Below the pieces are notes generated by a model, which did not search any database, was not told the DNA's origin, and was given only the letters and a program-made list of their open reading frames with translations. A stretch of 64,000 bases of DNA, from positions 1-64,000 of the forward strand of contig NZ_JAGQCU010000013.1 in the NCBI RefSeq assembly GCF_024346355.1, in the 5' to 3' direction. This stretch comes from Cyanobium sp. ATX 6A2 (GTDB lineage: Bacteria; Cyanobacteriota; Cyanobacteriia; PCC-6307; Cyanobiaceae). Below are positions 1-64,000 of the stretch, piece after piece (the stretch's first letter is position 1; each line of letters starts with the position of its first letter). A program made the translations under genes and the position numbers.

Positions 1-17
1 CAGGAACATTTGGAAGC

Positions 18-1022
18 TTGAAATGGCCGATTCATTGGCCGCTGTATAGCCAAGCGTCTGGGCAGACAACGCGCCGCTCGTTCGCAGTATTTGGATCCAG
101 CCGGCGGATCCCTTTTTCAGGAGTCCCTAATTGGCCCGTGGCTATTCTTGTGGGATCAATCTTGGCTTCTACAGTCGCAGCAGTTGATTCAATAGTTACT
201 GCAAGAACCTTTGATCGCCTACAACCTGCTTACGCACGAAAAGCAATAACCTCTGCGTCAGATCTTCGAAGCAGAATCGAAAGTTTGTCGTCTGAACAAG
301 AAATGATCAGAGAGAGAAATAACATAACCAGAGAAGCCAAGGAGATAGCCAGTGGGCTATCTCAAGATAGACCAGTCCCTCGAGAAGATATCCTAAGGAT
401 GCCAGCCTCAGGATTCATGAAGATTGCTCTTGATGTCAAGTTCCAGAAAGGATGGAGCCTGTTAAACCCGACTCGAGCCAACTTGGCCGTATTGCAGACG
501 TTTATAACGCTTCTCGTTGCATCAATAACATTCATTGTTCTTGTAATGTTGACGCTTGTGGCCCAGGAGAAATCTATAGTTGAATTATCCCCAGCAGTTG
601 AGGCCTTGAAGTGGTCGATAATCTTCTTTGCCATATATCCAATTTGCTATAGGTACTTTCGGGCTGAGATGTTATCTATCAGTGAAACGACATCTACCAT
701 CGGCGGAGACATTCTCTCGACGTTGCTTATTGGCGTCTCGGCCTACTTTGTTCTGGCTATAGATCCCTCAATTCAAGGGCCTATAAGTTTCTTGCACCGC
801 GCATTTCCGTTTCTGGTTGTAATTGGGCCAAGTATTTATTCGAGTCTTGCAGGCCCGTTATCGCTTAGATCTATCATTGGAACAGACTCTAATTTCGGCT
901 CCCGAATCGCATTGGCAATAATAATCTTTTTAGTGGGCATACTGGTTGTTGCCTCGACATGGCCATATCCTAAGGGCCAAAAGACGTGGCAGCGGCAAAA
1001 TAATGCATCTCCAAGGCCGTAG
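18..1022 (+). CDS. Cassette 1: unclassified multi-pass membrane protein
   Basis: I do not recognise a family. The 334-residue product has a hydrophobic segment near residues 41-60, then a charged, probably helical stretch at about 80-115 rich in Glu, Arg and Lys that could be coiled coil, then hydrophobic segments near 160-185, 195-215, 228-250, 262-280 and 300-320. The likely topology is an N-terminal helix, a soluble linker and a C-terminal membrane bundle. The start given is a TTG; the frame is open to the left edge of the window, so the gene may begin further left. The stop codon touches attC site 1, making this the gene of the first visible cassette. It is the most AT-rich gene in the window and its codon use differs from the core. 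Function unknown. Confidence 0.7.
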   Translation: MKWPIHWPLYSQASGQTTRRSFAVFGSSRRIPFSGVPNWPVAILVGSILASTVAAVDSIVTARTFDRLQPAYARKAITSASDLRSRIESLSSEQEMIRERNNITREAKEIASGLSQDRPVPREDILRMPASGFMKIALDVKFQKGWSLLNPTRANLAVLQTFITLLVASITFIVLVMLTLVAQEKSIVELSPAVEALKWSIIFFAIYPICYRYFRAEMLSISETTSTIGGDILSTLLIGVSAYFVLAIDPSIQGPISFLHRAFPFLVVIGPSIYSSLAGPLSLRSIIGTDSNFGSRIALAIIIFLVGILVVASTWPYPKGQKTWQRQNNASPRP

Positions 1023-1106
1023 CCTAACATCAAGATTCAGAAGACGGGAGATTTAGGTAACTGCCAATTCTAAGGTTTTGTCCCGCTTCTGATCTTAGCG
1101 TTAGGC
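1022..1106 (+). other. attC site 1
   Basis: R'' GCCTAAC at 1022-1028 and R' GTTAGGC at 1100-1106 are exact complements. Inner arms 1031-1049 and 1081-1097 pair with a few unpaired bases, which matches the extrahelical bases that orient attC strand recognition. The length is 85 bp. The R'' box overlaps the last base of the cassette 1 stop codon. Confidence 0.92.
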
Positions 1107-1147
1107 CTCATGATCTACAGCGCCGTTCCATCGCACTAGGTACCGTC

Positions 1148-1672
1148 ATGCCCTACGAGAGTCATCCGATAGCGACACACGGTCTCTTTCAGAGCGGGCA
1201 GTCGTTTGAGACATTAGTCCAGCATTGGGCTAAGGCGCGCATTGATGGCCCGATGCAAGTCATCGCGAGGTTTGATGAAGCCGCGAAGCAACTCATTGCC
1301 ACGGGAGGCCTGCTGCAGGGCCTTTTCTTTGCAGTCGTGGCCATTGGAAAATGGAAGAACGATTTCCCATTTCCTCTGTGGATTGTTGGAGCCTTTTTTC
1401 TTCCGTTGCTGGCGATGGTGTTTTGCGCGGCGAAAGTAATCTGCACCGTTCCTCTCAAGATGGAGGCGATTGACACGTACCTGTTGATGCAGCGCGCTAG
1501 CAACCCATCGGGAGTAAGCGGCGAAGATCTAACGGACGCGATGCGTCGATGGTGTCGCACGGTCGACCGAATCGCAATGGTGAAACACCGGTGGCTGTTC
1601 GCGGCGAATTTGCTTTTTATGGTCAGCTCTCTCCTTACCTTGGCCATGCTGCTGTGCTTGGGGTTCATGTAG
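1148..1672 (+). CDS. Cassette 2: small unclassified membrane protein
   Basis: The product has 174 residues and no family I can name. It has a hydrophilic N-terminus, two closely spaced hydrophobic helices at about residues 48-66 and 75-97, a soluble segment of about 50 residues, and a third helix at about 150-172. Just before helix 1 is the segment DEAAKQLIATGG, whose Asp/Ala/Lys pattern entering a two-helix hairpin loosely recalls small membrane effectors such as DUF5706-type proteins; this resemblance is only an impression. The ATG at 1148 lies 47 bp inside the cassette and the stop is 25 bp before attC 2. It is the only gene in its cassette. Confidence 0.75.
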   Translation: MPYESHPIATHGLFQSGQSFETLVQHWAKARIDGPMQVIARFDEAAKQLIATGGLLQGLFFAVVAIGKWKNDFPFPLWIVGAFFLPLLAMVFCAAKVICTVPLKMEAIDTYLLMQRASNPSGVSGEDLTDAMRRWCRTVDRIAMVKHRWLFAANLLFMVSSLLTLAMLLCLGFM

Positions 1673-1696
1673 CTAGCAGCTCGCCGTTTGCATGTG

Positions 1697-1773
1697 GCCT
1701 AACCCCTCCATCGAGCGGTGGACCAAAGGTCGCTTTGCGCCCCTTGGTCCACCGCTCATGTCGAACGTTAGGC
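1697..1773 (+). other. attC site 2
   Basis: R'' GCCTAAC at 1697-1703 and R' GTTAGGC at 1767-1773. Arms 1713-1729 and 1742-1757 pair perfectly apart from one extra A in the left arm. The length is 77 bp, the shortest and best-paired site of the array. Confidence 0.93.
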
Positions 1774-1806
1774 CGCTCGACCACATACGCCACCGCGATC
1801 CATCAC

Positions 1807-2046
1807 ATGGACACACCAATAATGATCGGCATGTTCGGCCTTGGGCCCACTGAGCTACTGCTCGTCGGGCTCATGATCGCTCTCAGCGCGTTCTGGATTT
1901 GGATGCTCGTTGACTGCGCTAAGCGCATCAGCCGCGGCGACACCAAGCAAGTCGGATGGATAATCGCCATCGCGCTGACTCACTGGGTGGGCGCGCTCGC
2001 TTACTTCTTCTTTGGTCGGAGTTCATCGCCCCCGACTCATACGTAA
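1807..2046 (+). CDS. Cassette 3: small PLDc_N-like membrane protein
   Basis: The product has 79 residues with two hydrophobic helices (about 17-36 and 48-68). The first ends in the motif WIWMLVDCAKR and the second is followed by a short polar tail with YFFFGR. This two-helix pattern with W-x-W/L-VDC after helix 1 and a Y-x-F-FG-R end is typical of the PLDc_N (cardiolipin synthase N-terminal-like) family, usually found as stand-alone small proteins of unknown role. The ATG at 1807 was chosen because translation upstream runs through attC 2. It is the sole gene of a 372-bp cassette. Confidence 0.75.
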   Translation: MDTPIMIGMFGLGPTELLLVGLMIALSAFWIWMLVDCAKRISRGDTKQVGWIIAIALTHWVGALAYFFFGRSSSPPTHT

Positions 2047-2056
2047 CGCACGCAAG

Positions 2057-2145
2057 GCCTAACCACACGCTGGATCAGACGGCGGATAGAATCCAGCGGT
2101 AACACAGAGCCGATGGTCCGCCGCTGATCAGCTTTGCCGTTAGGC
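2057..2145 (+). other. attC site 3
   Basis: R'' GCCTAAC at 2057-2063 and R' GTTAGGC at 2139-2145. Arms 2069-2086 and 2117-2132 are complementary with two unpaired bases. The length is 89 bp. Confidence 0.92.
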
Positions 2146-2197
2146 CTATCAGGTGGATGTCGCGTCTCAGCTGGAGAACTCAGCTATTATGGGACTC

Positions 2198-2398
2198 ATG
2201 AGCACCCTCGAAGAGATTGAGGCTGCAGTTCAGCAGCTGCCGCCGGCCAAGCGGGCCGAGTTCCGGGCTTGGTTCCAGTCGTTCGACGCAACGGACTGGG
2301 ACCAGCAGATGGAGGATGACATAACTGCAGGCAACTTGGAATGGCTAGCCAACGAGGCAATCAGCGACAGCAAGGCTGGTCGATGTTCTGAATTATGA
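2198..2398 (+). CDS. Cassette 4: putative antitoxin of type II toxin-antitoxin pair
   Basis: The small acidic 66-residue protein has an N-terminal helical segment MSTLEEIEAAVQQLPPAKR followed by an aromatic, acidic stretch. This resembles the short antitoxins paired with ParE/RelE-like toxins, in which a Leu-Pro-rich N-terminus precedes a toxin-wrapping tail. An alternative ATG lies three codons upstream at 2189. The stop overlaps the start of the next gene by 4 bp (ATGA), the translational coupling typical of toxin-antitoxin operons. The assignment rests mainly on size, overlap and the toxin-like partner, since no DNA-binding motif is obvious. Confidence 0.72.
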   Translation: MSTLEEIEAAVQQLPPAKRAEFRAWFQSFDATDWDQQMEDDITAGNLEWLANEAISDSKAGRCSEL

Positions 2399-2661
2399 GG
2401 CATCGGGCCAGCCCACGCTTCTGGGCTTGCTATAACTCACTTCCTTCAGAGGTGAAACTCCAGGCTGATCGCTGCTTCGAATTGCTCAAAGCCGAGCCAC
2501 GCCATCCTTCGCTCCATTTCAAGAAGATCGGCAAGTTTTGGTCGGCCAGAGTTGGACTTCGATTCAGAGCTTTAGCTGTTGAAGCAAGCAGCAATGACTT
2601 GATCTGGGTCTGGATTGGTAGTCATGCTGAGTATGATCAATTGCTTCGTTTTAAGGCCTAA
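2395..2661 (+). CDS. Cassette 4: RelE/ParE/HigB-like toxin
   Basis: The 88-residue basic protein shows the RelE/ParE fold pattern: an N-terminal strand with RASPRFWACYNSLP, two helices around QADRCFELLK, then FKKIGKFWSARVGLRFRALAV as the beta-hairpin core and WIGSHAEYDQLL at the C-terminus, where a conserved His/Tyr pair is usual. Such toxins are either ribosome-dependent mRNA interferases or gyrase inhibitors; the sequence does not say which. It overlaps the antitoxin by 4 bp. The stop codon TAA lies inside the R'' box of attC 4, so the cassette is trimmed to its minimum. Confidence 0.85.
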   Translation: MRHRASPRFWACYNSLPSEVKLQADRCFELLKAEPRHPSLHFKKIGKFWSARVGLRFRALAVEASSNDLIWVWIGSHAEYDQLLRFKA

Positions 2662-2744
2662 CATCAAGATGCATCGGTCGGGGAGCCAAGCATGCCTGTT
2701 CAATGCAACGAGCTATCGCCCGCCGCTGATCTTGAGCGTTAGAA
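2656..2744 (+). other. attC site 4
   Basis: R'' GCCTAAC at 2656-2662 overlaps the toxin stop codon. R' GTTAGAA at 2738-2744 departs from consensus at its last base. Arms 2665-2682 and 2719-2734 share the CAAGAT/ATCTTG ends seen in attC 1 and 5. The length is 89 bp. Confidence 0.9.
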
Positions 2745-2775
2745 GGATCAGGGGGAAGCCGGCAGCCACACCGTC

Positions 2776-2804
2776 TTGACGTCAGAACGTCAAAGCGCTA
2801 AGGT
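2776..2804 (+). promoter_or_regulatory. Cassette 5 promoter with palindromic operator
   Basis: TTGACG (2776-2781) and TAAGGT (2799-2804) are separated by 17 bp and fit a sigma-70 promoter. A perfect inverted repeat, TTGACGT-CAGA-ACGTCAA (2776-2793), covers the -35 box and spacer. It lies 18 bp before the antitoxin ATG and is a natural operator for autorepression by the RHH antitoxin encoded next. The promoter assignment is inferred from sequence alone. Confidence 0.6.
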
Positions 2805-2810
2805 CGTGGG

Positions 2811-3041
2811 ATGGATGAAACAAAACGGGCCACGGTCTACTTCGACGCGGATGTACATCGTGCACTGCGCTTAAGAGCTGCTGCATGTAACCGCTCAATA
2901 TCAGACATGGTCAATGAAGCAGTTCGCATGACATTGGCCGACGATGCTGATGATTTGAGAGACGCTGATGAGAGGCAAGATGAGCCAAGCTCTAGCTTCG
3001 AAGAGTTCGTCACAAGCCTAAGAAATAGTGGCCGACTATAG
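2811..3041 (+). CDS. Cassette 5: ribbon-helix-helix antitoxin
   Basis: The 76-residue protein begins with a basic/aromatic strand (KRATVYFDADVHRALRLRAA) and the helix-turn-helix part CNRSISDMVNEAVRM, the classic CopG/Arc ribbon-helix-helix dimer that binds a palindromic operator. The C-terminal half is acidic (DDADDLRDADERQDE) and probably wraps the toxin. It overlaps the downstream toxin start by 14 bp. A perfect palindrome sits 18 bp upstream at 2776-2793, suggesting autoregulation. It is a complete module inside one cassette. Confidence 0.88.
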   Translation: MDETKRATVYFDADVHRALRLRAAACNRSISDMVNEAVRMTLADDADDLRDADERQDEPSSSFEEFVTSLRNSGRL

Positions 3042-3291
3042 CCTCACGATCAAGTCATCAGCCACTAAAGAGCTACAAGCGATTTCAGACAAGGCGACGC
3101 TGACACGATTGATTGAGAAGATCAAACTGCTGGCCACTCAACCGCGCCCATCAAGATCTGAAAAACTCGCGGGAAGACCCAATCTTTATCGTGTCCGCCA
3201 AGGCAACTATCGGGTCATTTACTCCATCGATGACGAGACGCGCGTTGTCGACGTTATTAAGGTTGGCCACAGAAGAGATGTCTATCGATGA
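3028..3291 (+). CDS. Cassette 5: RelE-family mRNA-interferase-like toxin
   Basis: The 87-residue protein starts at a GTG and has the RelE family signature: N-terminal strand YSLTIKSSATKELQ, a helical middle, the motif KLAGRPNLYRVRQGNYRVIYSI, and C-terminal VVDVIKVGHRRDVYR. The L.G....YR.R.G.YRV.Y core and the H-R-R-D-V-Y-R end are diagnostic of RelE/StbE toxins, which cleave mRNA on the ribosome; the Arg and Tyr/His residues there are normally catalytic. It overlaps the RHH antitoxin gene by 14 bp and ends 7 bp before attC 5. Confidence 0.92.
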   Translation: MADYSLTIKSSATKELQAISDKATLTRLIEKIKLLATQPRPSRSEKLAGRPNLYRVRQGNYRVIYSIDDETRVVDVIKVGHRRDVYR

Positions 3292-3298
3292 GTGGACC

Positions 3299-3383
3299 TT
3301 CTAACATCAAGATACAGAAGGCGGGAGTACAGGACGTTGTTGATGCCCGATTCCCTGCCCGCTTCTGATCTTGAGCGTTCGAA
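3299..3383 (+). other. attC site 5
   Basis: R'' TTCTAAC (3299-3305) and R' GTTCGAA (3377-3383). Both boxes depart from consensus, but R'' complements the R' of site 4 (GTTAGAA), which is the correct partner in the circular cassette. Arms 3308-3325 and 3358-3373 pair well and closely resemble attC 1. The length is 85 bp. Confidence 0.88.
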
Positions 3384-3538
3384 GGATCGGTAAGACCGAG
3401 CAGAAATGTCTCGTGGAGGAGGCCGCTGCTGTTGGCACAAGCACACCCTGCAGCCAATTCCGAGCACAGCACGCCAACGATGTTCGTAATACCGCTTGGC
3501 AACTGGTAGGATGACGGGGTAGCGGCGGGGTGCTTGCC

Positions 3539-3796
3539 ATGGCGGTGATCTCACTCAAGTTGACCGAAGCCCTGGATGCGCAGCTCACAGAGCAGGCACA
3601 TCGTCGTCGGCTGAGCAAGTCTGAGCTGGTTCGACGAGCATTGACGGCGTTTCTCCAGTCCTCAGAGCAGGGTGTGGATGGCTCAGCACGACAATCAGCA
3701 GCTGATCTGGTGGCCGATTTGGTGGGATGTTGTGAAGATGGACCAGTAGATCTTTCATTCAACCCTGCATACATGTCTGACTTCGGTAAACACTGA
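3539..3796 (+). CDS. Cassette 6: ribbon-helix-helix antitoxin of PIN toxin
   Basis: The 85-residue protein has a beta-strand start MAVISLKLTEALDAQLTEQA, then RRRLSKSELVRRALTAFLQ, which is the RHH DNA-binding pattern with the S-K-S-E-L-V-R-R-A helix. The C-terminal part ends in DLSFNPAYMSDFGKH, the toxin-binding tail seen in antitoxins of VapC partners. A GTG three codons upstream (3530) is an alternative start. The gene is 2 bp from the PIN-domain toxin gene, so the two form one operon in this cassette. Confidence 0.88.
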   Translation: MAVISLKLTEALDAQLTEQAHRRRLSKSELVRRALTAFLQSSEQGVDGSARQSAADLVADLVGCCEDGPVDLSFNPAYMSDFGKH

Positions 3797-3798
3797 AT

Positions 3799-4206
3799 AT
3801 GGCGGTACTGCTGGATACAGGCCCTTGGGTTGCCCTGTTGAGTCGCAACGATACCCATCATCGATGGGCTCTTGAACAGTTTCAGTCTTTTCAGCCTCCG
3901 TTGCTGAGCTGTGAGGCTGTCGTTGCGGAGACTTGTTTCCTGCTGAAGCGCTCCGGTTTTGATCCTTCCCTGGCGTTGCAGTTGATTGAGCGAGGGGTCG
4001 TTCAATTGCCTTTCGTGCTCCAGGAGCAGATCGGCTCTGTGAGTTCACTCTTCAAGAGGTATGAGAATGTTCCTGCATCTCTAGCTGATGTTGCTTTGAT
4101 TCGGCTTGCGGAGATGAACGATTCACCATTGCTTCTCACTACCGATAGCGACTTCCATATCTACCGCCGCCATGGAAGGCAAACGATTCCTTTGGTCAGC
4201 CCGTAG
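3799..4206 (+). CDS. Cassette 6: PIN-domain (VapC-like) ribonuclease toxin
   Basis: The 135-residue PIN-domain protein opens with VLLDTGPWVALLSRND, containing the first catalytic Asp (residue 6) in the strand after the start. CEAVVAETCFLL supplies the second acidic residue, and LADVALIRLAE plus LLTTDSDFHIYR supply the remaining acidic cluster (Asp in ADVA and in TTDSDF). PIN toxins of toxin-antitoxin modules cleave tRNA, rRNA or mRNA using Mg2+ held by these acids. The partner RHH antitoxin is immediately upstream. After the stop comes about 60 bp and then attC 6. Confidence 0.92.
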   Translation: MAVLLDTGPWVALLSRNDTHHRWALEQFQSFQPPLLSCEAVVAETCFLLKRSGFDPSLALQLIERGVVQLPFVLQEQIGSVSSLFKRYENVPASLADVALIRLAEMNDSPLLLTTDSDFHIYRRHGRQTIPLVSP

Positions 4207-4267
4207 TTGCCATGGATCCTCCAGTAGATGCGAAGGTCTCCTGACGTTGCCTATGGAGAAGCGACAC

Positions 4268-4359
4268 TTCGAACACATCCCTCAAGTGAACAGGCCACCA
4301 CCAGCTCTTTGCTGCGCCACCGCAGGTTTCATGCCTGCCACTCAGAGGCAGCGTTAGGA
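4268..4359 (+). other. attC site 6 (distal end of array)
   Basis: R'' TTCGAAC (4268-4274) is the exact complement of the R' of site 5 (GTTCGAA), the pairing expected within cassette 6. R' here is GTTAGGA (4353-4359). Arms 4280-4294 and 4334-4348 pair in three blocks (CCTC/GAGG, AGTG/CACT, CAGG/CCTG) with unpaired bases between. The length is 92 bp. The R' box overlaps the stop codon of the following minus-strand gene. Confidence 0.78.
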
Positions 4360-5976
4360 GTTGAACCACGGCAGTTTCAGGCCAAGGGCTTCGATTGGAT
4401 CCATCACGAGCTTGTTGAGAGCACGGCCTAGAACCACTTGTGGCTCGTCTGCCCGAATGGGCAGAATGGGATGCGAGTGATCCGCACCGTTGACAATCTT
4501 GCGCCTGATCAGGGAGTTCCCTGCCTCCAGCCCGCACACATAGGCCCGTTCCTGACACAGTGCCTTGGCTCCATGTTCTTTGTCGCCCATCCGCACCCAG
4601 TCACCAGCACAGACGATCGACTCCACTGAGGTTTCCAAGGGTGGCCGTTTTCTGAAACTGCACGGAGAAAAGAGCGACACCGAGCCTGGATAGCGCCGCA
4701 CCTCGGAATCAACCACCCTGGCATTGGTGAATTCCGGATGAGCGATGGGAAGCAGGTCATGCGTGAGCCGATCAATGATCTCTTGATCGCTCATCGCTGC
4801 GATGGCCGATGCGTTGTAAAAGTCGCTGGCGACCACCGAGCCCTGGGGCCGCTCATCACCCCAGAGAGCCTGTTGCGCATCTTGGTGCAGCTGATCCAGC
4901 ATGAAAAAAGTGCCCCCAGCGCCCTTCAGTGATTCGAAGCGGGAGAACACGTTGGCCGGGTAAGCGATTGGAACATAACGATCCAGCCATAGACGTGCTG
5001 ACACCACATCGATGGCACCAAGCGAAGCAGCGCAAACAAGCTCTGGTGCTGCCTTGCTGAGTTCTGGAGATTGAGCCATCAGAGCCTTGAGCCCTTTGAC
5101 ACCAACGGCCAGGACCACAGCATCCACATCGTCAATCACCTGAACTGTTTGGGTGGCCACGTTCTTAAGCTCAACCGAGCTGACGCGCTGCGAGTCAGAT
5201 GACATCGTCACCCGTTTCACCAACGTTCCCCCAAGGACCTGCAGATGATGACGGGAAATCAGCCTTCGGCTCAGAGGTGCAAACAGATGTTCCGCGATGC
5301 TTTTCGACTTGATCCAACGGACATCAAATGAGTCTTGGTGGGCCAGGGCGTAGTAATAGAGGAGCTCCATGGTGACCGCAGCCGAAAGCTCTTCGGGCGG
5401 CTTGAACAAGCCAACAAGCAAGGTGGGGCGCAAGAACTCATTGATGAGTCGCTCGCTGATGCCGAGCTTGACAAAGAGTGATTGCGCGTCGAGATCGTCG
5501 TACTGCTGGAATATCTTGTCGCTGCGATAGAGGTCAAGAATCGCATAGAGAAGCCCTGCGATGCTGAGCCGGTCTTGAATGGGTAGTCGTGTGAAGTTGG
5601 TGATTGTTGCCACCATCTGGCCAAGGGGGCTTGGCCATTGGGGTGATTCTCCAAAGACGGGCGCTGTTGCTTCTAGCCCATCGGGCGACCAGAAGGCACT
5701 GGATGTGAAGTCAGTGAAGATATCGCCAACGCCGAGTTCATCGGTGAGCGCGTTGATATTGGGATAGTCTTTCCAAAAACCTCTGGTGCCTGCCTCGAAA
5801 GGTTTGCCGCTTTTGGTTGTGATTGGTGTTCTGCCTGTTGGATCGGGCATCCCATCAATCAAAGTGACACGAATACCGGCTTCACAGAGTGACTTGGCTG
5901 CGCCCCAACCTGCCCATCCGGCTCCGATGACGACTGCATGGGATCGTCTTCCGCCGGGCATGGTCGCGTCTGGCAT
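4354..5976 (-). CDS. FAD-dependent amine-oxidase / phytoene-desaturase-like oxidoreductase
   Basis: The 540-residue protein has an N-terminal Rossmann dinucleotide motif VVIGAGWAGWGAAKSL followed by the acidic strand end VTLIDG. The C-terminal FAD-contact segment is IVCAGDWVRMGDKEHGAKAL, followed by a helix carrying A-Y-V-C-G-L-E-A-G. This arrangement fits the NAD(P)-binding_8/amine-oxidase family that includes carotenoid desaturases. The substrate cannot be read from sequence; carotenoid or isoprenoid oxidation is likely by family. An alternative Met lies at residue 6. Its GC content is clearly lower than that of the core genes to the right, and its stop codon sits exactly on the crossover point of attC 6, so it is probably part of the accessory island rather than the core. 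Confidence 0.82.
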   Translation of the reverse strand: MPDATMPGGRRSHAVVIGAGWAGWGAAKSLCEAGIRVTLIDGMPDPTGRTPITTKSGKPFEAGTRGFWKDYPNINALTDELGVGDIFTDFTSSAFWSPDGLEATAPVFGESPQWPSPLGQMVATITNFTRLPIQDRLSIAGLLYAILDLYRSDKIFQQYDDLDAQSLFVKLGISERLINEFLRPTLLVGLFKPPEELSAAVTMELLYYYALAHQDSFDVRWIKSKSIAEHLFAPLSRRLISRHHLQVLGGTLVKRVTMSSDSQRVSSVELKNVATQTVQVIDDVDAVVLAVGVKGLKALMAQSPELSKAAPELVCAASLGAIDVVSARLWLDRYVPIAYPANVFSRFESLKGAGGTFFMLDQLHQDAQQALWGDERPQGSVVASDFYNASAIAAMSDQEIIDRLTHDLLPIAHPEFTNARVVDSEVRRYPGSVSLFSPCSFRKRPPLETSVESIVCAGDWVRMGDKEHGAKALCQERAYVCGLEAGNSLIRRKIVNGADHSHPILPIRADEPQVVLGRALNKLVMDPIEALGLKLPWFNS

Positions 5977-6229
5977 GGCTGCTACGAACGTCGGCTCATC
6001 TCCCGCAAGTCCTGGTATGTCCCTGATCGCGGGGGCTTGGTTTGGCTTGAATTCACAGCGCTGACAGGCCGCGAGCAGGTTGGAAGCATCCCTACGTTAA
6101 AGCCAGGCTGATGGAGCGAGCTTCTTCTGAAGTTCTGCTGATGGTTACAGCAAGGATCCTTCCTCTGCTTGGCCCTGATCGTGCTGCCACTCCTTGACCC
6201 GGCCATACACCTGACCCGCCGCCCAGGAT

Positions 6230-6817
6230 TCACAACCCTGCATCCAGCAGCTCCCGCAGCTGCGGCGCCAGCAGGGCAAAGGCCTGGCCCCGGTGGCCGA
6301 TGCGGCCCTTGAGAGCCTTGTCCATCTCGGCGTAGGTGAGCCCTGCCTCGGGCACGAAGAACACCGGGTCGTAGCCGAAGCCGCCTGTGCCGCGTTGCTC
6401 CTCAAGGATTTCGCCCGGGCAGATGCCCTCCACCTCGAGGCGGATGGTGCCGCTGGGATCGGCCACCGCCAGGGCGGCGGTGAACCGGGCCGAGCGGTCG
6501 CCGGCGCCGTCCAGCTCCCGCAGCAGCCGGGCGATGCGCTCGGGGTCGCTGGGGCCATAGCGGGCTGAATGCACGCCGGGGGTGCCGCCCAGGGCGGTCA
6601 CGCTCAGGCCGGAGTCGTCGGCCAGGGCCCAGCAGCCGCTGGCGCGGGCCACGGCCGACGCCTTGAGCCGGGCGTTCTCGGCGAAGGTGTCGCCCGTTTC
6701 CTCCACCTCCAGGCCCTCTGGCTGGGGGCGGATCTGCAACTGCAACCCGGCCAGCATGTGGCCGAATTCGCGCACCTTGCCGGCATTGCCGCTGGCGATC
6801 ACCAACAAGGAACTCAT
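6230..6817 (-). CDS. rdgB: XTP/dITP diphosphatase (RdgB/HAM1 family)
   Basis: It hydrolyses non-canonical purine triphosphates (XTP, ITP, dITP) to monophosphates, keeping them out of DNA and RNA. The 195-residue length is usual. The family start SGNAGKVREF (residues 9-18) binds the triphosphate. TFAENARLKA, ADDSGLSV with the catalytic Asp pair, GTPGVHSARY, and the C-terminal GFGYDPVFF and FALL segments follow in the expected order. It lies 5 bp downstream of the phosphohexomutase gene on the same strand and is probably co-transcribed. It marks the return to high-GC core genome. Confidence 0.95.
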   Translation of the reverse strand: MSSLLVIASGNAGKVREFGHMLAGLQLQIRPQPEGLEVEETGDTFAENARLKASAVARASGCWALADDSGLSVTALGGTPGVHSARYGPSDPERIARLLRELDGAGDRSARFTAALAVADPSGTIRLEVEGICPGEILEEQRGTGGFGYDPVFFVPEAGLTYAEMDKALKGRIGHRGQAFALLAPQLRELLDAGL

Positions 6818-6822
6818 GGCGA

Positions 6823-8292
6823 TCAGTCCTCCAGGGCGTAGCGGCGTGCCCAGGCCAGCACCTCGGCCACGCGCTCGGCACTGGGCGCCTCGCAGTAGAG
6901 CCGCAGCAGCGGCTCGGTGCCGGAGAAGCGCAGCATCAGCCAGTGGCTGGGGCCCAGGCGCAGCTTCACGCCGTCGGTGCGGATCACCTCCAGCACCGGC
7001 TCCCCGGCCACCTGCTCCGGGGGCGCCTGCGCCAGCTGCTCCTCCAGGCGCCGGCGGGCAGCCATGTCCGCCAGCCGCAGGTCGAGTCGGTCGTAGCTGG
7101 CGGCGCCGCCATGGGCCCGCTGCAGGGCATCGAGGCGCTCGCCCAGGGGCACGCCGCCCTCCACCAGGGCCTCGATCAGCAGCAGGGCGGCGAAGGGGGC
7201 ATCGCGCTCGGGCAGGTGCATGCCGAAGCCCACGCCTCCCGACTCCTCCCCACCCACCAGCACCTCCCCGGCGAGCATCTCGGCGGCGATGTACTTGAAG
7301 CCCACGGCCTTCTCCACGACCGGGCGGCCCAGGTCCTCGGCCACCCGCCGCATCAGGTCGGAGCCGCTCACGGTCTTGATCACCGTGCCCGGCAGCCCCC
7401 GGGCCCGGGCCAGATGGTCGATGAACAGGGGCATCAGCAGCTGGGTGCTGCAGAAGCGGCCGCGCTCGTCGATGGCGGCGATGCGGTCACCGTCGCCATC
7501 GAACACAATTCCCATCGCCGGCCGGCCGGCAGCGGTGCTCGCCTGCACGGCGCTGATCAGCTCGCCCAGGTAGGGGGCCAGGGGCTCGGGTGGGTTTCCA
7601 CCAAACAACGGATCGCGGTTCGCCCGAATCTCCTGGATGGCGCCGCTGGCGATCGCCTCCGGGCCCAGCAGGGCCGGCAGCACGCCCGCCGCCGAGCCGT
7701 GCATCGGATCCACAATCACCGTCAGCCCCAGCTGCTGCAGCCCCGCCGCCAGCGGGGCGGGGTCGAGCCGGCTGCGCAGGCCGTTCACGTAGCTGCCGAG
7801 GGCGTCGAAGCGCTGGAGCTCGCCGGGGCTCGGCACGCTGATGCCACCAGCCGCCAGGCGCGTCTCCACCCGTTGGGTGAAGTCGCCTTCCACCGATCCG
7901 CCGAACGGTCCCTTGATCTTCAGGCCCAGCCATTCGGGCGGGTTGTGGCTGGCGGTGATCACCAGGGCGCCGAGGGCACCGCGCTCCACCACCGCCCAGC
8001 TGGCCGCCGGCGTGGGGGTGGCGGAGGTGGCCAGCAGTGGCGTCAGGTTCACCCCGCGCACGGCACTGCAGATCGCCTCGGCCAGCTCCGGGGCCAGGAA
8101 GCGGCGGTCGTAGCCGATCACCACCTCGCGGCTCGCCAGCCCCTCGGGCGCGGCGTAGGCCAGCTCGGCGGCGGCGGCAGCCGCCACCGGCAGCAGCCGC
8201 TCCACGGTGATGTCCACACCGAGGATGCCCCGCCAGCCGTCGGTGCCGAAGGCGATGGCACTGGGCGCCAGGGGGAGGGGGGCTGAGGCCAT
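6823..8292 (-). CDS. Phosphoglucomutase/phosphomannomutase family protein
   Basis: The 489-residue alpha-D-phosphohexomutase interconverts hexose 1- and 6-phosphates. FGTDGWRG lies near the N-terminus, the phosphoserine loop VITASHNPP has the active Ser at residue 115, FDGDGDR is the Mg2+ loop, GGEESGG is the sugar-binding loop, and RFSGTEPLLRLY is the phosphate-binding end. The reading frame continues far upstream without stops because of high GC; the ATG at 8292 was chosen because FGTDGWRG follows it at the normal distance. It is likely an operon with rdgB. Whether glucose or mannose phosphate is preferred cannot be decided here; glmM at 53.5 kb is a separate family member. Confidence 0.93.
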   Translation of the reverse strand: MASAPLPLAPSAIAFGTDGWRGILGVDITVERLLPVAAAAAAELAYAAPEGLASREVVIGYDRRFLAPELAEAICSAVRGVNLTPLLATSATPTPAASWAVVERGALGALVITASHNPPEWLGLKIKGPFGGSVEGDFTQRVETRLAAGGISVPSPGELQRFDALGSYVNGLRSRLDPAPLAAGLQQLGLTVIVDPMHGSAAGVLPALLGPEAIASGAIQEIRANRDPLFGGNPPEPLAPYLGELISAVQASTAAGRPAMGIVFDGDGDRIAAIDERGRFCSTQLLMPLFIDHLARARGLPGTVIKTVSGSDLMRRVAEDLGRPVVEKAVGFKYIAAEMLAGEVLVGGEESGGVGFGMHLPERDAPFAALLLIEALVEGGVPLGERLDALQRAHGGAASYDRLDLRLADMAARRRLEEQLAQAPPEQVAGEPVLEVIRTDGVKLRLGPSHWLMLRFSGTEPLLRLYCEAPSAERVAEVLAWARRYALED

Positions 8293-8403
8293 GGGCGCCG
8301 GCGGTGGAACACTACGGCCGCCAGCTTGCCCGAGTTCCGCCGCGCCTGGCCAAGGACGCTGCCCCCGGCCAGGACCCAGGCCGTGGCTGCCTAGCGTGCT
8401 GCC

Positions 8404-9864
8404 ATGTCTGAGCAGGTGATCACCGACCGGCTGCTGCGCAGCTGGTTGCGTTGCAAGCGCCGCGCCTGGCTCGATCGCCATGGCGAGCCGGCTCAGCGCC
8501 TCTGGAGCGCCCACCGCGCCCTGGCCCTCAGCGACCAGCTGGCCAGCTTCCAGAGCCTGTTGCCCCAGAAGCCCGGCCGCGGGGAGGCGGCCTGTGCCGC
8601 TGCGGCCCCTGGGGTGGTGGGGCTGCGGCTGCACGGCCAGGGCCCCGGCGGGCTGGCCGTGCAGGCCCACCCGGCCCTGCTGGAGCGGGTGGCGGGGCCG
8701 AGTGTGTGGGGGGATCACGCCTACCGGCCCGTGCTGGGCCGCCAGGGCCGCCACCTCACCCGTGAACACCGCCTGCTGCTCACCCTCTGGGGCCGCCTGC
8801 TGGCCGAGCGCCAGCAGGCGCCGGTGCCCCAGGCCCTGGTGCTGGCCGGCGGGGGCCGGGGCCTGGAGCGTCAGCGGCTGCCGCTGGGCAGCGGCCTGCA
8901 GCGCCAGCTCGATGAGGCCCTGGAGCGGCTGGCCGGGGATCTGCGCCGGCCGGAGCCGCCGCCCCTGGTGGCCGACCGCAAGAAGTGTGTGCTCTGCGGC
9001 TGGCGCGGGCTCTGCGATCAGGAGGCCAGCCGCCTCGGCCACCTCAGCGAGGTGAGCGGCATCGGCGGTCGGCGCCGCGACCTGCTGCTCGAGCAGGGCA
9101 TCAGCAATCTGAGCGACCTGGCCGCCAGCGATCCCGCGGTCCTGGCCGAGGCGTTGGCGGTGCACGGTGAGCAGCACCGCGAGGTGGCCGCCGAGCTGGT
9201 GGCCCAGGCGCGGGTGCAGGCGGCGGCCCGGCCCGAGCGCCGCGCAGCACGCCCGGTGCCGGCTCTGCCGGAGCTGGCCAGGGCCCCGGGGGTGCTGCTC
9301 TACGACATCGAATCGGATCCCGACGCCCGCGACGATTTCCTGCACGGGTTCGTGGTGGTACCGCGGCTGCCGTCGGCGGACCCGCTCGAGGCCTGGCCGC
9401 GCCGCGCCGACCCCAGCTGGCGCTACCAGCCCCTGCTGGCTCTCCAGGAGCATGGCGAAGCGCGGCTGTGGTTGCGGTTGCGCCGCTTTCTGGCCCGCTA
9501 TCCGGGCTGGCCGCTGCTCCACTACGGCGAAACCGAGGCGATCGCTCTGCTGCGCCTGGCCCGTCGCCAGGGCGCTGAGGATGGCGAGATCGAAGCCCTC
9601 AGGGCGCGCCTGCTCGATGTCCATGCCCGGCTGCGGCGCTCCTGGCGTCTGCCCGTGAGCAGCTACGGGCTCAAGGCGGTGGCCAGCTGGCTGGGGTTCC
9701 GCTGGAGCCAGGCCGGGGTGGATGGGGCCCGCTGCCTGCTCTGGTGGCGGCAGTGGCGCCGCGATGGCGGCACCGCCCGGTTGCGGCGCATCTTCACCTA
9801 CAACCGCGATGACAACCTGGCCACCTGGGCGGTGGTGTGCTGGCTCCTGGATCAGGAGGCCTGA
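8404..9864 (+). CDS. TM0106 family RecB-like putative nuclease
   Basis: The 486-residue protein resembles the TM0106/YprB-like family, with an N-terminal RecB/Cas4-like part and a C-terminal RNase-H-like exonuclease domain. Cys17 plus the cluster Cys195-x2-Cys198-x5-Cys204 match the four-cysteine Fe-S staple of Cas4/AddB-type nucleases. A helix-hairpin-helix-like region follows (SEVSGIGGRRRDLLLEQG). The C-terminal domain begins LLYDIESD (Asp301, Glu303), the DEDD exonuclease first motif, and ends with YNRDDNLATW. The usual RecB D...ExK motif is not evident in the N-terminal half, so the nuclease activity may reside in the C-terminal domain. Its last 13 bp overlap the converging ygfZ-like gene. 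Confidence 0.8.
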   Translation: MSEQVITDRLLRSWLRCKRRAWLDRHGEPAQRLWSAHRALALSDQLASFQSLLPQKPGRGEAACAAAAPGVVGLRLHGQGPGGLAVQAHPALLERVAGPSVWGDHAYRPVLGRQGRHLTREHRLLLTLWGRLLAERQQAPVPQALVLAGGGRGLERQRLPLGSGLQRQLDEALERLAGDLRRPEPPPLVADRKKCVLCGWRGLCDQEASRLGHLSEVSGIGGRRRDLLLEQGISNLSDLAASDPAVLAEALAVHGEQHREVAAELVAQARVQAAARPERRAARPVPALPELARAPGVLLYDIESDPDARDDFLHGFVVVPRLPSADPLEAWPRRADPSWRYQPLLALQEHGEARLWLRLRRFLARYPGWPLLHYGETEAIALLRLARRQGAEDGEIEALRARLLDVHARLRRSWRLPVSSYGLKAVASWLGFRWSQAGVDGARCLLWWRQWRRDGGTARLRRIFTYNRDDNLATWAVVCWLLDQEA

Positions 9865-10829
9865 GATCCCGTCCCCACCGGCGGCCTCACGAAGCCATCC
9901 GGAACCGAGATCTCCAGGCGGGGGGCGGCGCCACCGGGCCCGGCCTGCAGCTGGATGTGATCCAGGGCGCGGCGGCGCACCAGCGCCAGGCCGATCCAGT
10001 CGCCGCCGGCCAGCGCCATGGCGGAGCTGATCACGCCCAGCCGGGCATTGTCGGCTGCTGGTGCGGGGTCGTGCAGCGCCTGGCCAGGGGCCGGAGGGGG
10101 GGTGCCGGCTGCCGCTGCCGCCGCCGGCCAGTGCCAGCGCCGCAGCTGCTGCTTCACCCCGTCGTAGGTGGCGAGCTTGGCGAGGGTTTCCTGGCCCACA
10201 TAACAGCCCTTGCTGAGACTGACCCGATCGGCCAGGCCGAGTTCGAAGGGATTGTGGTCGTCGTTGATCTCGCCGGGCGCCGCCGGCAGACCGCTCTGGA
10301 TGCGCCAACGTTCCTGCTCCGCCGCACCCAGGGGCTCCCGCGCGGCCCAGGCCGGCGGCAGGGCTGCCTCCTGGCGCAGCACCAGGCCCAGCCCCAGGGC
10401 GCCGCTGCCCAGCTGCCAGCCGCCGCCATTCTCCAGCTCCTGCCATTCGCCCGACTCGCCGGCGTTGGGGGGCTCCTGCCGGCCCGGCACCGGCGTGAGC
10501 AGCCAGCCGGCCCGGGGCGGCTGCAGTCGCACCCGGTCGGCGGGGAACAGCACCCGATCGAGGGCCTGATGCACCTGCTCGCCGTCACCGGCGCTCACCG
10601 CCAGCCAGGCCCCGTCGCCATCCACCAGCACCTCCGCCAGGGCCCGCAGGCGGGCGGTGGGGCTGATGCAGCAGGTGGACATCCACTGGCCCGGCCGGGC
10701 GCCCTCGATGGCGGCGCTGGTCTGGCCGTGCAGCACCCGCAGGCTGTCACTGCCCTCCAGGCGGATCAGGCTCGCCGGCTGGCGCATCAGGGCGGGGCGC
10801 TCCGGCCGCCAGTTCCAGAGGCGGCTCAT
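9852..10829 (-). CDS. YgfZ/GcvT-domain folate-binding protein
   Basis: The 325-residue protein carries the family signature KGCYVGQE at residues 207-214 (K-G-C-Y-x-G-Q-E), with the conserved Cys used in tetrahydrofolate-dependent Fe-S cluster maintenance. The N-terminus [18 protein letters not shown] matches the opening strand-helix of the aminomethyltransferase fold. By family knowledge it assists assembly or repair of certain [4Fe-4S] enzymes. It is coupled to pyrE upstream by a 4-bp overlap and converges on the putative nuclease gene. Confidence 0.9.
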
Positions 10830-11443
10830 CGCGCGCTCTCCGCCATGGCGGCGCGGCAGGCCGCCACCTCCTCCAGCTGGAACAGGCTGCGCAGCTCCAG
10901 CCCCGCCGCCGTCATCGCCTCCAGGCCGCCCTCCTGACGGTCCACGATCGCCACCACCCGGTTCACCTGGTAGCCGGCGTCGCGCAGCTGGTGCACCGCC
11001 TGCAGCGACGAGCCGCCGGTGGTCACCACGTCCTCCAGCACCGTGATCGTGCTGCCCGCGGCGGGCAGCGGGCCCTCCAGCCAGGCGCCGGTGCCGTGGC
11101 CCTTGGCCTGCTTGCGCACGATCAGGGCCTCGAGCGCGCGGCCGTCGAGCGCGGATCGCATGGCCACCGCGCTCACCAGCGGATCGGCCCCCAGGGTGAG
11201 GCCGGCCACGGCGGCGGCTTGGGCCTCCACCAGCTCGAGCAGCAGCGCGCCCAGCAGGGCCAGCCCCTCGCCGCTGAGGCTCACCGGTTTGCAGTTCACG
11301 TAGTGGGGGCTTGTGCGTCCGGAGGCCAGGGTGAAGCTGCCGTGGCGGTAGGCGCGGGCGGCGAGCCGCTCCAGCAGCAGGCGGCGCATCGCCGCCGCTT
11401 CGCTCGGCAGGGTGAGCCGGGGCTTTGACTCCAGAGACGACAC
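10826..11443 (-). CDS. pyrE: Orotate phosphoribosyltransferase
   Basis: It makes orotidine 5'-phosphate from orotate and PRPP in de novo pyrimidine synthesis. The product has 205 residues. [19 protein letters not shown] near residues 34-52 is the typical PyrE entry, [11 protein letters not shown] carries the catalytic Lys/His loop, and [13 protein letters not shown] (about 134-146) is the PRPP-binding motif. It overlaps the ygfZ-like gene by 4 bp (same strand), so the two are probably one transcript. The divergent gene starts 136 bp away. Confidence 0.96.
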
Positions 11444-11579
11444 TGGTGGAACGGCGCTGAATTGCCTAGTTTGGATGCGGAGACACCATCTCTGGCAGAT
11501 GCCTCAGGGCTGCTCTCCCCCCATCCGCTGTTCCGCGGTTTTCCCAGCCCCGCTCCACCAGTTTCCTGAGGTCCCGGCC

Positions 11580-12185
11580 ATGTCCCCCCGTTCCCGCCTG
11601 ACCTGCTCCCCCACCCTGCTGCTCGGCGCTGCCCTGCCAGCTCTCGCCCTGCCAGCGTGCGCCCTGGTGGTGGGCCCCCTTGCCGCACCTGCCCTGGCCG
11701 GTCCCGTGGTCTGCACCACCACCCTGGAGGCCCCTGCCCCGGCCGCTGCCGGCTCTTCCCCTGCAGCCCCGGTGGAAGTCACCCGCTGCGGCACCGTGCA
11801 GACCGTGCCCGAGCTGATGGAGGCGCGCTTCTTCAGCTACACCGCTCCCTTCGCCCGCGGTGTCAGCCTCACCAACCAGATCACCGATCTGTTCGGCATC
11901 GCCATGGGTGGCCGCGAGGGCAACCGGGTGATGGGCCTTGGCTTCACCGACCAGACCATCATCTGGGACGGCAGCGCCGTGGAGAACACCACCCGGTTCC
12001 TGCTCGACCAGCAGCACGATCCGATGCCCCTGCGCACCGGCGATATCTCGAGTGGGTTTTCGGGCAGCCTCAGCGGCGGCGCCGAACCGCTAACGGTGGA
12101 GCGCGGCTCGCAGGAGGCGCCGCAGTCGTTTTCCATGCAGGGGAGCGGCGACACCTGGTCGGTGCCCGTGCGCGGCCTCTGGTGA
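11580..12185 (+). CDS. Conserved secreted protein of unknown function
   Basis: I do not recognise a named family. The 201-residue product begins with a basic N-terminus, a long hydrophobic Ala/Leu stretch (about residues 11-38) and PALAGPVV, a credible signal peptide with cleavage near ALA-G. The mature part is Pro/Ala-rich at first. It then holds a well-ordered segment with VPELMEARFFSYTAPFARG and a hydrophobic GFTDQTIIWDGSAVE, which looks conserved rather than random. The ATG at 11580 was chosen over a longer frame beginning inside the pyrE region. It is divergent from pyrE and followed 21 bp later by a tRNA. Confidence 0.75.
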   Translation: MSPRSRLTCSPTLLLGAALPALALPACALVVGPLAAPALAGPVVCTTTLEAPAPAAAGSSPAAPVEVTRCGTVQTVPELMEARFFSYTAPFARGVSLTNQITDLFGIAMGGREGNRVMGLGFTDQTIIWDGSAVENTTRFLLDQQHDPMPLRTGDISSGFSGSLSGGAEPLTVERGSQEAPQSFSMQGSGDTWSVPVRGLW

Positions 12186-12206
12186 GCCTGACCTTCGGGC
12201 GTGCCC

Positions 12207-12279
12207 GGGGGTCTAGCAATCTGGTGAATGCAGCGGACTCATAATCCGCCCAAGGCGAGTTCGATCCTCGCGACCCCCA
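12207..12279 (+). tRNA. tRNA with CAU anticodon (elongator Met or Ile2)
   Basis: Acceptor GGGGGTC (12207-12213) pairs with GACCCCC (12272-12278). The anticodon stem GCGGA/TCCGC encloses the loop CTCATAA with anticodon CAT, and the T arm is GCGAG-TTCGATC-CTCGC. The GGG/CCC anticodon-stem pairs of initiator tRNA are absent, so it is elongator Met, or a CAU tRNA modified by TilS to read Ile AUA. The CCA end is not encoded. The next gene's start codon overlaps the discriminator base. Confidence 0.93.
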
Positions 12280-13628
12280 TGCCTGTGGCCGGCCCCGATG
12301 CCGTGATGCTGTTTCTGGCCCTGGCGGCACTGGTGGCCCTGCGGGCCTTCTTCTCGGCCGGAGAGGCCGCACTGATCCAGCTGCGGCCCAGCCGGGTGAA
12401 TCAGCTGGTGGAGGCCGGTGAGCCCGGCGCAGCCGCTATCGCCAAGCTCCAGCGCCGCCTGCGTCGCGCCCTGGTGGCCACCCAGCTGGGCTCGGTGCTG
12501 GCCTTGGTGGCCTTCGGCTGGGCCGGCCGCGGCCTCGCCGAACGGCTGGCGCCAATGCTGACCAGGGGCACCTACAGCCTGCCCCAGGCCTGGCTGGATC
12601 TGGCGGTGTTCCTGGTGATGGTGCTGGTGGCCACCCTGTTCGGCGGCCTGGCGCCCAAGGCCTGGGTGCTGCACAGCCCCGAGCGCTCAGCTCTGCGGCT
12701 GGCGCCGCTGCTGGCGGCCCTCAGCCGCAGCCTGGCCCCTCTGCTGGGCCTGGTGGAACGGCTCGGCGCCCTGCTTCTGCGGCTCCTGGGTCTGCCGCGC
12801 AACTGGGATCAGCTGGTGCCGGTGATGTCGGCGGAGGAGCTCGAAACCCTGATCGAAACCGGTGGTGTCACCGGTCTGATGCCCGATGAGCGCAACATCC
12901 TCGAGGGCGTGTTCTCCCTGCGCGACACCCGGGTGCGGGAAGTGATGGTGCCCCGCTCCGGCATGGTCACCCTGCCGCTGGAGGTGAGCTTCGCCGAGCT
13001 GATGCGGGTCGTGCACGACACCGCCCACGCCCGCTTCCCGGTGATCGGCCGCTCCCTCGACGATGTGCGCGGCGTGCTCGACCTGCGCCACCTGGCCGAT
13101 CCCATCGCCCGCGGTCTGCTTCAGCCCGATTCCCCCCTGGCCCCCTTCATCCGGCCGGTGGCCCAGGTTCAGGAGAGTGCCTCACTGGCGGAGCTGCTGC
13201 CGCTGATCCGCAGCGGCCAGCCCCTGCTGGTGGTGGTGGATGAACACGGCGGCACCGAGGGCCTGGTCACCGTGGCCGACCTCACCAGCGAGATCGTGGG
13301 TGAGGAGGACAATCCCCTTGAACCCCACAACTTTCTCACCACCCTGGGGGAGGGCTGCTGGTCGGTGGCCGGCGAACTGGAGATCTTCGAGCTCAATCGC
13401 CAGTTGCCTTTGCCCCTGCCCGAGGCCGACGACCACCACACCCTGGCGGGCTTCCTGTTGGAACGCCTGCAGCACATCCCCGCCGCCGGCGAAAGCCTGC
13501 GCTGGGGGGGGTATCAGTTTCAGATCCTGGCCATGGACGGTCCGCGCATCGAGAGGGTGCAGATCGCGCGCCCTCCCGAACCGGCCGCCGCAGACCCGCT
13601 GGATCCGGCCGCCGCTCCCGATCGCTGA
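12279..13628 (+). CDS. CNNM/CBS-domain transporter-associated protein (hemolysin C/CorC family)
   Basis: The 449-residue membrane protein has an N-terminal CNNM domain with about four hydrophobic helices (residues 8-28, 65-85, 105-125, 140-170) including the typical ALRAFFSAGEAAL. Two CBS repeats follow (EVMVPRSGMVTL to DVRGVLDLRHL; then VDEHGGTEGLVTVADLTSEIVGE), and a CorC-HlyC C-terminal domain ends near FQILAMDGPRIERVQI. By family it takes part in Mg2+/cation handling or membrane integrity. The ATG at 12279 overlaps the tRNA end by one base; an ATG at 12306 would avoid that and is nearly as plausible. Confidence 0.9.
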   Translation: MPVAGPDAVMLFLALAALVALRAFFSAGEAALIQLRPSRVNQLVEAGEPGAAAIAKLQRRLRRALVATQLGSVLALVAFGWAGRGLAERLAPMLTRGTYSLPQAWLDLAVFLVMVLVATLFGGLAPKAWVLHSPERSALRLAPLLAALSRSLAPLLGLVERLGALLLRLLGLPRNWDQLVPVMSAEELETLIETGGVTGLMPDERNILEGVFSLRDTRVREVMVPRSGMVTLPLEVSFAELMRVVHDTAHARFPVIGRSLDDVRGVLDLRHLADPIARGLLQPDSPLAPFIRPVAQVQESASLAELLPLIRSGQPLLVVVDEHGGTEGLVTVADLTSEIVGEEDNPLEPHNFLTTLGEGCWSVAGELEIFELNRQLPLPLPEADDHHTLAGFLLERLQHIPAAGESLRWGGYQFQILAMDGPRIERVQIARPPEPAAADPLDPAAAPDR

Positions 13629-13678
13629 GCCGGGAGCCTGACGATCGTTGATAATCAGCCCGTCTGCATACCGTTGCC

Positions 13679-14671
13679 ATGAACCCGGTCCGTGTGGGGG
13701 TCATCGGCATCGGCAACATGGGCTGGCACCACGCTCGTGTGCTCAGCCTGATCAAGGACGCCCAGCTGGTGGGGGTGGCGGATCCAGACCGGGGGCGGGG
13801 TCGGCTGGCCACCCAGCAATTCGGCTGTGCCTGGTATCCCAGCCATCAGCAGCTCCTGGAGCAGGTGGATGCGGTGTGCATCGCCGTGCCCACCCTGCTG
13901 CATCACCCGGTGGGGCTGGCCTGTCTGCAGGCGGGCAAGCACGTGCTGATCGAGAAGCCGATCGCGGCCAGCCAGGAGGAGGCCGCGGAGCTGATCGCCG
14001 CCGCTGAGGCGGCCGGGGTGCAGTTGCAGGTGGGCCACATCGAACGCTTCAACCCCGCCTTCCGGGAGCTGGTGAAGGTGGTGGCCAGCGAGGAGGTGGT
14101 GGTGCTGGAGGCCCGGCGGCACAGCCCCAATCCCGAGCGCGCCAACGACGTGTCGGTGGTGCTCGACCTGATGATTCACGACATCGACCTGGTGCTGGAG
14201 CTGGCCGGTGCCCCGGTGTTGCGGCTGGCGGCGGCGGGGGGGCGCAGCGGCGAGGGTCCGATCGACTACGTGAACGCCACCCTGGCTTTCGCCAATGGCG
14301 TGGTGGCCAGCCTCACGGCCAGCAAGATGGCCCACCGCAAGATCCGCAGCCTCAGCGCCCACTGCCGCGCCAGCCTGGTGGAAACCGACTTCCTCAACCG
14401 CACCCTGCACATCCACCGGCGCTCCCATCAGTCGGTGAGTGCCGACCACGGCGAGCTGGTGTACCGCTCCGATGGTCTGGTGGAGGAGGTGAGCACCACC
14501 TCGATCGAGCCCCTCTACGCCGAGCTCACCCACTTCCTGGCCTGCGTTCGCGGCGATGAGTCGCCGGCGGTGGATGGCCTGCAGGCCTCGCGTGCCCTGC
14601 TGCTGGCCGACCTGATCGAGCAGTGCGTGGATCAGCCCAGTCTCTCCCTGAACCTCGAAGAGCCGATCTGA
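13679..14671 (+). CDS. Gfo/Idh/MocA family sugar-type oxidoreductase
   Basis: The 330-residue NAD(P)-dependent dehydrogenase has a Rossmann motif GVIGIGNMGWHHARV near the N-terminus, AVPTLLHH, and the family EKPI motif in HVLIEKPIA, with VGHIERFNPAFREL after it. The C-terminal Gfo/Idh/MocA domain includes HDIDLVLEL, the usual His/Asp substrate-side site. Members oxidise sugars, nucleotide sugars or inositols, and many serve surface polysaccharide synthesis. The substrate is not deducible. It ends 15 bp from the converging GH15-like gene. Confidence 0.9.
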   Translation: MNPVRVGVIGIGNMGWHHARVLSLIKDAQLVGVADPDRGRGRLATQQFGCAWYPSHQQLLEQVDAVCIAVPTLLHHPVGLACLQAGKHVLIEKPIAASQEEAAELIAAAEAAGVQLQVGHIERFNPAFRELVKVVASEEVVVLEARRHSPNPERANDVSVVLDLMIHDIDLVLELAGAPVLRLAAAGGRSGEGPIDYVNATLAFANGVVASLTASKMAHRKIRSLSAHCRASLVETDFLNRTLHIHRRSHQSVSADHGELVYRSDGLVEEVSTTSIEPLYAELTHFLACVRGDESPAVDGLQASRALLLADLIEQCVDQPSLSLNLEEPI

Positions 14672-14686
14672 TCCCGCCGATCCGAT

Positions 14687-17600
14687 TCAGGCGTCCTGGC
14701 TGAGCTCCCGCAGCGCCTCCAGTTGCCAGCGCCGGCAATCGGCCGGGGAGGCCCGGTAGAAGCGGTCCCAGGCGGCGGCCTTGTGCAGGCTGTAGTCGCC
14801 GGCCGGCACCTGGGGGTGACTGCCCTGCCAACCCACCCGCACGGCGTGGCCGATCACCACATCGAGGGCCAGGTCGTCCTCGAAGCGCACCTGGGGGTTG
14901 GCCTCCACGAAGGCGATCAGTGTGATCAGGGTTTCCGTGCACAGCTGGCGGTACTCCGACGCCTCGATCTTGCTGAGCAGATGCTCCACCAGGGAGGCGA
15001 AGTTGCGCTCACCCGGGGTCTTCTCGCTCAGCAGCGGTTCGCTGGCCAGGCGATTGCGCTTCTCCAGCTTGTCGCCGATGACGATGCCGCGGCAGTGATG
15101 CAGCAACTCCCACACGCCGGCGTAGAAGTCGCGCGGCACCCGCCCCAGGGCGCCGAGGCGCATGCGGTGCTGCAGCCAGCACTCGCCACCGGGGAGGTCT
15201 TCGAGCGGCACCGGTGCCGTCCAGCGCACCCGCCCGCTCACGTGCAGCTGCTCCTTGCGCTGCAGGGCGGTGCGGGCATGGTCGGCATCCAGCAACACCG
15301 CCCGCAGGCGGCGGCGGATCGCGTGGGGGGGCTGGCGGCAGAGGCACTCGAAGGCCTCGATCGGGCTGAGGTCGCCTTCCAGGGCCAGTTCACCGGTGAG
15401 CAGCAGCAGCAGCTGCCCGAGCTGAAGGGTGAGGCTGCCGCTCAGCAGGCTGGGCTCGTGGCGCGCCAGGCCATCGAGGGCCAGCAGCAGTTCCTGCTGC
15501 AGCATCCACTCACGCCCGTCCTCGCCGCTGAAGCGGCGGATCATGGCCGCGATCGCGCCACTGGAGCGGGGGCTGGTGATCCGTGAGTCCACGGTGTAGT
15601 TGCGTCCCACCACCACCTGTTTCTGCCGGGCCAGCAGGTCGGTGAGGGCATCCTCCAGCTGGGGATGCACCAGCTGCAGCTGGGCGGCCATGCGCCGCAC
15701 CCCATCCCAGTCGGCTGCTGCCAGGGCCCGGTGGTACACCTCCTCCAACAGGCCCCGCAGTGCCACCGACTGGCCGTCCGGGCCCAGCAGCCGCGCATCG
15801 CCGCCGAGGCGGCGGCCCAGCTGTTCGAGCACCTCGGCCTGCTCCTCGAGGGAGGTGCTGGTCCAGAGCCGTTCGGCCAGGTCGGCGACGCTGAGATCGC
15901 CGCGCTCGAGCTCCAGTTCCTCGGCGGCCGTGAGCGGCGCCTGGGGGCTGCTGGCCTGCAGTGGGGTGTGGGGGGATGGGGCCCTGGTGCCGGCACCGGC
16001 CTCGGCGGGCAGGTCCACCCAGCTCGCCCGGTCGGAGAGCTCCTCCAGGGTGCCGAGCTGCACCGGCACGTCGTCCACCACCCCGGCACGCAGCTGCTGG
16101 GCCAGGGCCAGCAGGGGCTCGGGGCCGGCCCGGAAGGCTCCCTCGGTGATCGGGATCAGCAGCAGCGGCTCGCCGGGACCGCGCCAGTGGCGGCGCAGCA
16201 GGTTCAGCTCCGCCACCACGCTGTCCACCAGTTGCTCCGGGTCGTCGGCCAGGTAGAAGCTGCCCTCCTCCAGCACCGCCGGCAGAAAGGCCAGCCGCTC
16301 CGCCCCACCCGCCCCATCCGGCCGGCGGTAGAGACGGGCGGTGGCCAGGGTGCGCATGTTGCTTGGGGGGTGGCCGCTCAGCCCCAGGCCGGGGTTGGCC
16401 CCCACCTGGGCCAGGCGCTGGGCCAGGGCCGCGGAGGGCCCGATGCAGAAGCCCTGGGAGGCGCCGTCCTGGAGGCTGCAGGGCAGCTCCTGCTCGCGCA
16501 AGCGGGCGGCGATGGCGGGTGTGGCCGGCACCAGGGCCACCAGCACCCGCTCGGCACCGAGGCTGGCGGGCAGGCGCCGGCCACTGGGATCGAGGTCGGC
16601 CGGGCTGATCAGACCCGCCAGCAGCAGATCTCCCAGCCAGGTGAGGCTCTGGGTCCAGAGCAGCGGCACGTTGGCATTGGCCACCCGCGGCTGGCTGCCG
16701 GGCTGGCGGCGCTCAGCCGCCACGGCTTCCTCCGGCACCAGGTAGAGCTCGGGCAGCAGGGCCACGCCATCCACCACCAGGCTCACGCTGGCCAGCCGCT
16801 GGCGCCACTGGCGGGCCTCCTTCCAGCGTTCTTCGCAGCAGGCCGTGATCAGCTCGTAAGCCCAGAACAGCGGCCACTCGCACTCGATGTGCTCGAACTG
16901 GGCCAGCTCCTCGCGCTCGTAGTGAAGGCGCGTGTGGTCCTCCACCACGGTCTGGTGTCCGTCGCGGCGGAAGCGCTTGTAGCCGTAACCGCCGCTGAGA
17001 TCGTTGCGGATGCGGCTGCGGGTGCGTTCGGCCAGCTGGGGATCCTCCACGGCCCAGGCCGGGTAGCCGATCACCGACAGGCAGGCCGCATCCACCTCCT
17101 TGCTGGCCGATTCCCTGGGCAGCAGCCCCTGCAGGGCACGGCGCAGCCGCACGATGGCGTCATGGGGGATCACCAGGCAGCAGCTGCCGTCTCCATGGGG
17201 GCCGTAGAGGTCGAGGCCCTCGAGGGCCTCCAGGGCCGCCTTCACCAGGCCGATCGAACTGGCGTTGCGTTCCGGCAGGCCGTGGTTGCCCTTGTCGCCC
17301 CGCTCCCAGATGCCGTAGTCGGCCACCCGGTGGGCCTCGGCCACGTAATACACCAGGTTCTGGATGAAATCGCGCTCATGGCTGGAGCGCACCACCACCA
17401 GCCCGGCGCGGGTGAGCTGGGCCAGTTGCAGCAGGAACAGCCCGGTGGCGTCGAGCTGCAGGTGCCCCCAGCCGTCGTCGGGCACCACCGGGTTTCCGGT
17501 GGCGGTGTCGAACTTGGCGTGGATCGCATCCAGCCGGTTGCGGCTGTGCTTGAAGCGCTCCACCTTCCCCGCCTGGCGCAGCATCGCGTTCAGCAGTCCT

Positions 17601-17893
17601 CGCATCAGCTGCAGCACCCGCTGCTCCAGCTCGAAGCTGCGCCGGTTGGGGCCCCGCAGGCGGCGGTGGGCCAGGGCCAGCCCCCACACACACTGAATGG
17701 AATAGACGCCGTCGCGCACCCAGGCGTCGCCGTAGTTGCCGTGCACCGTGTGGGCCGTGCTGGCCGGCAGCAGGCCGGTGATCGGATGCTGGCGCGCCAG
17801 CAGCACCTGCTCGATCTGGCGATCCAGCTCGTCGAGCAGCGCCTCGGCCTGGGCGGGATCGGCCAGGGCCGTCAGGGGCGGTGCGCTGGCCAT
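14687..17893 (-). CDS. Glycoside hydrolase family 15 / phosphorylase-kinase alpha-beta-like protein
   Basis: The large (1068-residue) protein has an N-terminal glucoamylase-like (alpha/alpha)6 domain: TAHTVHGNYGDAWVRDGVYSIQ, then KFDTATGNPV, DDGWGHLQLDATG, WERGDKGNHGLPERN and the acidic helix ending FEHIECEWPLFWAYELI. The C-terminal half is helical and acidic, like the regulatory portion of phosphorylase kinase alpha/beta subunits. The family is annotated as GH15 in cyanobacteria, and a role in glucan metabolism is inferred. The open frame runs further upstream, but the ATG at 17893 places the conserved domain correctly and clears the divergent glycosyltransferase gene. Confidence 0.85.
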   Translation of the reverse strand: MASAPPLTALADPAQAEALLDELDRQIEQVLLARQHPITGLLPASTAHTVHGNYGDAWVRDGVYSIQCVWGLALAHRRLRGPNRRSFELEQRVLQLMRGLLNAMLRQAGKVERFKHSRNRLDAIHAKFDTATGNPVVPDDGWGHLQLDATGLFLLQLAQLTRAGLVVVRSSHERDFIQNLVYYVAEAHRVADYGIWERGDKGNHGLPERNASSIGLVKAALEALEGLDLYGPHGDGSCCLVIPHDAIVRLRRALQGLLPRESASKEVDAACLSVIGYPAWAVEDPQLAERTRSRIRNDLSGGYGYKRFRRDGHQTVVEDHTRLHYEREELAQFEHIECEWPLFWAYELITACCEERWKEARQWRQRLASVSLVVDGVALLPELYLVPEEAVAAERRQPGSQPRVANANVPLLWTQSLTWLGDLLLAGLISPADLDPSGRRLPASLGAERVLVALVPATPAIAARLREQELPCSLQDGASQGFCIGPSAALAQRLAQVGANPGLGLSGHPPSNMRTLATARLYRRPDGAGGAERLAFLPAVLEEGSFYLADDPEQLVDSVVAELNLLRRHWRGPGEPLLLIPITEGAFRAGPEPLLALAQQLRAGVVDDVPVQLGTLEELSDRASWVDLPAEAGAGTRAPSPHTPLQASSPQAPLTAAEELELERGDLSVADLAERLWTSTSLEEQAEVLEQLGRRLGGDARLLGPDGQSVALRGLLEEVYHRALAAADWDGVRRMAAQLQLVHPQLEDALTDLLARQKQVVVGRNYTVDSRITSPRSSGAIAAMIRRFSGEDGREWMLQQELLLALDGLARHEPSLLSGSLTLQLGQLLLLLTGELALEGDLSPIEAFECLCRQPPHAIRRRLRAVLLDADHARTALQRKEQLHVSGRVRWTAPVPLEDLPGGECWLQHRMRLGALGRVPRDFYAGVWELLHHCRGIVIGDKLEKRNRLASEPLLSEKTPGERNFASLVEHLLSKIEASEYRQLCTETLITLIAFVEANPQVRFEDDLALDVVIGHAVRVGWQGSHPQVPAGDYSLHKAAAWDRFYRASPADCRRWQLEALRELSQDA

Positions 17894-18010
17894 GTCGAGA
17901 AACGCTGGGGTGGTTTGGAGGCGGCGGCGGGATGAGGAGATGGGATGCAGTGGCGGGATGCAGTGACGGCGCGGGCACCCCATAGATTCTCCCCCGCGGC
18001 GCCAGGCTCC

Positions 18011-18745
18011 ATGGCAGTAACGGCCACTGATGCGGAATCGCCACGGCGCAGCCAGGTGCTGGGGGTGCCGGTGGATGTCTGCCCCGACGTGTTCGCGGCG
18101 GCCCTGGCCCTGCGCGATCGGGGCGGGGGGCAGATCGTCACCCTCAACGCCGAGATGACGATGGCGGCCCGTGCCGACCCGGAGCTGGGCCGAGCCATCG
18201 CCGCCGCCGGCCTGGTGATCCCCGACGGCGCCGGCGTGGTGTGGGCTCTGGGCCGCCGGGGGCTGCGGCTGCGGCGCAGTCCGGGCATCGAGCTGGCGCG
18301 TTGCCTGCTCGAGCATGGCGCCGCCCAGCGCTGGCGGGTGGCCCTGGTGGGCGCTTCGCCGGCGGTGATGGAGCGGCTCCAGAGCCGACTGCGCGACGAG
18401 CTTCCCGCCCTGGAGCCGGTGTTCAGTGCCCACGGCTATCAGTCGGCTGAAACCTGGCCAGCCCTGGAGGCCCGGTTGCTGGCGTCCCGGCCCGACCTGG
18501 TGCTGGTGGCCCTGGGGGTGCCGCGTCAGGAAACCTGGATCGCCGCGCTGCCCGGACGCCAGGGTGGCCTGTGGATGGGGGTGGGCGGTAGCTTCGACGT
18601 CTGGGCTGGGGTCAAAAAAAGGGCCCCCGGTTGGATGGGGGCCCTGCACATTGAGTGGCTGTACCGGTTGGTGCAGGAACCCAGGCGCTGGCGACGGATG
18701 CTGGCGCTGCCCGCCTTTGCCTGGGCGGTGCTGAAGAGCGGCTGA
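18011..18745 (+). CDS. WecB/TagA/CpsF family glycosyltransferase
   Basis: The 244-residue enzyme belongs to GT26, which transfers N-acetylmannosaminuronate or related sugars to lipid-linked precursors of surface polymers. Family motifs are seen in order: VTLNAEM near the start, VIPDGAGVVWA, RSPGIELARC, VALVGASPAVMERL, LVLVALGVPRQETWIA, GVGGSFDVWAGVKKRAPGWM and HIEWLYRLVQEPRRW. A start 22 codons upstream (17945) is possible but less likely. The codons for VKKRAPGWMGAL also form a minus-strand terminator hairpin. Confidence 0.92.
   Translation: MAVTATDAESPRRSQVLGVPVDVCPDVFAAALALRDRGGGQIVTLNAEMTMAARADPELGRAIAAAGLVIPDGAGVVWALGRRGLRLRRSPGIELARCLLEHGAAQRWRVALVGASPAVMERLQSRLRDELPALEPVFSAHGYQSAETWPALEARLLASRPDLVLVALGVPRQETWIAALPGRQGGLWMGVGGSFDVWAGVKKRAPGWMGALHIEWLYRLVQEPRRWRRMLALPAFAWAVLKSG
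18614..18644 (-). terminator. Intrinsic terminator for psbK transcript, inside the GT26 gene
   Basis: Read on the minus strand: GGGCCCCC, an 8-nt loop, GGGGGCCC, then seven T residues. An 8-bp GC-rich stem plus U tract is a canonical rho-independent terminator in the direction of psbK, whose stop lies 158 nt upstream. It overlaps coding sequence of the opposing glycosyltransferase gene. Confidence 0.8.
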
Positions 18746-18801
18746 GGTCTTCGGGGATTGTGGCACTCCCCTCTGCCGTTCGGCTGGGGGGTGGCGCTGG
18801 T

Positions 18802-18945
18802 TCAGCGGAAGCCCACGGAGGCCTGCCACACGAACGCCAGCAACAGGAAGAACAGGGGGATGATCGGCAGGATGTCCACCAGTGGGGCGAAGGCCTGATA
18901 AGCCTCAGGCAGCTGAGCCAGGGTCTGCAGGGCGTAGGCGGCCAT
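18802..18945 (-). CDS. psbK: Photosystem II reaction center protein K
   Basis: The 47-residue protein has an N-terminal leader of about ten residues, then [19 protein letters not shown] and the single membrane helix [16 protein letters not shown]. The LPEAY processing region and the FVWQA...FR end are diagnostic of PsbK, a one-helix subunit that stabilises PSII dimers and plastoquinone/carotenoid binding. It follows tgt on the same strand by 33 bp, an arrangement known in picocyanobacteria. A strong terminator lies 158 nt downstream. Confidence 0.96.
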
Positions 18946-18978
18946 CCCGGTACTGATTCGACAGGCGTGGATCGGACG

Positions 18979-20019
18979 CTACCACGTGTGTGCGGCCCCA
19001 GACTCCAGCTCCCAGGGAGCGAAATCCTCTGCAAAACAACCCTCCCGGATCGCCTGGGCCATGGCCCGGGTGAAGCGCATCAACTGGGTGATGTTGTGCA
19101 GGCTGAGCAGGATCTTGCCCAGCATTTCCTGGGAGCGGATCAGATGGTGCAGGTAGGCGCGGCTGTGGTGCCGGCAGGCCGCACAGGGGCAGCTGGCATC
19201 GAGCGGTTGGTGGTCGTGGCGGAAGCGGGCGTTGCGCAGGTTCCAGCGCTCCCCGCCCACCAGGGCGGTGCCGTGGCGCCCCAGGCGGGTGGGCAGCACG
19301 CAGTCGAACAGGTCGAAGCCCTGGGACACCGCCAGGGCCATCTCCGGCAGGCTGCCCACCCCCATCAGGTAGTGGGGCTTCTCCTCCGGCAGCAGCGGCC
19401 CCAGCTGGCGCAGGATCCGGTGCATCTCCGCCGCAGGCTCGCCCACACTCACGCCGCCCACGGCGATGCCGGGCAGGTTCATCGACGTCACCACCCGGGC
19501 CGATTCCGCCCGCAGTTCGGGGAAGCAGCCCCCCTGCACGATGCCGAACAGAGCTTGGTCCGGCCTGGTGTGGCTGGCGATGCAGCGCTCCAGCCAGCCA
19601 TGGGTGCGCCGGCAGGCGGCCGCCACCTCGGCCTCGCTGGCCGGGTAGGGCGGGCACTGGTCGAAGGCCATCGCCACATCGGCCCCCAGGTCCATCTGAA
19701 TCGCCATCGCCCGCTCCGGTGTGAGCGCGATGCGACGCCCGTCGCGGGGGGAGCGAAAGGTGACCCCCTGGTCGTTGATGCGGTTGATGTCCCCCAGACT
19801 GAACACCTGGTAGCCCCCCGAGTCGGTGAGCAGCGGCCCCTCCCAGCCCATGAACCGATGCAGTCCGCCGGCCTCGGCCACGATCCCCTCACCGGGCTGC
19901 AGATGCAGGTGGTAGGTGTTGGCCAGAACCATGCGGGCGCCGGTGGCCTCCAGCTGGGTCGCCGTGATCCCCTTCACCGTGGCCAGGGTGCCCACCGGCA
20001 TGAAGCAGGGCGTGTCCAC
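18979..20019 (-). CDS. tgt: Queuine/7-deazaguanine tRNA-ribosyltransferase
   Basis: It exchanges guanine 34 of GUN-anticodon tRNAs for a 7-deazaguanine. [37 protein letters not shown] with the catalytic-region Asp, [46 protein letters not shown], and a C-terminal Zn site C-x-C-x2-C with a later His (CPCAAC...H) are all present. The given start is the only ATG/GTG/TTG/CTG available (GTG 20019). However, family-like coding continues upstream ([10 protein letters not shown]...[13 protein letters not shown]) to about 20100, so the true N-terminus is probably longer and begins at an unusual codon. It is probably co-transcribed with psbK. Confidence 0.93.
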
Positions 20020-20149
20020 AGCTCCGTGGGGGGTGTGGAAACGCCCGCAGCGGGCGCGGTTGCCGCTGCTGCGGGCGGTGATCGCGAAGCTGAAGGGCCT
20101 GCCGCTCGCGGAGTCGCCGGGTGATCTGCCACCGCCGGGAGAAACGCTG

Positions 20150-21013
20150 ATGGGGCCGCACCGGAGCTGCGATGACGCTACGCGTCAACCCTTCCGCGCA
20201 CCGGGCTGGCTGCGCGATCTGGCCGGCGCCTGGGTGTTCTATTCGGTGCTGCCGGCCTGGCCCGGCATCGCCCCCCGCTTTCAGCGCATTGCCCGCTTCG
20301 CGCCGCTGATCGGCGTGGTGCTCGGTGGCCTGCAGGCACTGCTGTGGCTGCACAGTGAGGTGTGGCTGCCGGCCGGAGGCCGGGTGGCGCTGGTGATCGC
20401 CCTTGCCCTGGTGCTCAGCGGCGGGCTGCATCACGACGGCGCTCTCGACACCGCCGATGGCCTGGCCGCCGGCCCCCGCGCCCTCGAGGCCATGCAGGAC
20501 AGCCGGGTGGGGGCCGCGGCGGTGCAGGCGGCGCTGCTGCTGGTGCTGCTGCGGGCCGCCGGCCTGTTCTGCCTGGCACCGCTGGCGGCATCGCTCGGCG
20601 CCATCGCCCTGGTATGGGCCGGCTTCTGGGGACGGGTCGCCCCCCTGCTGGCCATGCACCGCTACCCCTACCTGCGCCAGGGGCCTTCCGCCGGCGGTAC
20701 GGCCGCCTTCCATCGCCGCCACTGGGCCGGCCTGGGTCCTGAGCTGCTGCCGGCCCTGCTGGTGGGCGTGCCCCTGCTGGCCGCCAGTGCGGGTTTCAGT
20801 GCCGCCGCGGGCCATCCCCTGCCTGCGTCGGGTCTGTTCGTGCTCGCTGGGGCGGGCCTGCCGCCGGCGCTGCTGCTGCCCTGGTGGCTGGGGCGCCGCC
20901 TGGGGGGGCACAGCGGTGACAGCTATGGCGCCTGCGTGGAGTGGAGCGAAACCCTTGCGCTGCTGCTCAGCGGTCTGCTGTGGAGCGGGCTGTCTCTGCC
21001 GGCGGCAGGCTGA
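20150..21013 (+). CDS. cobS: Adenosylcobinamide-GDP ribazoletransferase (cobalamin synthase)
   Basis: The 287-residue membrane enzyme joins alpha-ribazole to adenosylcobinamide-GDP in the last steps of B12 (pseudocobalamin in cyanobacteria) synthesis. [20 protein letters not shown] near the start, [18 protein letters not shown] with the metal-binding Asp cluster, RVGAAAVQA, and [16 protein letters not shown] near the end are CobS hallmarks. Between them are several hydrophobic helices. The ATG at 20150 was chosen since it precedes the conserved entry by about 18 residues. Its 5' end faces the tgt 5' region, and its 3' end overlaps the converging kinase gene by 47 bp. Confidence 0.95.
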
Positions 21014-22106
21014 GCCGGAAGGCATTGCCGCACTCCGGCAGGGATCCGTCCACCTGCCGGGGGCAGGCCTCCAGGCACAGATCACCCCCCAGCCGGCGGG
21101 CCAGCTGCCGCCCCAGTGCCAGCCCCAGCCCGGTGCCCGGCAGATCGGCCCCGCTGCTGCCCCGCTCCCCCGGCTCGAAGATCCGTTCCCGCTCGCAGGC
21201 GGCGATCGGCTCGCCGCTATCCCACACGGTGAGCGCCCAGCCCCCCTCCGGGCAAGGGGCCACGTGCAGCCCCACCGCCGCGCCGGGCTGGCTGTAGCGG
21301 AAGGCGTTCTCCAGCAGGTTGGCAAGGATCTCCGCCACACTCTCCGCATCCCCCTGCCAGTCGAGCAGCTGCGCTGGCGGGAGCCAGGCGCGCGACTGCA
21401 GCGCCGCAGTGGCGGCGGCCCGCTGGAGCAAGGGCTGCACCAGCGCCGCGAGGTTCTGCTGCCGTCCGCCGCCGAGGCTGGGCGGCAGCAGCAGGGGCAT
21501 GACCATGTCGGCGGCGCTGAAGGCCGCTTCGCCGCTCTCCAGTTGGTCGATCGCGTCCACATAGCGGCTCAGCTGCCGTTCTTCCTGCAGCAGACCCTCC
21601 ACCAGGCCGCGGTTGCGGCTGTCCCCCTCGAGCCGACGCAGCAACAGCTGGCCGAAGGTGCGCAGGGCGGCCAGGGGATTGCGCAGCTGATGCAGCAGCA
21701 CCTGCAGCTGCTCCTGCTGGTGCTGCAGCTGGTGCTGCAGGCGCGTGTGCTCCAGATCGAGGCAGAGACCCTCGGTGAGGCAGAGAGCCACGGCCTGCAG
21801 CCGCTGGCGCAGGGGTTCGGGCCAGGGCAGGTGGCTGGTTTCCACCTGCAGGGCCCCCAGCAGCACGCCCTGATGGCGCAGGGGCAGCCAGCGCCGCCGT
21901 TCCTCCGGCGCCCGCAGCGGGCTGTCCGCCGCCAGCGGCGGCAGCACCCGGCCGGCGCTGGGCCACTGCCCCACGGGAATCAGGCTGGGGGTCTCGGCAG
22001 GGCCCGGTTCGGTGACGTACACCACCAGGGAGGCCACGTCGCCGCGGTCGGCGAACTGGGCCAGCTGGAAGTTCAGCAGGCTCAGAAACCGCTTGGAGAC
22101 TGCCAT
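20967..22106 (-). CDS. Sensor histidine kinase (soluble, GAF-like N-terminus)
   Basis: The 379-residue two-component kinase has no membrane segment. The N-terminal 110 residues look GAF-like (VASLVVYV...WLPLRHQGVLLGALQVE), then a helical linker, then the H-box LLHQLRNPLAALRTF with phospho-acceptor His139, N-box ILANLLENAFRYS, G1 VWDSGEP and G2 GTGLGLALGRQLARRLGG. The ligand and response-regulator partner are not in the window. It converges on cobS with a 47-bp overlap, so its C-terminus is encoded opposite the CobS C-terminus. Confidence 0.9.
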   Translation of the reverse strand: MAVSKRFLSLLNFQLAQFADRGDVASLVVYVTEPGPAETPSLIPVGQWPSAGRVLPPLAADSPLRAPEERRRWLPLRHQGVLLGALQVETSHLPWPEPLRQRLQAVALCLTEGLCLDLEHTRLQHQLQHQQEQLQVLLHQLRNPLAALRTFGQLLLRRLEGDSRNRGLVEGLLQEERQLSRYVDAIDQLESGEAAFSAADMVMPLLLPPSLGGGRQQNLAALVQPLLQRAAATAALQSRAWLPPAQLLDWQGDAESVAEILANLLENAFRYSQPGAAVGLHVAPCPEGGWALTVWDSGEPIAACERERIFEPGERGSSGADLPGTGLGLALGRQLARRLGGDLCLEACPRQVDGSLPECGNAFRLSLPPAETARSTADR

Positions 22107-22518
22107 CGGCTTCGCTGGGGCGGACCTGTGGGGAACTGCAGAAGAAAATCTGCAGCCTGCGCGGAAATTCCGGGAAAAAGTCTTAAGATCAGCGTATCGA
22201 CCACTACCGCACGGTTTGCGCGCGGGCTCATGTGGTTACCGATGCCGCCGGCCCAGTTGCGCTCCGTCGCAGCCAAGGCTACAGCAGAGGAATGAGCAGG
22301 CTCTGGGTTTCCAGGGCCTGCTCCGTTCAGCTGTTGCAGGGGGGTCCCGAATGGGCAACCCCCCGATTGTGTCGGTGCTCCTGAGCTCACGGCCGCAATC
22401 GCCAGGTTGGACGTCATGCCCCGGGGGCTCTTTGAGCCGCCGGTGCGTTCTGCGGGCCAGCCCTGCTCGTGTTCCCCTCCCCCTGTTCCTCGACCCTCCC
22501 GCCGTCGGGAGTTAACTG
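22107..22518. other. Intergenic region between histidine kinase and DUF3155 gene
   Basis: This 412-bp divergent region has no convincing coding sequence. Its left part (about 22140-22210) is AT-richer and probably holds promoters. Two strong hairpins at 22294-22323 and 22339-22364 stand 15 bp apart in the middle. The right part before 22519 shows nothing I can name. Confidence 0.6.
22294..22364. ncRNA. Candidate structured RNA: two adjacent strong hairpins
   Basis: Hairpin 1 has an 8-bp outer stem GAGCAGGC/GCCTGCTC (22294-22301 with 22316-22323) and an inner CTGG/CCAG stem closing a GTTT loop. Hairpin 2 has GGGGGGT/ACCCCCC (22339-22345 with 22358-22364) and an inner CCC/GGG stem around a 4-nt loop. 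No U tract follows, so simple termination is unlikely. It does not match the Yfr1 core or other cyanobacterial RNAs I can recall. Strand and function are unknown. Confidence 0.35.
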
Positions 22519-22890
22519 ATGTCCAAGAAGCGCAAGCGGATCAGCCGCCGCCGTCTGGCCGGTCAGCGGGTGCTGGCCCACATCCCCACGTTCAATCTCG
22601 AAACCGGCTCCCACAAGCCCGTCACCGCCGCCCGTCGCTACATCGCCGAGCAGGTCCTGGTGCCGCCGGCCCTGCTTCACGTGCGCCGCAACGAGCACAC
22701 CACCGATCGCTTCTTCTGGGGGGAAAAGGGACTGTTCAGCGCTCAGTACGCCGAAGAGAACCACTTCCTGTTCCCCTCCCTGCGCGAGATCGTCGACCGC
22801 ATCGGGGAAGAGGTGCTGTTTGAGGGGATCGAAGCCCTGGCGGCCGATGACTGGGAGGAGATGGAGGAATACGAATACGCCTTCGTGTGA
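22519..22890 (+). CDS. DUF3155 domain-containing protein
   Basis: The 123-residue cyanobacterial protein has a very basic start (MSKKRKRISRRRLAGQRVLA), then KPVTAARRYIAEQVLVPPALL, RRNEHTTDRFFWGEKGLF, and ENHFLFPSLR, followed by a strongly acidic tail (DDWEEMEEYEY). The block VTAARRYIAE...RNEHTTDR.FW.EKGLF.AQY.EENHFLFPSLR is what I associate with DUF3155. The biochemical role is unknown; the charge distribution suggests nucleic-acid or ribosome association. It follows a long intergenic region with two hairpins. Confidence 0.85.
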   Translation: MSKKRKRISRRRLAGQRVLAHIPTFNLETGSHKPVTAARRYIAEQVLVPPALLHVRRNEHTTDRFFWGEKGLFSAQYAEENHFLFPSLREIVDRIGEEVLFEGIEALAADDWEEMEEYEYAFV

Positions 22891-22916
22891 GTGGCCGGCC
22901 GGGGCGGCCCTCGGTC

Positions 22917-23597
22917 TCACCGGCCGGGCCCGCCCCAGCAGGCCTCCAGAAAGGCGCGCAGTTCCGGAAACAGGGCCGCATCGATGGTGTGGCCCCCGGC
23001 AAAGCCGATCAGGTTCACCTCGCGTCCGCTGTCCTGCAGCCTCTGGCGGAGCTCCTCGCTGGCGGCATAGGGCACCACCGGATCCTGTGTGCCATGGGTG
23101 AGCAGCACCGCCGCCCCACCAGCCCCACCACCCACCGCACCGCTCGACGCCGGCTGCCAGTTTGGGTGGGGGTAACCGCTGCAGCCGATCACCCCGGCCA
23201 ACGGCAGGTCGAAGGCGCTCGTGGCCACATCCAGAGCCAGGGCGGCACCTTGGGAGAAGCCGAGCAGCACGGTGCTGCTCAGCGGCAGCTCGTCATCGAG
23301 GGCCAGCAGGCGCCGGCGCAGGTCGTCGCGGGCCGCCGGCAGCTGCGGCCAGCCCGGCTTCTGCAGGTCATACCACTGGCGCCCCTGGCCGGCCGGATGG
23401 GCCAGGGGTGCCCGCAGGGCCACCACGCTCAGCTGCGGTCCCACCAGCAGATTGCCGAGTTCGAACAGATCGTCGGCATCGGCGCCCCAGCCGTGCAGCA
23501 GCACCAACCGGCGCTTGGCGCCGGCGCTCCCCCCCGTGATCCGATCGCCGAGCGGACACCCCTCCAGGGGCTCCGCGCCGCCACGCTCTTCAACCAT
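22917..23597 (-). CDS. Alpha/beta hydrolase (phospholipase/carboxylesterase family)
   Basis: The 226-residue serine hydrolase of the Abhydrolase_2 type has the oxyanion strand LVLLHGWGADADDLFEL, nucleophile elbow LLGFSQGAALAL (G-x-S-x-G), HGTQDPVVPY with the catalytic Asp, and GGHTID with the catalytic His. Substrates of the family include acylglycerols and lysophospholipids. The ATG at 23597 was chosen because longer versions would run into purH, which starts divergently at 23665. Confidence 0.9.
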   Translation of the reverse strand: MVEERGGAEPLEGCPLGDRITGGSAGAKRRLVLLHGWGADADDLFELGNLLVGPQLSVVALRAPLAHPAGQGRQWYDLQKPGWPQLPAARDDLRRRLLALDDELPLSSTVLLGFSQGAALALDVATSAFDLPLAGVIGCSGYPHPNWQPASSGAVGGGAGGAAVLLTHGTQDPVVPYAASEELRQRLQDSGREVNLIGFAGGHTIDAALFPELRAFLEACWGGPGR

Positions 23598-23664
23598 GGC
23601 AACGTCGTGTGGTTGCGGTGTTGCTGCTGCGTAGGTTGGCTCCATTGACCTCCGATCGCGAGCC

Positions 23665-25242
23665 ATGGCGCCCACGGCCCTCCTGAGCGTGTCCAACAAG
23701 GAGGGTCTGGTGCCCCTGGCTGAGGGGCTGCTGGAGGCCGGTTACCACTTGATTTCCAGCGGCGGCACCGCCGAGGCCCTGCTGGCAGCTGGCCTGCCCG
23801 TGACCAAAGTGGCCGAGCACACCGGCGCCCCCGAAATTCTCGGCGGCCGGGTGAAGACCCTGCATCCCCGCATTCATGGGGGCATTCTCGCGCGCCGTGC
23901 GCAGGCCTCGCACCAGGCTGACCTCATCAGCCAGGGCATCACCCCGATCGATGTGGTGGTGGTGAACCTCTACCCCTTCCGCGAAACGGTGGCCGATCCA
24001 GCCGTGGCCTTCGACACGGCCATCGAAACCATCGACATCGGCGGGCCGGCGATGGTGCGGGCGGCGGCCAAGAACCATGCCGATGTGGCGGTGCTCACCA
24101 GCCCCGGTCAGTACGACGCCTTTCTGGCCGCCCTGCGGGCGGGGGAAGTGGATGAAGGCCTGCGCCGTGAGCTGGCCCTGGCCGCCTTCGAGCACACCGC
24201 CAGCTACGACGCCGCCATCAGTGGCTGGCTGGCTGGCCGCCTGGCCGACCAGCGCGCCACCGAAGCTGAGGGGTCCGGCCCAGCGGCTGAGTCGGCACCC
24301 CTGCAGCTCGAGCTGCCGCCGCGCCAGTCTCTGCGTTATGGCGAGAACCCCCACCAGCCGTCCCTGTGGTTCGGCCTGGGGGATGCAGGCTGGGGGGCGG
24401 CGCGCCAGATCCAGGGCAAGGAGCTCAGCTACAACAACCTGATCGATCTCGATGCCGCCCTGGCCACGGTGCGCGAGTTCGGCTACGGCAGCGGCGCCCA
24501 GCCGGCGGCGGTGGTGGTGAAGCACACCAATCCCTGCGGTGTGGCCGTGGGCAGCGGCTGTGCCAACGCCCTGGAGCGGGCGCTGAATGCCGATCGCCTC
24601 TCGGCCTTCGGCGGCATCGTGGCCCTCAACACGCCGGTGGATAGGGCCGCGGCCGAGCAGCTCAGCGGCCTGTTTCTGGAGTGCGTGGTGGCCCCTGGCT
24701 TTGATGGACCCGCCCTCGAGCAGTTGGCGGCCAAGGCCAACCTGCGGCTGCTGGACCTCGATGCCGGCGCCATTGCCAGGGCGCCGCGGCGCCAGCTGCG
24801 CAGCGTGCTCGGCGGTGTGCTGGTGCAGGACCTCGATGATGGAGCCGTGGACGAGAGCGGCTGGCAGGTGGTGAGTGAGCGCCAGCCGGAGATCGAGACA
24901 TTCGACGATCTGCGTTTTGCCTGGAAGCTGGTGCGCCACGTGCGCTCCAACGCCATCGTGGTGGCCCACCAGGGCCAGAGTCTGGGCATCGGTGCCGGCC
25001 AGATGAACCGGGTGGGGTCGGCGCGGCTTGCCCTGGAGGCCGCCGGGCAGGGGGCCCGGGGAGCGGTGCTGGCCAGCGACGGCTTCTTCCCCTTCGACGA
25101 CACGGTGCGGCTGGCGGCCCGCTATGGCATCCAGGCCGTGATTCAGCCCGGGGGCAGCGTGCGCGATGTCGATTCCATCAGCGCCTGCAACGAACTCGGC
25201 CTTGTGATGGTGGTCACGGGCCGGCGTCACTTCCTGCACTGA
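23665..25242 (+). CDS. purH: Bifunctional AICAR formyltransferase / IMP cyclohydrolase
   Basis: It performs the last two steps of de novo IMP synthesis. The 525-residue length is typical. The N-terminal IMP cyclohydrolase (MGS-like) domain has [39 protein letters not shown] and NLYPF. The C-terminal formyltransferase domain has [36 protein letters not shown] with the catalytic Lys-His, [10 protein letters not shown], and finally [12 protein letters not shown] and [10 protein letters not shown]. It is divergent from the esterase gene with 67 bp between them. Confidence 0.98.
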
Positions 25243-25285
25243 GCGGTTGTAGCTTCAGCCACGCGCACCACCACGGCCCCGACCC

Positions 25286-25750
25286 ATGAGCGAGTCGCTC
25301 GCCTTCACCCTCAACTTTCTGCACCCCCTGACCATGTGGGGACTGCTCGCCCTGGCTGGCTACAGCGCATTTCTGGGCATCAAGGCCAAGAAGACACGCA
25401 CCGCCGATGCCGAGACGCGCAAGCAGCTGATCAAGGGGCAGTTCGCCAAACGCCACTTCCAGCTCGGCAGCATCCTTCTGGCCCTCCTGGTGCTGGGCTG
25501 TTTCGGTGGCATGGGGGTGACCTACCTCAACAACGGCAAACTGTTCGTGGGTCCCCACCTGCTGGTGGGCATCGCCATGGTCTGCCTGATCGCCTTGGCC
25601 GTGTCGCTCACGCCCCTGATGCAGCAGGGCAATCTGATCGCCCGCAAGGCCCATGTGGGACTGAACATGGCGATGGTCACCCTGTTTCTGTGGCAGGCCC
25701 TGAGCGGGATGCAGATCCTCAACAAGATCTGGGAGAACCGCCCCGTTTAA
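25286..25750 (+). CDS. DUF4079 domain-containing membrane protein
   Basis: The 154-residue protein has four hydrophobic helices (about 12-30, 58-78, 86-107, 122-142). HPLTMWGLLALAGYSAFLGIKAKKTR at the start and KRHFQLGSILLALLVLG...GGMGVTYLNNGKLFVGPHLLVG are characteristic of DUF4079, a family shared by cyanobacteria and plastids. Conserved His residues in helices (HP, RHF, PHLL, AHVGLN) could bind haem, but this is an inference. It lies 43 bp after purH on the same strand. Confidence 0.88.
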   Translation: MSESLAFTLNFLHPLTMWGLLALAGYSAFLGIKAKKTRTADAETRKQLIKGQFAKRHFQLGSILLALLVLGCFGGMGVTYLNNGKLFVGPHLLVGIAMVCLIALAVSLTPLMQQGNLIARKAHVGLNMAMVTLFLWQALSGMQILNKIWENRPV

Positions 25751-25787
25751 TCGGCCGGTTTGATCGCTCCGGTGTGATCGGCTGAGG

Positions 25788-26516
25788 TCAGAACTGGGCG
25801 CGGCGCCGGGGCGGGCACTCCAGCCCATGGCTGGCGTGGAAGTCCTCCTGCACCTTCCAGGTGAGCTTCCGTGAGATCTGGCGCACGATCTGGCGCAGCA
25901 GGTGCTCTCCACTGCTCTGCACCAGCCCGTCGGGCAGCAGGGTGATCACGGCCGGCAGGCGGATCCACACACTCAGGTCGAGGTCCCAGCGCACCAGGGT
26001 GAGCCCCTCGCCGCCGGGATCAAGTTGCAGGGAGGCGTTGAACTCCACGTCGTAGAGGCCGTCGAGACGGTTGGCACCGGGTTCCACGCGCCCACTGGCC
26101 TCAGGGGGCACCGTGATGATCCGGTAGACACCCTCGCTCTGGGGCAGCAGTTCGAGGGCGATGGTGGGCTCCACCTCGAAGCCGAAGTTGCCGAAGCGCC
26201 CCAGGGTGAGGCGGTAGCCATTGCGGCCCAGGGGCGCCACCGGCATCGGCGCCGCGCAGCGCTGGAACCAGCCCTCGTGGCAGTCGAGATAGGCGGCCAC
26301 GGCTGCGGCCTCGGCCCGCATCTCCATCAGGTCGGCGAAGGTGCTGGCGTAGCGCCGCACCTTGGGGTCGTCGCCGTCGCGCAGGCGGTTGGCTGGGGCC
26401 TGGAGGCCGCCTGCACCCCCTTCGGCGCTCGGCTCTTGGTCGCCGAGCGCGCCGCTGTTGAGGGCGCCGGCGGGGCTGGGGAGCAGCGGAGGCGAAGACA
26501 GCAAGGGCTCGAACAC
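25788..26516 (-). CDS. DUF1997 domain-containing protein
   Basis: The 242-residue protein has a low-complexity Pro/Ser/Ala N-terminus (about 1-55) of doubtful reality; the true start may be an internal Met. The conserved part follows: YLDCHEGWFQRCAAPMPVAPLG, YRLTLGRFGNFGFEVEPTIALELLP, YDVEFNASLQL and WDLDLSVWIRLP, ending near LTWKVQEDFHASHG. This matches DUF1997, a START/SRPBCC-like family of cyanobacteria and plastids of unknown function. It is on the same strand as ispH, 70 bp downstream of that gene's stop. Confidence 0.85.
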   Translation of the reverse strand: MFEPLLSSPPLLPSPAGALNSGALGDQEPSAEGGAGGLQAPANRLRDGDDPKVRRYASTFADLMEMRAEAAAVAAYLDCHEGWFQRCAAPMPVAPLGRNGYRLTLGRFGNFGFEVEPTIALELLPQSEGVYRIITVPPEASGRVEPGANRLDGLYDVEFNASLQLDPGGEGLTLVRWDLDLSVWIRLPAVITLLPDGLVQSSGEHLLRQIVRQISRKLTWKVQEDFHASHGLECPPRRRAQF

Positions 26517-26586
26517 TGGGTGATATGAATCAATGTAAAGCGGCCGTCGCCCTGCGGCCTGCAGCGCCTGCGACAGCGCGCCGCCC

Positions 26587-27783
26587 TCAATCCTCGCTGA
26601 GCTCGATCAGGCGCTCGATCACCGCCTCCACGATCCGGTCGGGGGTGGAGGCACCGGAGGTGATGCCCACCCGGATCGTTCCGGCCGGCAGGAACAGCTC
26701 CTCCAGCTCCCGGTCACTGCCCAGGGGTTTGTGGGTGATGCGGTTGCCGGGGCTGATGCGCTCCGGGGTGTCGATGTGGAAGGAGCGGATGCCGCGGCTG
26801 ACGGCAATTTCCTGGAGGTGGGTGGTGTTGGAGGAGTTGTAGCCGCCGATCACCACCATCAGGTCCAGGGGTTCGTCCACCAGCGCGAACATCGCGTCCT
26901 GGCGCTCCTGGGTGGCGTCGCAGATGGTGTTGAAGGCCAGGAAATGGTCGTTGAGCTCGGCCGGGCCGTAGCGCTGCAGCATCGTGCGCTCGAACAGCTT
27001 GCCGATCTCCTCGGTTTCGCTCTTGAGCATGGTGGTCTGGTTGGCCACCCCCACCCGCACCAGATCGCGGTCGGGATCGAAGCCCGGCGAGCAGGCACTG
27101 GCGAAACGGGCCATGAACATCTCTCGGGTGCCCTTGCCGAGGATGTAGTCGCTCACCAGCTGGGCTTCGGGCAGGTCGAGCACCACCAGGTAGGTGCCGG
27201 CGAAGCTGCTGGTGGCCAGGGTTTCCTCGTGCTTCACCTTGCCGTGGATGATCGAGGTGAAGGCTTGCTTCTTGTGCTTCTCCACGGTGTTCCACACCTT
27301 GGAGACCCATGGACAGGTGGTGTCCACGATGTGGCAGCCGCGTTCGTTGAGCAGCTGCATCTCCTGCACGGTGGCACCGAAGGCCGGCAGGATCACCACG
27401 TCGCCGCTGGCCACGTCGGAGAAGTCCTTCACGCCGCCATCCACGCGAATGAACTGCACGTTCATGTCACGCAGGTGGTCGTTCACCGACGGGTTGTGAA
27501 TGATCTCGTTGGTGATCCAGATCCGCTCACTGGGGTAGTGGCGGCGGGTCTCATAGGCCATGGCCACCGCCCGCTCCACACCCCAGCAGAAACCAAAGGC
27601 CTCCGCCAGCCGCACCGTGAGCCGGCCCCGCTGCAGCTCGTAGCCATTGGTGCGCAGGCTGGCCACCAGATCGCTCTGGTAGGCCGTCTGCAGGCTGCCG
27701 GCCACCTCGTCCCCGAGGCCGAAGCCGCGGCGGTTGTAACGGTCGGAGTGATGCAGGGAACGCTTGAAAGCCCGGGTATCCAC
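26587..27783 (-). CDS. ispH: 4-hydroxy-3-methylbut-2-enyl diphosphate reductase
   Basis: The last enzyme of the MEP pathway reduces HMBPP to IPP and DMAPP with a [4Fe-4S] cluster. The 398-residue length matches the long cyanobacterial/plant type. The three cluster cysteines lie in [23 protein letters not shown] and [20 protein letters not shown] and the late [11 protein letters not shown] and GITSGASTP segments are also present. The GTG at 27783 fits family length; longer frames overlap sfsA. It is 28 bp downstream of sfsA and may be co-transcribed. Confidence 0.96.
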
Positions 27784-27811
27784 AGTCGCCGCCGCTTGGG
27801 GGAGCCAAACT

Positions 27812-28621
27812 CTATGGGTGTTGCCCCTGTTCCTGGCGATCCGCCCCCGGGTCGCGGGGGTCCACGGCGGCCAGCCCCAGCCAGTCCACAGCGCCGCGCT
27901 CGAAGCGGTACATGCACGGCAGCACCTCCACTCCCGCTGCCAGGGCGGCACGGAACAGATCGCCGTAGCGCGGGTCGGCCCCATCTCCGGGGGCGAACCG
28001 GCGCACATCCCCCCGGCTCAGGCAGGGCACCAGCACCGCGCGGGCCTCGGGCAGCAGGGCCGTGAGTTCCAGCAGGTGCTTCTGGCCCCGCTCGGTCACC
28101 GTGTCGGGGAACAGGGCCAGGTCCCCGCGGGTCCAGGTGGTGTTCTTCACCTCCACATAGATCGGACGGGGATCGGCGGCCCCCTCGGCCGGGCTGAGCA
28201 GCAGATCGATCCTGCTGCGCCGGCCCTGGCCGTAGGGCACCTCCGCCCGGATCGTCCCGATCGGCCCCAGCCAGGGCTCGAGGCACCCGGCCTCGATCGT
28301 GGCTCGCACCAGCCGGTTGGGCAGCGCTGTGTTGATGCCCACCCAGATGGGGATCCCGCCTGAGCCGATCACCTCGGCCTGCTCCCAGGTCCAGGCCAGC
28401 TTGCGGGCCGGTGAGGGGGCGTGGCGCAGGAGCACACGGCCGCCGGGGCGCAGCACCCCGCTCATCGGCCCGGTGTTGGGGCAGTGAGCCGTGACCACGG
28501 TGCCCACCGGCTCCCCGCCGGGCCCCGGCTCCAGGAGCTCCACATCGGCGAGAAAGCGCTTGTAGCGCTTCACCAGTACGCCCTCCACCAGCGGGCCCGG
28601 GTTGAGGATCGGCTGCGTCAT
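27812..28621 (-). CDS. sfsA: DNA-binding/sugar fermentation stimulation protein SfsA
   Basis: The 269-residue SfsA family protein opens [17 protein letters not shown], followed by [63 protein letters not shown] and [15 protein letters not shown]. The D...EVKN pattern resembles a PD-(D/E)xK nuclease core, and the family has been annotated as a DNA-binding or nuclease protein. The in-vivo role in cyanobacteria is unknown. A Met ten codons upstream (28651) is an alternative start. It is divergent from murJ. Confidence 0.94.
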
Positions 28622-28708
28622 CGGCTGGGGCCGCAGGGGGGCGGCCGCCATACTGCCGCTCAGCTCCGCGGGCCCCGGGCTCGCCCCACCGGCCCCGCCG
28701 GCCCCGCC

Positions 28709-30331
28709 ATGGCCCCCTCGCTGCGTCGCATCGCCCTGATCGTGGCCGTGGCCACCGCCCTCAGCAAGGTGGCCGGTCTGGTGCGTCAGCAGGTGATCGC
28801 CGCCGCCTTCGGGGTGGGCGCGGCCTACGACGCTTACAACTACGCCTATGTGCTGCCGGGCTTTCTGCTGATCCTGCTGGGCGGCATCAACGGCCCCTTC
28901 CACAGCGCCATGGTGAGCGTGCTGGCGCGGCGCCCGCGCCAGGAGGGCGCCCACGTACTGGCGGCGATCAACACCCTTGTGGGGGCCGGTTTGATCCTGG
29001 TCACCCTGCTGCTGCTGGTGGCCGCCGATCCCCTGATCAGCCTGGTGGGACCGGGACTCGAGCCCGAGGTGCATGCCATCGCTGTGGTGCAGTTGCGCTG
29101 GATGGCCCCGATGGCCCTGTTCGCCGGCCTGATCGGCCTGGGGTTTGGGGCCCTCAACGCCGCCGACGTGTTCTGGCTGCCCTCGGTGAGTCCGATGCTC
29201 TCCAGCCTGTCGGTGATCGTGGGTCTGGCTCTGCTCTGGTGGCAGCTGGGTTCGGAGATCGCCCTGCCCCAGCAGGCCTTGCTGGGGGGTGTGGTGTTGG
29301 CGGGCACCACCACCGTGGGGGCGGTGTTGCAGTGGCTGATCCAGCTGCCTGAGCTGATGCGCCGCGGCCTGCAACAGTTCCGGCTGGTGTGGGACTGGAG
29401 CGATCCCGGGGTGCGGGAGGTGCTGCAGGTGATGGGCCCGGCCACCCTGTCCTCGGGGATGCTGCAGATCAATGTGTTCGTGTCCCTGTTCTTCGCCTCC
29501 GGGATCCCGGCGGCGGCGGCCGGTCTGGGCTACGCCAACCTGCTGGTGCAGACCCCGCTGGGGCTGATCTCCAACGCCCTGCTGGTGCCGTTGCTGCCCC
29601 TCTACGCCCGGCTCACGGCTCCCGAGGACCGGCCCCAGCTGATCCAGCGGGTCCGCCAGGGGCTGATGCTCTCCAACGCCTCGATGCTGCCCCTGGGGGC
29701 GCTGATGGTGGCCCTGGCCGTGCCCATCGTGGCGCTGATCTACGAGCGTGGCGCCTTCGACGAGAGCGCCGCCACCCTGGTGGGTCAGCTGCTGATGGCC
29801 TACGGAATCGGCATGCCGGCCTACCTGGCCCGCGACGTGCTGGTGCGCGTGTTCTATGCCCTGGGGGATGGCGTCACGCCGTTCCGCTGGTCGCTGGCGG
29901 GCATCGGCCTCAACGCTATCTTCTGCTGGACGTTCGTGGGCGGGCCCACGCCCTGGACCCCCCAGGTGCTGCCGGCGCTCTACTTCGGTGCCGCCGGGCT
30001 GGTGCTGGCCACCGTGGCCGTGAATCTGATCACCACCGCCGGCCTGCTGCTGGCCCTGAGTCAGCGCCTGGGCGGACTGCCACTGCGGGCCTGGGGGCGG
30101 GACACGCTGAAGCTGCTGCTGGCGGCGGTGCTGGCGGCCGGGATCGGCTGGATCCTGGCCAGCGTCGTGGGCTGGCCGCCGGGCCTCTGGGGACGGCTCC
30201 TGCAGACCGGACTCAGCAGTGGTGTGGGGTTGCTGGTGTACGGCACTGTCGCCGGTGCCGCCGGGGTGCCCGAGGCCAGGGATGTGATCGCCCTGGTGAC
30301 ACGCCGGCTGCCCCGGCTGCGCCGTTCCTGA
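28709..30331 (+). CDS. murJ: Lipid II flippase MurJ (MviN family)
   Basis: The 540-residue protein has about 14 hydrophobic helices and belongs to the MOP superfamily. The entry LSKVAGLVRQQVIAAAFGVGAAYDAYNYAYVLPGF is the MurJ signature with the Arg used in lipid II binding. GFGALNAADVFWLPSVSPML, AAAAGLGYANLLVQTPLGL and YLARDVLVRVFYALGDGVTPF follow in order. It moves undecaprenyl-PP-linked peptidoglycan precursor across the inner membrane. It is divergent from sfsA (87 bp apart) and convergent with the DUF3181 gene. Confidence 0.93.
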   Translation: MAPSLRRIALIVAVATALSKVAGLVRQQVIAAAFGVGAAYDAYNYAYVLPGFLLILLGGINGPFHSAMVSVLARRPRQEGAHVLAAINTLVGAGLILVTLLLLVAADPLISLVGPGLEPEVHAIAVVQLRWMAPMALFAGLIGLGFGALNAADVFWLPSVSPMLSSLSVIVGLALLWWQLGSEIALPQQALLGGVVLAGTTTVGAVLQWLIQLPELMRRGLQQFRLVWDWSDPGVREVLQVMGPATLSSGMLQINVFVSLFFASGIPAAAAGLGYANLLVQTPLGLISNALLVPLLPLYARLTAPEDRPQLIQRVRQGLMLSNASMLPLGALMVALAVPIVALIYERGAFDESAATLVGQLLMAYGIGMPAYLARDVLVRVFYALGDGVTPFRWSLAGIGLNAIFCWTFVGGPTPWTPQVLPALYFGAAGLVLATVAVNLITTAGLLLALSQRLGGLPLRAWGRDTLKLLLAAVLAAGIGWILASVVGWPPGLWGRLLQTGLSSGVGLLVYGTVAGAAGVPEARDVIALVTRRLPRLRRS

Positions 30332-30376
30332 TCAGCCGCGCCACTGTCCTGAGCAGAGCTGACCGGAGCAGAACGG

Positions 30377-30667
30377 TCAGGAGCAGAACGGCTCGAGGAC
30401 GTCCTCCAGATCGCGCAGCTGGCCTGCGGGAATCAACCGTGCCATTGGCAGGCGCGTGCTGCCACCGCCGATCGGCACCTGCACCGCCTCCAGGGCCTGG
30501 CGGGCGCAGACGCTGCTGCCCTGGTCGAGGCGCGCGGCACACTCGATCGCCAGCTCCTGGGCCAGGCCGGCATCTCCCAGATACAGATGCCAGCCGGCCA
30601 CCTGCAGGTAGAGGCGATCGGCCAGGGAGTCGCGCAGCGCGTTGAGTTCAGTGGCGGAGAGGGTCAT
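30377..30667 (-). CDS. DUF3181 family protein
   Basis: The 96-residue soluble cyanobacterial protein has LRDSLADRLYLQVAGWHLYLGDAGLAQELAIECAARL and then VPIGGGSTRLPMARLIP. The W-H-L-Y-L-G-D-A-x-L-A-Q-x-L-A-x-E segment is the part I associate with DUF3181. Function is unknown. The start overlaps the end of the upstream two-helix membrane protein gene by 4 bp. A 12-bp direct repeat (30365-30376 and 30380-30391) spans its stop codon. Confidence 0.82.
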   Translation of the reverse strand: MTLSATELNALRDSLADRLYLQVAGWHLYLGDAGLAQELAIECAARLDQGSSVCARQALEAVQVPIGGGSTRLPMARLIPAGQLRDLEDVLEPFCS

Positions 30668-30909
30668 GTTTCAGGGTCGCGGGCAGGCCGCAGGGCGATC
30701 GCAACACTGGCGTGCAGCAGCAGGGCCAGCAGCCAGCCCAGGGTGAGCCAGTTCAGGTGGCTCCAGGGCTGGCGCAGTTCCTGCACCACCCACAGGCCGC
30801 TGTTGATGGCGGCGAACAGGGCGGCGTGCACGGTGAGGTTCACGACCCGCTCGAAGTGCCGGTAGGTGGCATCGGAGGGATCAGCCGGGCCGTACCAGCG
30901 GATCGGCAT
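30664..30909 (-). CDS. Small two-helix (2TM-like) membrane protein
   Basis: The product is about 81 residues long: a hydrophilic N-terminus with PADPSDATYRHFERVVNL, helix 1 (VHAALFAAINSGLWVV), a short loop with RQPWSHLNWL, and helix 2 (LGWLLALLLHASVAIAL). It resembles the bacterial 2TM domain family (HxxxxxxxN...W and W.HLNW loop), which has no firm function. A longer version starting at 30954 is possible; I prefer 30909 because the extra residues look non-conserved. It is coupled to the DUF3181 gene by a 4-bp overlap. Confidence 0.75.
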   Translation of the reverse strand: MPIRWYGPADPSDATYRHFERVVNLTVHAALFAAINSGLWVVQELRQPWSHLNWLTLGWLLALLLHASVAIALRPARDPET

Positions 30910-31048
30910 GGGGCGCTGCGCTGTGGAACTGTTCCCGATCATGGCCCGGGTCATGCCCCCTGCCGCGGCCGGCGCCGGGCGGCAGTTGACGGAAGGGCAC
31001 CCTGTGGGCTGAGAATGCTCAAACGCCAGCCGGCTAGGCTGACCATGT

Positions 31049-31122
31049 GCGCTTGTAGCTCAGCGGATTAGAGCATCTGACTACGGATCAGAGGGTCGGG
31101 AGTTCGAATCTCTCCAGGCGCG
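31049..31122 (+). tRNA. tRNA-Arg (anticodon ACG)
   Basis: A complete cloverleaf is visible: acceptor GCGCTTG/CAGGCGC (31049-31055 with 31115-31121), D arm with AGCTCAGCGGATTAGAGCA, anticodon stem TCTGA/TCAGA, loop CTACGGA with anticodon ACG at 31083-31085, and T arm CGGGA-GTTCGAATC-TCTC-type. The discriminator is G and CCA is not encoded. ACG, deaminated to ICG, decodes CGU/CGC/CGA. A terminator follows within 11 bp. Confidence 0.96.
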
Positions 31123-31132
31123 TTTGTTTCCT

Positions 31133-31156
31133 GCTCCGGTTCGCCGGAGCTTTTTT
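31133..31156 (+). terminator. Intrinsic terminator after tRNA-Arg
   Basis: GCTCCGG (31133-31139), tetraloop TTCG, CCGGAGC (31144-31150), then six T residues. The 7-bp GC-rich stem with a UUCG tetraloop and U tract is a textbook rho-independent terminator for the tRNA transcript. Confidence 0.95.
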
Positions 31157-31243
31157 ATTGGCACCTCGGGATCGGCGGCCTGGCCGTCCCTGGAACAGGG
31201 GCTTCCCTTTCTTACGATTCACTCAACCCTCTCTGGCGCACCG

Positions 31244-32527
31244 ATGGCCGACAACGCCGCGATCAACCAATCCCTGGCGGCCGGCGATCCCGCCATCGCG
31301 GAGCTGATCGGCAAGGAGCTGGAGCGTCAGCAAACCCACCTGGAGCTGATCGCCTCCGAAAACTTCGCCTCCCGCGCCGTGATGGAGGCCCAGGGCTCGG
31401 TGCTCACCAACAAATACGCCGAGGGGCTGCCGTCGAAGCGCTACTACGGCGGCTGCGAGCACGTGGACGCGATCGAGGAGCTGGCGATCGAGCGGGCCAA
31501 GCAGCTCTTTGGCGCGGCCTGGGCCAACGTGCAGCCCCACAGCGGCGCCCAGGCCAACTTCGCCGTGTTCCTGGCCCTGCTGCAGCCCGGCGACACGATC
31601 CTGGGCATGGACCTCAGCCACGGCGGCCACCTCACCCACGGCTCGCCCGTGAACGTGAGCGGCAAGTGGTTCAAGGCCGTGCACTACGGCGTCGATCCCG
31701 ACACCCAGCAGCTCAATTTCGAGTCGATCCGCCAGCTGGCCCTCGAGCACCGGCCGAAGCTGATCGTGTGTGGCTATTCCGCCTACCCCCGCACGATTGA
31801 TTTCCAGGCCTTCCGCGCCATCGCCGATGAGGTGGGCGCCTATCTGCTGGCCGACATGGCCCACATCGCCGGGCTGGTGGCCGCAGGCGTGCATCCCAGC
31901 CCGGTGCCGGTGTGCGACGTGGTCACCACCACCACCCACAAGACCCTGCGTGGCCCCCGCGGTGGCCTGATCCTCTGCCGCGACGCGGACTTCGCCAAGC
32001 AGTTCGACAAGGCCGTCTTCCCCGGCAGCCAGGGCGGCCCGCTCGAGCACGTGATCGCCGCCAAGGCGGTGGCCTTCGGCGAGGCGCTGCAACCCAGCTT
32101 CAAGGCCTACAGCCAGCAGGTGGTGGCCAACGCCCAGGCCCTGGCGGAGCGCATCCAGGAGCGCGGCATCGCCGTGGTGAGCGGCGGCACCGACAACCAC
32201 ATCGTGCTGCTGGATCTGCGCAGCATCGGCATGACCGGCAAGGTGGCCGACCTGCTGGTGAGCGATGTGCACATCACCGCCAACAAGAACACCGTGCCCT
32301 TCGATCCCCAGTCGCCGTTCGTGACCAGCGGCCTGCGCCTGGGCACCGCCGCCTGCACCACCCGCGGCTTTGATCAGGCCGCCTTCCGTGAGGTGGCCGA
32401 TGTGATCGCCGATCGCCTGCTCCATCCCGACGACGCCGTCGTTGAGCAGCGCTGCCGCGATCGGGTGGCCGCCTTGTGTGAGCGCTTCCCGCTTTACACC
32501 GTCGAGCGTCAGCTGCAGCCGGCCTGA
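31244..32527 (+). CDS. glyA: Serine hydroxymethyltransferase
   Basis: The PLP enzyme interconverts serine and glycine with tetrahydrofolate, feeding one-carbon metabolism and photorespiration. The 427-residue length is normal. [62 protein letters not shown], and the PLP lysine segment [15 protein letters not shown] are all in place, with [18 protein letters not shown] near the end. The ATG at 31244 was chosen; the open frame upstream runs through the tRNA terminator. Confidence 0.98.
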
Positions 32528-32604
32528 GCTGCGGGCCTGAGCGTTTCCTTGGCTACCCGTAGGGTGGCGGCCCCAGGCCTTCTCCATCCCACCGGCCCGT
32601 TGCC

Positions 32605-33696
32605 GTGACCCTTGCCTACAGCCCCAACGCGGCCGCTCTGCTGACCTTTGGGGTGGCTGCGGCCCTGACGGCGCTGGTGGTCCCCCGGGTGCGGCAATTT
32701 GGCCTGCTCTGGGGTCTGACCGACCAGCCCGATGCCCGCAAGCAGCACACCCGGCCGATGGTGCGGCTCGGAGGTGTGGGAATCATGATCGGCTTCAGCC
32801 TGGCCCTCACCCTCACCTGGCTGCTGGGGGGGTTCGCCGAGCTCGAGCCCAGCAAGGACCTGCTGATCTGGACCACCCTGGCAGGCTGCCTGTGCTTCTT
32901 TGTGATCGGCCTGGCGGACGACCTGTTCGCCCTGCCGCCACTGCCGCGGTTGGCGGCCCAGCTGGCGGTGTCGCTGGTGGTGTGGGGTGAGGGGGTGCGC
33001 ATCGGCAGCATCGAGATCCCCTCGGGCTGGGCCGGTCAGTCGAGCACCCTTGTGCAGCTCCCCGACTGGCTGAGTCTGCTGGCCACGGTGATCTGGCTGG
33101 TGGGCATCACCAATGCGATCAACTGGCTCGATGGCCTCGACGGCCTGGCCGCCGGCGTGAGCGGCATCGCCGCCGTGGGTCTGCTGTCGGTGAGCTTCAG
33201 CCTGCATCAGCCCGCCGCCGGGCTGCTGGCCGCGGCCCTGGCCGGCAGCTGCCTGGGCTTCCTGCGCCACAACTTCAACCCCGCCCGCATCTTCATGGGC
33301 GATGGCGGTTCCTATTTCCTCGGCTTCGCCCTGGCGGCGATCAGCATCGTGGGCCCCGCCAAGGGACTCACCAGTGTCAGCCTGCTGTTGCCACTGCTGA
33401 TCCTCTCGCTGCCCCTGGCCGACATGTCGGCGGTGATCATGGGCCGGCTCAGCGAGGGGCACTCCCCCTTCCACCCCGACCGCCGTCACCTCCACCACCG
33501 GTTGCTGCGCACCGGTCTCAGCCACCGCCGCACGGTGCTGGTGATCTATGCCTTCACCCAGTGGCTGGCCTCGTTGGCCCTGGTGCTGGTGAACGCGGAG
33601 ATGCGCTTTCTCTGGCTCGGCCTGGCCACAGCGGTGCTGATCTGGGTGCTGGTGAGCACCCGCCGGATCCTGCAGATTCAGGACGGTCAGGGATGA
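32605..33696 (+). CDS. MraY/WecA-family undecaprenyl-phosphate GlcNAc-1-phosphate transferase
   Basis: The 363-residue polytopic enzyme transfers N-acetylglucosamine-1-phosphate (or similar) from UDP-sugar to undecaprenyl phosphate, starting O-antigen or other wall polymers. [21 protein letters not shown] is the family's first loop, [11 protein letters not shown] holds the Mg2+ Asp pair, [17 protein letters not shown] and [18 protein letters not shown] are the catalytic motifs, and [12 protein letters not shown] is the WecA/TagO-type His cluster that distinguishes it from MraY. Start is GTG at 32605. It overlaps cinA by 4 bp. Confidence 0.93.
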
Positions 33697-34946
33697 GCGG
33701 GTCGGCCGAGATCCTCTGCATCGGCACCGAGCTGCTGCTGGGCTCCATCACTAACGGCAATGCCCGCTGGCTCGCCGAGCAGCTGGCCACCCTGGGCATT
33801 CCCCACCTCCGCCAGCAGGTGGTGGGCGACAACCGCGACCGCCTGATCACCGCGCTGCGGGAGGCGGCGGGGCGCTGCCGGGTGCTGATCACCACCGGTG
33901 GACTGGGCCCCACCCCGGACGACCTCACCACCGAGGCGATCGCTGTCGCCTTCGGTGCCACCCTCGAGGAGCGGCCCGAGGCCTGGGCCGCCATCGAGGC
34001 CCGGCTGGCCCATCGCGGCCGCCCCGTGACCGCCAGCCTGCGCCGGCAGGCCCTGCTGCCCCCGGACGCGGAGCTGCTTCCCAATCCCACCGGCACGGCC
34101 CCCGGCATGATCTGGACTCCCCGGCCAGGGTTCACGGTGCTCACCTTCCCGGGGGTGCCGAGCGAGATGCGGGCGATGTGGCAGGCCACGGCGGCTCCCT
34201 GGCTGCGGGCCGCCGGTCTGGCTGAGGGGGTGATCGCCAGCCGCCTGCTGCGCTTCTGGGGCCTGGCGGAATCCGACCTGGTCGAGCGGGTGGCGGATCT
34301 GCTGGAGGGCAGCAATCCCACGGTGGCCCCCTATGCGGGGGCGGGGGAGGTGAAGCTGCGCCTCACGGCGCGGGCCGATTCGGACACCACCTCCCGGGCG
34401 TTGCTGGAGCCGCTGGAGGCGGAGATCCGGGGCCGCCTGGGCCCGCTGTGCTTTGGCGCTGACGACGACTCCCTGGCCTCGGTGGTGATCGAGCTGCTGC
34501 GCCAGCGTGGTGAAACCGTGGCTGTGGCGGAGAGCTGCACCGGTGGCGGCATCGGCGCGGCCCTGACTGCGGTGCCCGGTGCCTCCGATGCCTTCCTGGG
34601 CGGTGTGATCGCCTACGCCAACGCCGTCAAGCAGGCGGTGCTGGGGGTGTCGGAAACCTGCCTGGCGGTGCACGGGGCCGTGAGCGACAGCGTGGCCCTG
34701 GCGATGGCCACGGGGGTGCGGCGGCTCACCGGCGCCAGCTGGGGCATCGCCGTGACCGGCATCGCCGGCCCTGGCGGCGGCACGGAGGCCAAGCCGGTGG
34801 GGCTGGTGCACATCGCCCTGGCGGGCCCCGACGGCAGCAGCAGCGAGGGGGTGCGCTTCAGCGCCAGCCGCGGCCGGCCATGGATTCAGATGCTCACCAC
34901 GGGCGAGGCTCTCAACCGGCTGCGTCTGAGGCTGCTGGTGGAGTGA
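33693..34946 (+). CDS. cinA: Competence/damage-inducible protein CinA (MocF/CinA C-terminal deamidase)
   Basis: The 417-residue two-domain protein has an N-terminal molybdopterin-binding-like domain ([52 protein letters not shown]). Its C-terminal CinA domain ([54 protein letters not shown]-type segment) matches PncC nicotinamide-nucleotide amidase. By family it acts in pyridine nucleotide recycling and has been linked to competence. The ATG at 33693 overlaps the preceding stop (ATGA), indicating coupling with the WecA-like gene. Confidence 0.94.
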
Positions 34947-34987
34947 GGCCTCCGCCCTAGGGTGACCAACCGCTCCCCTGCTGTCCC

Positions 34988-36397
34988 GTGAGCGCCGGCA
35001 CCCTCTACGACAAGGTCTGGGATCTGCACCGGGTCGCCGACCTGCCCGGTGGATCCACCCAGCTGTTCATCGGCCTGCACCTGATCCATGAGGTCACCAG
35101 TCCCCAGGCCTTCGCGGCCCTCCGGGATCTGGGACTCACGGTGCGCCACCCCGAGCGCACCGTGGCCACGGTGGATCACATCGTGCCCACCACCTCCCAG
35201 GCGCGGCCCTTCGCCGATCCCCTCGCCGAGGAGATGCTGGCCACCCTTGAGGCCAACTGCAGCGCGCACGGCATCACCCTGCATGGCCTCGGCAGCGGCC
35301 GCCAGGGGATCGTGCACGTGATCGCCCCCGAGCTGGGCCTCACCCAACCCGGCATGACCGTCGCTTGCGGCGACTCCCACACCTCCACCCATGGGGCGTT
35401 CGGGGCGATTGCCTTCGGCATCGGCACCAGCCAGGTGCGCGACGTGCTGTCCAGCCAGAGCCTGGCCATGGGCAAGCTCAAGGTGCGGCGCATCTGGGTG
35501 GATGGCCGCCTGCAGCGCGGCGTGTTCGCCAAAGATCTGGTGCTGCACATCATCCGCACCCTGGGGGTGAAGGGCGGGGTGGGTTACGCCTATGAGTTCG
35601 CCGGTCCCGCCATCGAGGCCCTGTCGATGGAGGAGCGCATGACCCTCTGCAACATGGCGATCGAGGGCGGAGCCCGCTGCGGCTACGTGAATCCCGATGC
35701 CACCACCTTCGCCTATCTGCAGGGCCGGCCCCACGCCCCCAGCGGTGAGGCCTGGGAGCGGGCCGTGGCCTGGTGGAGCCACCTGGCCAGCGGCCCGGAT
35801 GCGGTGTTCGACCACGAGGTGCGCTTCGACGCCGCCGCCATTGCCCCCACCATCACCTGGGGGATCACCCCCGGCCAGGGCATCGGTGTGGACGAAACCG
35901 TGCCCACCCTGGAGCAGACCGCCCCCGAGGAGCGGCCGCTGGCCCAGGAGGCTTACCGCTACATGGATCTGCAGCCCGGCAGCCCGATCGCCGGCACGCC
36001 GGTGGATGTGTGCTTCATCGGCAGCTGCACCAACGGCCGCCTCAGTGACCTGCAGGCCGCCGCCGCGGTGGCGAAAGGGCGGCAGGTGGCCGCCGGGATC
36101 AAGGCCTTTGTGGTGCCCGGCAGCGAGCAGGTGGCCGCGGCGGCCGAGGCCGAAGGGCTCGATGCGGTGTTCACGGCAGCCGGCTTCGAGTGGCGCGAAC
36201 CCGGCTGCTCGATGTGCCTGGCCATGAACCCCGATCGCCTCGAGGGCCGCCAGGTGAGCGCCAGCTCCTCCAACCGCAACTTCAAGGGCCGCCAGGGCTC
36301 TGCCAGCGGCCGCACGCTGCTGATGAGCCCGGCCATGGTGGCCGCCGCCGCCATCACCGGCTGCGTCACCGACGTGCGTGAGCTGCTTGCTGCCTGA
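34988..36397 (+). CDS. leuC: 3-isopropylmalate dehydratase large subunit
   Basis: With LeuD it isomerises 2- to 3-isopropylmalate in leucine synthesis, using a [4Fe-4S] cluster. The 469-residue length is typical. [68 protein letters not shown] and the Cys pair in [14 protein letters not shown] supply the cluster ligands; [12 protein letters not shown] is the late substrate loop. Start is GTG at 34988. leuD follows after 55 bp, so the subunits are probably expressed together. Confidence 0.97.
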
Positions 36398-36452
36398 GTT
36401 CAACGGCTGAGCCGCAGTCTTCGCCTGCCGACCTCCCTCCCCGTCTCTCGCC

Positions 36453-37091
36453 ATGTCGACCCGCCCTGCCCGCGCACTTCCCTCCGGCCCGATCCGCCAG
36501 CACCGCGGCCGCGGCGTTGCCGTGGTGGGCACCGACATCGACACCGACCGGATCATCCCGGCCCGCTTCCTCAAGTGCGTCACCTTCGACGACCTGGCCC
36601 GTGGCGCCTTCGCCGACGACCGCACGGAGCTGGGCGGCGCCCATCCCTTTGATCGCAGCGTGCATCAGGAGGCCTCGGTGCTGGTGGTGAACAGCAACTT
36701 CGGCTGCGGCTCCAGCCGCGAGCACGCCCCCCAGGCGCTGATGCGCTGGGGCATCCGCGCCCTGATCGGCGAGAGCTACGCCGAGATCTTCTTCGGCAAC
36801 TGCCTGGCCATGGGCATCCCCTGCCTCAGCGCCGAGCCAGCCACCGTGCGGGCCCTGCAGGAGGCGATCGCCGCCGACCCCGGCGCCGAGCTTCTGCTGG
36901 ATCTGGAGGCCCTGGAGGTGGAGCTGGAGAGTGAATTCGTGGGCGCCAATCGCTGGCCGGTGCACCTCGATCCCGGCCCCCATCAGATGCTGGTGAGCGG
37001 CCAGTGGGACGCCACCTCCCAGCTCGTGGCCCATGACGCCGAGCTCACGGCCACCGCGACGGCCCTGCCCTACCTCAACGGCTTTCGCTGA
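36453..37091 (+). CDS. leuD: 3-isopropylmalate dehydratase small subunit
   Basis: The 212-residue swivel-domain subunit pairs with LeuC. RGRGVAVVGTDIDTDRIIPARFLK is the family entry, VLVVNSNFGCGSSREHAPQALMRWGIRALIGESYAEIF contains the catalytic Ser-Arg loop, and FFGNCLAMGIPCL follows. Its last 17 bp overlap the converging DUF3769 gene. Confidence 0.97.
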   Translation: MSTRPARALPSGPIRQHRGRGVAVVGTDIDTDRIIPARFLKCVTFDDLARGAFADDRTELGGAHPFDRSVHQEASVLVVNSNFGCGSSREHAPQALMRWGIRALIGESYAEIFFGNCLAMGIPCLSAEPATVRALQEAIAADPGAELLLDLEALEVELESEFVGANRWPVHLDPGPHQMLVSGQWDATSQLVAHDAELTATATALPYLNGFR

Positions 37092-39486
37092 GGGCTGGAC
37101 CGGCGGCGGGATCCGGGCGGGGCACGAAGGGCGTGCCGTTGCCGCTGAAGCTGAAGTCGTTGAGCTTCACGCGCACGCCAGCGATGCCGTTGTAGGGGCT
37201 GTAAAAGATGCCGAGCTCGTAGGAGCGCTGCAGCAGTTTCAGCTCCACATAGGAGTTGCTCACATCGCCGCTGAACCGGGAGCGCCCATCGATGTTCACC
37301 GTGGCCCCTCCCTCCAGCACGAGGGGACCATAGAGCTGCTGGGCGGCACGGAAGCTCACGGTGCGGAGATCCACGGCCCGGTCGAAGCCGAACGGACTCA
37401 GACCATCCCGCAGCGTGCCCCCCACCAGCACCGCCAGCTGGGTGTAGTCGAACCAGGGGTCCCGCAACCGCCCCAGGGTCAGAGCCGGACCTCCGTAGAG
37501 CGTGAGCGTGTTCTGCCGGGCTCCGTCCCCATAGACCGCGCCCGTGCCCACCAGTCCGAAATCCAGGGCCAGCCCGGGCCTGATCGGCACGGCGGAGTAG
37601 CGCAGGGCCGGCAGCTCCCGGCGTTCCGGATCCAGCGGTGCCTCCCAGAGCTGCAGGGAACTGCTCAGGCTGGCGTTCAGACGCGTGCGCCACTGCGTGT
37701 CGAGGGTGTCGGTGTTGAACAGCTCCGCCCGGTAGCTGCCGCCGATGGCGCTCCAGTTCACCTGCAGTGGGGCCAGGTAGGGCGTTGGCCGGCTGCTCTC
37801 GTCGGCGACCTTGTCCTGGTGGTTGACCGTGAGACGGCCCTGCAGCTGGGCCCCATAGGAGGTGATCAGGGTCTGTCGCCCCAGGCTGCCGTTGAAGATC
37901 CGCTCGCGGTAGCTGCCGAAGCCCCCCACCTCCGCCGTGTCGTGGCCCGGCAGGCGGATCGGGGTGCTGAGGGAGGCCTTGCTGCGGGTCCCGGCTCTGA
38001 AATTGTCGGGATTGAGGGTGGAGAGGTCGGCCAGGGCCCGCAGGCGAAAGCGGTCGATCGGCACGTCGAGCACCCCCACCAGGCCGAACACGTCCCACAG
38101 GCGGATGTCCTGGTTCACCCGGGAACCGGCCAGGTTGCCGCCGGGTCTGGTGTAGCTGTTGGTGCGGCCCTCGAAGGCGCGCTGGAGCATCAGTTGGGGC
38201 TGGAGGTCCAGCCGGCCCTTCTGCCCAAGCCGCAGGGTGGGTAGGTTGTAGCCCAGGTAGAGGCCATCGCGATCGCGGCGATCGCCGTTGATGGCCAGTT
38301 GCTGGCCCTCCTCGCCGATGGTGGTGTTGTTGATCCCCCGCAACGCCAGCCGGTTGCTCAGCAGGATCCGGGTGCGCTGGGCGCGGATGCGGGTCACGCC
38401 GTTCGCCTCGATCAGCGCCTCCACCCCGGTGCCGATCAGCCAGGAGCGGGCCGGCGTGAACGGGTCGTTGGTGAAGGCGATCTCCTTGGCACTCCAGCGG
38501 TTGCCGCTGACGCGCACGCTGGAGGCCTGGAAGCGCAGCCGGTTGAGGCGGCCCGACTCCCGGCGCGGCCGTCGCAGCACGCTGGGGCCTGTGGGGCTGC
38601 CGCTGGCGCTGTCTGGATCGTCGTCCTCGCTTACGGCGAACAGATCGAAGCGGATCGCGGTGTCCAGGCTCTGGTGGAAGCGCACGTCGCTCACGCGCTG
38701 GTTGATGGGGGCGCTGTCCGCCGCCCCCCCCTCGTCAGGCAACGGGCCTTCCGTGTCTTCATCCCCCGCAGCGGGGGGCGGGCTGAGGGCCGCCTCGGTG
38801 AGCAGCTCCCGCAAAGCGCGGGGCCTGGCGCCGGCGTCAGCCCCGGGGCAGCCGGCGGGGGGCGGCAGGGTGGGCAGGGGCAGCCGCCCCGGGGGAAGCA
38901 GTTCCAGCACCGGCCGCCGGGTGGGATCACTCACCAGCTCTGGGCAGGCGAACGGGGGCTTGGGGCTCGCCTCCTGGCTGGTCTCGGTGGTCTGCTCCGA
39001 GGCGATCTGCTGCTCCAGCCGCTCCTGGTCGATGACCCCGTAGACGTCCTCGAGTTCGCCGCTGCCCTCCAGTTCGCTGTAGCGCAGCCGGCCGGCCTGA
39101 AGGGTCTGATCACCCCGGCTCAGGCGGATCCGCCCAGTGGCATAGACGCTGCGGGTCGACTCCAGCACCTCCACCCGGTCGGCCAGCAGCAACCAGCCAT
39201 CGAAGCGGGCCTGCACATTGCCCTCGGCGATCAGCTTGCCCAGTTGCCCGTCCACGCTCTGGCGATCGGCGGACACCAGCAGAAAGCGCTCACGGGCTGC
39301 CGGCTCCGGCTCGGGCTCCGGCCTCTCTGCGGAGCTGTCAGCGCTCAGCTGGCTGCCTGGGTCCTGGGCGTCATCTGGGCGCGGCCCGGCGACGGCGCGG
39401 TTCGGGACCAGCTGAGGCGTGGTGGCCAGCCCCATGGCGATGGAAGCCACCACGAGCACCAGCCTGCTGCCGGGGATGGGGCTCAT
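37075..39486 (-). CDS. LptD-like outer-membrane protein (DUF3769)
   Basis: The 803-residue secreted protein starts with a signal peptide (hydrophobic residues 8-25, cleavage near AVAGP). Next comes an OstA/LptA-like strand repeat region (residues about 85-165: LVSADRQSVDGQLGKLIAEGN, DGWLLLADRVEVLE, ATGRIRLSRGDQTLQAGRLRYSELEG). A Pro/acid-rich linker (about 170-270) leads to a long beta-strand-rich C-terminus ending YNGIAGVRVKLNDFSFSGNG, consistent with an outer-membrane barrel. I recognise DUF3769, the cyanobacterial LptD counterpart that should insert lipopolysaccharide into the outer membrane. It converges on leuD and lies downstream of psbI. Confidence 0.87.
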   Translation of the reverse strand: MSPIPGSRLVLVVASIAMGLATTPQLVPNRAVAGPRPDDAQDPGSQLSADSSAERPEPEPEPAARERFLLVSADRQSVDGQLGKLIAEGNVQARFDGWLLLADRVEVLESTRSVYATGRIRLSRGDQTLQAGRLRYSELEGSGELEDVYGVIDQERLEQQIASEQTTETSQEASPKPPFACPELVSDPTRRPVLELLPPGRLPLPTLPPPAGCPGADAGARPRALRELLTEAALSPPPAAGDEDTEGPLPDEGGAADSAPINQRVSDVRFHQSLDTAIRFDLFAVSEDDDPDSASGSPTGPSVLRRPRRESGRLNRLRFQASSVRVSGNRWSAKEIAFTNDPFTPARSWLIGTGVEALIEANGVTRIRAQRTRILLSNRLALRGINNTTIGEEGQQLAINGDRRDRDGLYLGYNLPTLRLGQKGRLDLQPQLMLQRAFEGRTNSYTRPGGNLAGSRVNQDIRLWDVFGLVGVLDVPIDRFRLRALADLSTLNPDNFRAGTRSKASLSTPIRLPGHDTAEVGGFGSYRERIFNGSLGRQTLITSYGAQLQGRLTVNHQDKVADESSRPTPYLAPLQVNWSAIGGSYRAELFNTDTLDTQWRTRLNASLSSSLQLWEAPLDPERRELPALRYSAVPIRPGLALDFGLVGTGAVYGDGARQNTLTLYGGPALTLGRLRDPWFDYTQLAVLVGGTLRDGLSPFGFDRAVDLRTVSFRAAQQLYGPLVLEGGATVNIDGRSRFSGDVSNSYVELKLLQRSYELGIFYSPYNGIAGVRVKLNDFSFSGNGTPFVPRPDPAAGPALSESR

Positions 39487-39593
39487 CGCTGCTGGACGGA
39501 CGCACCAGCGGGGACCTTATGGCAGCAGGCAGCTGCTCGCCGGAGCGGTGGCCAGGACCAGGAGCGGCCGCCGGCGCGGCGAGTGAGGCCAAC

Positions 39594-39629
39594 GGTGCGA
39601 CTCAGGACGGCGGTGCGACTCAGGACGGC
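39594..39629. repeat. 18-bp tandem duplication
   Basis: GGTGCGACTCAGGACGGC occurs twice head to tail (39594-39611 and 39612-39629) in the spacer between psbI and the DUF3769 gene. It is a perfect copy, so probably recent, and has no evident function. Confidence 0.9.
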
Positions 39630-39685
39630 GGCGGACCAGAGGTTCAGGGAGCTTCGGGGACCCTGACGTCGCAGTGCTCGAGATC

Positions 39686-39805
39686 TCAGTCCTCGAGATC
39701 CTTGCGGCTGGGGGTACGGCTGGGGTCGCTCGCCAGAAAGCCGAACACGAAGATCCCGATGAAGAAGAAAACAACCGAGTAAACCGAGATCTTGAGAGCC
39801 AGCAT
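39686..39805 (-). CDS. psbI: Photosystem II reaction center protein I
   Basis: The 39-residue protein starts [19 protein letters not shown], followed by [20 protein letters not shown] single membrane helix followed by F-G-F-L-x-S-D-P-x-R-x-P-x-R-K-D-L is diagnostic of PsbI, a PSII core subunit next to D1. It lies 199 bp upstream (same strand) of the DUF3769 gene and 110 bp from the divergent GH38 gene. The spacer downstream contains an 18-bp tandem duplication. Confidence 0.97.
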
Positions 39806-39915
39806 GGTTCGCCCTTGCGCGCGGGTGGGTGTCAGGGAGTGATCAGCCGCACGACGGGCTGAGTTGGCCCTGCCACGGCGGCATCATCCTATGGGACGTA
39901 TCCGGCCATCCAACG

Positions 39916-42900
39916 ATGCCTGCGGCCCCAGCAGACGGGCAGTCTCACCAATTTGAAACGTTTGCCGTGGCTCCTGGTGCTGCGCCGCCGCCCGTGGGCG
40001 GCCGGCTCGAGCTGCAGCCCCTGTGGCGCCGTGCCGATCCCGATGGCCATGCTGTCGTGGCCCTGGAGCATCCCTGGGGGGCTCGCCACCGTCCCGACTG
40101 GCGGGCTCGCGGCCTGGTGATCTGGCCCCGCGGCGGCCAGTGGTGCCGCCTGCGGCTCCGCCTTGCCTGCCCGCCGGCCTGGCTGGCGCTGCAGCGCCAG
40201 CCGCGCCCGCAGCTGCAGGCCCGGCTGGCGCTGCGCTGGTGGGCCGAGTGCATGGAGTTGTACGTGGATGGGGCGCCGGTGCACAGCGGCGATCTCTTCG
40301 ACACCAGCTGTCGCTGGCGGCTGCCCGAGGACTGGTGGCAGGGCCGGCCGCTGCAGCTGGAGCTGCGCCTGCGCAGTCCCCGGCACGACGACGGCGCCCT
40401 GATCCACAGCCGGTTGGAGCTCGAACCCCTCCAGGCCGCCGATCCCCTGGGGGTGCTGGACCCCCAGCGTCAGCATCTGCGCGACCTGCGCCGCCGGGCC
40501 GGGCTGGCCGAGCAGCCCCAGGCCGGTGCCGGCTTCCACGTGCTTGGCCACGCCCATCTCGATCTCGCCTGGCTGTGGCCGGTGGCCGACACCTGGCAGG
40601 CGGCGGAGCGCACCTTCGCCTCGGCCCTCGACCTGATGGAGCGCTTCGAGACGCTGCACTTCGCCCACTCCACCCCCGCCCTCTACGCCTGGCTGGAGCA
40701 GCACCGCCCAGCGCTCTGGAGCCGGCTGCGGCGGGCCGTGGTTGCCGGTCGCTTCGAGCCCATCAATGGCCCCTGGGTGGAGAGCGACTGCGTGCTGATC
40801 AGCACCGCCTCGCTGCTGCGCCAGTTCCAGCTGGGCCAGCGCGACAGTCGGGAGCGCTTTCCCGGTCTTGAGCATCGGCTGGCCTGGCTGCCCGACAGCT
40901 TCGGCTTCGCTGCCGGACTGCCGGCGGTGGCTGCGGCCACCGGTGTGCGCTGGTTCTGCACCCACAAGCTGTTCTGGAACGCCAGCAATCCCTTCCCCCA
41001 TCGCCTGTTTCGCTGGCGCGCCCGCTGCGGCGCCGAGCAGCTGGCGCTGATGACGGCACCGATCGGCACGGATGGCGACCCGCTGACGATGGAGCGCCAG
41101 CGGCTGGAGTGGCAGCAGGCCACGGGGCTCGGGGAGCTGCTCTGGCTGCCGGGGGTGGGCGACCACGGCGGTGGCCCCACGGCCGAGATGCTCGAGCAGC
41201 TGGAGCTCTGGAACCAGCAGCCCGAGGCGGCACCCCAGCGTCACGGCAGCCTGCGGGCCTATCTGGCCGGCCTCGAGCCCCACGCCCCCCGCTTGCCCGT
41301 GTGGCGCGATGAGCTCTACCTGGAGCTGCACCGCGGCTGCGCCACCACCCGGCCTGATCAGAAACGCCACAACCGCAGCCTTGAGCGGCTGCTGCGGCAG
41401 GCAGAGCTGGCGGGGGTGCTGGCGGGGATGCCCCCCGGGGCGCCCGTGGGGCTGCGGTCGAAGCCCGACTGGCGGCCCCTGCTGTTCCAGCAGTTCCACG
41501 ACATCCTTCCCGGCACGGCCATTCCGGAGGTGTTCGAGCAGGCCGAGCCCCAGTGGCGGGCCGCCCGCCGCAGCGCCCGGAGGCTGCGGGATCAGGCCCT
41601 CGCTACCTGGCTTGCCGGGTTGGACGAGCGGGCTGACCCCGGTCTCGCTGACCCTGGCCCCGCCGCCGCTGCGGGTCAGCTCTGGTGGGCGGTGCAACTG
41701 CAGCCCCTCGCCGGCCCCCGTCCGATCCTTCGCCTGCCCCCCGGCCGCTGGCTGTCCGGCCAGACGCCCCTGCCCAGCCAGCCCGCGCCGGAGGGGGGGG
41801 CCTGGGTGCAGCTGCCGGCGCTGGGCGGAGTCTCGGCCGAGCCCGTCTGGCGACAGCCCGGTTCCAGTGCCCACGGCGCCATGCCGGCGGTTGAGCGCGC
41901 GCAGGCGTTGCCCCGGGGTGCGGTGTGGGTGGACGGCCGCCGCGCTGGCAACGGCGCGATCAGCGTGGAGCTGGGGGCCTCTGGCATCGAGCAGCTCCGC
42001 GATGGCCAGGGCCGACCCCTGCTGGCGGCAGCGCTGGCCTGGTGCCGCTACGTCGATCGGGGTGAGTTCTGGGATGCCTGGGATATCGCCGCGAACTACC
42101 GCAGTCGCCCGCTGCCCTGGCGCTGGCAGGGCGAGCCCCAGTGGCGCGAGCGGGGCCCGCTCTGCGCCAGCTTTGTGTGGCGGGGCAGCTGCGGTGCCAG
42201 CCGGGTGCGCCTGGATGGGCGGCTGCTGGCCGACAGCCCCTGGCTGGAGCTGGTGCTGAGCATCGACTGGCGCCAGCGCCACGAGTTGCTGCGCCTCGAG
42301 GTGCCCCTGGCGGAGCGGGCCGATCGCTGGGCGTCCGACACCTCCGGAGGGGTGCTGGAGCGTCCCGCCGAACCGCTCACGGCGCGGGAGCGGGCGCGCT
42401 GGGAAGTGGCGGCGATCAGCTGGATGGCCTCCTGCGGGGCCGGCGGAGACCTGGCCGTGCTGCTGGATGGACCGCAGGGGGTGTCGGCCCGGGGCGATCG
42501 GCTGGGGGTGTCGCTGCTGCGCGCCCCCACCTGGCCGGATCCCGGCGCCGACAATGGCTGGCAACGCCTGCGCCTGGCCCTGCTGCCCTGCGCCCCCGGC
42601 TGGCGCGCCGCGGCAGTGCCGGAGCAGGCCCTGGCCTTCCGCGAACCCCCGCTGCTGTACCGCGGCGGCCAGGCCACTCCCGAAGCGGGCGCCGTCGCTG
42701 CCCGGGTGGCCCTGCCGGCGCTGCCGCCCGGGGTGCAGCTGATGGGCCTCAGAACCCTGGAGCCAGAAGGGGCGGTCATCAGCCTGCTCAACACCTCGCC
42801 CTGCCGTCTGGCGGTGAACCTGGGCTGCGGCTGGCGGATCGAGGCGCGTCTCGACGGTATGGACGAGTCGCTGGCGGCGAAGGGTGGGCCGCTGGCGGCG

Positions 42901-43038
42901 AAGGAGGAGCAGCGAGCGTGGGCGGATCAGCGGCCGTCAACCCTGCTGCTGAAACCCTGGGAACTGGGTTTCTGGCGGATTGCCCCGGCTGATGAGCTGC
43001 TGCTGATCAGTCGTCGTGGTCGTCGAAGGGGTCGCTGA
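39916..43038 (+). CDS. Glycoside hydrolase family 38 alpha-mannosidase
   Basis: The 1040-residue enzyme resembles bacterial and class II alpha-mannosidases. The Zn-binding entry is VLGHAHLDLAWLWPVADTW (His/Asp ligands); FAHSTPALYAWLEQHRP and EPINGPWVESDCVLIS follow. The nucleophile region WLPDSFGFAAGLPAV holds the catalytic Asp, and FWNASNPFPHRLFRW and LLFQQFHDILPGTAIPEV include the later Zn His. The C-terminal half is the beta-sandwich and cap (EFWDAWDIAANYRS, RGSCGASRVR). The ATG at 39916 is preferred over a longer frame. Its last 32 bp overlap psbN on the opposite strand. Confidence 0.92.
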   Translation: MPAAPADGQSHQFETFAVAPGAAPPPVGGRLELQPLWRRADPDGHAVVALEHPWGARHRPDWRARGLVIWPRGGQWCRLRLRLACPPAWLALQRQPRPQLQARLALRWWAECMELYVDGAPVHSGDLFDTSCRWRLPEDWWQGRPLQLELRLRSPRHDDGALIHSRLELEPLQAADPLGVLDPQRQHLRDLRRRAGLAEQPQAGAGFHVLGHAHLDLAWLWPVADTWQAAERTFASALDLMERFETLHFAHSTPALYAWLEQHRPALWSRLRRAVVAGRFEPINGPWVESDCVLISTASLLRQFQLGQRDSRERFPGLEHRLAWLPDSFGFAAGLPAVAAATGVRWFCTHKLFWNASNPFPHRLFRWRARCGAEQLALMTAPIGTDGDPLTMERQRLEWQQATGLGELLWLPGVGDHGGGPTAEMLEQLELWNQQPEAAPQRHGSLRAYLAGLEPHAPRLPVWRDELYLELHRGCATTRPDQKRHNRSLERLLRQAELAGVLAGMPPGAPVGLRSKPDWRPLLFQQFHDILPGTAIPEVFEQAEPQWRAARRSARRLRDQALATWLAGLDERADPGLADPGPAAAAGQLWWAVQLQPLAGPRPILRLPPGRWLSGQTPLPSQPAPEGGAWVQLPALGGVSAEPVWRQPGSSAHGAMPAVERAQALPRGAVWVDGRRAGNGAISVELGASGIEQLRDGQGRPLLAAALAWCRYVDRGEFWDAWDIAANYRSRPLPWRWQGEPQWRERGPLCASFVWRGSCGASRVRLDGRLLADSPWLELVLSIDWRQRHELLRLEVPLAERADRWASDTSGGVLERPAEPLTARERARWEVAAISWMASCGAGGDLAVLLDGPQGVSARGDRLGVSLLRAPTWPDPGADNGWQRLRLALLPCAPGWRAAAVPEQALAFREPPLLYRGGQATPEAGAVAARVALPALPPGVQLMGLRTLEPEGAVISLLNTSPCRLAVNLGCGWRIEARLDGMDESLAAKGGPLAAKEEQRAWADQRPSTLLLKPWELGFWRIAPADELLLISRRGRRRGR

Positions 43039-43156
43039 GGGCCTTGGAGGGCGGTCCGAAGGCCTGATACACGCCAAAGCCCGTGAGGCTCAGCAGCACG
43101 GCCAGCACGGCGAGGGCAACGGAGAGGGCCGGTGAACTGGTGCTGGTGGGGTCCAT
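43007..43156 (-). CDS. psbN: Photosystem II assembly protein PsbN
   Basis: The 49-residue single-helix protein has [20 protein letters not shown], followed by [23 protein letters not shown]. The [24 protein letters not shown] end is unmistakable. PsbN is needed for assembly and repair of PSII rather than being a stable subunit. It is divergent from psbH, the usual cyanobacterial arrangement, with 150 bp between starts. The 3' end overlaps the GH38 gene antisense by 32 bp. Confidence 0.97.
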
Positions 43157-43306
43157 GGCTGGCTGGTTGGTTGTGGGCGGGGTCGGGCGGGTCGGGGCTG
43201 CGGGGACGGGGCTGCGGGCACGGTGCAGCCAACCTCCACGCCCATGGGCGCTGATGACCCGTACAGTAGGCACAGCCATTTACAGCGTGAGAGGCCGATC
43301 CATTCC

Positions 43307-43507
43307 ATGGCGCAACGCACCCGTCTCGGTGATATCCTCCGCCCCCTCAATTCCGAGTACGGCAAGGTCGTTCCCGGCTGGGGCACCACCCCCGTGATGG
43401 GAGTGGCCATGCTGCTCTTCCTGGTGTTCCTGTTGGTGATCCTGCAGCTCTACAACCAGTCCCTGCTGCTCGAGGGGATCAACGTCAACTGGGACGGCGC
43501 CAGCTGA
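43307..43507 (+). CDS. psbH: Photosystem II reaction center phosphoprotein H
   Basis: The 66-residue protein has a basic stromal start [19 protein letters not shown], then [24 protein letters not shown], a single helix, and a short lumenal end with [17 protein letters not shown]. The [14 protein letters not shown] motif identifies PsbH, which supports QB-site stability and bicarbonate binding in PSII. It is divergent from psbN and followed 25 bp later by tatA. Confidence 0.97.
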
Positions 43508-43532
43508 GGCTCGCCCCAACTCCTCTGCCGCC

Positions 43533-43874
43533 ATGAACATTTTCGGTATCGGCCTTCCCGAGATGGCGGTGATTGCCGGCATTGCCCTGCTGGTGTTCGG
43601 CCCCAAGCGCCTGCCCGAGATGGGCCGCAGCCTCGGCCGCACCCTCAAGGGTTTTCAGACTGCGTCCACGGAATTTGAGCAGGAATTCCGCTCCGCCCTC
43701 TCCACCCCTGAGGCCAGCGCAGCGTCGCAGCCTGCCGCGGTGCCACCTGCCACCGCTGTGCAGCCGGCCCCTATGCCGCCGGCTGCTGTACCTCTTACCC
43801 CTGCCCTGTCGGAGGGCTCCGAAGCGCCCACCGCCGACCCCGCCACTGCTGACGGCGTCCCACCGCCCGCCTGA
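43533..43874 (+). CDS. tatA: Twin-arginine translocase subunit TatA/TatE
   Basis: The 113-residue protein begins NIFGIGLPEMAVIAGIALLVFGPKRLPEMGRSLGRTLKGF, the typical TatA membrane helix, FGPKRLPE hinge and amphipathic helix. The tail is Pro/Ala-rich and variable. It forms the protein-conducting part of the Tat pathway for folded proteins, active in thylakoid and plasma membranes of cyanobacteria. It lies between psbH and pth on the same strand with short gaps, possibly an operon. Confidence 0.95.
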   Translation: MNIFGIGLPEMAVIAGIALLVFGPKRLPEMGRSLGRTLKGFQTASTEFEQEFRSALSTPEASAASQPAAVPPATAVQPAPMPPAAVPLTPALSEGSEAPTADPATADGVPPPA

Positions 43875-43879
43875 TTGCT

Positions 43880-44533
43880 GTGCACGGTCTGCAAGCCTCC
43901 TGCGCAGCGGACGACACCGCCGCAGCTGAGCTGCGACTGGTTGTGGGTCTCGGCAATCCGGGGTCGCGCTACCGCGACACCCGCCACAACGTGGGCTTCA
44001 TGGTGCTGGAGAGGCTGGCCTGCGAAGCGGCTGTTTCCTTCCGCCAGCAGGCGAAGTTTCAGGGTCTGCTGGCGGAGGTGGGCCTGGGATCGCAGCGTCT
44101 GCGGCTGCTGATGCCCCACACCTACATGAATGACAGCGGTCGCTCGATCCGCGCCGCTCTCGACTGGTTTTCCCTGCAGCCGGCCCAGCTGCTGGTGGTG
44201 GTGGACGATATGGACCTGCCGCTGGGGCGGCTGCGCCTGCGGGCCCGTGGCAGTGCCGGCGGCCACAATGGTCTGCGCAGTGCCATCGCTCACCTCGGCA
44301 CCGAGGCCTTTCCGCGCTTGCGCATCGGCATCGGCGCCCCGGCCGACACGCCCGCCGAACGGCGGGCGCGCACCGTGGGCCACGTGCTCGGCCGCTTTGC
44401 CCCCCAGGAGCAACCGCTGCTGGAGGATGTGCTCACTGAGGTGACAGCCGGCATCAGCCTGATCCAGCGCCTGGGACTGGAGCGGGCCGGTAACCGTTTG
44501 AACGGTTTCCGGGCCCAGGCTGCGTCAGCCTGA
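43880..44533 (+). CDS. pth: Peptidyl-tRNA hydrolase
   Basis: It releases tRNA from prematurely terminated peptidyl-tRNA. LRLVVGLGNPGSRYRDTRHNVGFMVLE carries the catalytic His and Asn, LLMPHTYMNDSGRSI binds the tRNA, VDDMDLPLGRLRLRARGSAGGHNGLRSAI contains the Asp and the GGHNGL motif, and RLRIGIGAP is the last strand. The product has 217 residues with a GTG start at 43880, 5 bp after the tatA stop. A downstream start cannot be excluded because the first 17 residues are variable. Confidence 0.97.
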   Translation: MHGLQASCAADDTAAAELRLVVGLGNPGSRYRDTRHNVGFMVLERLACEAAVSFRQQAKFQGLLAEVGLGSQRLRLLMPHTYMNDSGRSIRAALDWFSLQPAQLLVVVDDMDLPLGRLRLRARGSAGGHNGLRSAIAHLGTEAFPRLRIGIGAPADTPAERRARTVGHVLGRFAPQEQPLLEDVLTEVTAGISLIQRLGLERAGNRLNGFRAQAASA

Positions 44534-44537
44534 ATCC

Positions 44538-44795
44538 ATGGCTCGCCTCCCCGCCACCACCGCCCAGCTGCGGGTGCTGCATCAGAGCTTCAGCAACCGG
44601 GTGCTGGAGGGAGAGGTGAGCGCCGGAGGCTTTCGCTGGACCTTCTGCTGGGCCTTCGATCGCGGCGAGCTGAGTGTGGAGCCATCCCTGGGCCGTGCCC
44701 TGATCCAGGACGCCCTGCTGCGCTTCCTGCTGCGGGCCGATTACCAGCTTGAGCCCGGCGGCGATTACGCCTTCACGGTGAGGGCCCGGTTCTGA
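44538..44795 (+). CDS. DUF3146 family protein
   Basis: The 85-residue protein starts MARLPATTAQLRVLHQSF, then GEVSAGGFRWTFCWAFDRGELSVEPSLGRALIQDALLRFLL, and RADYQLEPGGDYAFTVRARF. The RGELSVEPSLGRALI and DYQLEPGGDY motifs are what I associate with cyanobacterial DUF3146; no function is known. It starts 4 bp after the pth stop. The last 23 bp overlap the converging YqgF-like gene. Confidence 0.86.
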   Translation: MARLPATTAQLRVLHQSFSNRVLEGEVSAGGFRWTFCWAFDRGELSVEPSLGRALIQDALLRFLLRADYQLEPGGDYAFTVRARF

Positions 44796-45237
44796 GCGCC
44801 GGCAACCGTCGCCACACCGTCAGCTCCTGCCGCTCCAGCCGCTCCCCCAGATGGCGCTCCAGCAGCAGCTGGGCCACCACGTCATCGATGTCGCGCGGTG
44901 GCAGCCGCAGGCCTGCCGGCAGCCAGCGGCGCCAGTGCCAGCGTCCATTGAGATCCCAGTAGCGCTGTCGCGCCCGCAGGGTGGTGCCGCGTTCGTCCAC
45001 CAGCTCAACCTGCAGCCCGAGTGCCCCCAGCCGCCGCTGCCAGTCGCCGCTGCCGGTGCCGTTGCCGAGCACCACACTGGCCAGGCCCTGCCGCCGCCAG
45101 TGGGCGATCAGTGCCTGGGCCTCCTCTGGAACCAGGATCGCCGCCTCCAACAGGGTGAGACTGCCGCCATCCGCCAGCACCAGGCCGCATTTGCTGCGGC
45201 CGGGATCCACCGCCGCCAGCCAGGCGTTGGCTGTCAC
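44773..45237 (-). CDS. YqgF/RuvX-like RNase H-fold protein
   Basis: The 154-residue protein has NAWLAAVDPGRSKCGLVLADGG at the start, with the D-P-G-x-x-K-x-G loop of YqgF/RuvX Holliday-junction-resolvase-like domains. VVLGNGTGSGDWQRRL follows, then VELVDERGTTLRARQRYW with the second acidic position, and RDIDDVVAQLLLERHL with the final acidic pair. Family members mature 16S rRNA or resolve nucleic acid branches; this cyanobacterial subgroup is poorly studied. Start is GTG, overlapping the DUF3084 stop by 4 bp. Confidence 0.82.
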   Translation of the reverse strand: MTANAWLAAVDPGRSKCGLVLADGGSLTLLEAAILVPEEAQALIAHWRRQGLASVVLGNGTGSGDWQRRLGALGLQVELVDERGTTLRARQRYWDLNGRWHWRRWLPAGLRLPPRDIDDVVAQLLLERHLGERLERQELTVWRRLPALRTGPSP

Positions 45238-46484
45238 GGGCGTGTTCGCCGGGGAGATCGCACCTGCTGCCGCCCCAGGCGCAGCTCCACGCTGATCGGA
45301 TCCGGCGTGTCCGCATCGCTCAGGGCCACGGACTGCACCGGCAGCACCTGGCCGGCAGGCTGTTCGCTGATCGTGCGGATCAGGGTGCTGAAGGCGGTGG
45401 GGTCGACCTGCAGCCCATCGACCATCGTGCCCTGGCGCTGCGCCCGGGCATAGGACTCCGCCAGCAGCAGATTGAGTCGCCGGGCCAGCAGCTCGGGATT
45501 GCGCAGATCACCTTCGATCGTGGTGCGGGCCAGGACCTCGCCGGCGCTGACCACACGGCGATTGGGGCGCAGGTCGGGGACGACCAGCACCTGCTGCTCG
45601 CCACGCAGCACGTTGGCCGCCGAGCGGATGCTCACCACCCAGCTGCCCGGCCGCTGCAGCATCTCCTCAAGACGGTTGATGTCGGCGGTGGGCACCAGCA
45701 GGATCTGGCGTTCCGGTGGCTCGCCGGGGCGTACGCGGCGAAAGGCGATCAGGTTGGCCTGCTGCAGCAGGGCGTCGATCACCTCCCGTGCCTGCTGCGG
45801 ACGCTCCAGCTTCACCTTGGCGCTGGACAGCAGTTCGCCGCTGGTGAGCACCACGTCACCCCGGCGCAGGGCGATGAGCTTGTCCTCCAGTTCCTCCAGC
45901 TCGCTGCTGCCGGCGTCGATGCGCTGGCGCAGTTCGGCCAGCTCGCTCTCCCGTCGACTGAGCTCGGCATCCCGTCCGGCCACGTCGCGGCTGAGTCGCT
46001 CCCGTTCCCCCAGCAGCCGGCCGCGTTCGGCCTGCAGTCGGTCGCGCTCCCCCTCCAGCCGCGCCTGCTCCGCGCGCAACGGGGCCAGTTCATTGCGCAG
46101 GGTCGCGGCCCGCTCCTCGGCCTGGGTGAGCTCGCGCTCCACCCGTTGCTGGCCCAGCTGGGCGCGGGCCACCTCCGCCTGACTGGCCTGCAGTTCGCCG
46201 CGGCTCTCCTCCAGCTGCTCGCGGCTGGTGCGCAGCCGCTCCTCGATGCGATCCAGTTCGAACAGCCCGCGCCGCAGCCGCTCACTCACCAGCAGCATCA
46301 GCCCCAGGGACACGGCGCTGATCAGGCTGCCGGTGAGCACCGTGATCACCACGGCGGTGTTGCGCGGTCGCAGCCCGAAGAGGCTCAGCCGTGCCTTGCC
46401 CACACGGCTGCCGAGGCGGTCGCCGAGGGTGGCCAGCACACCCCCGAGCACCAGCAGCGCCAGGATCAGCAGCCAGCCCGACAC
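45234..46484 (-). CDS. DUF3084 domain-containing coiled-coil membrane protein
   Basis: The 416-residue protein has two N-terminal hydrophobic helices (about 3-20 and 45-68) joined by RLGSRVGKARLSLFGLRPRNTAVVITVLTGSLI, a segment typical of DUF3084. A long coiled coil (about 75-215) rich in Glu, Arg, Leu and Gln follows. A C-terminal domain has LISFRRV-type strands, including QANLIAFRRVRPGE, ILLVPTADINRLEEML and VVDRVVSAGEV-like segments. Function is unknown. It lies downstream of ntcA on the same strand. Confidence 0.88.
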   Translation of the reverse strand: MSGWLLILALLVLGGVLATLGDRLGSRVGKARLSLFGLRPRNTAVVITVLTGSLISAVSLGLMLLVSERLRRGLFELDRIEERLRTSREQLEESRGELQASQAEVARAQLGQQRVERELTQAEERAATLRNELAPLRAEQARLEGERDRLQAERGRLLGERERLSRDVAGRDAELSRRESELAELRQRIDAGSSELEELEDKLIALRRGDVVLTSGELLSSAKVKLERPQQAREVIDALLQQANLIAFRRVRPGEPPERQILLVPTADINRLEEMLQRPGSWVVSIRSAANVLRGEQQVLVVPDLRPNRRVVSAGEVLARTTIEGDLRNPELLARRLNLLLAESYARAQRQGTMVDGLQVDPTAFSTLIRTISEQPAGQVLPVQSVALSDADTPDPISVELRLGRQQVRSPRRTRP

Positions 46485-46602
46485 AGCGACGCTCGAATCT
46501 CTTCAGTATCTCCCGGCCCGATCTCCCGCTCCAGGCCCCGTCCGCGCGATTCGATCCTGCGCCGCTGGGCCATACCGGTCTGCAGCGGCGAGTGGCGGCC
46601 GC

Positions 46603-47343
46603 TCAGCTGAAACGTTTGGCCAGGGCGATCGGGTCGAACACGGTGATCTTCTTGCGGTCGATCTGCAGCAGACCCTCCTGGCGCAGATCGCCCAGCAGCC
46701 GGGTGATGGTGACGCGGGTGGAGCCGATCGCCTCGGCAATGGCCTGGTGGGAGAGCCGCAGATCGATCGTGATCCCCTCGCTGCCAGGCAGACCGAAGTC
46801 GCGACAGAGCACCAGCAGAAAACTCACCAGCCGCGAGCTCATGTCGCGGTGGGTGAGGGTTTCGATCATGGTTTCCGTCTGCAGGATCCGCGAGGAGAGG
46901 CCCTGCAGCAGCAGAAGGCCCACGCTGGCATCGAGCTCGATCGCCTTGCGCAGGGAGGTGGCCGGGGCCGTGATCAGCTCCACCCGCGTGAAGGCGATGG
47001 CGTGATAAAAGCGGTCGGAACGCTGACCGGTGAGCAGCGACAGCACCCCGAACAGGCTGTTCTCGCGCAGCAGGGCCACGGTGATCTCTTCGCCGCTCTC
47101 GTAGACGCGGGAGAGCCTGACGGCACCCCGTCGCAACAGGTAGACGCGCTCGGCGGGATCGCCGGGGAAAAAGATCGTCTTGCCGCGCTCAACGGTTTCG
47201 CTGCTGCTGCCGCTCAGACCCCGCATCACCTCGAGCAGGGTGGTGCTGTCCTGAACTCCGCTACCGATCGTGGTCACGGCGCCCGGGGTCCCGGTGGTGG
47301 GGGTGCTGGCGGTTCGGCTGAAGCCGCGGGTGGCGCCGACCAT
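46603..47343 (-). CDS. ntcA: Global nitrogen regulator NtcA
   Basis: The CRP/FNR-family activator senses 2-oxoglutarate and controls nitrogen assimilation genes. The 246-residue protein has a non-conserved N-terminus of about 25 residues. The cyclic-nucleotide-like domain includes [45 protein letters not shown], the linker helix RVELITAP, and [27 protein letters not shown]. The HTH is [30 protein letters not shown], and it ends [17 protein letters not shown]. All are NtcA signatures. I could not find a complete NtcA box (GTA-N8-TAC) in its own upstream region. Confidence 0.97.
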
Positions 47344-47550
47344 GGACCAGGCATGGGTGAGTCGGAACCCTAAAGATCGGACCGGAGGTCACTTGTAACA
47401 ACGCGCACCAAACGCAGCTCCCGCCCTGGTGAGCCGCCCCCCGGGGCGAGGTGGCCGAGCGGTGATACGTCTGTTCTCCACCACAGGTGGTGTGCGGCCG
47501 TTGTGATCGGCTCCGAAGCCGCTACATTCAGCTCCGCGCCCGCCTGCTCC

Positions 47551-48195
47551 ATGACCGCCAGCCTTCCCGCCGGCCTCGGCGCCCGATCCGCTGGCCCGGC
47601 CTGCGGTGCGCCACCGCTGGGCCTGAGAGCTGTGGCTGCAACCAGTGCCAGTCGGCCGCGGCAGCCGGACGCGCCGGCGCCGCCCCCCCCAACTCCGCTG
47701 CGCCTGCTGGCCCAGCCTGAAGGCCTGTTGCAGGTCCACACCGCCCCCTATCGCGGCAGTTTCTCGGCCGTGCTCAGCCAGGCCATCCGCTCGGCCGGCC
47801 TCGGCAGTCAGGTGCTGGTGTGCCAGTTCCTCAAGGGCGGGGTGAATCAGGGCACCGCGGCCAGCCCCAGCCTTTGTGGCCGCCTGCGCTGGCTGCGGCC
47901 AGCCGTTGAAGCCTGCCTTGCCGAACCGGCCAGCGAGCACGATCCGCTCGTGCGCCAGGCGGTGCAGGAGGTGTGGGAGTTCAGCCGCGATCAGCTGCTC
48001 GCAGCGGCTGTCGATCTGATGGTGCTCGATGAGCTGGGGCTGGCGATCGAGCTGGGGTTCCTGGCGGCAGAGGAGGTGCTGGCCGTGCTCGAGCAGCGGC
48101 CGGCGCCGATGGATGTCATCCTCACCGGGCCGCCCATGGCGCCGGAGCTGATGGCCCTAGCCGATCAGGTCACCCAACTGCGCCGCGGCTTCTGA
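47551..48195 (+). CDS. CobO/CobA-like P-loop protein with degenerate Walker A
   Basis: The 214-residue protein resembles corrinoid adenosyltransferase CobA/CobO in overall layout: LLQVHTAPYRGSFSAVLSQAIRSAGLGSQVLVCQFLKGG at the nucleotide-binding end, MVLDELGLAIELGFLAAEEVLAVLEQRP, and DVILTGPPMAPELMALADQVTQLRRG. The usual P-loop GKGKT is replaced by TAPYRGSF, so ATP binding may be lost or altered. The N-terminal 55 residues are low-complexity Ala/Pro. It is a cyanobacterial conserved protein whose own function is unproven. It is divergent from ntcA and 12 bp before dcd. Confidence 0.8.
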   Translation: MTASLPAGLGARSAGPACGAPPLGLRAVAATSASRPRQPDAPAPPPPTPLRLLAQPEGLLQVHTAPYRGSFSAVLSQAIRSAGLGSQVLVCQFLKGGVNQGTAASPSLCGRLRWLRPAVEACLAEPASEHDPLVRQAVQEVWEFSRDQLLAAAVDLMVLDELGLAIELGFLAAEEVLAVLEQRPAPMDVILTGPPMAPELMALADQVTQLRRGF

Positions 48196-48207
48196 GACCG
48201 CCCCTCG

Positions 48208-48801
48208 ATGCTCAAGAACGACCGCTGGATCAAGGACCAGGCCGCAGCGGGCCTGCTCGAGCCGTTCCAGGCCAACCTGGTGCGCCATCTCGACCCCGAC
48301 ACCACGGCCCGGCCGGTGCTGAGCTTCGGCTGCTCCTCCTACGGCTACGACCTGCGTCTGTCACCGCGGGAATTCCTGATCTTCCGCCATGTGCCCGGCA
48401 CGGTGATGAATCCCAAGCGCTTCAATCCGGCCAACCTGGAGCCCGCACCTCTGCACGATGATCAAGACGGCAGCTACTTCATCCTGCCCGCCCATTCCTA
48501 CGGGTTGGGTGTGGCCCTGGAGAAGATGAGGGTGCCAGCCAACATCACCGTGATCTGCCTCGGAAAGAGCACCTACGCCCGGCTGGGCATCATCGTCAAC
48601 ACCACCCCGGCCGAGGCAGGCTGGGAGGGCCATCTCACCCTGGAATTCAGCAATTCCTCCGGGGCCGACTGCCGCATCTACGCCGGTGAAGGGATCTGCC
48701 AGCTGTTGTTCTTCGAGGGTGACCCCTGCGACACCACCTACAAGGACCGTGCCGGCAAATATCAGCACCAGCCCGAGCGCGTGACCCTGGCCCGGATCTG
48801 A
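48208..48801 (+). CDS. dcd: dCTP deaminase
   Basis: It converts dCTP to dUTP, the precursor path to dTMP. The 197-residue length is typical. LKNDRWIKDQAAAGLLEPF, LSFGCSSYGYDLRLS, FILPAHSYGLGVALEKMRVP, CLGKSTYARLGIIVNTTPAEAGWEGHLTLEFSN (with the catalytic Glu and signature Ser/Arg) and GICQLLFFEGD are all present. It converges on thyX, which uses the dUMP derived from this step. A perfect 8-bp hairpin lies between them. Confidence 0.97.
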   Translation: MLKNDRWIKDQAAAGLLEPFQANLVRHLDPDTTARPVLSFGCSSYGYDLRLSPREFLIFRHVPGTVMNPKRFNPANLEPAPLHDDQDGSYFILPAHSYGLGVALEKMRVPANITVICLGKSTYARLGIIVNTTPAEAGWEGHLTLEFSNSSGADCRIYAGEGICQLLFFEGDPCDTTYKDRAGKYQHQPERVTLARI

Positions 48802-48821
48802 GCTCGCGCTAAGGCGCGAGC
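48802..48821. terminator. Bidirectional hairpin between dcd and thyX
   Basis: GCTCGCGC (48802-48809), loop TAAG, GCGCGAGC (48814-48821): a perfect 8-bp stem directly after the dcd stop and overlapping the thyX stop codon (48809-48811). No U tract follows on either strand, so termination is inferred from position and symmetry. Confidence 0.5.
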
Positions 48822-49549
48822 CTGGCTCTATGCAGCCGGCTCTTTTCATACCAGCCGGCGATCTCTGGAGCCCAGCTCTGCAGATGGGGCCAGAGCAGAT
48901 CGCAGAGGGCTCGGATCTCCAGCTGGGCATCGAGCTTGGCCCGCAGGTCGAGAAAGTGCAGAAAAGCCCGCAGGCTGAAGCTCACTACGAAGTGCTGGCG
49001 GTAGTCGAACGGCAGGATGCCGCGGGCGTGCTCCTCGGCATAGCCGGCATCGAGCAGGTCGCGGTAGCGCTCGGCGGCCTGGCGGCAGAGGTGGAGATCG
49101 ATCCCGCGCTGGTCCAGGGAGTAGGCGTATTTCTTGCCCTGGCGATCGGCGTAGTCACCCACCGGCCGGAGGTAGAACACCTCCTCCAGCTCCAGTTCGC
49201 CGTTGGCGGCCCTGCGGATGCGGTCGCCGGTGTAGCGCATCGACTGCACATCGAAACTCACGCCCACCCGATGGGTGCGGGCCTGTTGCATCACCGAGTG
49301 CGGAAACCAGCCCACATTCAGCACGATCTGGGCATGCTCCAGAGGGCCGTAGTGGCCCCGTTCGCCCGCCAGCAGCCGCTTCACGCAGATCTCTCCGGCA
49401 CGCCGTTCATCCGGCCAGCCCGCCGGATCGCTGGCCACGAAGTTCTCGCTGTAGTCCTGGTGCATGGCCGCCCACACGCACTGCTGCGGGTTTGGGGTGG
49501 CGGCGATGGGCTCCACCCGGAAGCGGGAATCGAAACTGGGTTCAGCCAT
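48809..49549 (-). CDS. thyX: FAD-dependent thymidylate synthase
   Basis: It methylates dUMP using flavin and methylene-tetrahydrofolate, replacing ThyA. The 246-residue protein shows GHYGPLEHAQIVLNVGWFPHSVMQQARTHR, then VGVSFDVQSMRYTGDR (the RHRxxS-type signature in its cyanobacterial form), LPFDYRQHFVVSFSLRAFLHFLDLR, and a C-terminal WPHLQSWAPEI. The ATG at 49549 was chosen; the thioredoxin gene upstream overlaps it by 8 bp on the same strand. It is convergent with dcd. Confidence 0.96.
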   Translation of the reverse strand: MAEPSFDSRFRVEPIAATPNPQQCVWAAMHQDYSENFVASDPAGWPDERRAGEICVKRLLAGERGHYGPLEHAQIVLNVGWFPHSVMQQARTHRVGVSFDVQSMRYTGDRIRRAANGELELEEVFYLRPVGDYADRQGKKYAYSLDQRGIDLHLCRQAAERYRDLLDAGYAEEHARGILPFDYRQHFVVSFSLRAFLHFLDLRAKLDAQLEIRALCDLLWPHLQSWAPEIAGWYEKSRLHRARLAP

Positions 49550-50096
49550 GGCTGCGGGGGTCCGTGCTGGCCGGCGCGGCCGGACTGCCGCCGGCATCGA
49601 GGCGGCTCACCGCCCCCACCCCTGCCAGCTCGGGCAGGGGCTCGCCCCCGAGCAGAGCGGCCGTGAGGGCCTCCAGTTCAGACGCTGAACGGGCGCCGAT
49701 GGAGTGGCCCAGGTTGGTGCCGGCGGCATCGAACAGCTCCAGATGGGGGATGCCGTTCACCGCGTAGCGCTCCAGCTCAGGCTGCCAGCGGGGGTTGTCG
49801 ACATTGAGAAGCACCACGTCAAGGCTGCCGCGCTGCTGCCGTTCGATGGCCTCCACCGCCGGGGCCATGGCCCGGCAGGATTCGCACCAGTCGGCGTAGA
49901 ACTCCACCACGGTGGGTGTGCCATCGGCCAGGGCTTCGCCAAGGGCCGGGGATCGCCGGGCCAGGGCCTCCAGCGGTGTCTGCGACGGCAGCCCGCCCCG
50001 CAGCCACAGCACCAGCAGGGCGAGCAGGCCGGCGATCGCCAGCAGTGCAAGCCGTTCCCGACGGCCAGGACCGACCGCGCGTTCAGAGTTGCTCAT
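49542..50096 (-). CDS. Membrane-anchored thioredoxin-like protein (TxlA/HCF164 type)
   Basis: The 184-residue protein has an N-terminal hydrophobic anchor (about 16-33) and a periplasmic or lumenal thioredoxin domain. PTVVEFYADWCESCRAMAP holds the active site Cys71-x-x-Cys74, and NVDNPRWQPELERYAVNGIPHLELFD the cis-Pro region. TxlA/HCF164-like proteins carry reducing power across the thylakoid membrane for cytochrome maturation. The Pro/Ala-rich tail is variable. It overlaps thyX by 8 bp on the same strand. Confidence 0.93.
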   Translation of the reverse strand: MSNSERAVGPGRRERLALLAIAGLLALLVLWLRGGLPSQTPLEALARRSPALGEALADGTPTVVEFYADWCESCRAMAPAVEAIERQQRGSLDVVLLNVDNPRWQPELERYAVNGIPHLELFDAAGTNLGHSIGARSASELEALTAALLGGEPLPELAGVGAVSRLDAGGSPAAPASTDPRSHG

Positions 50097-50224
50097 GGCT
50101 GAGGTGAGGCGAGGTCCGGCAACGGCGTCGACGCGAACAGGCAGGGGTGCTTGAGTCTGGGTGCACTCTGCCAGGGTCGGCGCCGCTGCCGAGCCGTGAC
50201 CGCGTGCACCGTCGCCGCTGAACC

Positions 50225-50638
50225 ATGAAGCGCCGTCTCACCCTGCATTTCCCCCGGGAGGTGGTGCACCAGCCGATCACCTACCGGCTGGCGGTGGATT
50301 TCGACATCGCCGCCAAGATCCTGCGGGCCCAGATCGCCCCCAACCAGAGCGGCACCATGGTGGTGGAGCTCTCGGGCGACATCGACGAGCTCGCGGCCGC
50401 CGAGGCCTGGCTGGAAAGCCAGGGCCTGGGTCTCAACCGCGCTCCCGGGGAGATCGCCATCGACCGTCAGCGCTGCATCGACTGCGGCATCTGCTCGAGT
50501 GTCTGCCCCAGCGGTGCCCTCAGCTTTAAGGCTCCGGATTGGCGGCTGCAGTTCGAATCCAGCCGCTGCCTGGTGTGCGAACAGTGCATTCCCAGCTGCC
50601 CGGTGGAGGCCATCGCCCTGGTGCTGGACCCCTCCTGA
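50225..50638 (+). CDS. NIL-domain plus 2[4Fe-4S] ferredoxin protein
   Basis: The 137-residue protein has an N-terminal NIL domain (RRLTLHFPREVVHQPITYRLAVDFDIAAKILRAQI, about 1-75) like that of methionine ABC transporters. It is fused to two cluster motifs, CIDCGICSSVCPSGA and CLVCEQCIPSCPVEA, each C-x2-C-x2-C-x3-C-P. It is a known cyanobacterial/archaeal arrangement; the redox partner is unknown, and a sulfur or methionine role is a family-based guess. It starts 128 bp from the divergent thioredoxin gene and is followed 3 bp later by a membrane protein. Confidence 0.92.
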   Translation: MKRRLTLHFPREVVHQPITYRLAVDFDIAAKILRAQIAPNQSGTMVVELSGDIDELAAAEAWLESQGLGLNRAPGEIAIDRQRCIDCGICSSVCPSGALSFKAPDWRLQFESSRCLVCEQCIPSCPVEAIALVLDPS

Positions 50639-50641
50639 GCC

Positions 50642-51127
50642 ATGGCTGCACTGGCCGCTGCCGTTGTGCCCCTGCTGCGCCTGCTGGTGCTGCCGCTGCG
50701 CGCGCCACTGGTGCTGCTGCTGGTGGCGGTGGCGGCCTACATCGGCACATCCTGGCGGGTGCTGCCGGGCGCTGGCCTGCTGGCGGTGCTGGGCTGGTTC
50801 GGCTCGTTTGACGCCCTGCAGACCCTGCTGGTGGTGGTGGTGTGCAGCATGCCGCTGCGGCTGTTGCGCGGCGTCACCGGACTGATGGCGGCCAGCCAGG
50901 TGATGACCCTGGTGCTCACCCTGCTGATCGTCACCGTGGCCGCCATCTATCTGCTGCGGCTGGAGGTGCTCTCGCGGGTGCTGATCCTGGGCTCGGCGGT
51001 GTTGCTGGCAAGGGTGGATCTGGCTCGTATCCGGGTGGTGCCGCCGCCGCTGCAGCTCTCCCTCGGCCTCAGTGGGCTGGTGCTGGCGAGCTGTGCCCTC
51101 GGCCGCTGGCTGATCAGCCGGGGCTGA
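50642..51127 (+). CDS. Conserved membrane protein of unknown function
   Basis: The 161-residue, very hydrophobic protein has about five predicted helices (approximately 5-35, 42-55, 58-72, 82-103, 106-120 and 132-155, some merging). Charged residues are few: PLRLLRG, LRLEVLSR and ARVDLARIRV. I recognise no family. It is closely coupled (3 bp) to the NIL-ferredoxin gene, which may indicate a joint function. The last 14 bp overlap the converging lytic transglycosylase gene. Confidence 0.75.
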   Translation: MAALAAAVVPLLRLLVLPLRAPLVLLLVAVAAYIGTSWRVLPGAGLLAVLGWFGSFDALQTLLVVVVCSMPLRLLRGVTGLMAASQVMTLVLTLLIVTVAAIYLLRLEVLSRVLILGSAVLLARVDLARIRVVPPPLQLSLGLSGLVLASCALGRWLISRG

Positions 51128-53132
51128 CGGGTGCTGACAGGCAGGCCGGTGGTCGGGGTTCCTGCAGGCTCCAGAGGTTGCCCATCACTTTCTTCACGTA
51201 CAGGCGGGTCTCGGGAAAGGGGATGGCCTCCACCCAGAGCTCGGGTTCGCTGCTCAGGCGGGGATCGATCCAGCCGGCCACCGCGTTGGGGCCGGCGTTG
51301 TAGCTGGCCACCGCCAGCAGTGGATTCCCCTGCCAGCGCTGCAGCAGCTGGCGCAGATAGCGGGCGCCCAGGCTGGCATTGAGCGCCGGTTGTTCGAGTT
51401 CATCGACCTGCAGCGGGCGGCCCAGCAGCTCCTCCGCCGTGGCGGGCATCAGCTGAAGCAGCCCCACCGCGCCCACCGGTGAGCGCACCGTGGGCGAGAA
51501 ACGCGACTCCTGCTTGGCCACCGCCGCCAGCAGGGTGGCGGGCACGGCGGCCTCGGCGCCGGCGGCGTTGAGCTGCTCGCCGAAGGCCGGAGTGTGCAGC
51601 TCCCGCTCCAGAACCCGCGCCCAGGCGCAGTCCTGGGCCGGTAGCCGCAGGCTGGCCTGCTCGAGCCGGCCCAGCCCCAGCCAGTGGTCGCCCACCGCCC
51701 GGCGCAGGCGACCCTCGTGGATCTGCGCCACCGGATCGCCGTTGGCACGCTGGTGCTGCCCCAGCAACCAGTGCTCCCAGGCTTCCAGGGGCTGGCTCAG
51801 ACGCCAGAGGCGCTCCTGGTTGGGGTCGTCACTGCCGAGGGGGTGCCAGTGGGCTGGAGCCAGGGGCGGTGCCAGCAGGGGATCGAGTTCCACATCCCCC
51901 TGGCCGAGGCGCACGGCGGCGCGCCAGCCGTAGTAGCCACCGGGCTGCTGCTCCAGCAGGTCGCTCCAGATCTCCCGGGCCTGCTGCCGCTGGCCGAGCT
52001 GCCAGCGGGCCAGCCCTTGCCAGAAGCGCCGTCGGCCGTCCAGGGCCACCGGCAGCCGGCCATTCAGGCTGGGTTCATCGAGCACCAGGGCGGCCTGGCC
52101 CCAGTCCCCCTCCAGGGCCCGCTGCCGGGCCCGATGCCACTGCAGTTCCCAGCTGGCGGGATCGTCGGGCCACTGGCGCAGCACCGCCAGGACGCGCAGC
52201 GGATCGCCGCCCTCCCGGGCCAGCCGGGCCTGGGCGGGGGCGCTGCCGCGCAGGGCGGCCGGCAGCTGCTGGATCGCCTCCAGGCTGGCGGCGCTGCGCC
52301 CCTCGCCGAGCAGCCGCACCGCCTCCAGGGCCTCGTCGCTCTCGGGAGCGCTGCGGGCCAGGGCGAGCAGCCGAGCTTCCGCCGCTGCCTCCCGCTCGGG
52401 ATCGAGCAGCAGGGCCCGTGCCAGCGCCAGGTCAGTGGCGGGGCTCGCGGTGGTGTCGCCCAGGCAGCTCTGGGCTGCCGCCGCATCTCCGAGCTGGGCC
52501 AGACCGGCCGCGAGCTGGTTGCGCTCTGCGGCGCTCAGGGCCGGCTGGCTGGCTGAGCAGCGTCGCCGCAGTTGGGCCCTGGCACCTGGCCAGCGCACCC
52601 CCCAGCGGGCCAGGTGCAGGGCGCCCTCGGGTCCCTGCTCCAGGGCGGCGGCCAGGGCCGCCGGATGGCCGGCAAAACGCTCCAGCAGGTGCTCACGCAG
52701 GGCCGGCTGCTGGCGGCCGAGGCTGTAGAGGGCATCGGCGCTGGCTGGATCACCGGGAAAGCGCCGCAGCAAGGCCTGCCAGCGGCTGGCCGCCACCCCG
52801 TCGTCCCCCAACCGTTCAGCCACCTGGGCTTCGCGTTTCAGCACCAGCGCCGCCAGGGGATCCCGTCCCCAGCCCTGGCCGCGCAGCAGGCGCCGCTCGG
52901 CGTCCAGCAGCGTGTGATCCCCCTGGCTGTTGGCGCCGCCGCGGCCCGCCAGCAGCAGTGCGGCTTCGCGGCGTCGCTGGGGATCGGGATCCAGCCGCCA
53001 GCTGCGCTCCAGGCTGCGGTTTGAGAGCTGGGGCGTGAGTGCCGGTCGCTGTTGCAGCAGCAGACGGCCGCCGAGCAGCAGAGCGGCGCTGCCCAGGCAG
53101 CTCACCGCCAGAAACAGGGGAAGGCGCTGCAC
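51114..53132 (-). CDS. Soluble lytic murein transglycosylase family protein
   Basis: The 672-residue periplasmic protein has an N-terminal membrane anchor/signal (about 4-25), a long alpha-helical superhelix of Ala/Leu repeats (about 60-480) as in Slt70, and a C-terminal catalytic SLT domain. LLAAVAKQESRFSPTVRSPVGAVGLLQLMPATAEELLG contains the catalytic Glu in KQESRF, and LLAVASYNAGPNAVAGWI the N-A-G-x-N motif; VEAIPFPETRLYVKKVMGN follows. It cleaves peptidoglycan glycan strands to anhydro-MurNAc ends. The GTG at 53132 gives the shortest version that keeps the signal; longer frames are low-complexity. Confidence 0.92.
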   Translation of the reverse strand: MQRLPLFLAVSCLGSAALLLGGRLLLQQRPALTPQLSNRSLERSWRLDPDPQRRREAALLLAGRGGANSQGDHTLLDAERRLLRGQGWGRDPLAALVLKREAQVAERLGDDGVAASRWQALLRRFPGDPASADALYSLGRQQPALREHLLERFAGHPAALAAALEQGPEGALHLARWGVRWPGARAQLRRRCSASQPALSAAERNQLAAGLAQLGDAAAAQSCLGDTTASPATDLALARALLLDPEREAAAEARLLALARSAPESDEALEAVRLLGEGRSAASLEAIQQLPAALRGSAPAQARLAREGGDPLRVLAVLRQWPDDPASWELQWHRARQRALEGDWGQAALVLDEPSLNGRLPVALDGRRRFWQGLARWQLGQRQQAREIWSDLLEQQPGGYYGWRAAVRLGQGDVELDPLLAPPLAPAHWHPLGSDDPNQERLWRLSQPLEAWEHWLLGQHQRANGDPVAQIHEGRLRRAVGDHWLGLGRLEQASLRLPAQDCAWARVLERELHTPAFGEQLNAAGAEAAVPATLLAAVAKQESRFSPTVRSPVGAVGLLQLMPATAEELLGRPLQVDELEQPALNASLGARYLRQLLQRWQGNPLLAVASYNAGPNAVAGWIDPRLSSEPELWVEAIPFPETRLYVKKVMGNLWSLQEPRPPACLSAPVSPG

Positions 53133-53192
53133 GGGCCGGCCGGGTCGTCGGGCGGCATTCTGGTGGTCCGTTGCCTCGCCACCTCGCCGCCC

Positions 53193-53408
53193 ATGCGCCG
53201 GCCTGCCCTGCCGCCCTACCTCTCCAGCCTCCCCGGCAGTGCCCAGCGTCTGCGGGCCCTGCGGGTGCTGGGGTTGGCGGCACTGGTGCTGGTGCTGCGC
53301 CCATGGGTGCCGTTCAGCTGGTTGCCGGGCTGGGTGGTGGGTGGCCTGTTGTTGTGGGCTCTGATGGAGCTGTGCGGCTGGGTGTGGTGGCCGCGTCGTT
53401 GGCGCTGA
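53193..53408 (+). CDS. Small two-helix membrane protein
   Basis: The 71-residue protein has RRPALPPYLSSLPGSAQRL, then two hydrophobic segments (LRVLGLAALVLVLRPW and LPGWVVGGLLLWALMELCGWVWW) and a WWPRRWR end. No family is recognised. The Trp-rich C-terminus suggests real membrane embedding rather than a chance frame. It is divergent from the lytic transglycosylase and 71 bp upstream of glmM on the same strand. Confidence 0.6.
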   Translation: MRRPALPPYLSSLPGSAQRLRALRVLGLAALVLVLRPWVPFSWLPGWVVGGLLLWALMELCGWVWWPRRWR

Positions 53409-53479
53409 ACCAGCTGGCACTGCCGGGCTGGGCGTCCCGGGCGCCTGGACATACGCTTGCCCCCAGCACTGGCTTCGCC

Positions 53480-54898
53480 ATGACCCAGCCGACCAGCCAT
53501 CTGCTGGGTCATCTGCCCCTGGGCCATCCGCCCCTGGCCCATCCACTGGGTGAGGGCATCGCCGGTTTCGGCACCGACGGCATCCGCGGACAGGTGGGGA
53601 GCCAGGTCACGCCTGCCCTGGCCCTGCAGGTGGGGTTCTGGTGCGGCCAGGTGCTTCCCGCCGGAGCCCCGGTGCTCATCGGCCGTGACAGCCGCATCAG
53701 CGGGCCCATGCTCACTGCCGCGCTCACCGCCGGCCTGACGGCGGCCGGACGGGAGGTTTGGCACCTGGGGATCTGCCCCACGCCGGCGGTGCCCGGCGCC
53801 ATCCGCCGCGCCGCCGCCGCCGGGGGCTTGATGGTGTCGGCCAGCCACAACCCTCCAGCAGACAACGGCATCAAGGTGTTCGGCCCCTCGGGGGCGAAGC
53901 TCAGCACCGAGCTGCAACAGGCGATCGAGGCCGGCCTGTCCGGCCGCATCCCGATGCCGGAGTTCTGCAGCAGCGGCCGCAGCGTGGAGCGGGCCGATCT
54001 GATGGCCGACTACCGCCAGGCCCTGGTGGCCAGCGTCGAAGGCCGCAGCCTCGAAGGCTGCCGCATCGTGCTGGATCTCTGCCACGGCTCAGCCACTGCC
54101 TGCGGTGAGGCCGTGTTCCGCGACCTCGGCGCCCAGGTCACGGTGCTGCACGGCGAGCCGGACGGGGCCCGTATCAACGTGTCCTGTGGCAGCACCCACC
54201 TCGAGCCGCTGCGCGAGGCGGTGCTGGCCGCCGGGGCTGAGATCGGCTTTGCCTTCGACGGCGATGCCGACCGCATGCTGGCCGTCGACGGCCGCGGGCG
54301 GGTGGTGGACGGCGATCAGATCCTCTACCTGTGGGGTTCGGCCCTGATGGAGTCCGACAGCCTTCCCGATCGCCGCATCGTCGCCACGGTGATGAGCAAC
54401 CTCGGCTTCGAGCGGGCCTGGCAGCTGCGCGGCGGGGTGCTGGAGCGCACCCTGGTGGGCGACCAGCACGTGCACCGTGCCATGGAGGAACTGGGTGCGG
54501 GCCTGGGGGGAGAGCAGTCGGGCCACATCCTCTCGGCCCGCCATGGCATGAGCGGCGATGGCCTGCTCACGGCGCTGCAGGTGGCCACCCTGCTGCACGG
54601 CCGGGGCCTCAGCCTGGCTGAGTGGCTGGATGGCAGCTTCCGCCCCTATCCCCAGAGCCTGGTGAACGTGCGCGTGCCCGATCGCGAGCGGCGCCAGCAC
54701 TGGCAGCAGTGCGCTCCCCTGTGCCGGGAGCTGGAGCGGGCCGAGGCCGAGATGCACGGTCTCGGCCGGGTGCTGGTGCGTGCCAGTGGCACCGAACCGC
54801 TGCTGCGGGTGATGGTGGAGGCGGCCGAACCCGAGCTGGTGCAGCGCTGGGCCAGCCAGCTCGCCGCCGTGGCCGAGCGGCACCTGAATGCCGCCTGA
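53480..54898 (+). CDS. glmM: Phosphoglucosamine mutase
   Basis: It converts glucosamine-6-phosphate to glucosamine-1-phosphate for UDP-GlcNAc synthesis. The 472-residue protein has an N-terminal GIAGFGTDGIRG, VLIGRDSRISG, the phosphoserine loop MVSASHNPPADNGIKVFG (Ser122), FDGDADRMLAVD Mg2+ loop, GGEQSGHIL sugar loop and RASGTEPLLRVMVEA. The ATG at 53480 is taken because the longer frame upstream is GC-driven. The sugar-kinase gene converges immediately after it. Confidence 0.96.
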   Translation: MTQPTSHLLGHLPLGHPPLAHPLGEGIAGFGTDGIRGQVGSQVTPALALQVGFWCGQVLPAGAPVLIGRDSRISGPMLTAALTAGLTAAGREVWHLGICPTPAVPGAIRRAAAAGGLMVSASHNPPADNGIKVFGPSGAKLSTELQQAIEAGLSGRIPMPEFCSSGRSVERADLMADYRQALVASVEGRSLEGCRIVLDLCHGSATACGEAVFRDLGAQVTVLHGEPDGARINVSCGSTHLEPLREAVLAAGAEIGFAFDGDADRMLAVDGRGRVVDGDQILYLWGSALMESDSLPDRRIVATVMSNLGFERAWQLRGGVLERTLVGDQHVHRAMEELGAGLGGEQSGHILSARHGMSGDGLLTALQVATLLHGRGLSLAEWLDGSFRPYPQSLVNVRVPDRERRQHWQQCAPLCRELERAEAEMHGLGRVLVRASGTEPLLRVMVEAAEPELVQRWASQLAAVAERHLNAA

Positions 54899-54899
54899 A

Positions 54900-55853
54900 C
54901 TAGAGCTGTTCGCGGGCCAGGCTGAGGGCGCCGGCACAGGCGTCCGCGGCCGGTGCCGCCAGCCAGGCGCCGGGCAGCTCGATGGCCAGGGCGAGCTCCA
55001 GCTCCCGGCGTAGCAGGGCCAGATGGCTCAGGGCTCCTCCCAGGGGCCACACCGGTGGCCGCTCCAGGTTCAGCCGGCGGCTGATTGCCGCTGCCATCGC
55101 GGCCAGGGCAGCGGCGTTGCGGCGCACGATCGCCAGGGCACTGGCGTCGCCGGCCTCGGCGCTCGCCAGCACCACCGGCGCCAGGGCGGCGAAACTGGCG
55201 GCGCCGAAGTCGGGCTGCACCACCCGGGCCTTGATCGCCGCCGCCGCTCCCGGATCCTGGGAGTTCAGCGCCAGGGCCTTCCACAGTCTCTGGCGCAGCT
55301 CAGTCTCGGGCCGGCGGCCATCGGCCATCTCCAGGCTGGCGCTGAGGCCGTCCCGGCCGATGTCCATCGCCGAGCCGGCGCCATCGAGCAGCCAGCCCCA
55401 GCCGGCGCAGCGATGCTCTGCCCCCTGGCGGTTGCGGCCCACGGCGATGGTGCCGGTGCCGCTGATCAGCAGCACTCCTTCGCTGGCCGTGCCCATGGCC
55501 CCTCGCAGCGCCGTGCGCTCATCGCCAGTCACGACCGTGCGCTGCGGCGGCAGGTCCAGGGCGGCGGCCGCCAGTTGCCGGCCCTGGAGCTGCACGGCAC
55601 TGCCCACCTCGATGCCGCTGGCACCGACGGCAGCGGCCAGCAGCGATCCCCGTGTCCCGGGTTCCAGAGCCCTGAGGGCCTGCGCCAGGCTGAGGCTGAG
55701 GGCCCGTTGAAAGTGCTCGGCCGCACCGCCGCTGGCCAGATGGTGCACACCGGGGCCGTTGCCTTCAGCCAGGATCGCCCCACTGCCGGCGTCAGCCAGG
55801 CGGCAGCGGGTGCGGGTCTGGCCGGCATCGAAACCGGCGATCAGCTCAGACAC
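54900..55853 (-). CDS. BadF/BadG/BcrA/BcrD-type ATPase, N-acetylglucosamine kinase-like
   Basis: The 317-residue actin-fold kinase has phosphate-1 loop LIAGFDAGQTRTRCRLAD, VVTGDERTALRGAMGTASEGVLLISGTGTIAVG (phosphate-2 and sugar region), and GWGWLLDGAGSAMDIGRDGL. The C-terminal adenosine loop is WPLGGALSHLALL. Family members phosphorylate N-acetylglucosamine or related sugars. Start is GTG 55853, overlapping the ictB stop by 8 bp. It converges on glmM, and both act on amino sugars, so a salvage role is plausible but inferred. Confidence 0.85.
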   Translation of the reverse strand: MSELIAGFDAGQTRTRCRLADAGSGAILAEGNGPGVHHLASGGAAEHFQRALSLSLAQALRALEPGTRGSLLAAAVGASGIEVGSAVQLQGRQLAAAALDLPPQRTVVTGDERTALRGAMGTASEGVLLISGTGTIAVGRNRQGAEHRCAGWGWLLDGAGSAMDIGRDGLSASLEMADGRRPETELRQRLWKALALNSQDPGAAAAIKARVVQPDFGAASFAALAPVVLASAEAGDASALAIVRRNAAALAAMAAAISRRLNLERPPVWPLGGALSHLALLRRELELALAIELPGAWLAAPAADACAGALSLAREQL

Positions 55854-57183
55854 GCGCGGCGGCCCCGGCGGGCGGGCGGCTGCCATCCGCCGCCGAGAGG
55901 GTGGCCAGGCAGAACCAGCCGGTGAGCTGCACCTCCGGCCGAAAGAAGATGGTGTCGGTGAGACCCTGCACCCCCAGCCCGGCGATCACCGCCAGAACCC
56001 CCATGGCGGGCAGTGCCATGGCGGCGTTGCGGCGCCAGACCGCCACACCCCGGCGCAGGCTCGCCAGCACCAGGCCGATGCCGGCCACCAGCCCGGGGAT
56101 GCCGGCCTCCACCGCCAGCTCCAGGGGGATCGAGTAGGCGCTGAGGGCGTTGAAGCGGGGCTGCTGATAGAGGGGGTAGATCAGGTTGAAGGCGTCGTTG
56201 CCGGGGCCGATCCCCAGCCAGGGCCTGGCCTGGATCATGTCCAGGGCCGACAGCCACACGTTGATGCGGAAGTTGTTGGAGCTGTCGCCCCGCCCGGCCA
56301 GCAGGCTCAGCACCCGCACCCGCAGGGCTTCCACCTGGAACACCAGCACAGTCAGCAGGGCTACGCCTCCCACCAGCACCAGCACGGGCACCAGCCGGCG
56401 CCACAGGGGCGGCCAGCGGCGCGTCTGCTGCATTGCCAGCAACACCACGATCACGGCCGCCGCGGCCACCAGTCCCATCCAGGCGCCGCGGCTGTAGGTG
56501 AGCACCAGGGCGGCGAGGCCCAGCACCAGGGCCGCCAGGGCGAACAGGCGCCGGGCCGGTTGCCGCCAGCGCAGCACCGCCACCAGCGCCAGGGGCAGGA
56601 TCGGCAGCAGGTAGCCCGCCAGCAGGTTGGGGTTGTCGAGCGTGCTGTAGATCCGCACCGTGCCCGCGGCCACGGAGGTGGGATCGGCCCAGCCGGCCAG
56701 CTCCGAGGTGTCGGCATAGAGCTGGCGCAGGCCGATCACGCTGGTGAGCAGCGATCCGCCCAGGAGGGAGGCCACGATCCGGTCCCACCACAGCGGCGCG
56801 GCCCAGAGCACTTCCTGCATCAGGGCATAGACCCCGAGATAGCTGACCAGTTTCAGCAAGCCCTTGGCCGCCGCGCTCGGCACCGGCGAGAAGCCGGTGG
56901 CCACCAGGGCCACCGCCAGGATCACCAGGATCCAGGCGTTGATGGCACCGATCCCCCGGGCCGGACGGCGCAGGGCCAGCAACAGCCACAGCGCTCCGCT
57001 GGCCAGGATCAGCAGGCTGAGGCCGGCGCGACTCACCAGCGGCAGTCCCGCCATCAGGGCGCAGAGCACCAGGCCGGCGAGAGGCACCAGCCGCTCGCCC
57101 ACCGTTCCCACCCGCCAGCCCGCCAGCAGGCCTTGCCAGCGCAGCAGCAGCGGCGGTGCGGCGGAGAGGCTGGATTCGCCCAC
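55846..57183 (-). CDS. ictB: IctB family putative bicarbonate transporter / O-antigen-ligase-fold protein
   Basis: The 445-residue polytopic protein has about ten helices and a large loop. LVSYLGVYALMQEVLW, YSTLDNPNLLAGYLLPILPLAL, LTYSRGAWMGLVAAAAV, FRINVWLSALDMIQARPWLGIGPGNDAFNLIYPLYQQPRF and YSIPLELAVEAGIPGLV are the conserved O-antigen ligase (Wzy_C) elements. IctB was named as an inorganic-carbon-related protein, but its fold is that of WaaL/Wzy enzymes, so the true role remains open. It overlaps the sugar kinase gene by 8 bp. Confidence 0.88.
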   Translation of the reverse strand: MGESSLSAAPPLLLRWQGLLAGWRVGTVGERLVPLAGLVLCALMAGLPLVSRAGLSLLILASGALWLLLALRRPARGIGAINAWILVILAVALVATGFSPVPSAAAKGLLKLVSYLGVYALMQEVLWAAPLWWDRIVASLLGGSLLTSVIGLRQLYADTSELAGWADPTSVAAGTVRIYSTLDNPNLLAGYLLPILPLALVAVLRWRQPARRLFALAALVLGLAALVLTYSRGAWMGLVAAAAVIVVLLAMQQTRRWPPLWRRLVPVLVLVGGVALLTVLVFQVEALRVRVLSLLAGRGDSSNNFRINVWLSALDMIQARPWLGIGPGNDAFNLIYPLYQQPRFNALSAYSIPLELAVEAGIPGLVAGIGLVLASLRRGVAVWRRNAAMALPAMGVLAVIAGLGVQGLTDTIFFRPEVQLTGWFCLATLSAADGSRPPAGAAARV

Positions 57184-57200
57184 GGCAGGTCCAGGTTGGT

Positions 57201-57887
57201 TCAGGGGCGATTATCGGCCGCTGCATGCTCCAGCAGCGCCAGGGCCGGTAGGGGCTGCCGGTTGCGCTGGAACAGCACCCGGTACACCGGGAGACCTTGC
57301 TGCAGCACATGGGTTTCGCGCTCGGAGGCCACCGGCAGCGGGTTGGCACCGCGCCAGGGCCGCGCATCCGCCGCCGGCCGGCTGAAGCAGCCCGAGGCCT
57401 CCACCAGCTGCACCATCGGCTCGATCACCGCCTGCACATCGCTTTGCAGGAACAGCTCCCGCCCCGGTGCCAGGGCGGAAGCCAGGGCCAGCAGCAGGGC
57501 CGGTTGCAATACCCGGCGCTTGTGGTGTCTCTTCTTGAACCAGGGGTCGGGAAACTGGATGCTCACCCGCCCCAGCAGGCCCGGCTCCAGGCAGGCCAGC
57601 CAGTGCTCGAGGCTGACGTTGGCGTTGCAGAACAGAACGTGCAGGTTGCTGAGCTCCAGGGCCCGGCGCTCGGCTTCGGCCGCCTCCACCAGGGGTCGGC
57701 GGATCTCCACACCCAGGTAGTTGTTCTCCGGTTGGGCCTCGGCCATGGCCAGCAGGAAGCGGCCCCGGGCGCAGCCGATGTCGAGATGGATGGGGCGGGC
57801 CGGATCGGCGAACAGCTCTGCCGGTGGGGGCAGCGCCAGCGGCCGCTGGTGGAAGCGGCTGAGTGGGTTGACGTGCTGCCGCACCAT
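57201..57887 (-). CDS. trmB: tRNA (guanine-N7-)-methyltransferase
   Basis: The 228-residue SAM-dependent enzyme methylates G46 in the variable loop of t[24 protein letters not shown] is the SAM motif, [16 protein letters not shown] follows, then [19 protein letters not shown], the TrmB signature F-P-D-P-W-x-K-x-x-H. [13 protein letters not shown] and FQRNRQPLP are later conserved points. The ATG at 57887 overlaps the FIST gene stop by 1 bp, so the two are co-transcribed. Confidence 0.95.
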
Positions 57888-59197
57888 CAGTCGGCGTCGC
57901 TGGGTACCAGGAACGCCCAGCTGGCGGTGTAGCCGTGCAGGTGGGTGCTGCCGGCCACCGGGCCGATCTCGCCATTGCAGAAGGCGCCGCTCACCGGCAA
58001 CGCCTCGAACACCTCGCGGGCTGCCGTCACATCGCCGTCGGGGCCGCCGTAGAGACCCTGGCCCCGCCCCAGGCAGGCGAACAGCAGGGCCGCCAGCGGT
58101 TCCCCGGGCCGCCGCCGTTGCCGGCGCAGCAGCAGCTCCAGCTCCTGCCGGGAGGCGTTGCCATCGCGCAGTTGGAACTGCACCTGCTGTCCCACCCGCA
58201 TGCGCTCGGCCACCGCCACGGCCCCGTTGCGGGGATCCACCCCCAGCAGGTTGCGCACCAGGAAGGTGGGCGCCACGCCATCGCCATCCCCATCCCCATC
58301 CCCATCGTCCGTGGCGGCCTCGAGCCGGAAGCTGTCGCGGCCCACCCCCAGAAACAGCGAGTGTTTCACCAGCTCCCGTTCTTCGGCACTGAGGTTGGTG
58401 ATGATCGCCTGCAGCGCCGCCACCGGCGTGCTCTGCCGCTCGCCGCAGCTGAGCTTGAGCACCACATTGCGCTGGGCCTCCTCCACCTCGAACACCGGGC
58501 CGATCGGGCGGCAGCCCTGGGCCACCACCGGATCGAGGCTCCAGTCGCCGTCGATCAGGCAGCCCACCGCGCCGTCGCACACCTGCTGCTGAAACAGCAG
58601 CGAGCTGCGGGAGGCACTGTGGGGGCAGGCGATGCCACCCACCTTGGTGGCGGCGGGGCAGGCGTAGTCCAGGCCGCTGATCAGGTCATTGATGCCTGAG
58701 AAGCCAGGGTCCACCAGCAGCAGCATCGAGCGGCTGGACGCCAGTTCAGCCGCCTGTTCGGCCCGTCCCAGCAGGGCCAGCCAGGGGTCGGCGGGACCAT
58801 CGAGGTCGGGCAGCTGTCCGCTCTGGATGGCGAAGGGCTGCAGCCGTGCCCCGGGCAGCCGCAGCAGCGTCACGCTCAGGCCGGCCTCCTGCTCGAGCTC
58901 CCGTGGCGCTGCCTGTGGGGCGGTGCCGATCACACCGCCGGCCAGACAGCCCAGCCAGTGTTCAGCCTGGATCCGCTCCTGGAGCAGGGGCAGCAACCGG
59001 GGCAGGTCGCTGGCGTAGCTCGCGGACACGAACACCAGGGCCAGGTCGGCCTGAGTGGCGCCGCGCAGCTGACGGGCCACGGTGGCAACGGCCGTCTCCA
59101 GGGAGACGTCGGTGGCCAGGGCCGTGCGGCACCACGGGGCGGGGCCTGGGGATCCCAGACCACGGCCCAGCCAGCCAGGGAGAGGGAAAGCAGCCAT
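57887..59197 (-). CDS. FIST domain signal-transduction protein
   Basis: The 436-residue protein has a FIST N domain ([65 protein letters not shown]) and a FIST C domain ([56 protein letters not shown]-type segment and [12 protein letters not shown]). FIST proteins are proposed sensors of small ligands, often amino acids. A Gly-Asp repeat of five units (from a hexanucleotide tract at 58279-58308) sits between conserved parts. It is upstream of trmB and divergent from the DUF3177 gene. Confidence 0.9.
58279..58308. repeat. Hexanucleotide tract inside FIST gene
   Basis: Five hexamers, CATCGC then CATCCC three times then CATCGT, encode five Asp-Gly pairs on the minus strand. Copy changes would stay in frame and only lengthen or shorten an acidic linker. 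Confidence 0.9.
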
Positions 59198-59256
59198 CAG
59201 TGGACCCTATCGCCGCAGGGGGGCGTCGGATAATGGCGCCTCCTTGGACCGCCGCT

Positions 59257-59874
59257 GTGCCGGACACCCTCTACCGCTCACTGGTGTGGCTCGATGTGCG
59301 GCTGGGGGTGCTGTTCAGCCTGGGTGTGCCGCTGGTGCTGCTGGTGTGGGCCGCCCTGCGCCGGGAGCGCTCCCTGCTGCGCCTGCTGGGGCTCTACTGG
59401 AAGGTGGCCAGCCTGCTGCTGCTGGCCAACCTGCTGCTCACCGACCGCCGCCCGCTCGCCTTCGTGCTGCTGGTGATCGCGCCGCTGCTGCTGGTGGTGA
59501 GCCTGTGGTTCTGGGTGGATCTCAACGAGGAACTGGCCGATCTGCCGCCCTGGCGAGCGCTGCCACTCACCACCCGCATCTGGCGCTGGAGCCTCAGCAT
59601 CTGGGCGCTGCTCAGTGCCGCCTTCAGTGCCACGGCTCTGGGCTGCCTCGATGCCGGTATCCGGGCCACGGCCCGCTGCAGCGTGTGGATGGAAGCGCCG
59701 ATCCGTCTGCACAGCCACCTCGAGCGCGTGTTCGAATTCGTGTTCGGTGGCCAGTGGACCCCTCCCGTGGCGGCCTTCATCGGCTATCTGGGCCTGGTGG
59801 CTTACGCGGTGGGCCTGCTTCAGTGGCTGCTGGTGCGCCTGCCGCGTCTGGGTCGGGTGGCGGGCGAGTTCTGA
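59257..59874 (+). CDS. DUF3177 family membrane protein
   Basis: The 205-residue protein has LYRSLVWLDVRLGVLFSLGVPLVLLVWA at the start, several helices (about 15-35, 45-62, 67-88, 112-135, 172-195) and the loop WVDLNEELADLPPWRALPLTTRIWRW. CLDAGIRATARCSVWMEAP with two Cys and WTPPVAAFIGYLGLVAYAVGLLQW follow. I associate this with DUF3177 of cyanobacteria; function is unknown. The GTG start at 59257 fits homologue length; an ATG at 59233 is an alternative. A 13-bp tandem repeat spans its stop. Confidence 0.83.
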   Translation: MPDTLYRSLVWLDVRLGVLFSLGVPLVLLVWAALRRERSLLRLLGLYWKVASLLLLANLLLTDRRPLAFVLLVIAPLLLVVSLWFWVDLNEELADLPPWRALPLTTRIWRWSLSIWALLSAAFSATALGCLDAGIRATARCSVWMEAPIRLHSHLERVFEFVFGGQWTPPVAAFIGYLGLVAYAVGLLQWLLVRLPRLGRVAGEF

Positions 59875-59894
59875 GAACCGATTCTGAGAACCGA
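59869..59894. repeat. 13-bp tandem duplication at a gene junction
   Basis: TTCTGAGAACCGA occurs twice in tandem (59869-59881 and 59882-59894). The first copy contains the DUF3177 stop codon, and the second ends at the A of the next gene's ATG. The duplication probably created the present spacing between the two genes. Confidence 0.9.
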
Positions 59895-60208
59895 TGACGA
59901 TGACCATCGCTGCGTTGCTGGCGGGACTGGAGGCCATCAGTCGCGGCCGGCCCGATCGGGTGCTGCGGCTGCGCGGCAGCCTGCCTGCCACCGGCGGGGA
60001 TGAACCGTTCGAGCTGCTGATCTTCCGGGGCTTCTCCAGCAGCGTCAGCCACCCCACCGCCTTCAATCCCGATCAGCCCGCCCTGAGCGAGGAGGCGCGG
60101 ATCGAGGCGGCCGAACTGCTGCTCGGACCCCTCAACCCGGCCGCCGAGCAGTCCCTGGGACGTCCGCAACGGGTGGCCCGGTTCCTCGAGCCCGCGGCCT
60201 GGGAGTGA
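59894..60208 (+). CDS. Conserved small cyanobacterial protein of unknown function
   Basis: The 104-residue soluble protein has RPDRVLRLRGSLPATGGDEPFELLIFRGFSSSVSHPTAFNPDQPAL, followed by LLLGPLNPAAEQSL and a VARFLEPAAWE end. The FELLIFRGFSSSxSHPTAFDPDxP motif is one I recall from cyanobacterial and plastid proteins without function. It is 19 bp after the DUF3177 gene, probably in the same transcript. It carries no membrane segment or cysteine motif. Confidence 0.78.
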   Translation: MTMTIAALLAGLEAISRGRPDRVLRLRGSLPATGGDEPFELLIFRGFSSSVSHPTAFNPDQPALSEEARIEAAELLLGPLNPAAEQSLGRPQRVARFLEPAAWE

Positions 60209-60235
60209 GTCGCGGCGCTCAGGACGCCGCCCCGC

Positions 60236-60772
60236 TCAGGGCCCGGCTGGTCGGTCCTGGCACAGCCGGCGCCACTGGGGACAGAGGCTGGCCAGGGCAG
60301 CGCCGTGGGGCTCCAGCCAGTCCGTTCTGGCCAGCTCGAAGTCGTTGAAGTCGAATCCGGGCGCCACCGTGCAGCTCACCAGGCCCCAGGAGCTGGCTGG
60401 TGCCGGTTCGGCGGCAAACCAGCTGCCGGCCGGCACCACATGCTGCGGGCGCTCCCCGGCCGCCAGGTTCAAGCCCAGCCGCGTGCGGCGCACCGAGCCG
60501 GCCGGGCAGAGCTCGTAGACCAGCAGCCCACCGCCGCCATGGTGATGCCAGGCCTCATCGGAGTGGATGCGGTGCCAGAGGGAGCATTCCCCCGCCGCCA
60601 GCAGAAACAGGATGGCGGTGCTGGCGGCCCGAGGCCCGCGCGGGGTCTGCACCTGGGCGCTGGCGCGGTAGGTCTCCCGGTAATGGCCGCCCTCCGGGTG
60701 GGGCAGCAGCTCCAGCGCCCGGATCAGGTGATCCGGATCCGGCGGGGGGAGCTGGAGCTGTGGGGCCCGCAC
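60236..60772 (-). CDS. Cupin (DUF985) family protein
   Basis: The 178-residue single cupin domain protein has LELLPHPEGGHYRETYRA, the DUF985 entry, then STAILFLLAAGECSLWHRIHSDEAWHHHGGGGLLVYEL with the metal-binding His cluster. QHVVPAGSWFAAEP and LVSCTVAPGFDFNDFELA complete the pattern. Relatives include epimerase-like and sugar-binding cupins; substrate unknown. Start is GTG at 60772, directly abutting the ileS stop codon, so it is translated with ileS from one mRNA. Confidence 0.9.
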   Translation of the reverse strand: MRAPQLQLPPPDPDHLIRALELLPHPEGGHYRETYRASAQVQTPRGPRAASTAILFLLAAGECSLWHRIHSDEAWHHHGGGGLLVYELCPAGSVRRTRLGLNLAAGERPQHVVPAGSWFAAEPAPASSWGLVSCTVAPGFDFNDFELARTDWLEPHGAALASLCPQWRRLCQDRPAGP

Positions 60773-63757
60773 TCAGCCCTCCAGCACGGCCACGCAGCGG
60801 CCGCAGAGACTGGGGTGGGCGCTGTGCCGGCCGATGTCGGTTTCGTAGTGCCAGCAGCGCTCGCATTTCCGGCCTGCGGCACGGGCCACCCGCACGCGCA
60901 CGCCGCCCTCCTCGGCCTGGCGCAGCACCACCCCAGCCGGAGCTTCGTCGCCGAGATGCAGGGCTGACACCAGCAGCCAGTCGGCCAGGTTGTCCACCTC
61001 CGGATGGGGGGAGCTCTGCAGCCAGGTCAGGGCCGCGGCCAGATCGGTGCCGCTGCTGCCATCGCCATCGCCGCTGGGCACCAGCTCCACCTGCACCTGG
61101 GCTTCCAGGGAGGCCCCCAGTTCTCCTTGGGCCCGGCAGCTCTCCAGCTGGCGGTTCACCAGGGCCCGCAGCTCCAGGATGGCGTCCATCGGCGCCGCCA
61201 CGGCCGGGTTGTTCCAGGGCTCGGGCGCTTCCGGCCAGCCCCGTTCAAACACCGAGGCCTCGGCCACCGGGTAGGGCAGGTTCTGCCAGATGTCCTCGGC
61301 CATGTGGCACAACACCGGCGCGATCAGGCCGGCCAGCCGCTCTGCCACCAGGCTCAGCACCGTCTGGCAACTCCGGCGCCTGAACTCGCCGGCGGCGCTC
61401 ACGTAGAGGCGGTCCTTGGCGATGTCGAGGTACACGTTCGAGAGGTCCACCACGCAGAAGTTCTGCAGGGCCTGGAAGAAGCGATAGAACTCGAAGCGCT
61501 CGAACTCGCCCGTCACAGCCTCGATCAGGGTGGCGGTGCGCTGCAGCATCCATTGATCGAGCAGCGGCAGCTCGGCGTGGGGGATCGCATCGCCCCCCTC
61601 GGCCCGGGGTCTGGGGTCGAAGTCGTGCAGGTTGCCCAGCAGATAGCGGGCCGTGTTGCGCACCTTGCGGTAGACGTCGGCCAGCTGCTTCACAATCCCC
61701 GGGCCCAGGGGCACATCGGCGGAATAGTCCACCGAGCTCACCCACAGCCGCAGCACATCGGCGCCGTAGGCGGGCTGCTGTTTCTGGTTGCTGCCGCCCT
61801 CCACCAGCACTGCCGGGTCCACCACGTTGCCCAGCGACTTGCTCATCTTGCGGCCCTGTTCATCGAGGGCGAAGCCGTGGGTGAGCACTCGCCTGTAGGG
61901 GGCGTGCCCGTTGACGGCCACCGAGGTGAGCAGGCTGCTCTGGAACCAGCCCCGGTGCTGGTCGCTGCCCTCGAGATACAGATCGGCTGGGTAGCCGAGG
62001 GCGGGCCCATGGCTGCCGCTGTTCTTCAGTCCGCCCAGCACGCCGGCCCAGGACGAACCCGAGTCGAACCACACGTCCATGGTGTCGGTGCCCTTGCGCC
62101 ATTCACCCGCCTCGCCGGCCAGCTCCGGTGGCAGCAGGCCCGCCTCGTCGCGCTGCCACCACACGTCGCTGCCGTGCTCGGCGATCAATGCCTGGATGTG
62201 GGCCAGGGTGGCCTCCGTGAGCAGCACCTCCCCGGTTTCGCGGTGATAGAACACGGGGATCGGCACGCCCCAGCTGCGCTGGCGGCTGATGCACCAGTCG
62301 CCCCGCTCGCTCACCATCGCCTCGATGCGGTTGCGGCCGCTGGCCGGCAGCCACTCCACCTGGGCAATGGCCTCCAGAGCCGCGCTGCGGAAGCCTTCCA
62401 CCGAGGCGAACCACTGTTCGGTGGCGCGGAAGATCGTGGGTTTCTTGGTACGCCAGTCGTAGGGATAGCGGTGCGCGTAGCGCTCCTCGCGCAGCAGGGT
62501 GCCGGTGGCCTTGAGGGCCTCGATGATGGTGGGGTTGGCGTCCTTGAGCACGTTGGTGCCGGCGAAGGGCCCAGCCTCTTCGGTGAGGGTGCCGGACTCA
62601 TCCACCGGACAGAGCACCGGCAGGCCGTATTTTTTGCCGGTGTTGAAGTCGTCCACGCCGTGGCCGGGGGCGGTGTGCACCAGGCCCGTGCCGGTTTCAG
62701 TGGTGATGTAGTCGCCGCCCATCACCACCTGGCCGCGGCGCTCCAGCAGCGGATGGCGGTACACGACTCCATCCAGTTCCTCGCCCTTCAGGGAGACCAG
62801 GGGCTTGAGGGCCAGGCCGAGGGTCTGCTGCAGACCTTCCACCAGCTCGCTCGCCACCACCAGGTGGTTGGAGAGGCTGTCGCCGCCGTTCACCGCGCAG
62901 ATGCTGTAGTCGAGCCGGCCGTGCACCGACACGGCCAGGTTGGCGGGCAGGGTCCAGGGGGTGGTGGTCCAGATCGCCAGCGAGAGGGTGATCGGCCTGC
63001 CGCTGGCGTTCATCTGGCCGCTGTTCTCGGCTTCGATGCCCACGGCCCTGAGTTGGCTGGCCAGGGCCGTGGGCACGGCCTCCACCGGGAAGGCCACATA
63101 CACGCTCGGCGACGTGTGGCCCTCGGGATACTCGAGCTCGGCTTCCGCGAGGGCCGTGCGTGAGCTGGGGCTCCAGTGCACTGGTTTCAGCCCGCGGTAG
63201 ATGTGGCCGGCCAGCACCATGGCGCCGAACACACCGATCTGGGCGGCCTCGTAGGGCGTCTGCAGGGTGAGGTACGGGGCATCCCAGTCGGCCCAGATGC
63301 CCCAGCGCTGGAAGCCTGTCTTCTGGCCCTTCACCTGCTCGAGGGCATAGGCGTGCGCTTTCTGGCGCAGGCTCAGGGGCGTGAGCTCGGCCCGTTCGCT
63401 GCTCTTCAGGCCCTGGAGCACCTTGAGTTCGATCGGCAGGCCGTGGCAGTCCCAGCCCGGCACGAAGCGCGCCTTGCGGCCCTGCAGCAGAGCTGTCTTG
63501 TTGATGATGTCCTTGAGGATCTTGTTGAGGGCGTGGCCCACGTGCAGCGCCCCGTTGGCGTAGGGCGGCCCGTCGTGCAGGGTGAAGGGCGCGCCGGGGT
63601 TCTCGCGGCTGAGGCGCTCGTAGATCCGCCGCTCGGCCCAGAACGCCTGGATTTCCGGCTCCCGCGCCTTGGCGTTCGCCCGCATCGCAAAGGGCGTCTG
63701 CAGCAGGTTGAGGGTGTCCTTGTAGGAGATCGGCTCGGACGCGGGCCTGGCGGTCAC
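60773..63757 (-). CDS. ileS: Isoleucine--tRNA ligase
   Basis: The 994-residue class I synthetase charges tRNA-Ile. HDGPPYANGALHVGHALNKILKD contains the HIGH motif (HVGH, residues 72-75), VPGWDCHGLPIE follows, then the editing domain with WTTTPWTLPANLAV and TAPGHGVDDFNTG, and KMSKSLGNVVDP. The anticodon-binding domain ends in a Zn finger, CERCWHYETDIGRH...CGRC, of the bacterial IleS type. Start is GTG at 63757. The cupin gene follows with no gap. The neighbour upstream is 25 bp away on the same strand. Confidence 0.98.
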   Translation of the reverse strand: MTARPASEPISYKDTLNLLQTPFAMRANAKAREPEIQAFWAERRIYERLSRENPGAPFTLHDGPPYANGALHVGHALNKILKDIINKTALLQGRKARFVPGWDCHGLPIELKVLQGLKSSERAELTPLSLRQKAHAYALEQVKGQKTGFQRWGIWADWDAPYLTLQTPYEAAQIGVFGAMVLAGHIYRGLKPVHWSPSSRTALAEAELEYPEGHTSPSVYVAFPVEAVPTALASQLRAVGIEAENSGQMNASGRPITLSLAIWTTTPWTLPANLAVSVHGRLDYSICAVNGGDSLSNHLVVASELVEGLQQTLGLALKPLVSLKGEELDGVVYRHPLLERRGQVVMGGDYITTETGTGLVHTAPGHGVDDFNTGKKYGLPVLCPVDESGTLTEEAGPFAGTNVLKDANPTIIEALKATGTLLREERYAHRYPYDWRTKKPTIFRATEQWFASVEGFRSAALEAIAQVEWLPASGRNRIEAMVSERGDWCISRQRSWGVPIPVFYHRETGEVLLTEATLAHIQALIAEHGSDVWWQRDEAGLLPPELAGEAGEWRKGTDTMDVWFDSGSSWAGVLGGLKNSGSHGPALGYPADLYLEGSDQHRGWFQSSLLTSVAVNGHAPYRRVLTHGFALDEQGRKMSKSLGNVVDPAVLVEGGSNQKQQPAYGADVLRLWVSSVDYSADVPLGPGIVKQLADVYRKVRNTARYLLGNLHDFDPRPRAEGGDAIPHAELPLLDQWMLQRTATLIEAVTGEFERFEFYRFFQALQNFCVVDLSNVYLDIAKDRLYVSAAGEFRRRSCQTVLSLVAERLAGLIAPVLCHMAEDIWQNLPYPVAEASVFERGWPEAPEPWNNPAVAAPMDAILELRALVNRQLESCRAQGELGASLEAQVQVELVPSGDGDGSSGTDLAAALTWLQSSPHPEVDNLADWLLVSALHLGDEAPAGVVLRQAEEGGVRVRVARAAGRKCERCWHYETDIGRHSAHPSLCGRCVAVLEG

Positions 63758-63781
63758 GGGGCCGGATGCAGCAACAACGGA

Positions 63782-64000
63782 TTATCCCGTCCGGCTCGAG
63801 GCATTGGCGTCGTCGTCGCTGCCCGCGTTCTCGCTGTCCCCGCCCTCTGTGTTCTCGCCCTCGCTCGCCTCGATCAGGGCATCGATCTCGGTGAACGAGG
63901 TCACGACCTGGGGATCGCCGCTGGAGGCTGCCTGGGTGGATGGGTCCGTCCCCGCGGGCTCGGTGATGGGCTGCTCGGGCCGCACCCAGCGCTTGCCGGA
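63782..64000 (-). CDS. Partial gene at right edge: acidic C-terminal tail
   Basis: Only the last 72 residues are visible. The frame is open to the window edge, where it reads SGKRWVRPEQP. The rest is Ser/Glu/Asp-rich and low complexity (ALIEASEGENTEGGDSENAGSDD) with no recognisable domain, so the identity cannot be stated. It is on the same strand as ileS with a 25-bp gap, probably upstream in the same transcript. Confidence 0.6.
   Translation of the reverse strand, partial: SGKRWVRPEQPITEPAGTDPSTQAASSGDPQVVTSFTEIDALIEASEGENTEGGDSENAGSDDDANASSRTG

Follow-up and report, generated by a model that had tools for sequence, protein, structure and literature searches.

A flavoprotein gene as the probable last, reversed unit of a split chromosomal integron in Cyanobium sp. 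ATX 6A2, abutting the array at its own stop codon

The origin of integron cassettes from ordinary genes is a long-standing question. We analysed 64,000 nucleotides of the Cyanobium sp. ATX 6A2 genome (G000; contig NZ_JAGQCU010000013.1, positions 1 to 64,000; hereafter the window), in which an array of integron cassettes ends against the stop codon of a reversed oxidoreductase gene, ox. On balance, we favour the reading that ox is the last unit of a chromosomal integron, lying in reverse and joined to the array by the integrase IntI at an attG-like site at its native stop codon. A native and apparently horizontally spreading chromosomal gene would thus have become the terminal integron unit in this lineage; IntI would have recombined at CG|TTAGGAG, a native, attG-like sequence overlapping the ox stop, and the unit's own attC, beyond the ox start, would have lost its L'-R' half against rdgB. 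Use of the native CG|TTAGGAG would explain why the unit opens with the reverse complement of the last ox codons and why the last complete attC (attC 6) abuts the stop, and the loss of the L'-R' half probably leaves the unit immobile and fixed in place. The argument draws on features read directly from sequence: the native allele of ox, the G|TT junction (resolved to four shared bases), an array split by an insertion sequence (IS), its location in the rdgB-ccd interval, and half an attC beyond ox. The novelty is modest; what makes the locus interesting is that a chromosomal gene may here have turned into a cassette. The features concerned are as follows.

1-127, strand not applicable: IS end with an inverted repeat at 112-127; it cuts cassette 2 and is followed by the TAATTG target duplication at 128-133.
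1022-1106, plus strand: attC 1, crossover 1100/1101.
1697-1773, plus strand: attC 2, crossover 1767/1768.
2057-2145, plus strand: attC 3, crossover 2139/2140.
2656-2744, plus strand: attC 4, crossover 2738/2739.
3299-3383, plus strand: attC 5, crossover 3377/3378.
3378-4353, plus strand: last complete cassette, with an RHH frame (3530-3796) and a PIN frame (3799-4206), VapBC-like by Pfam RHH_1 and PIN.
4268-4359, plus strand: attC 6, crossover 4353/4354, directly behind the ox stop.
4354-5976, minus strand: ox, a 540-aa FAD-dependent oxidoreductase (Pfam PF01593), reversed relative to the cassettes.
5977-6010, minus strand: ox 5' flank, alignable with cassette-free homologues as far as -34.
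6191-6224, plus strand: half attC (R''-L'' side, CACCTGA type), adjoining the end of rdgB and recognised by an arm match.
6230-6817, minus strand: rdgB, Ham1 family (Pfam PF01725), the chromosomal flank of the integron.

At the joint the plus strand reads GCAGCG|TTAGGAG. The attC 6 crossover falls at 4353/4354 and the minus-strand stop of ox, TAA, is the complement of 4354-4356, so the coincidence of crossover and stop codon from which the preliminary description had set out is confirmed at both positions. Like a cassette, the ox unit starts at the G|TT crossover of the preceding attC. In all five complete cassettes of the window, R'' matches the start of its own cassette at 8 of 8 positions. 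Among them, the R'' of attC 6 (CTTCGAAC) matches, 8 of 8, the TTCGAAG start that follows the crossover at 3377/3378, and differs at two of eight positions from the TTAGGAG behind its own crossover; TTAGGAG is therefore not DNA of the last complete cassette and, by the own-start rule, would belong to the next unit. Scored with a covariance model trained on 22 local attC sites, attC 6 reaches 63 bits, a value that is not independent because attC 6 is itself among the 22. Independent support comes from the presence of its subfamily at other loci and from a relative, G008, in which the equivalent position holds a site of this type. The stability of its DNA hairpin was dropped as evidence, as this was no greater than that of shuffled sequences on either strand (z of -0.5 and -0.7; about -4.6 each for attC 1 and attC 5).

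For homologues of ox we searched 149 relatives, 142 of which gave some match, 42 loci of named genomes, assigned to our genome labels by contig position, and 400 family genomes drawn from a larger group, of which 88 matched at 1e-120. Eleven homologues have a complete ox 3' end at roughly 90% identity or more: G035, G178, G264 (WH 5701), G265, G201 (Cyanobium usitatum), G217 (CS-1331), G294, G309 (Cyanobium FGCU6), G346, G009 and G008, the last at about 90% (89.6% by tblastn); the count excludes G073 and G274, where ox is truncated, G012, whose contig ends inside ox, and homologues below about 90%. All but one end in LPWFNS* (G217 ends in FKS*). G008 has an attC at the ox stop, and the other ten have no cassette there. 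Seven of these ten read CTCCTAACG at the end of ox, which is CG|TTAGGAG on the other strand (CGTTAGGAG), and two differ from this common site by one base (G217, CGTTAGGAC; G009, CGCTAGGAG); in one array-free relative the native site reads CACTCGTTAGGAGTTG. The tenth, G264, carries an IS of about 1.36 kb at the ox stop (L081, from 11620), exactly where the window has its array junction, with the native flank resuming beyond it. Past the stop the cassette-free homologues share a flank that is not cassette DNA (CGAGTGCTGGACTGA...) and in which no attC was matched; G009 retains about 21 bp of it. The cassette-free allele carries the G|TT core expected of an attG target.

Judged by these alignments, the ox stop and C-terminus are native. 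The suggestion that cassette DNA had supplied them falls away, as cassette-free homologues end in identical residues followed by GTTAGGAG. The comparison of C-termini and the search for an empty site that had been proposed as a check were carried out, and the empty allele was found in those homologues; it upholds insertion of the array exactly at the gene end as far as the junction itself is concerned, and for the unit as a whole the account of ox as a reversed passenger, taken up below, serves better. Two further readings of this flank were set aside. A short frame beside ox in G035, ending QSSTR*, was considered as a conserved convergent gene, and the corresponding G009 frame shares only its last residues; the native ox flank was considered as an attI, and its likeness to the attI motif is weak by eye. 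When the G035 3' flank was used as a query, its ox-adjacent part had no match elsewhere in the G000 genome, and its parts 13-60 and 89-181 matched contigs C45 and C42.

Compared with the cassette-free homologues, the identity of both G000 and G008 stops at +5 after the last sense codon, two bases past the crossover. Because the native allele and the cassette both carry CGTT at the joint, the breakpoint is resolved only to these four bases, and a break within CGTT matches the prediction of G|TT recombination; from this we infer that IntI made the junction. The same four bases would equally serve a chance or illegitimate event in which a deletion ended at the cassette edge and at the native GTT, perhaps via the shared CGTT, since four shared bases are enough for a short-homology deletion. 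However, among about 1 kb of cassette positions the joint falls on the crossover, and in the native allele it falls on G|TT, and we regard such an accident as the least probable account of the junction, to be given very little weight.

The window begins at base 1 of its contig, C5. A second contig, C7, carries a complete intI (1502-2434; 459 bits against a family cut-off of 265), followed by an attI-like motif and a first cassette, and adjoins ccd, a gene of the RPE65/carotenoid-oxygenase family. Both contigs begin in an IS end with an identical 16-nt repeat (GGGACTCCTGAAAAAG), each bordering TAATTG, the 6-bp target duplication, and a 392-aa frame runs across the flanks when they are joined with one copy of TAATTG. 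The IS interior is absent from the assembly at this point, and the gap presumably contains only the IS. On this sequence evidence the window and C7 are two halves of one integron, in the order ccd, intI, attI-like site, cassettes, ox (reversed), rdgB, and the VapBC-like cassette would be the seventh from the attI-like site, provided that the gap contains the IS alone. The IS (1-133 of the window and of L049, the C7 locus) interrupts a membrane-protein gene of cassette 2 and splits the assembly there. The attI-like motif (GGACCCGTCCATTCAGC|GTTAG) lies some 160-180 bp behind the intI stop and has close relatives at the G012, G073 and second G009 intI loci. An intI and array in the same direction, with an attI-like motif 160-180 bp behind the intI stop, were seen here (L049, 1-2500) and in several related genomes.

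The position of this integron in the chromosome can be read from relatives. We fetched ten rdgB loci, of which the one from G017 is too short to show the interval between rdgB and ccd. The two genes are directly adjacent in five of the ten (G011, G010, G009, G002 and G005) and separated by about 0.7 to 4 kb of other sequence in G004, G006, G030 and G035. In G000, the neighbour of intI on C7 is ccd, and that of ox in the window is rdgB. The same two sides recur in G008, with rdgB, ox and the attC on its contig C7, and intI pieces, a similar spacer (78.5% identical to that of G000 over 735 bp) and ccd on its contig C44. As the interval is closed in half of the fetched relatives, intI, array and ox together lie inside it. 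The G006 interval (L072, 5600-6400) contains a decayed integron, with an attC of 23.7 bits, a PemK/MazF-family frame and, by eye, an attI-like motif, and G006 has no match to ox; as only about 0.13 kb separates the motif from ccd, intI is apparently missing there.

On its far side, the ox unit is closed not by a complete attC of its own but by an R''-L'' half, and we do not file ox as a complete gene cassette because that attC is incomplete. A full-model search with filters off found no complete attC between ox and rdgB in either genome (no candidate above 7.7 bits in G000 or above 2.3 bits in G008). Positions 6202-6220 (GCCATACACCTGACCCGCC) match the L'' arm of one local attC type at 17 of 19 bases, the best match in the window; G008 has the arm at the same place (16 of 19), and the rdgB-ccd locus of G011 has none within three mismatches. 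Over the entire half (6191-6224), 23, 24, 23 and 18 of 34 bases are identical to four references, values reached by 0, 0, 0 and 185 of 2000 shuffles, respectively. The R'' of the half (CTCCTTGAC) is two edits from the one predicted for a TTAGGAG start (CTCCTAAC), which 41 of 1024 random words equal; in G008 the distance is three edits (30 of 1024 words are as close), and both distances together are reached by 9 of 1024. If only words with the common YTAAC ending are considered, 19 of 128 are as close to the prediction as that of G000, which weakens the match, so the likeness of this R'' to the start of the ox unit is suggestive only.

With half an attC on its far side, ox takes the end position in the integron, as a unit lying in reverse. 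Of the accounts put forward at the outset, a reversed passenger without a distal attC therefore fits best, since ox lies between attC 6 and the half attC in an rdgB-ccd interval that is closed in relatives; the reversed orientation and the place inside the integron stand, and the distal attC turns out to be truncated (6191-6224) and not lacking. Counting against our favoured reading, the half attC could be the remainder of a different cassette that has since exchanged its body; a decayed attC with this arm ends a MazF-like cassette in G006, where ox is absent.

Two histories would lead to ox as the last unit, and the sequence does not decide between capture of ox as a new cassette and deletion of its flank by recombination of an attC with the attG-like site. 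For the first, which belongs to our favoured reading, we infer that ox entered as a cassette circle. A fuller version of this history starts from a chromosomal ox gene whose stop codon carried G|TT and which had an attC 5' of it; IntI would have cut this gene out in circular form, and the circle would have joined the rdgB-ccd integron at its attI. G035 has such a layout, with an attC (54 bits, outside the training set of the model) 146 bp upstream of the ox start and its R' directed away from ox. We consider this full course of events unlikely and put it forward tentatively. If it were true, the donor-like layout, the empty allele and the product could all be read in living relatives. As it is, three forms of ox are open to base-by-base comparison, namely the allele free of cassettes, that of a relative with a neighbouring attC, and the one bound to the array; because the unit edge falls on a stop codon, the capture of a gene with an intact reading frame becomes directly testable.

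Arrays near ox in other genomes bear on the second history. In SynAce01, ox is followed by about 241 bp of flank largely common with the array-free locus L092 and then by an array, with ten attCs in the stretch read and intI 17 kb away; in G002, an attC lies 95 bp behind ox, followed by an array and an intI remnant; and in G009 an attC lies 379 bp behind ox, followed by an array and intI. With offsets of about 95, 241 and 379 bp, adjacency of an array to ox does not need the stop-codon site. Thus ox may have stood, with its native flank, near the distal end of an array, and the flank may then have been deleted when IntI joined an attC further up the array to the G|TT of the ox stop, in which case ox was never a free cassette. 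A single IntI event suffices for this, ox stands at the far end of the array from intI or its remnant in SynAce01, G002 and G009, with other sequence between, and G009 keeps its 21 bp of native flank. It leaves unexplained, however, why in both G000 and G008 the attC half next to rdgB has ox on its integron side, and we hold it to be possible, if on the unlikely side.

The recurrent order of intI (or its remnant), array and ox in G000, G008, G009, G002 and SynAce01 would also be expected if the attI of a founding integron had abutted the ox stop and all cassettes had been inserted between the two. This we think very improbable: in cassette-free homologues the native sequence behind the stop shows only a weak likeness to the attIs of these loci, ox is followed by half an attC, the intI genes at the ox loci of G000 and G009 are only 73.6% identical with attI-like sites of different type, and the integron remnant of G006 occupies the rdgB-ccd interval without ox.

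More broadly, 21 genomes have a complete ox at 77% or more. Of the 18 taken for this count, six carry an attC no further than 3 kb from ox; for the remaining three (G418, G391 and G203, equated with L090, L091 and L092), the ox locus examined has no attC. With 274 attCs in 54.9 Mb, assumed to be unclustered, the chance probability is 4e-5, or 3e-4 with G000 and G008 counted as one, genome sizes being rounded and nearness to ox being taken from searches of individual ox loci. These values are a guide only, because the genomes are related and array-bearing copies could share one origin: a single, weakly supported branch of the ox tree (60/88) may have all of them on one side, and the six cases are therefore not independent. 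The fetched ox stretches of G178, G264, G265, G274 and G217 contain no attC at E 0.5 or better, and 5' of ox no attC arms were found at the threshold used in 6 of 15 genomes, including G009 and G002. About 69 bp upstream of array-free ox genes at another locus (L081 from WH 5701, L083, L084, L116 and L157), we observed a block resembling the R'-side half of an AAGAT-type attC, with 4-5 mismatches in 22; the genomes with this block include FGCU6 and G178, it is missing from G265 and CS-1331, and it was left out of the argument.

The ox product belongs to the amino-oxidase superfamily of flavoproteins and is closest to HpnE and phytoene desaturase, far under the cut-offs of those families (91 bits against NCBIfam HpnE, cut-off 283). 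Its dN/dS of 0.14-0.20 between G000 and five homologues is as expected of a gene kept functional. Between G000 and G035, ox DNA is 0.938 identical, far above the ccd region (0.78) and the rdgB protein (75%), which points to apparent horizontal spread of ox. No match to ox was found in the plasmid collection. A second copy of ox, about 80% identical, is present in pieces in G000 (L057 on C32, 118-1404; L058 on C30, 5504-5923), both near contig ends.

This locus shares with sedentary chromosomal integrons an intI over the family cut-off, an attI-like motif found at more than one locus and attCs that match their own cassette starts. Here, however, the array lies 3' of intI and in the same direction, whereas intI and array are divergent in most integrons known. 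Cassettes with reversed genes or without an attC occur at array ends, and ox resembles them in running antiparallel to the array with an incomplete attC; unlike them, the edge of its unit is its own stop codon and a cassette-free allele is known. Loot et al. 2024 (doi 10.1038/s41564-023-01548-y) is reportedly the primary paper on attG sites. The ox joint resembles such sites in falling at G|TT in otherwise ordinary chromosomal sequence, but here the chromosomal side is the last integron unit and the site overlaps a stop codon. Two articles treat attG sites as places of cassette insertion into genomes outside attI (PMC12901181, PMC12444791). Cyanobacterial attCs were used in a published classifier (PMC8352920), and the supplementary legends of an older intI study name a Synechococcus intI (PMC3108266). 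Among the papers listed for integrons together with Synechococcus, Cyanobacteria or picocyanobacteria, no title concerned this locus.

Three consecutive cassettes of the window (2153-4206) carry toxin-antitoxin-like pairs, namely a ParE-like one, RHH with ParE/RelE, and RHH with PIN. The G000 genome has 25 attC matches all told, and its contigs C1, C3, C12, C34, C42 and C45 hold more attC clusters and intI pieces.
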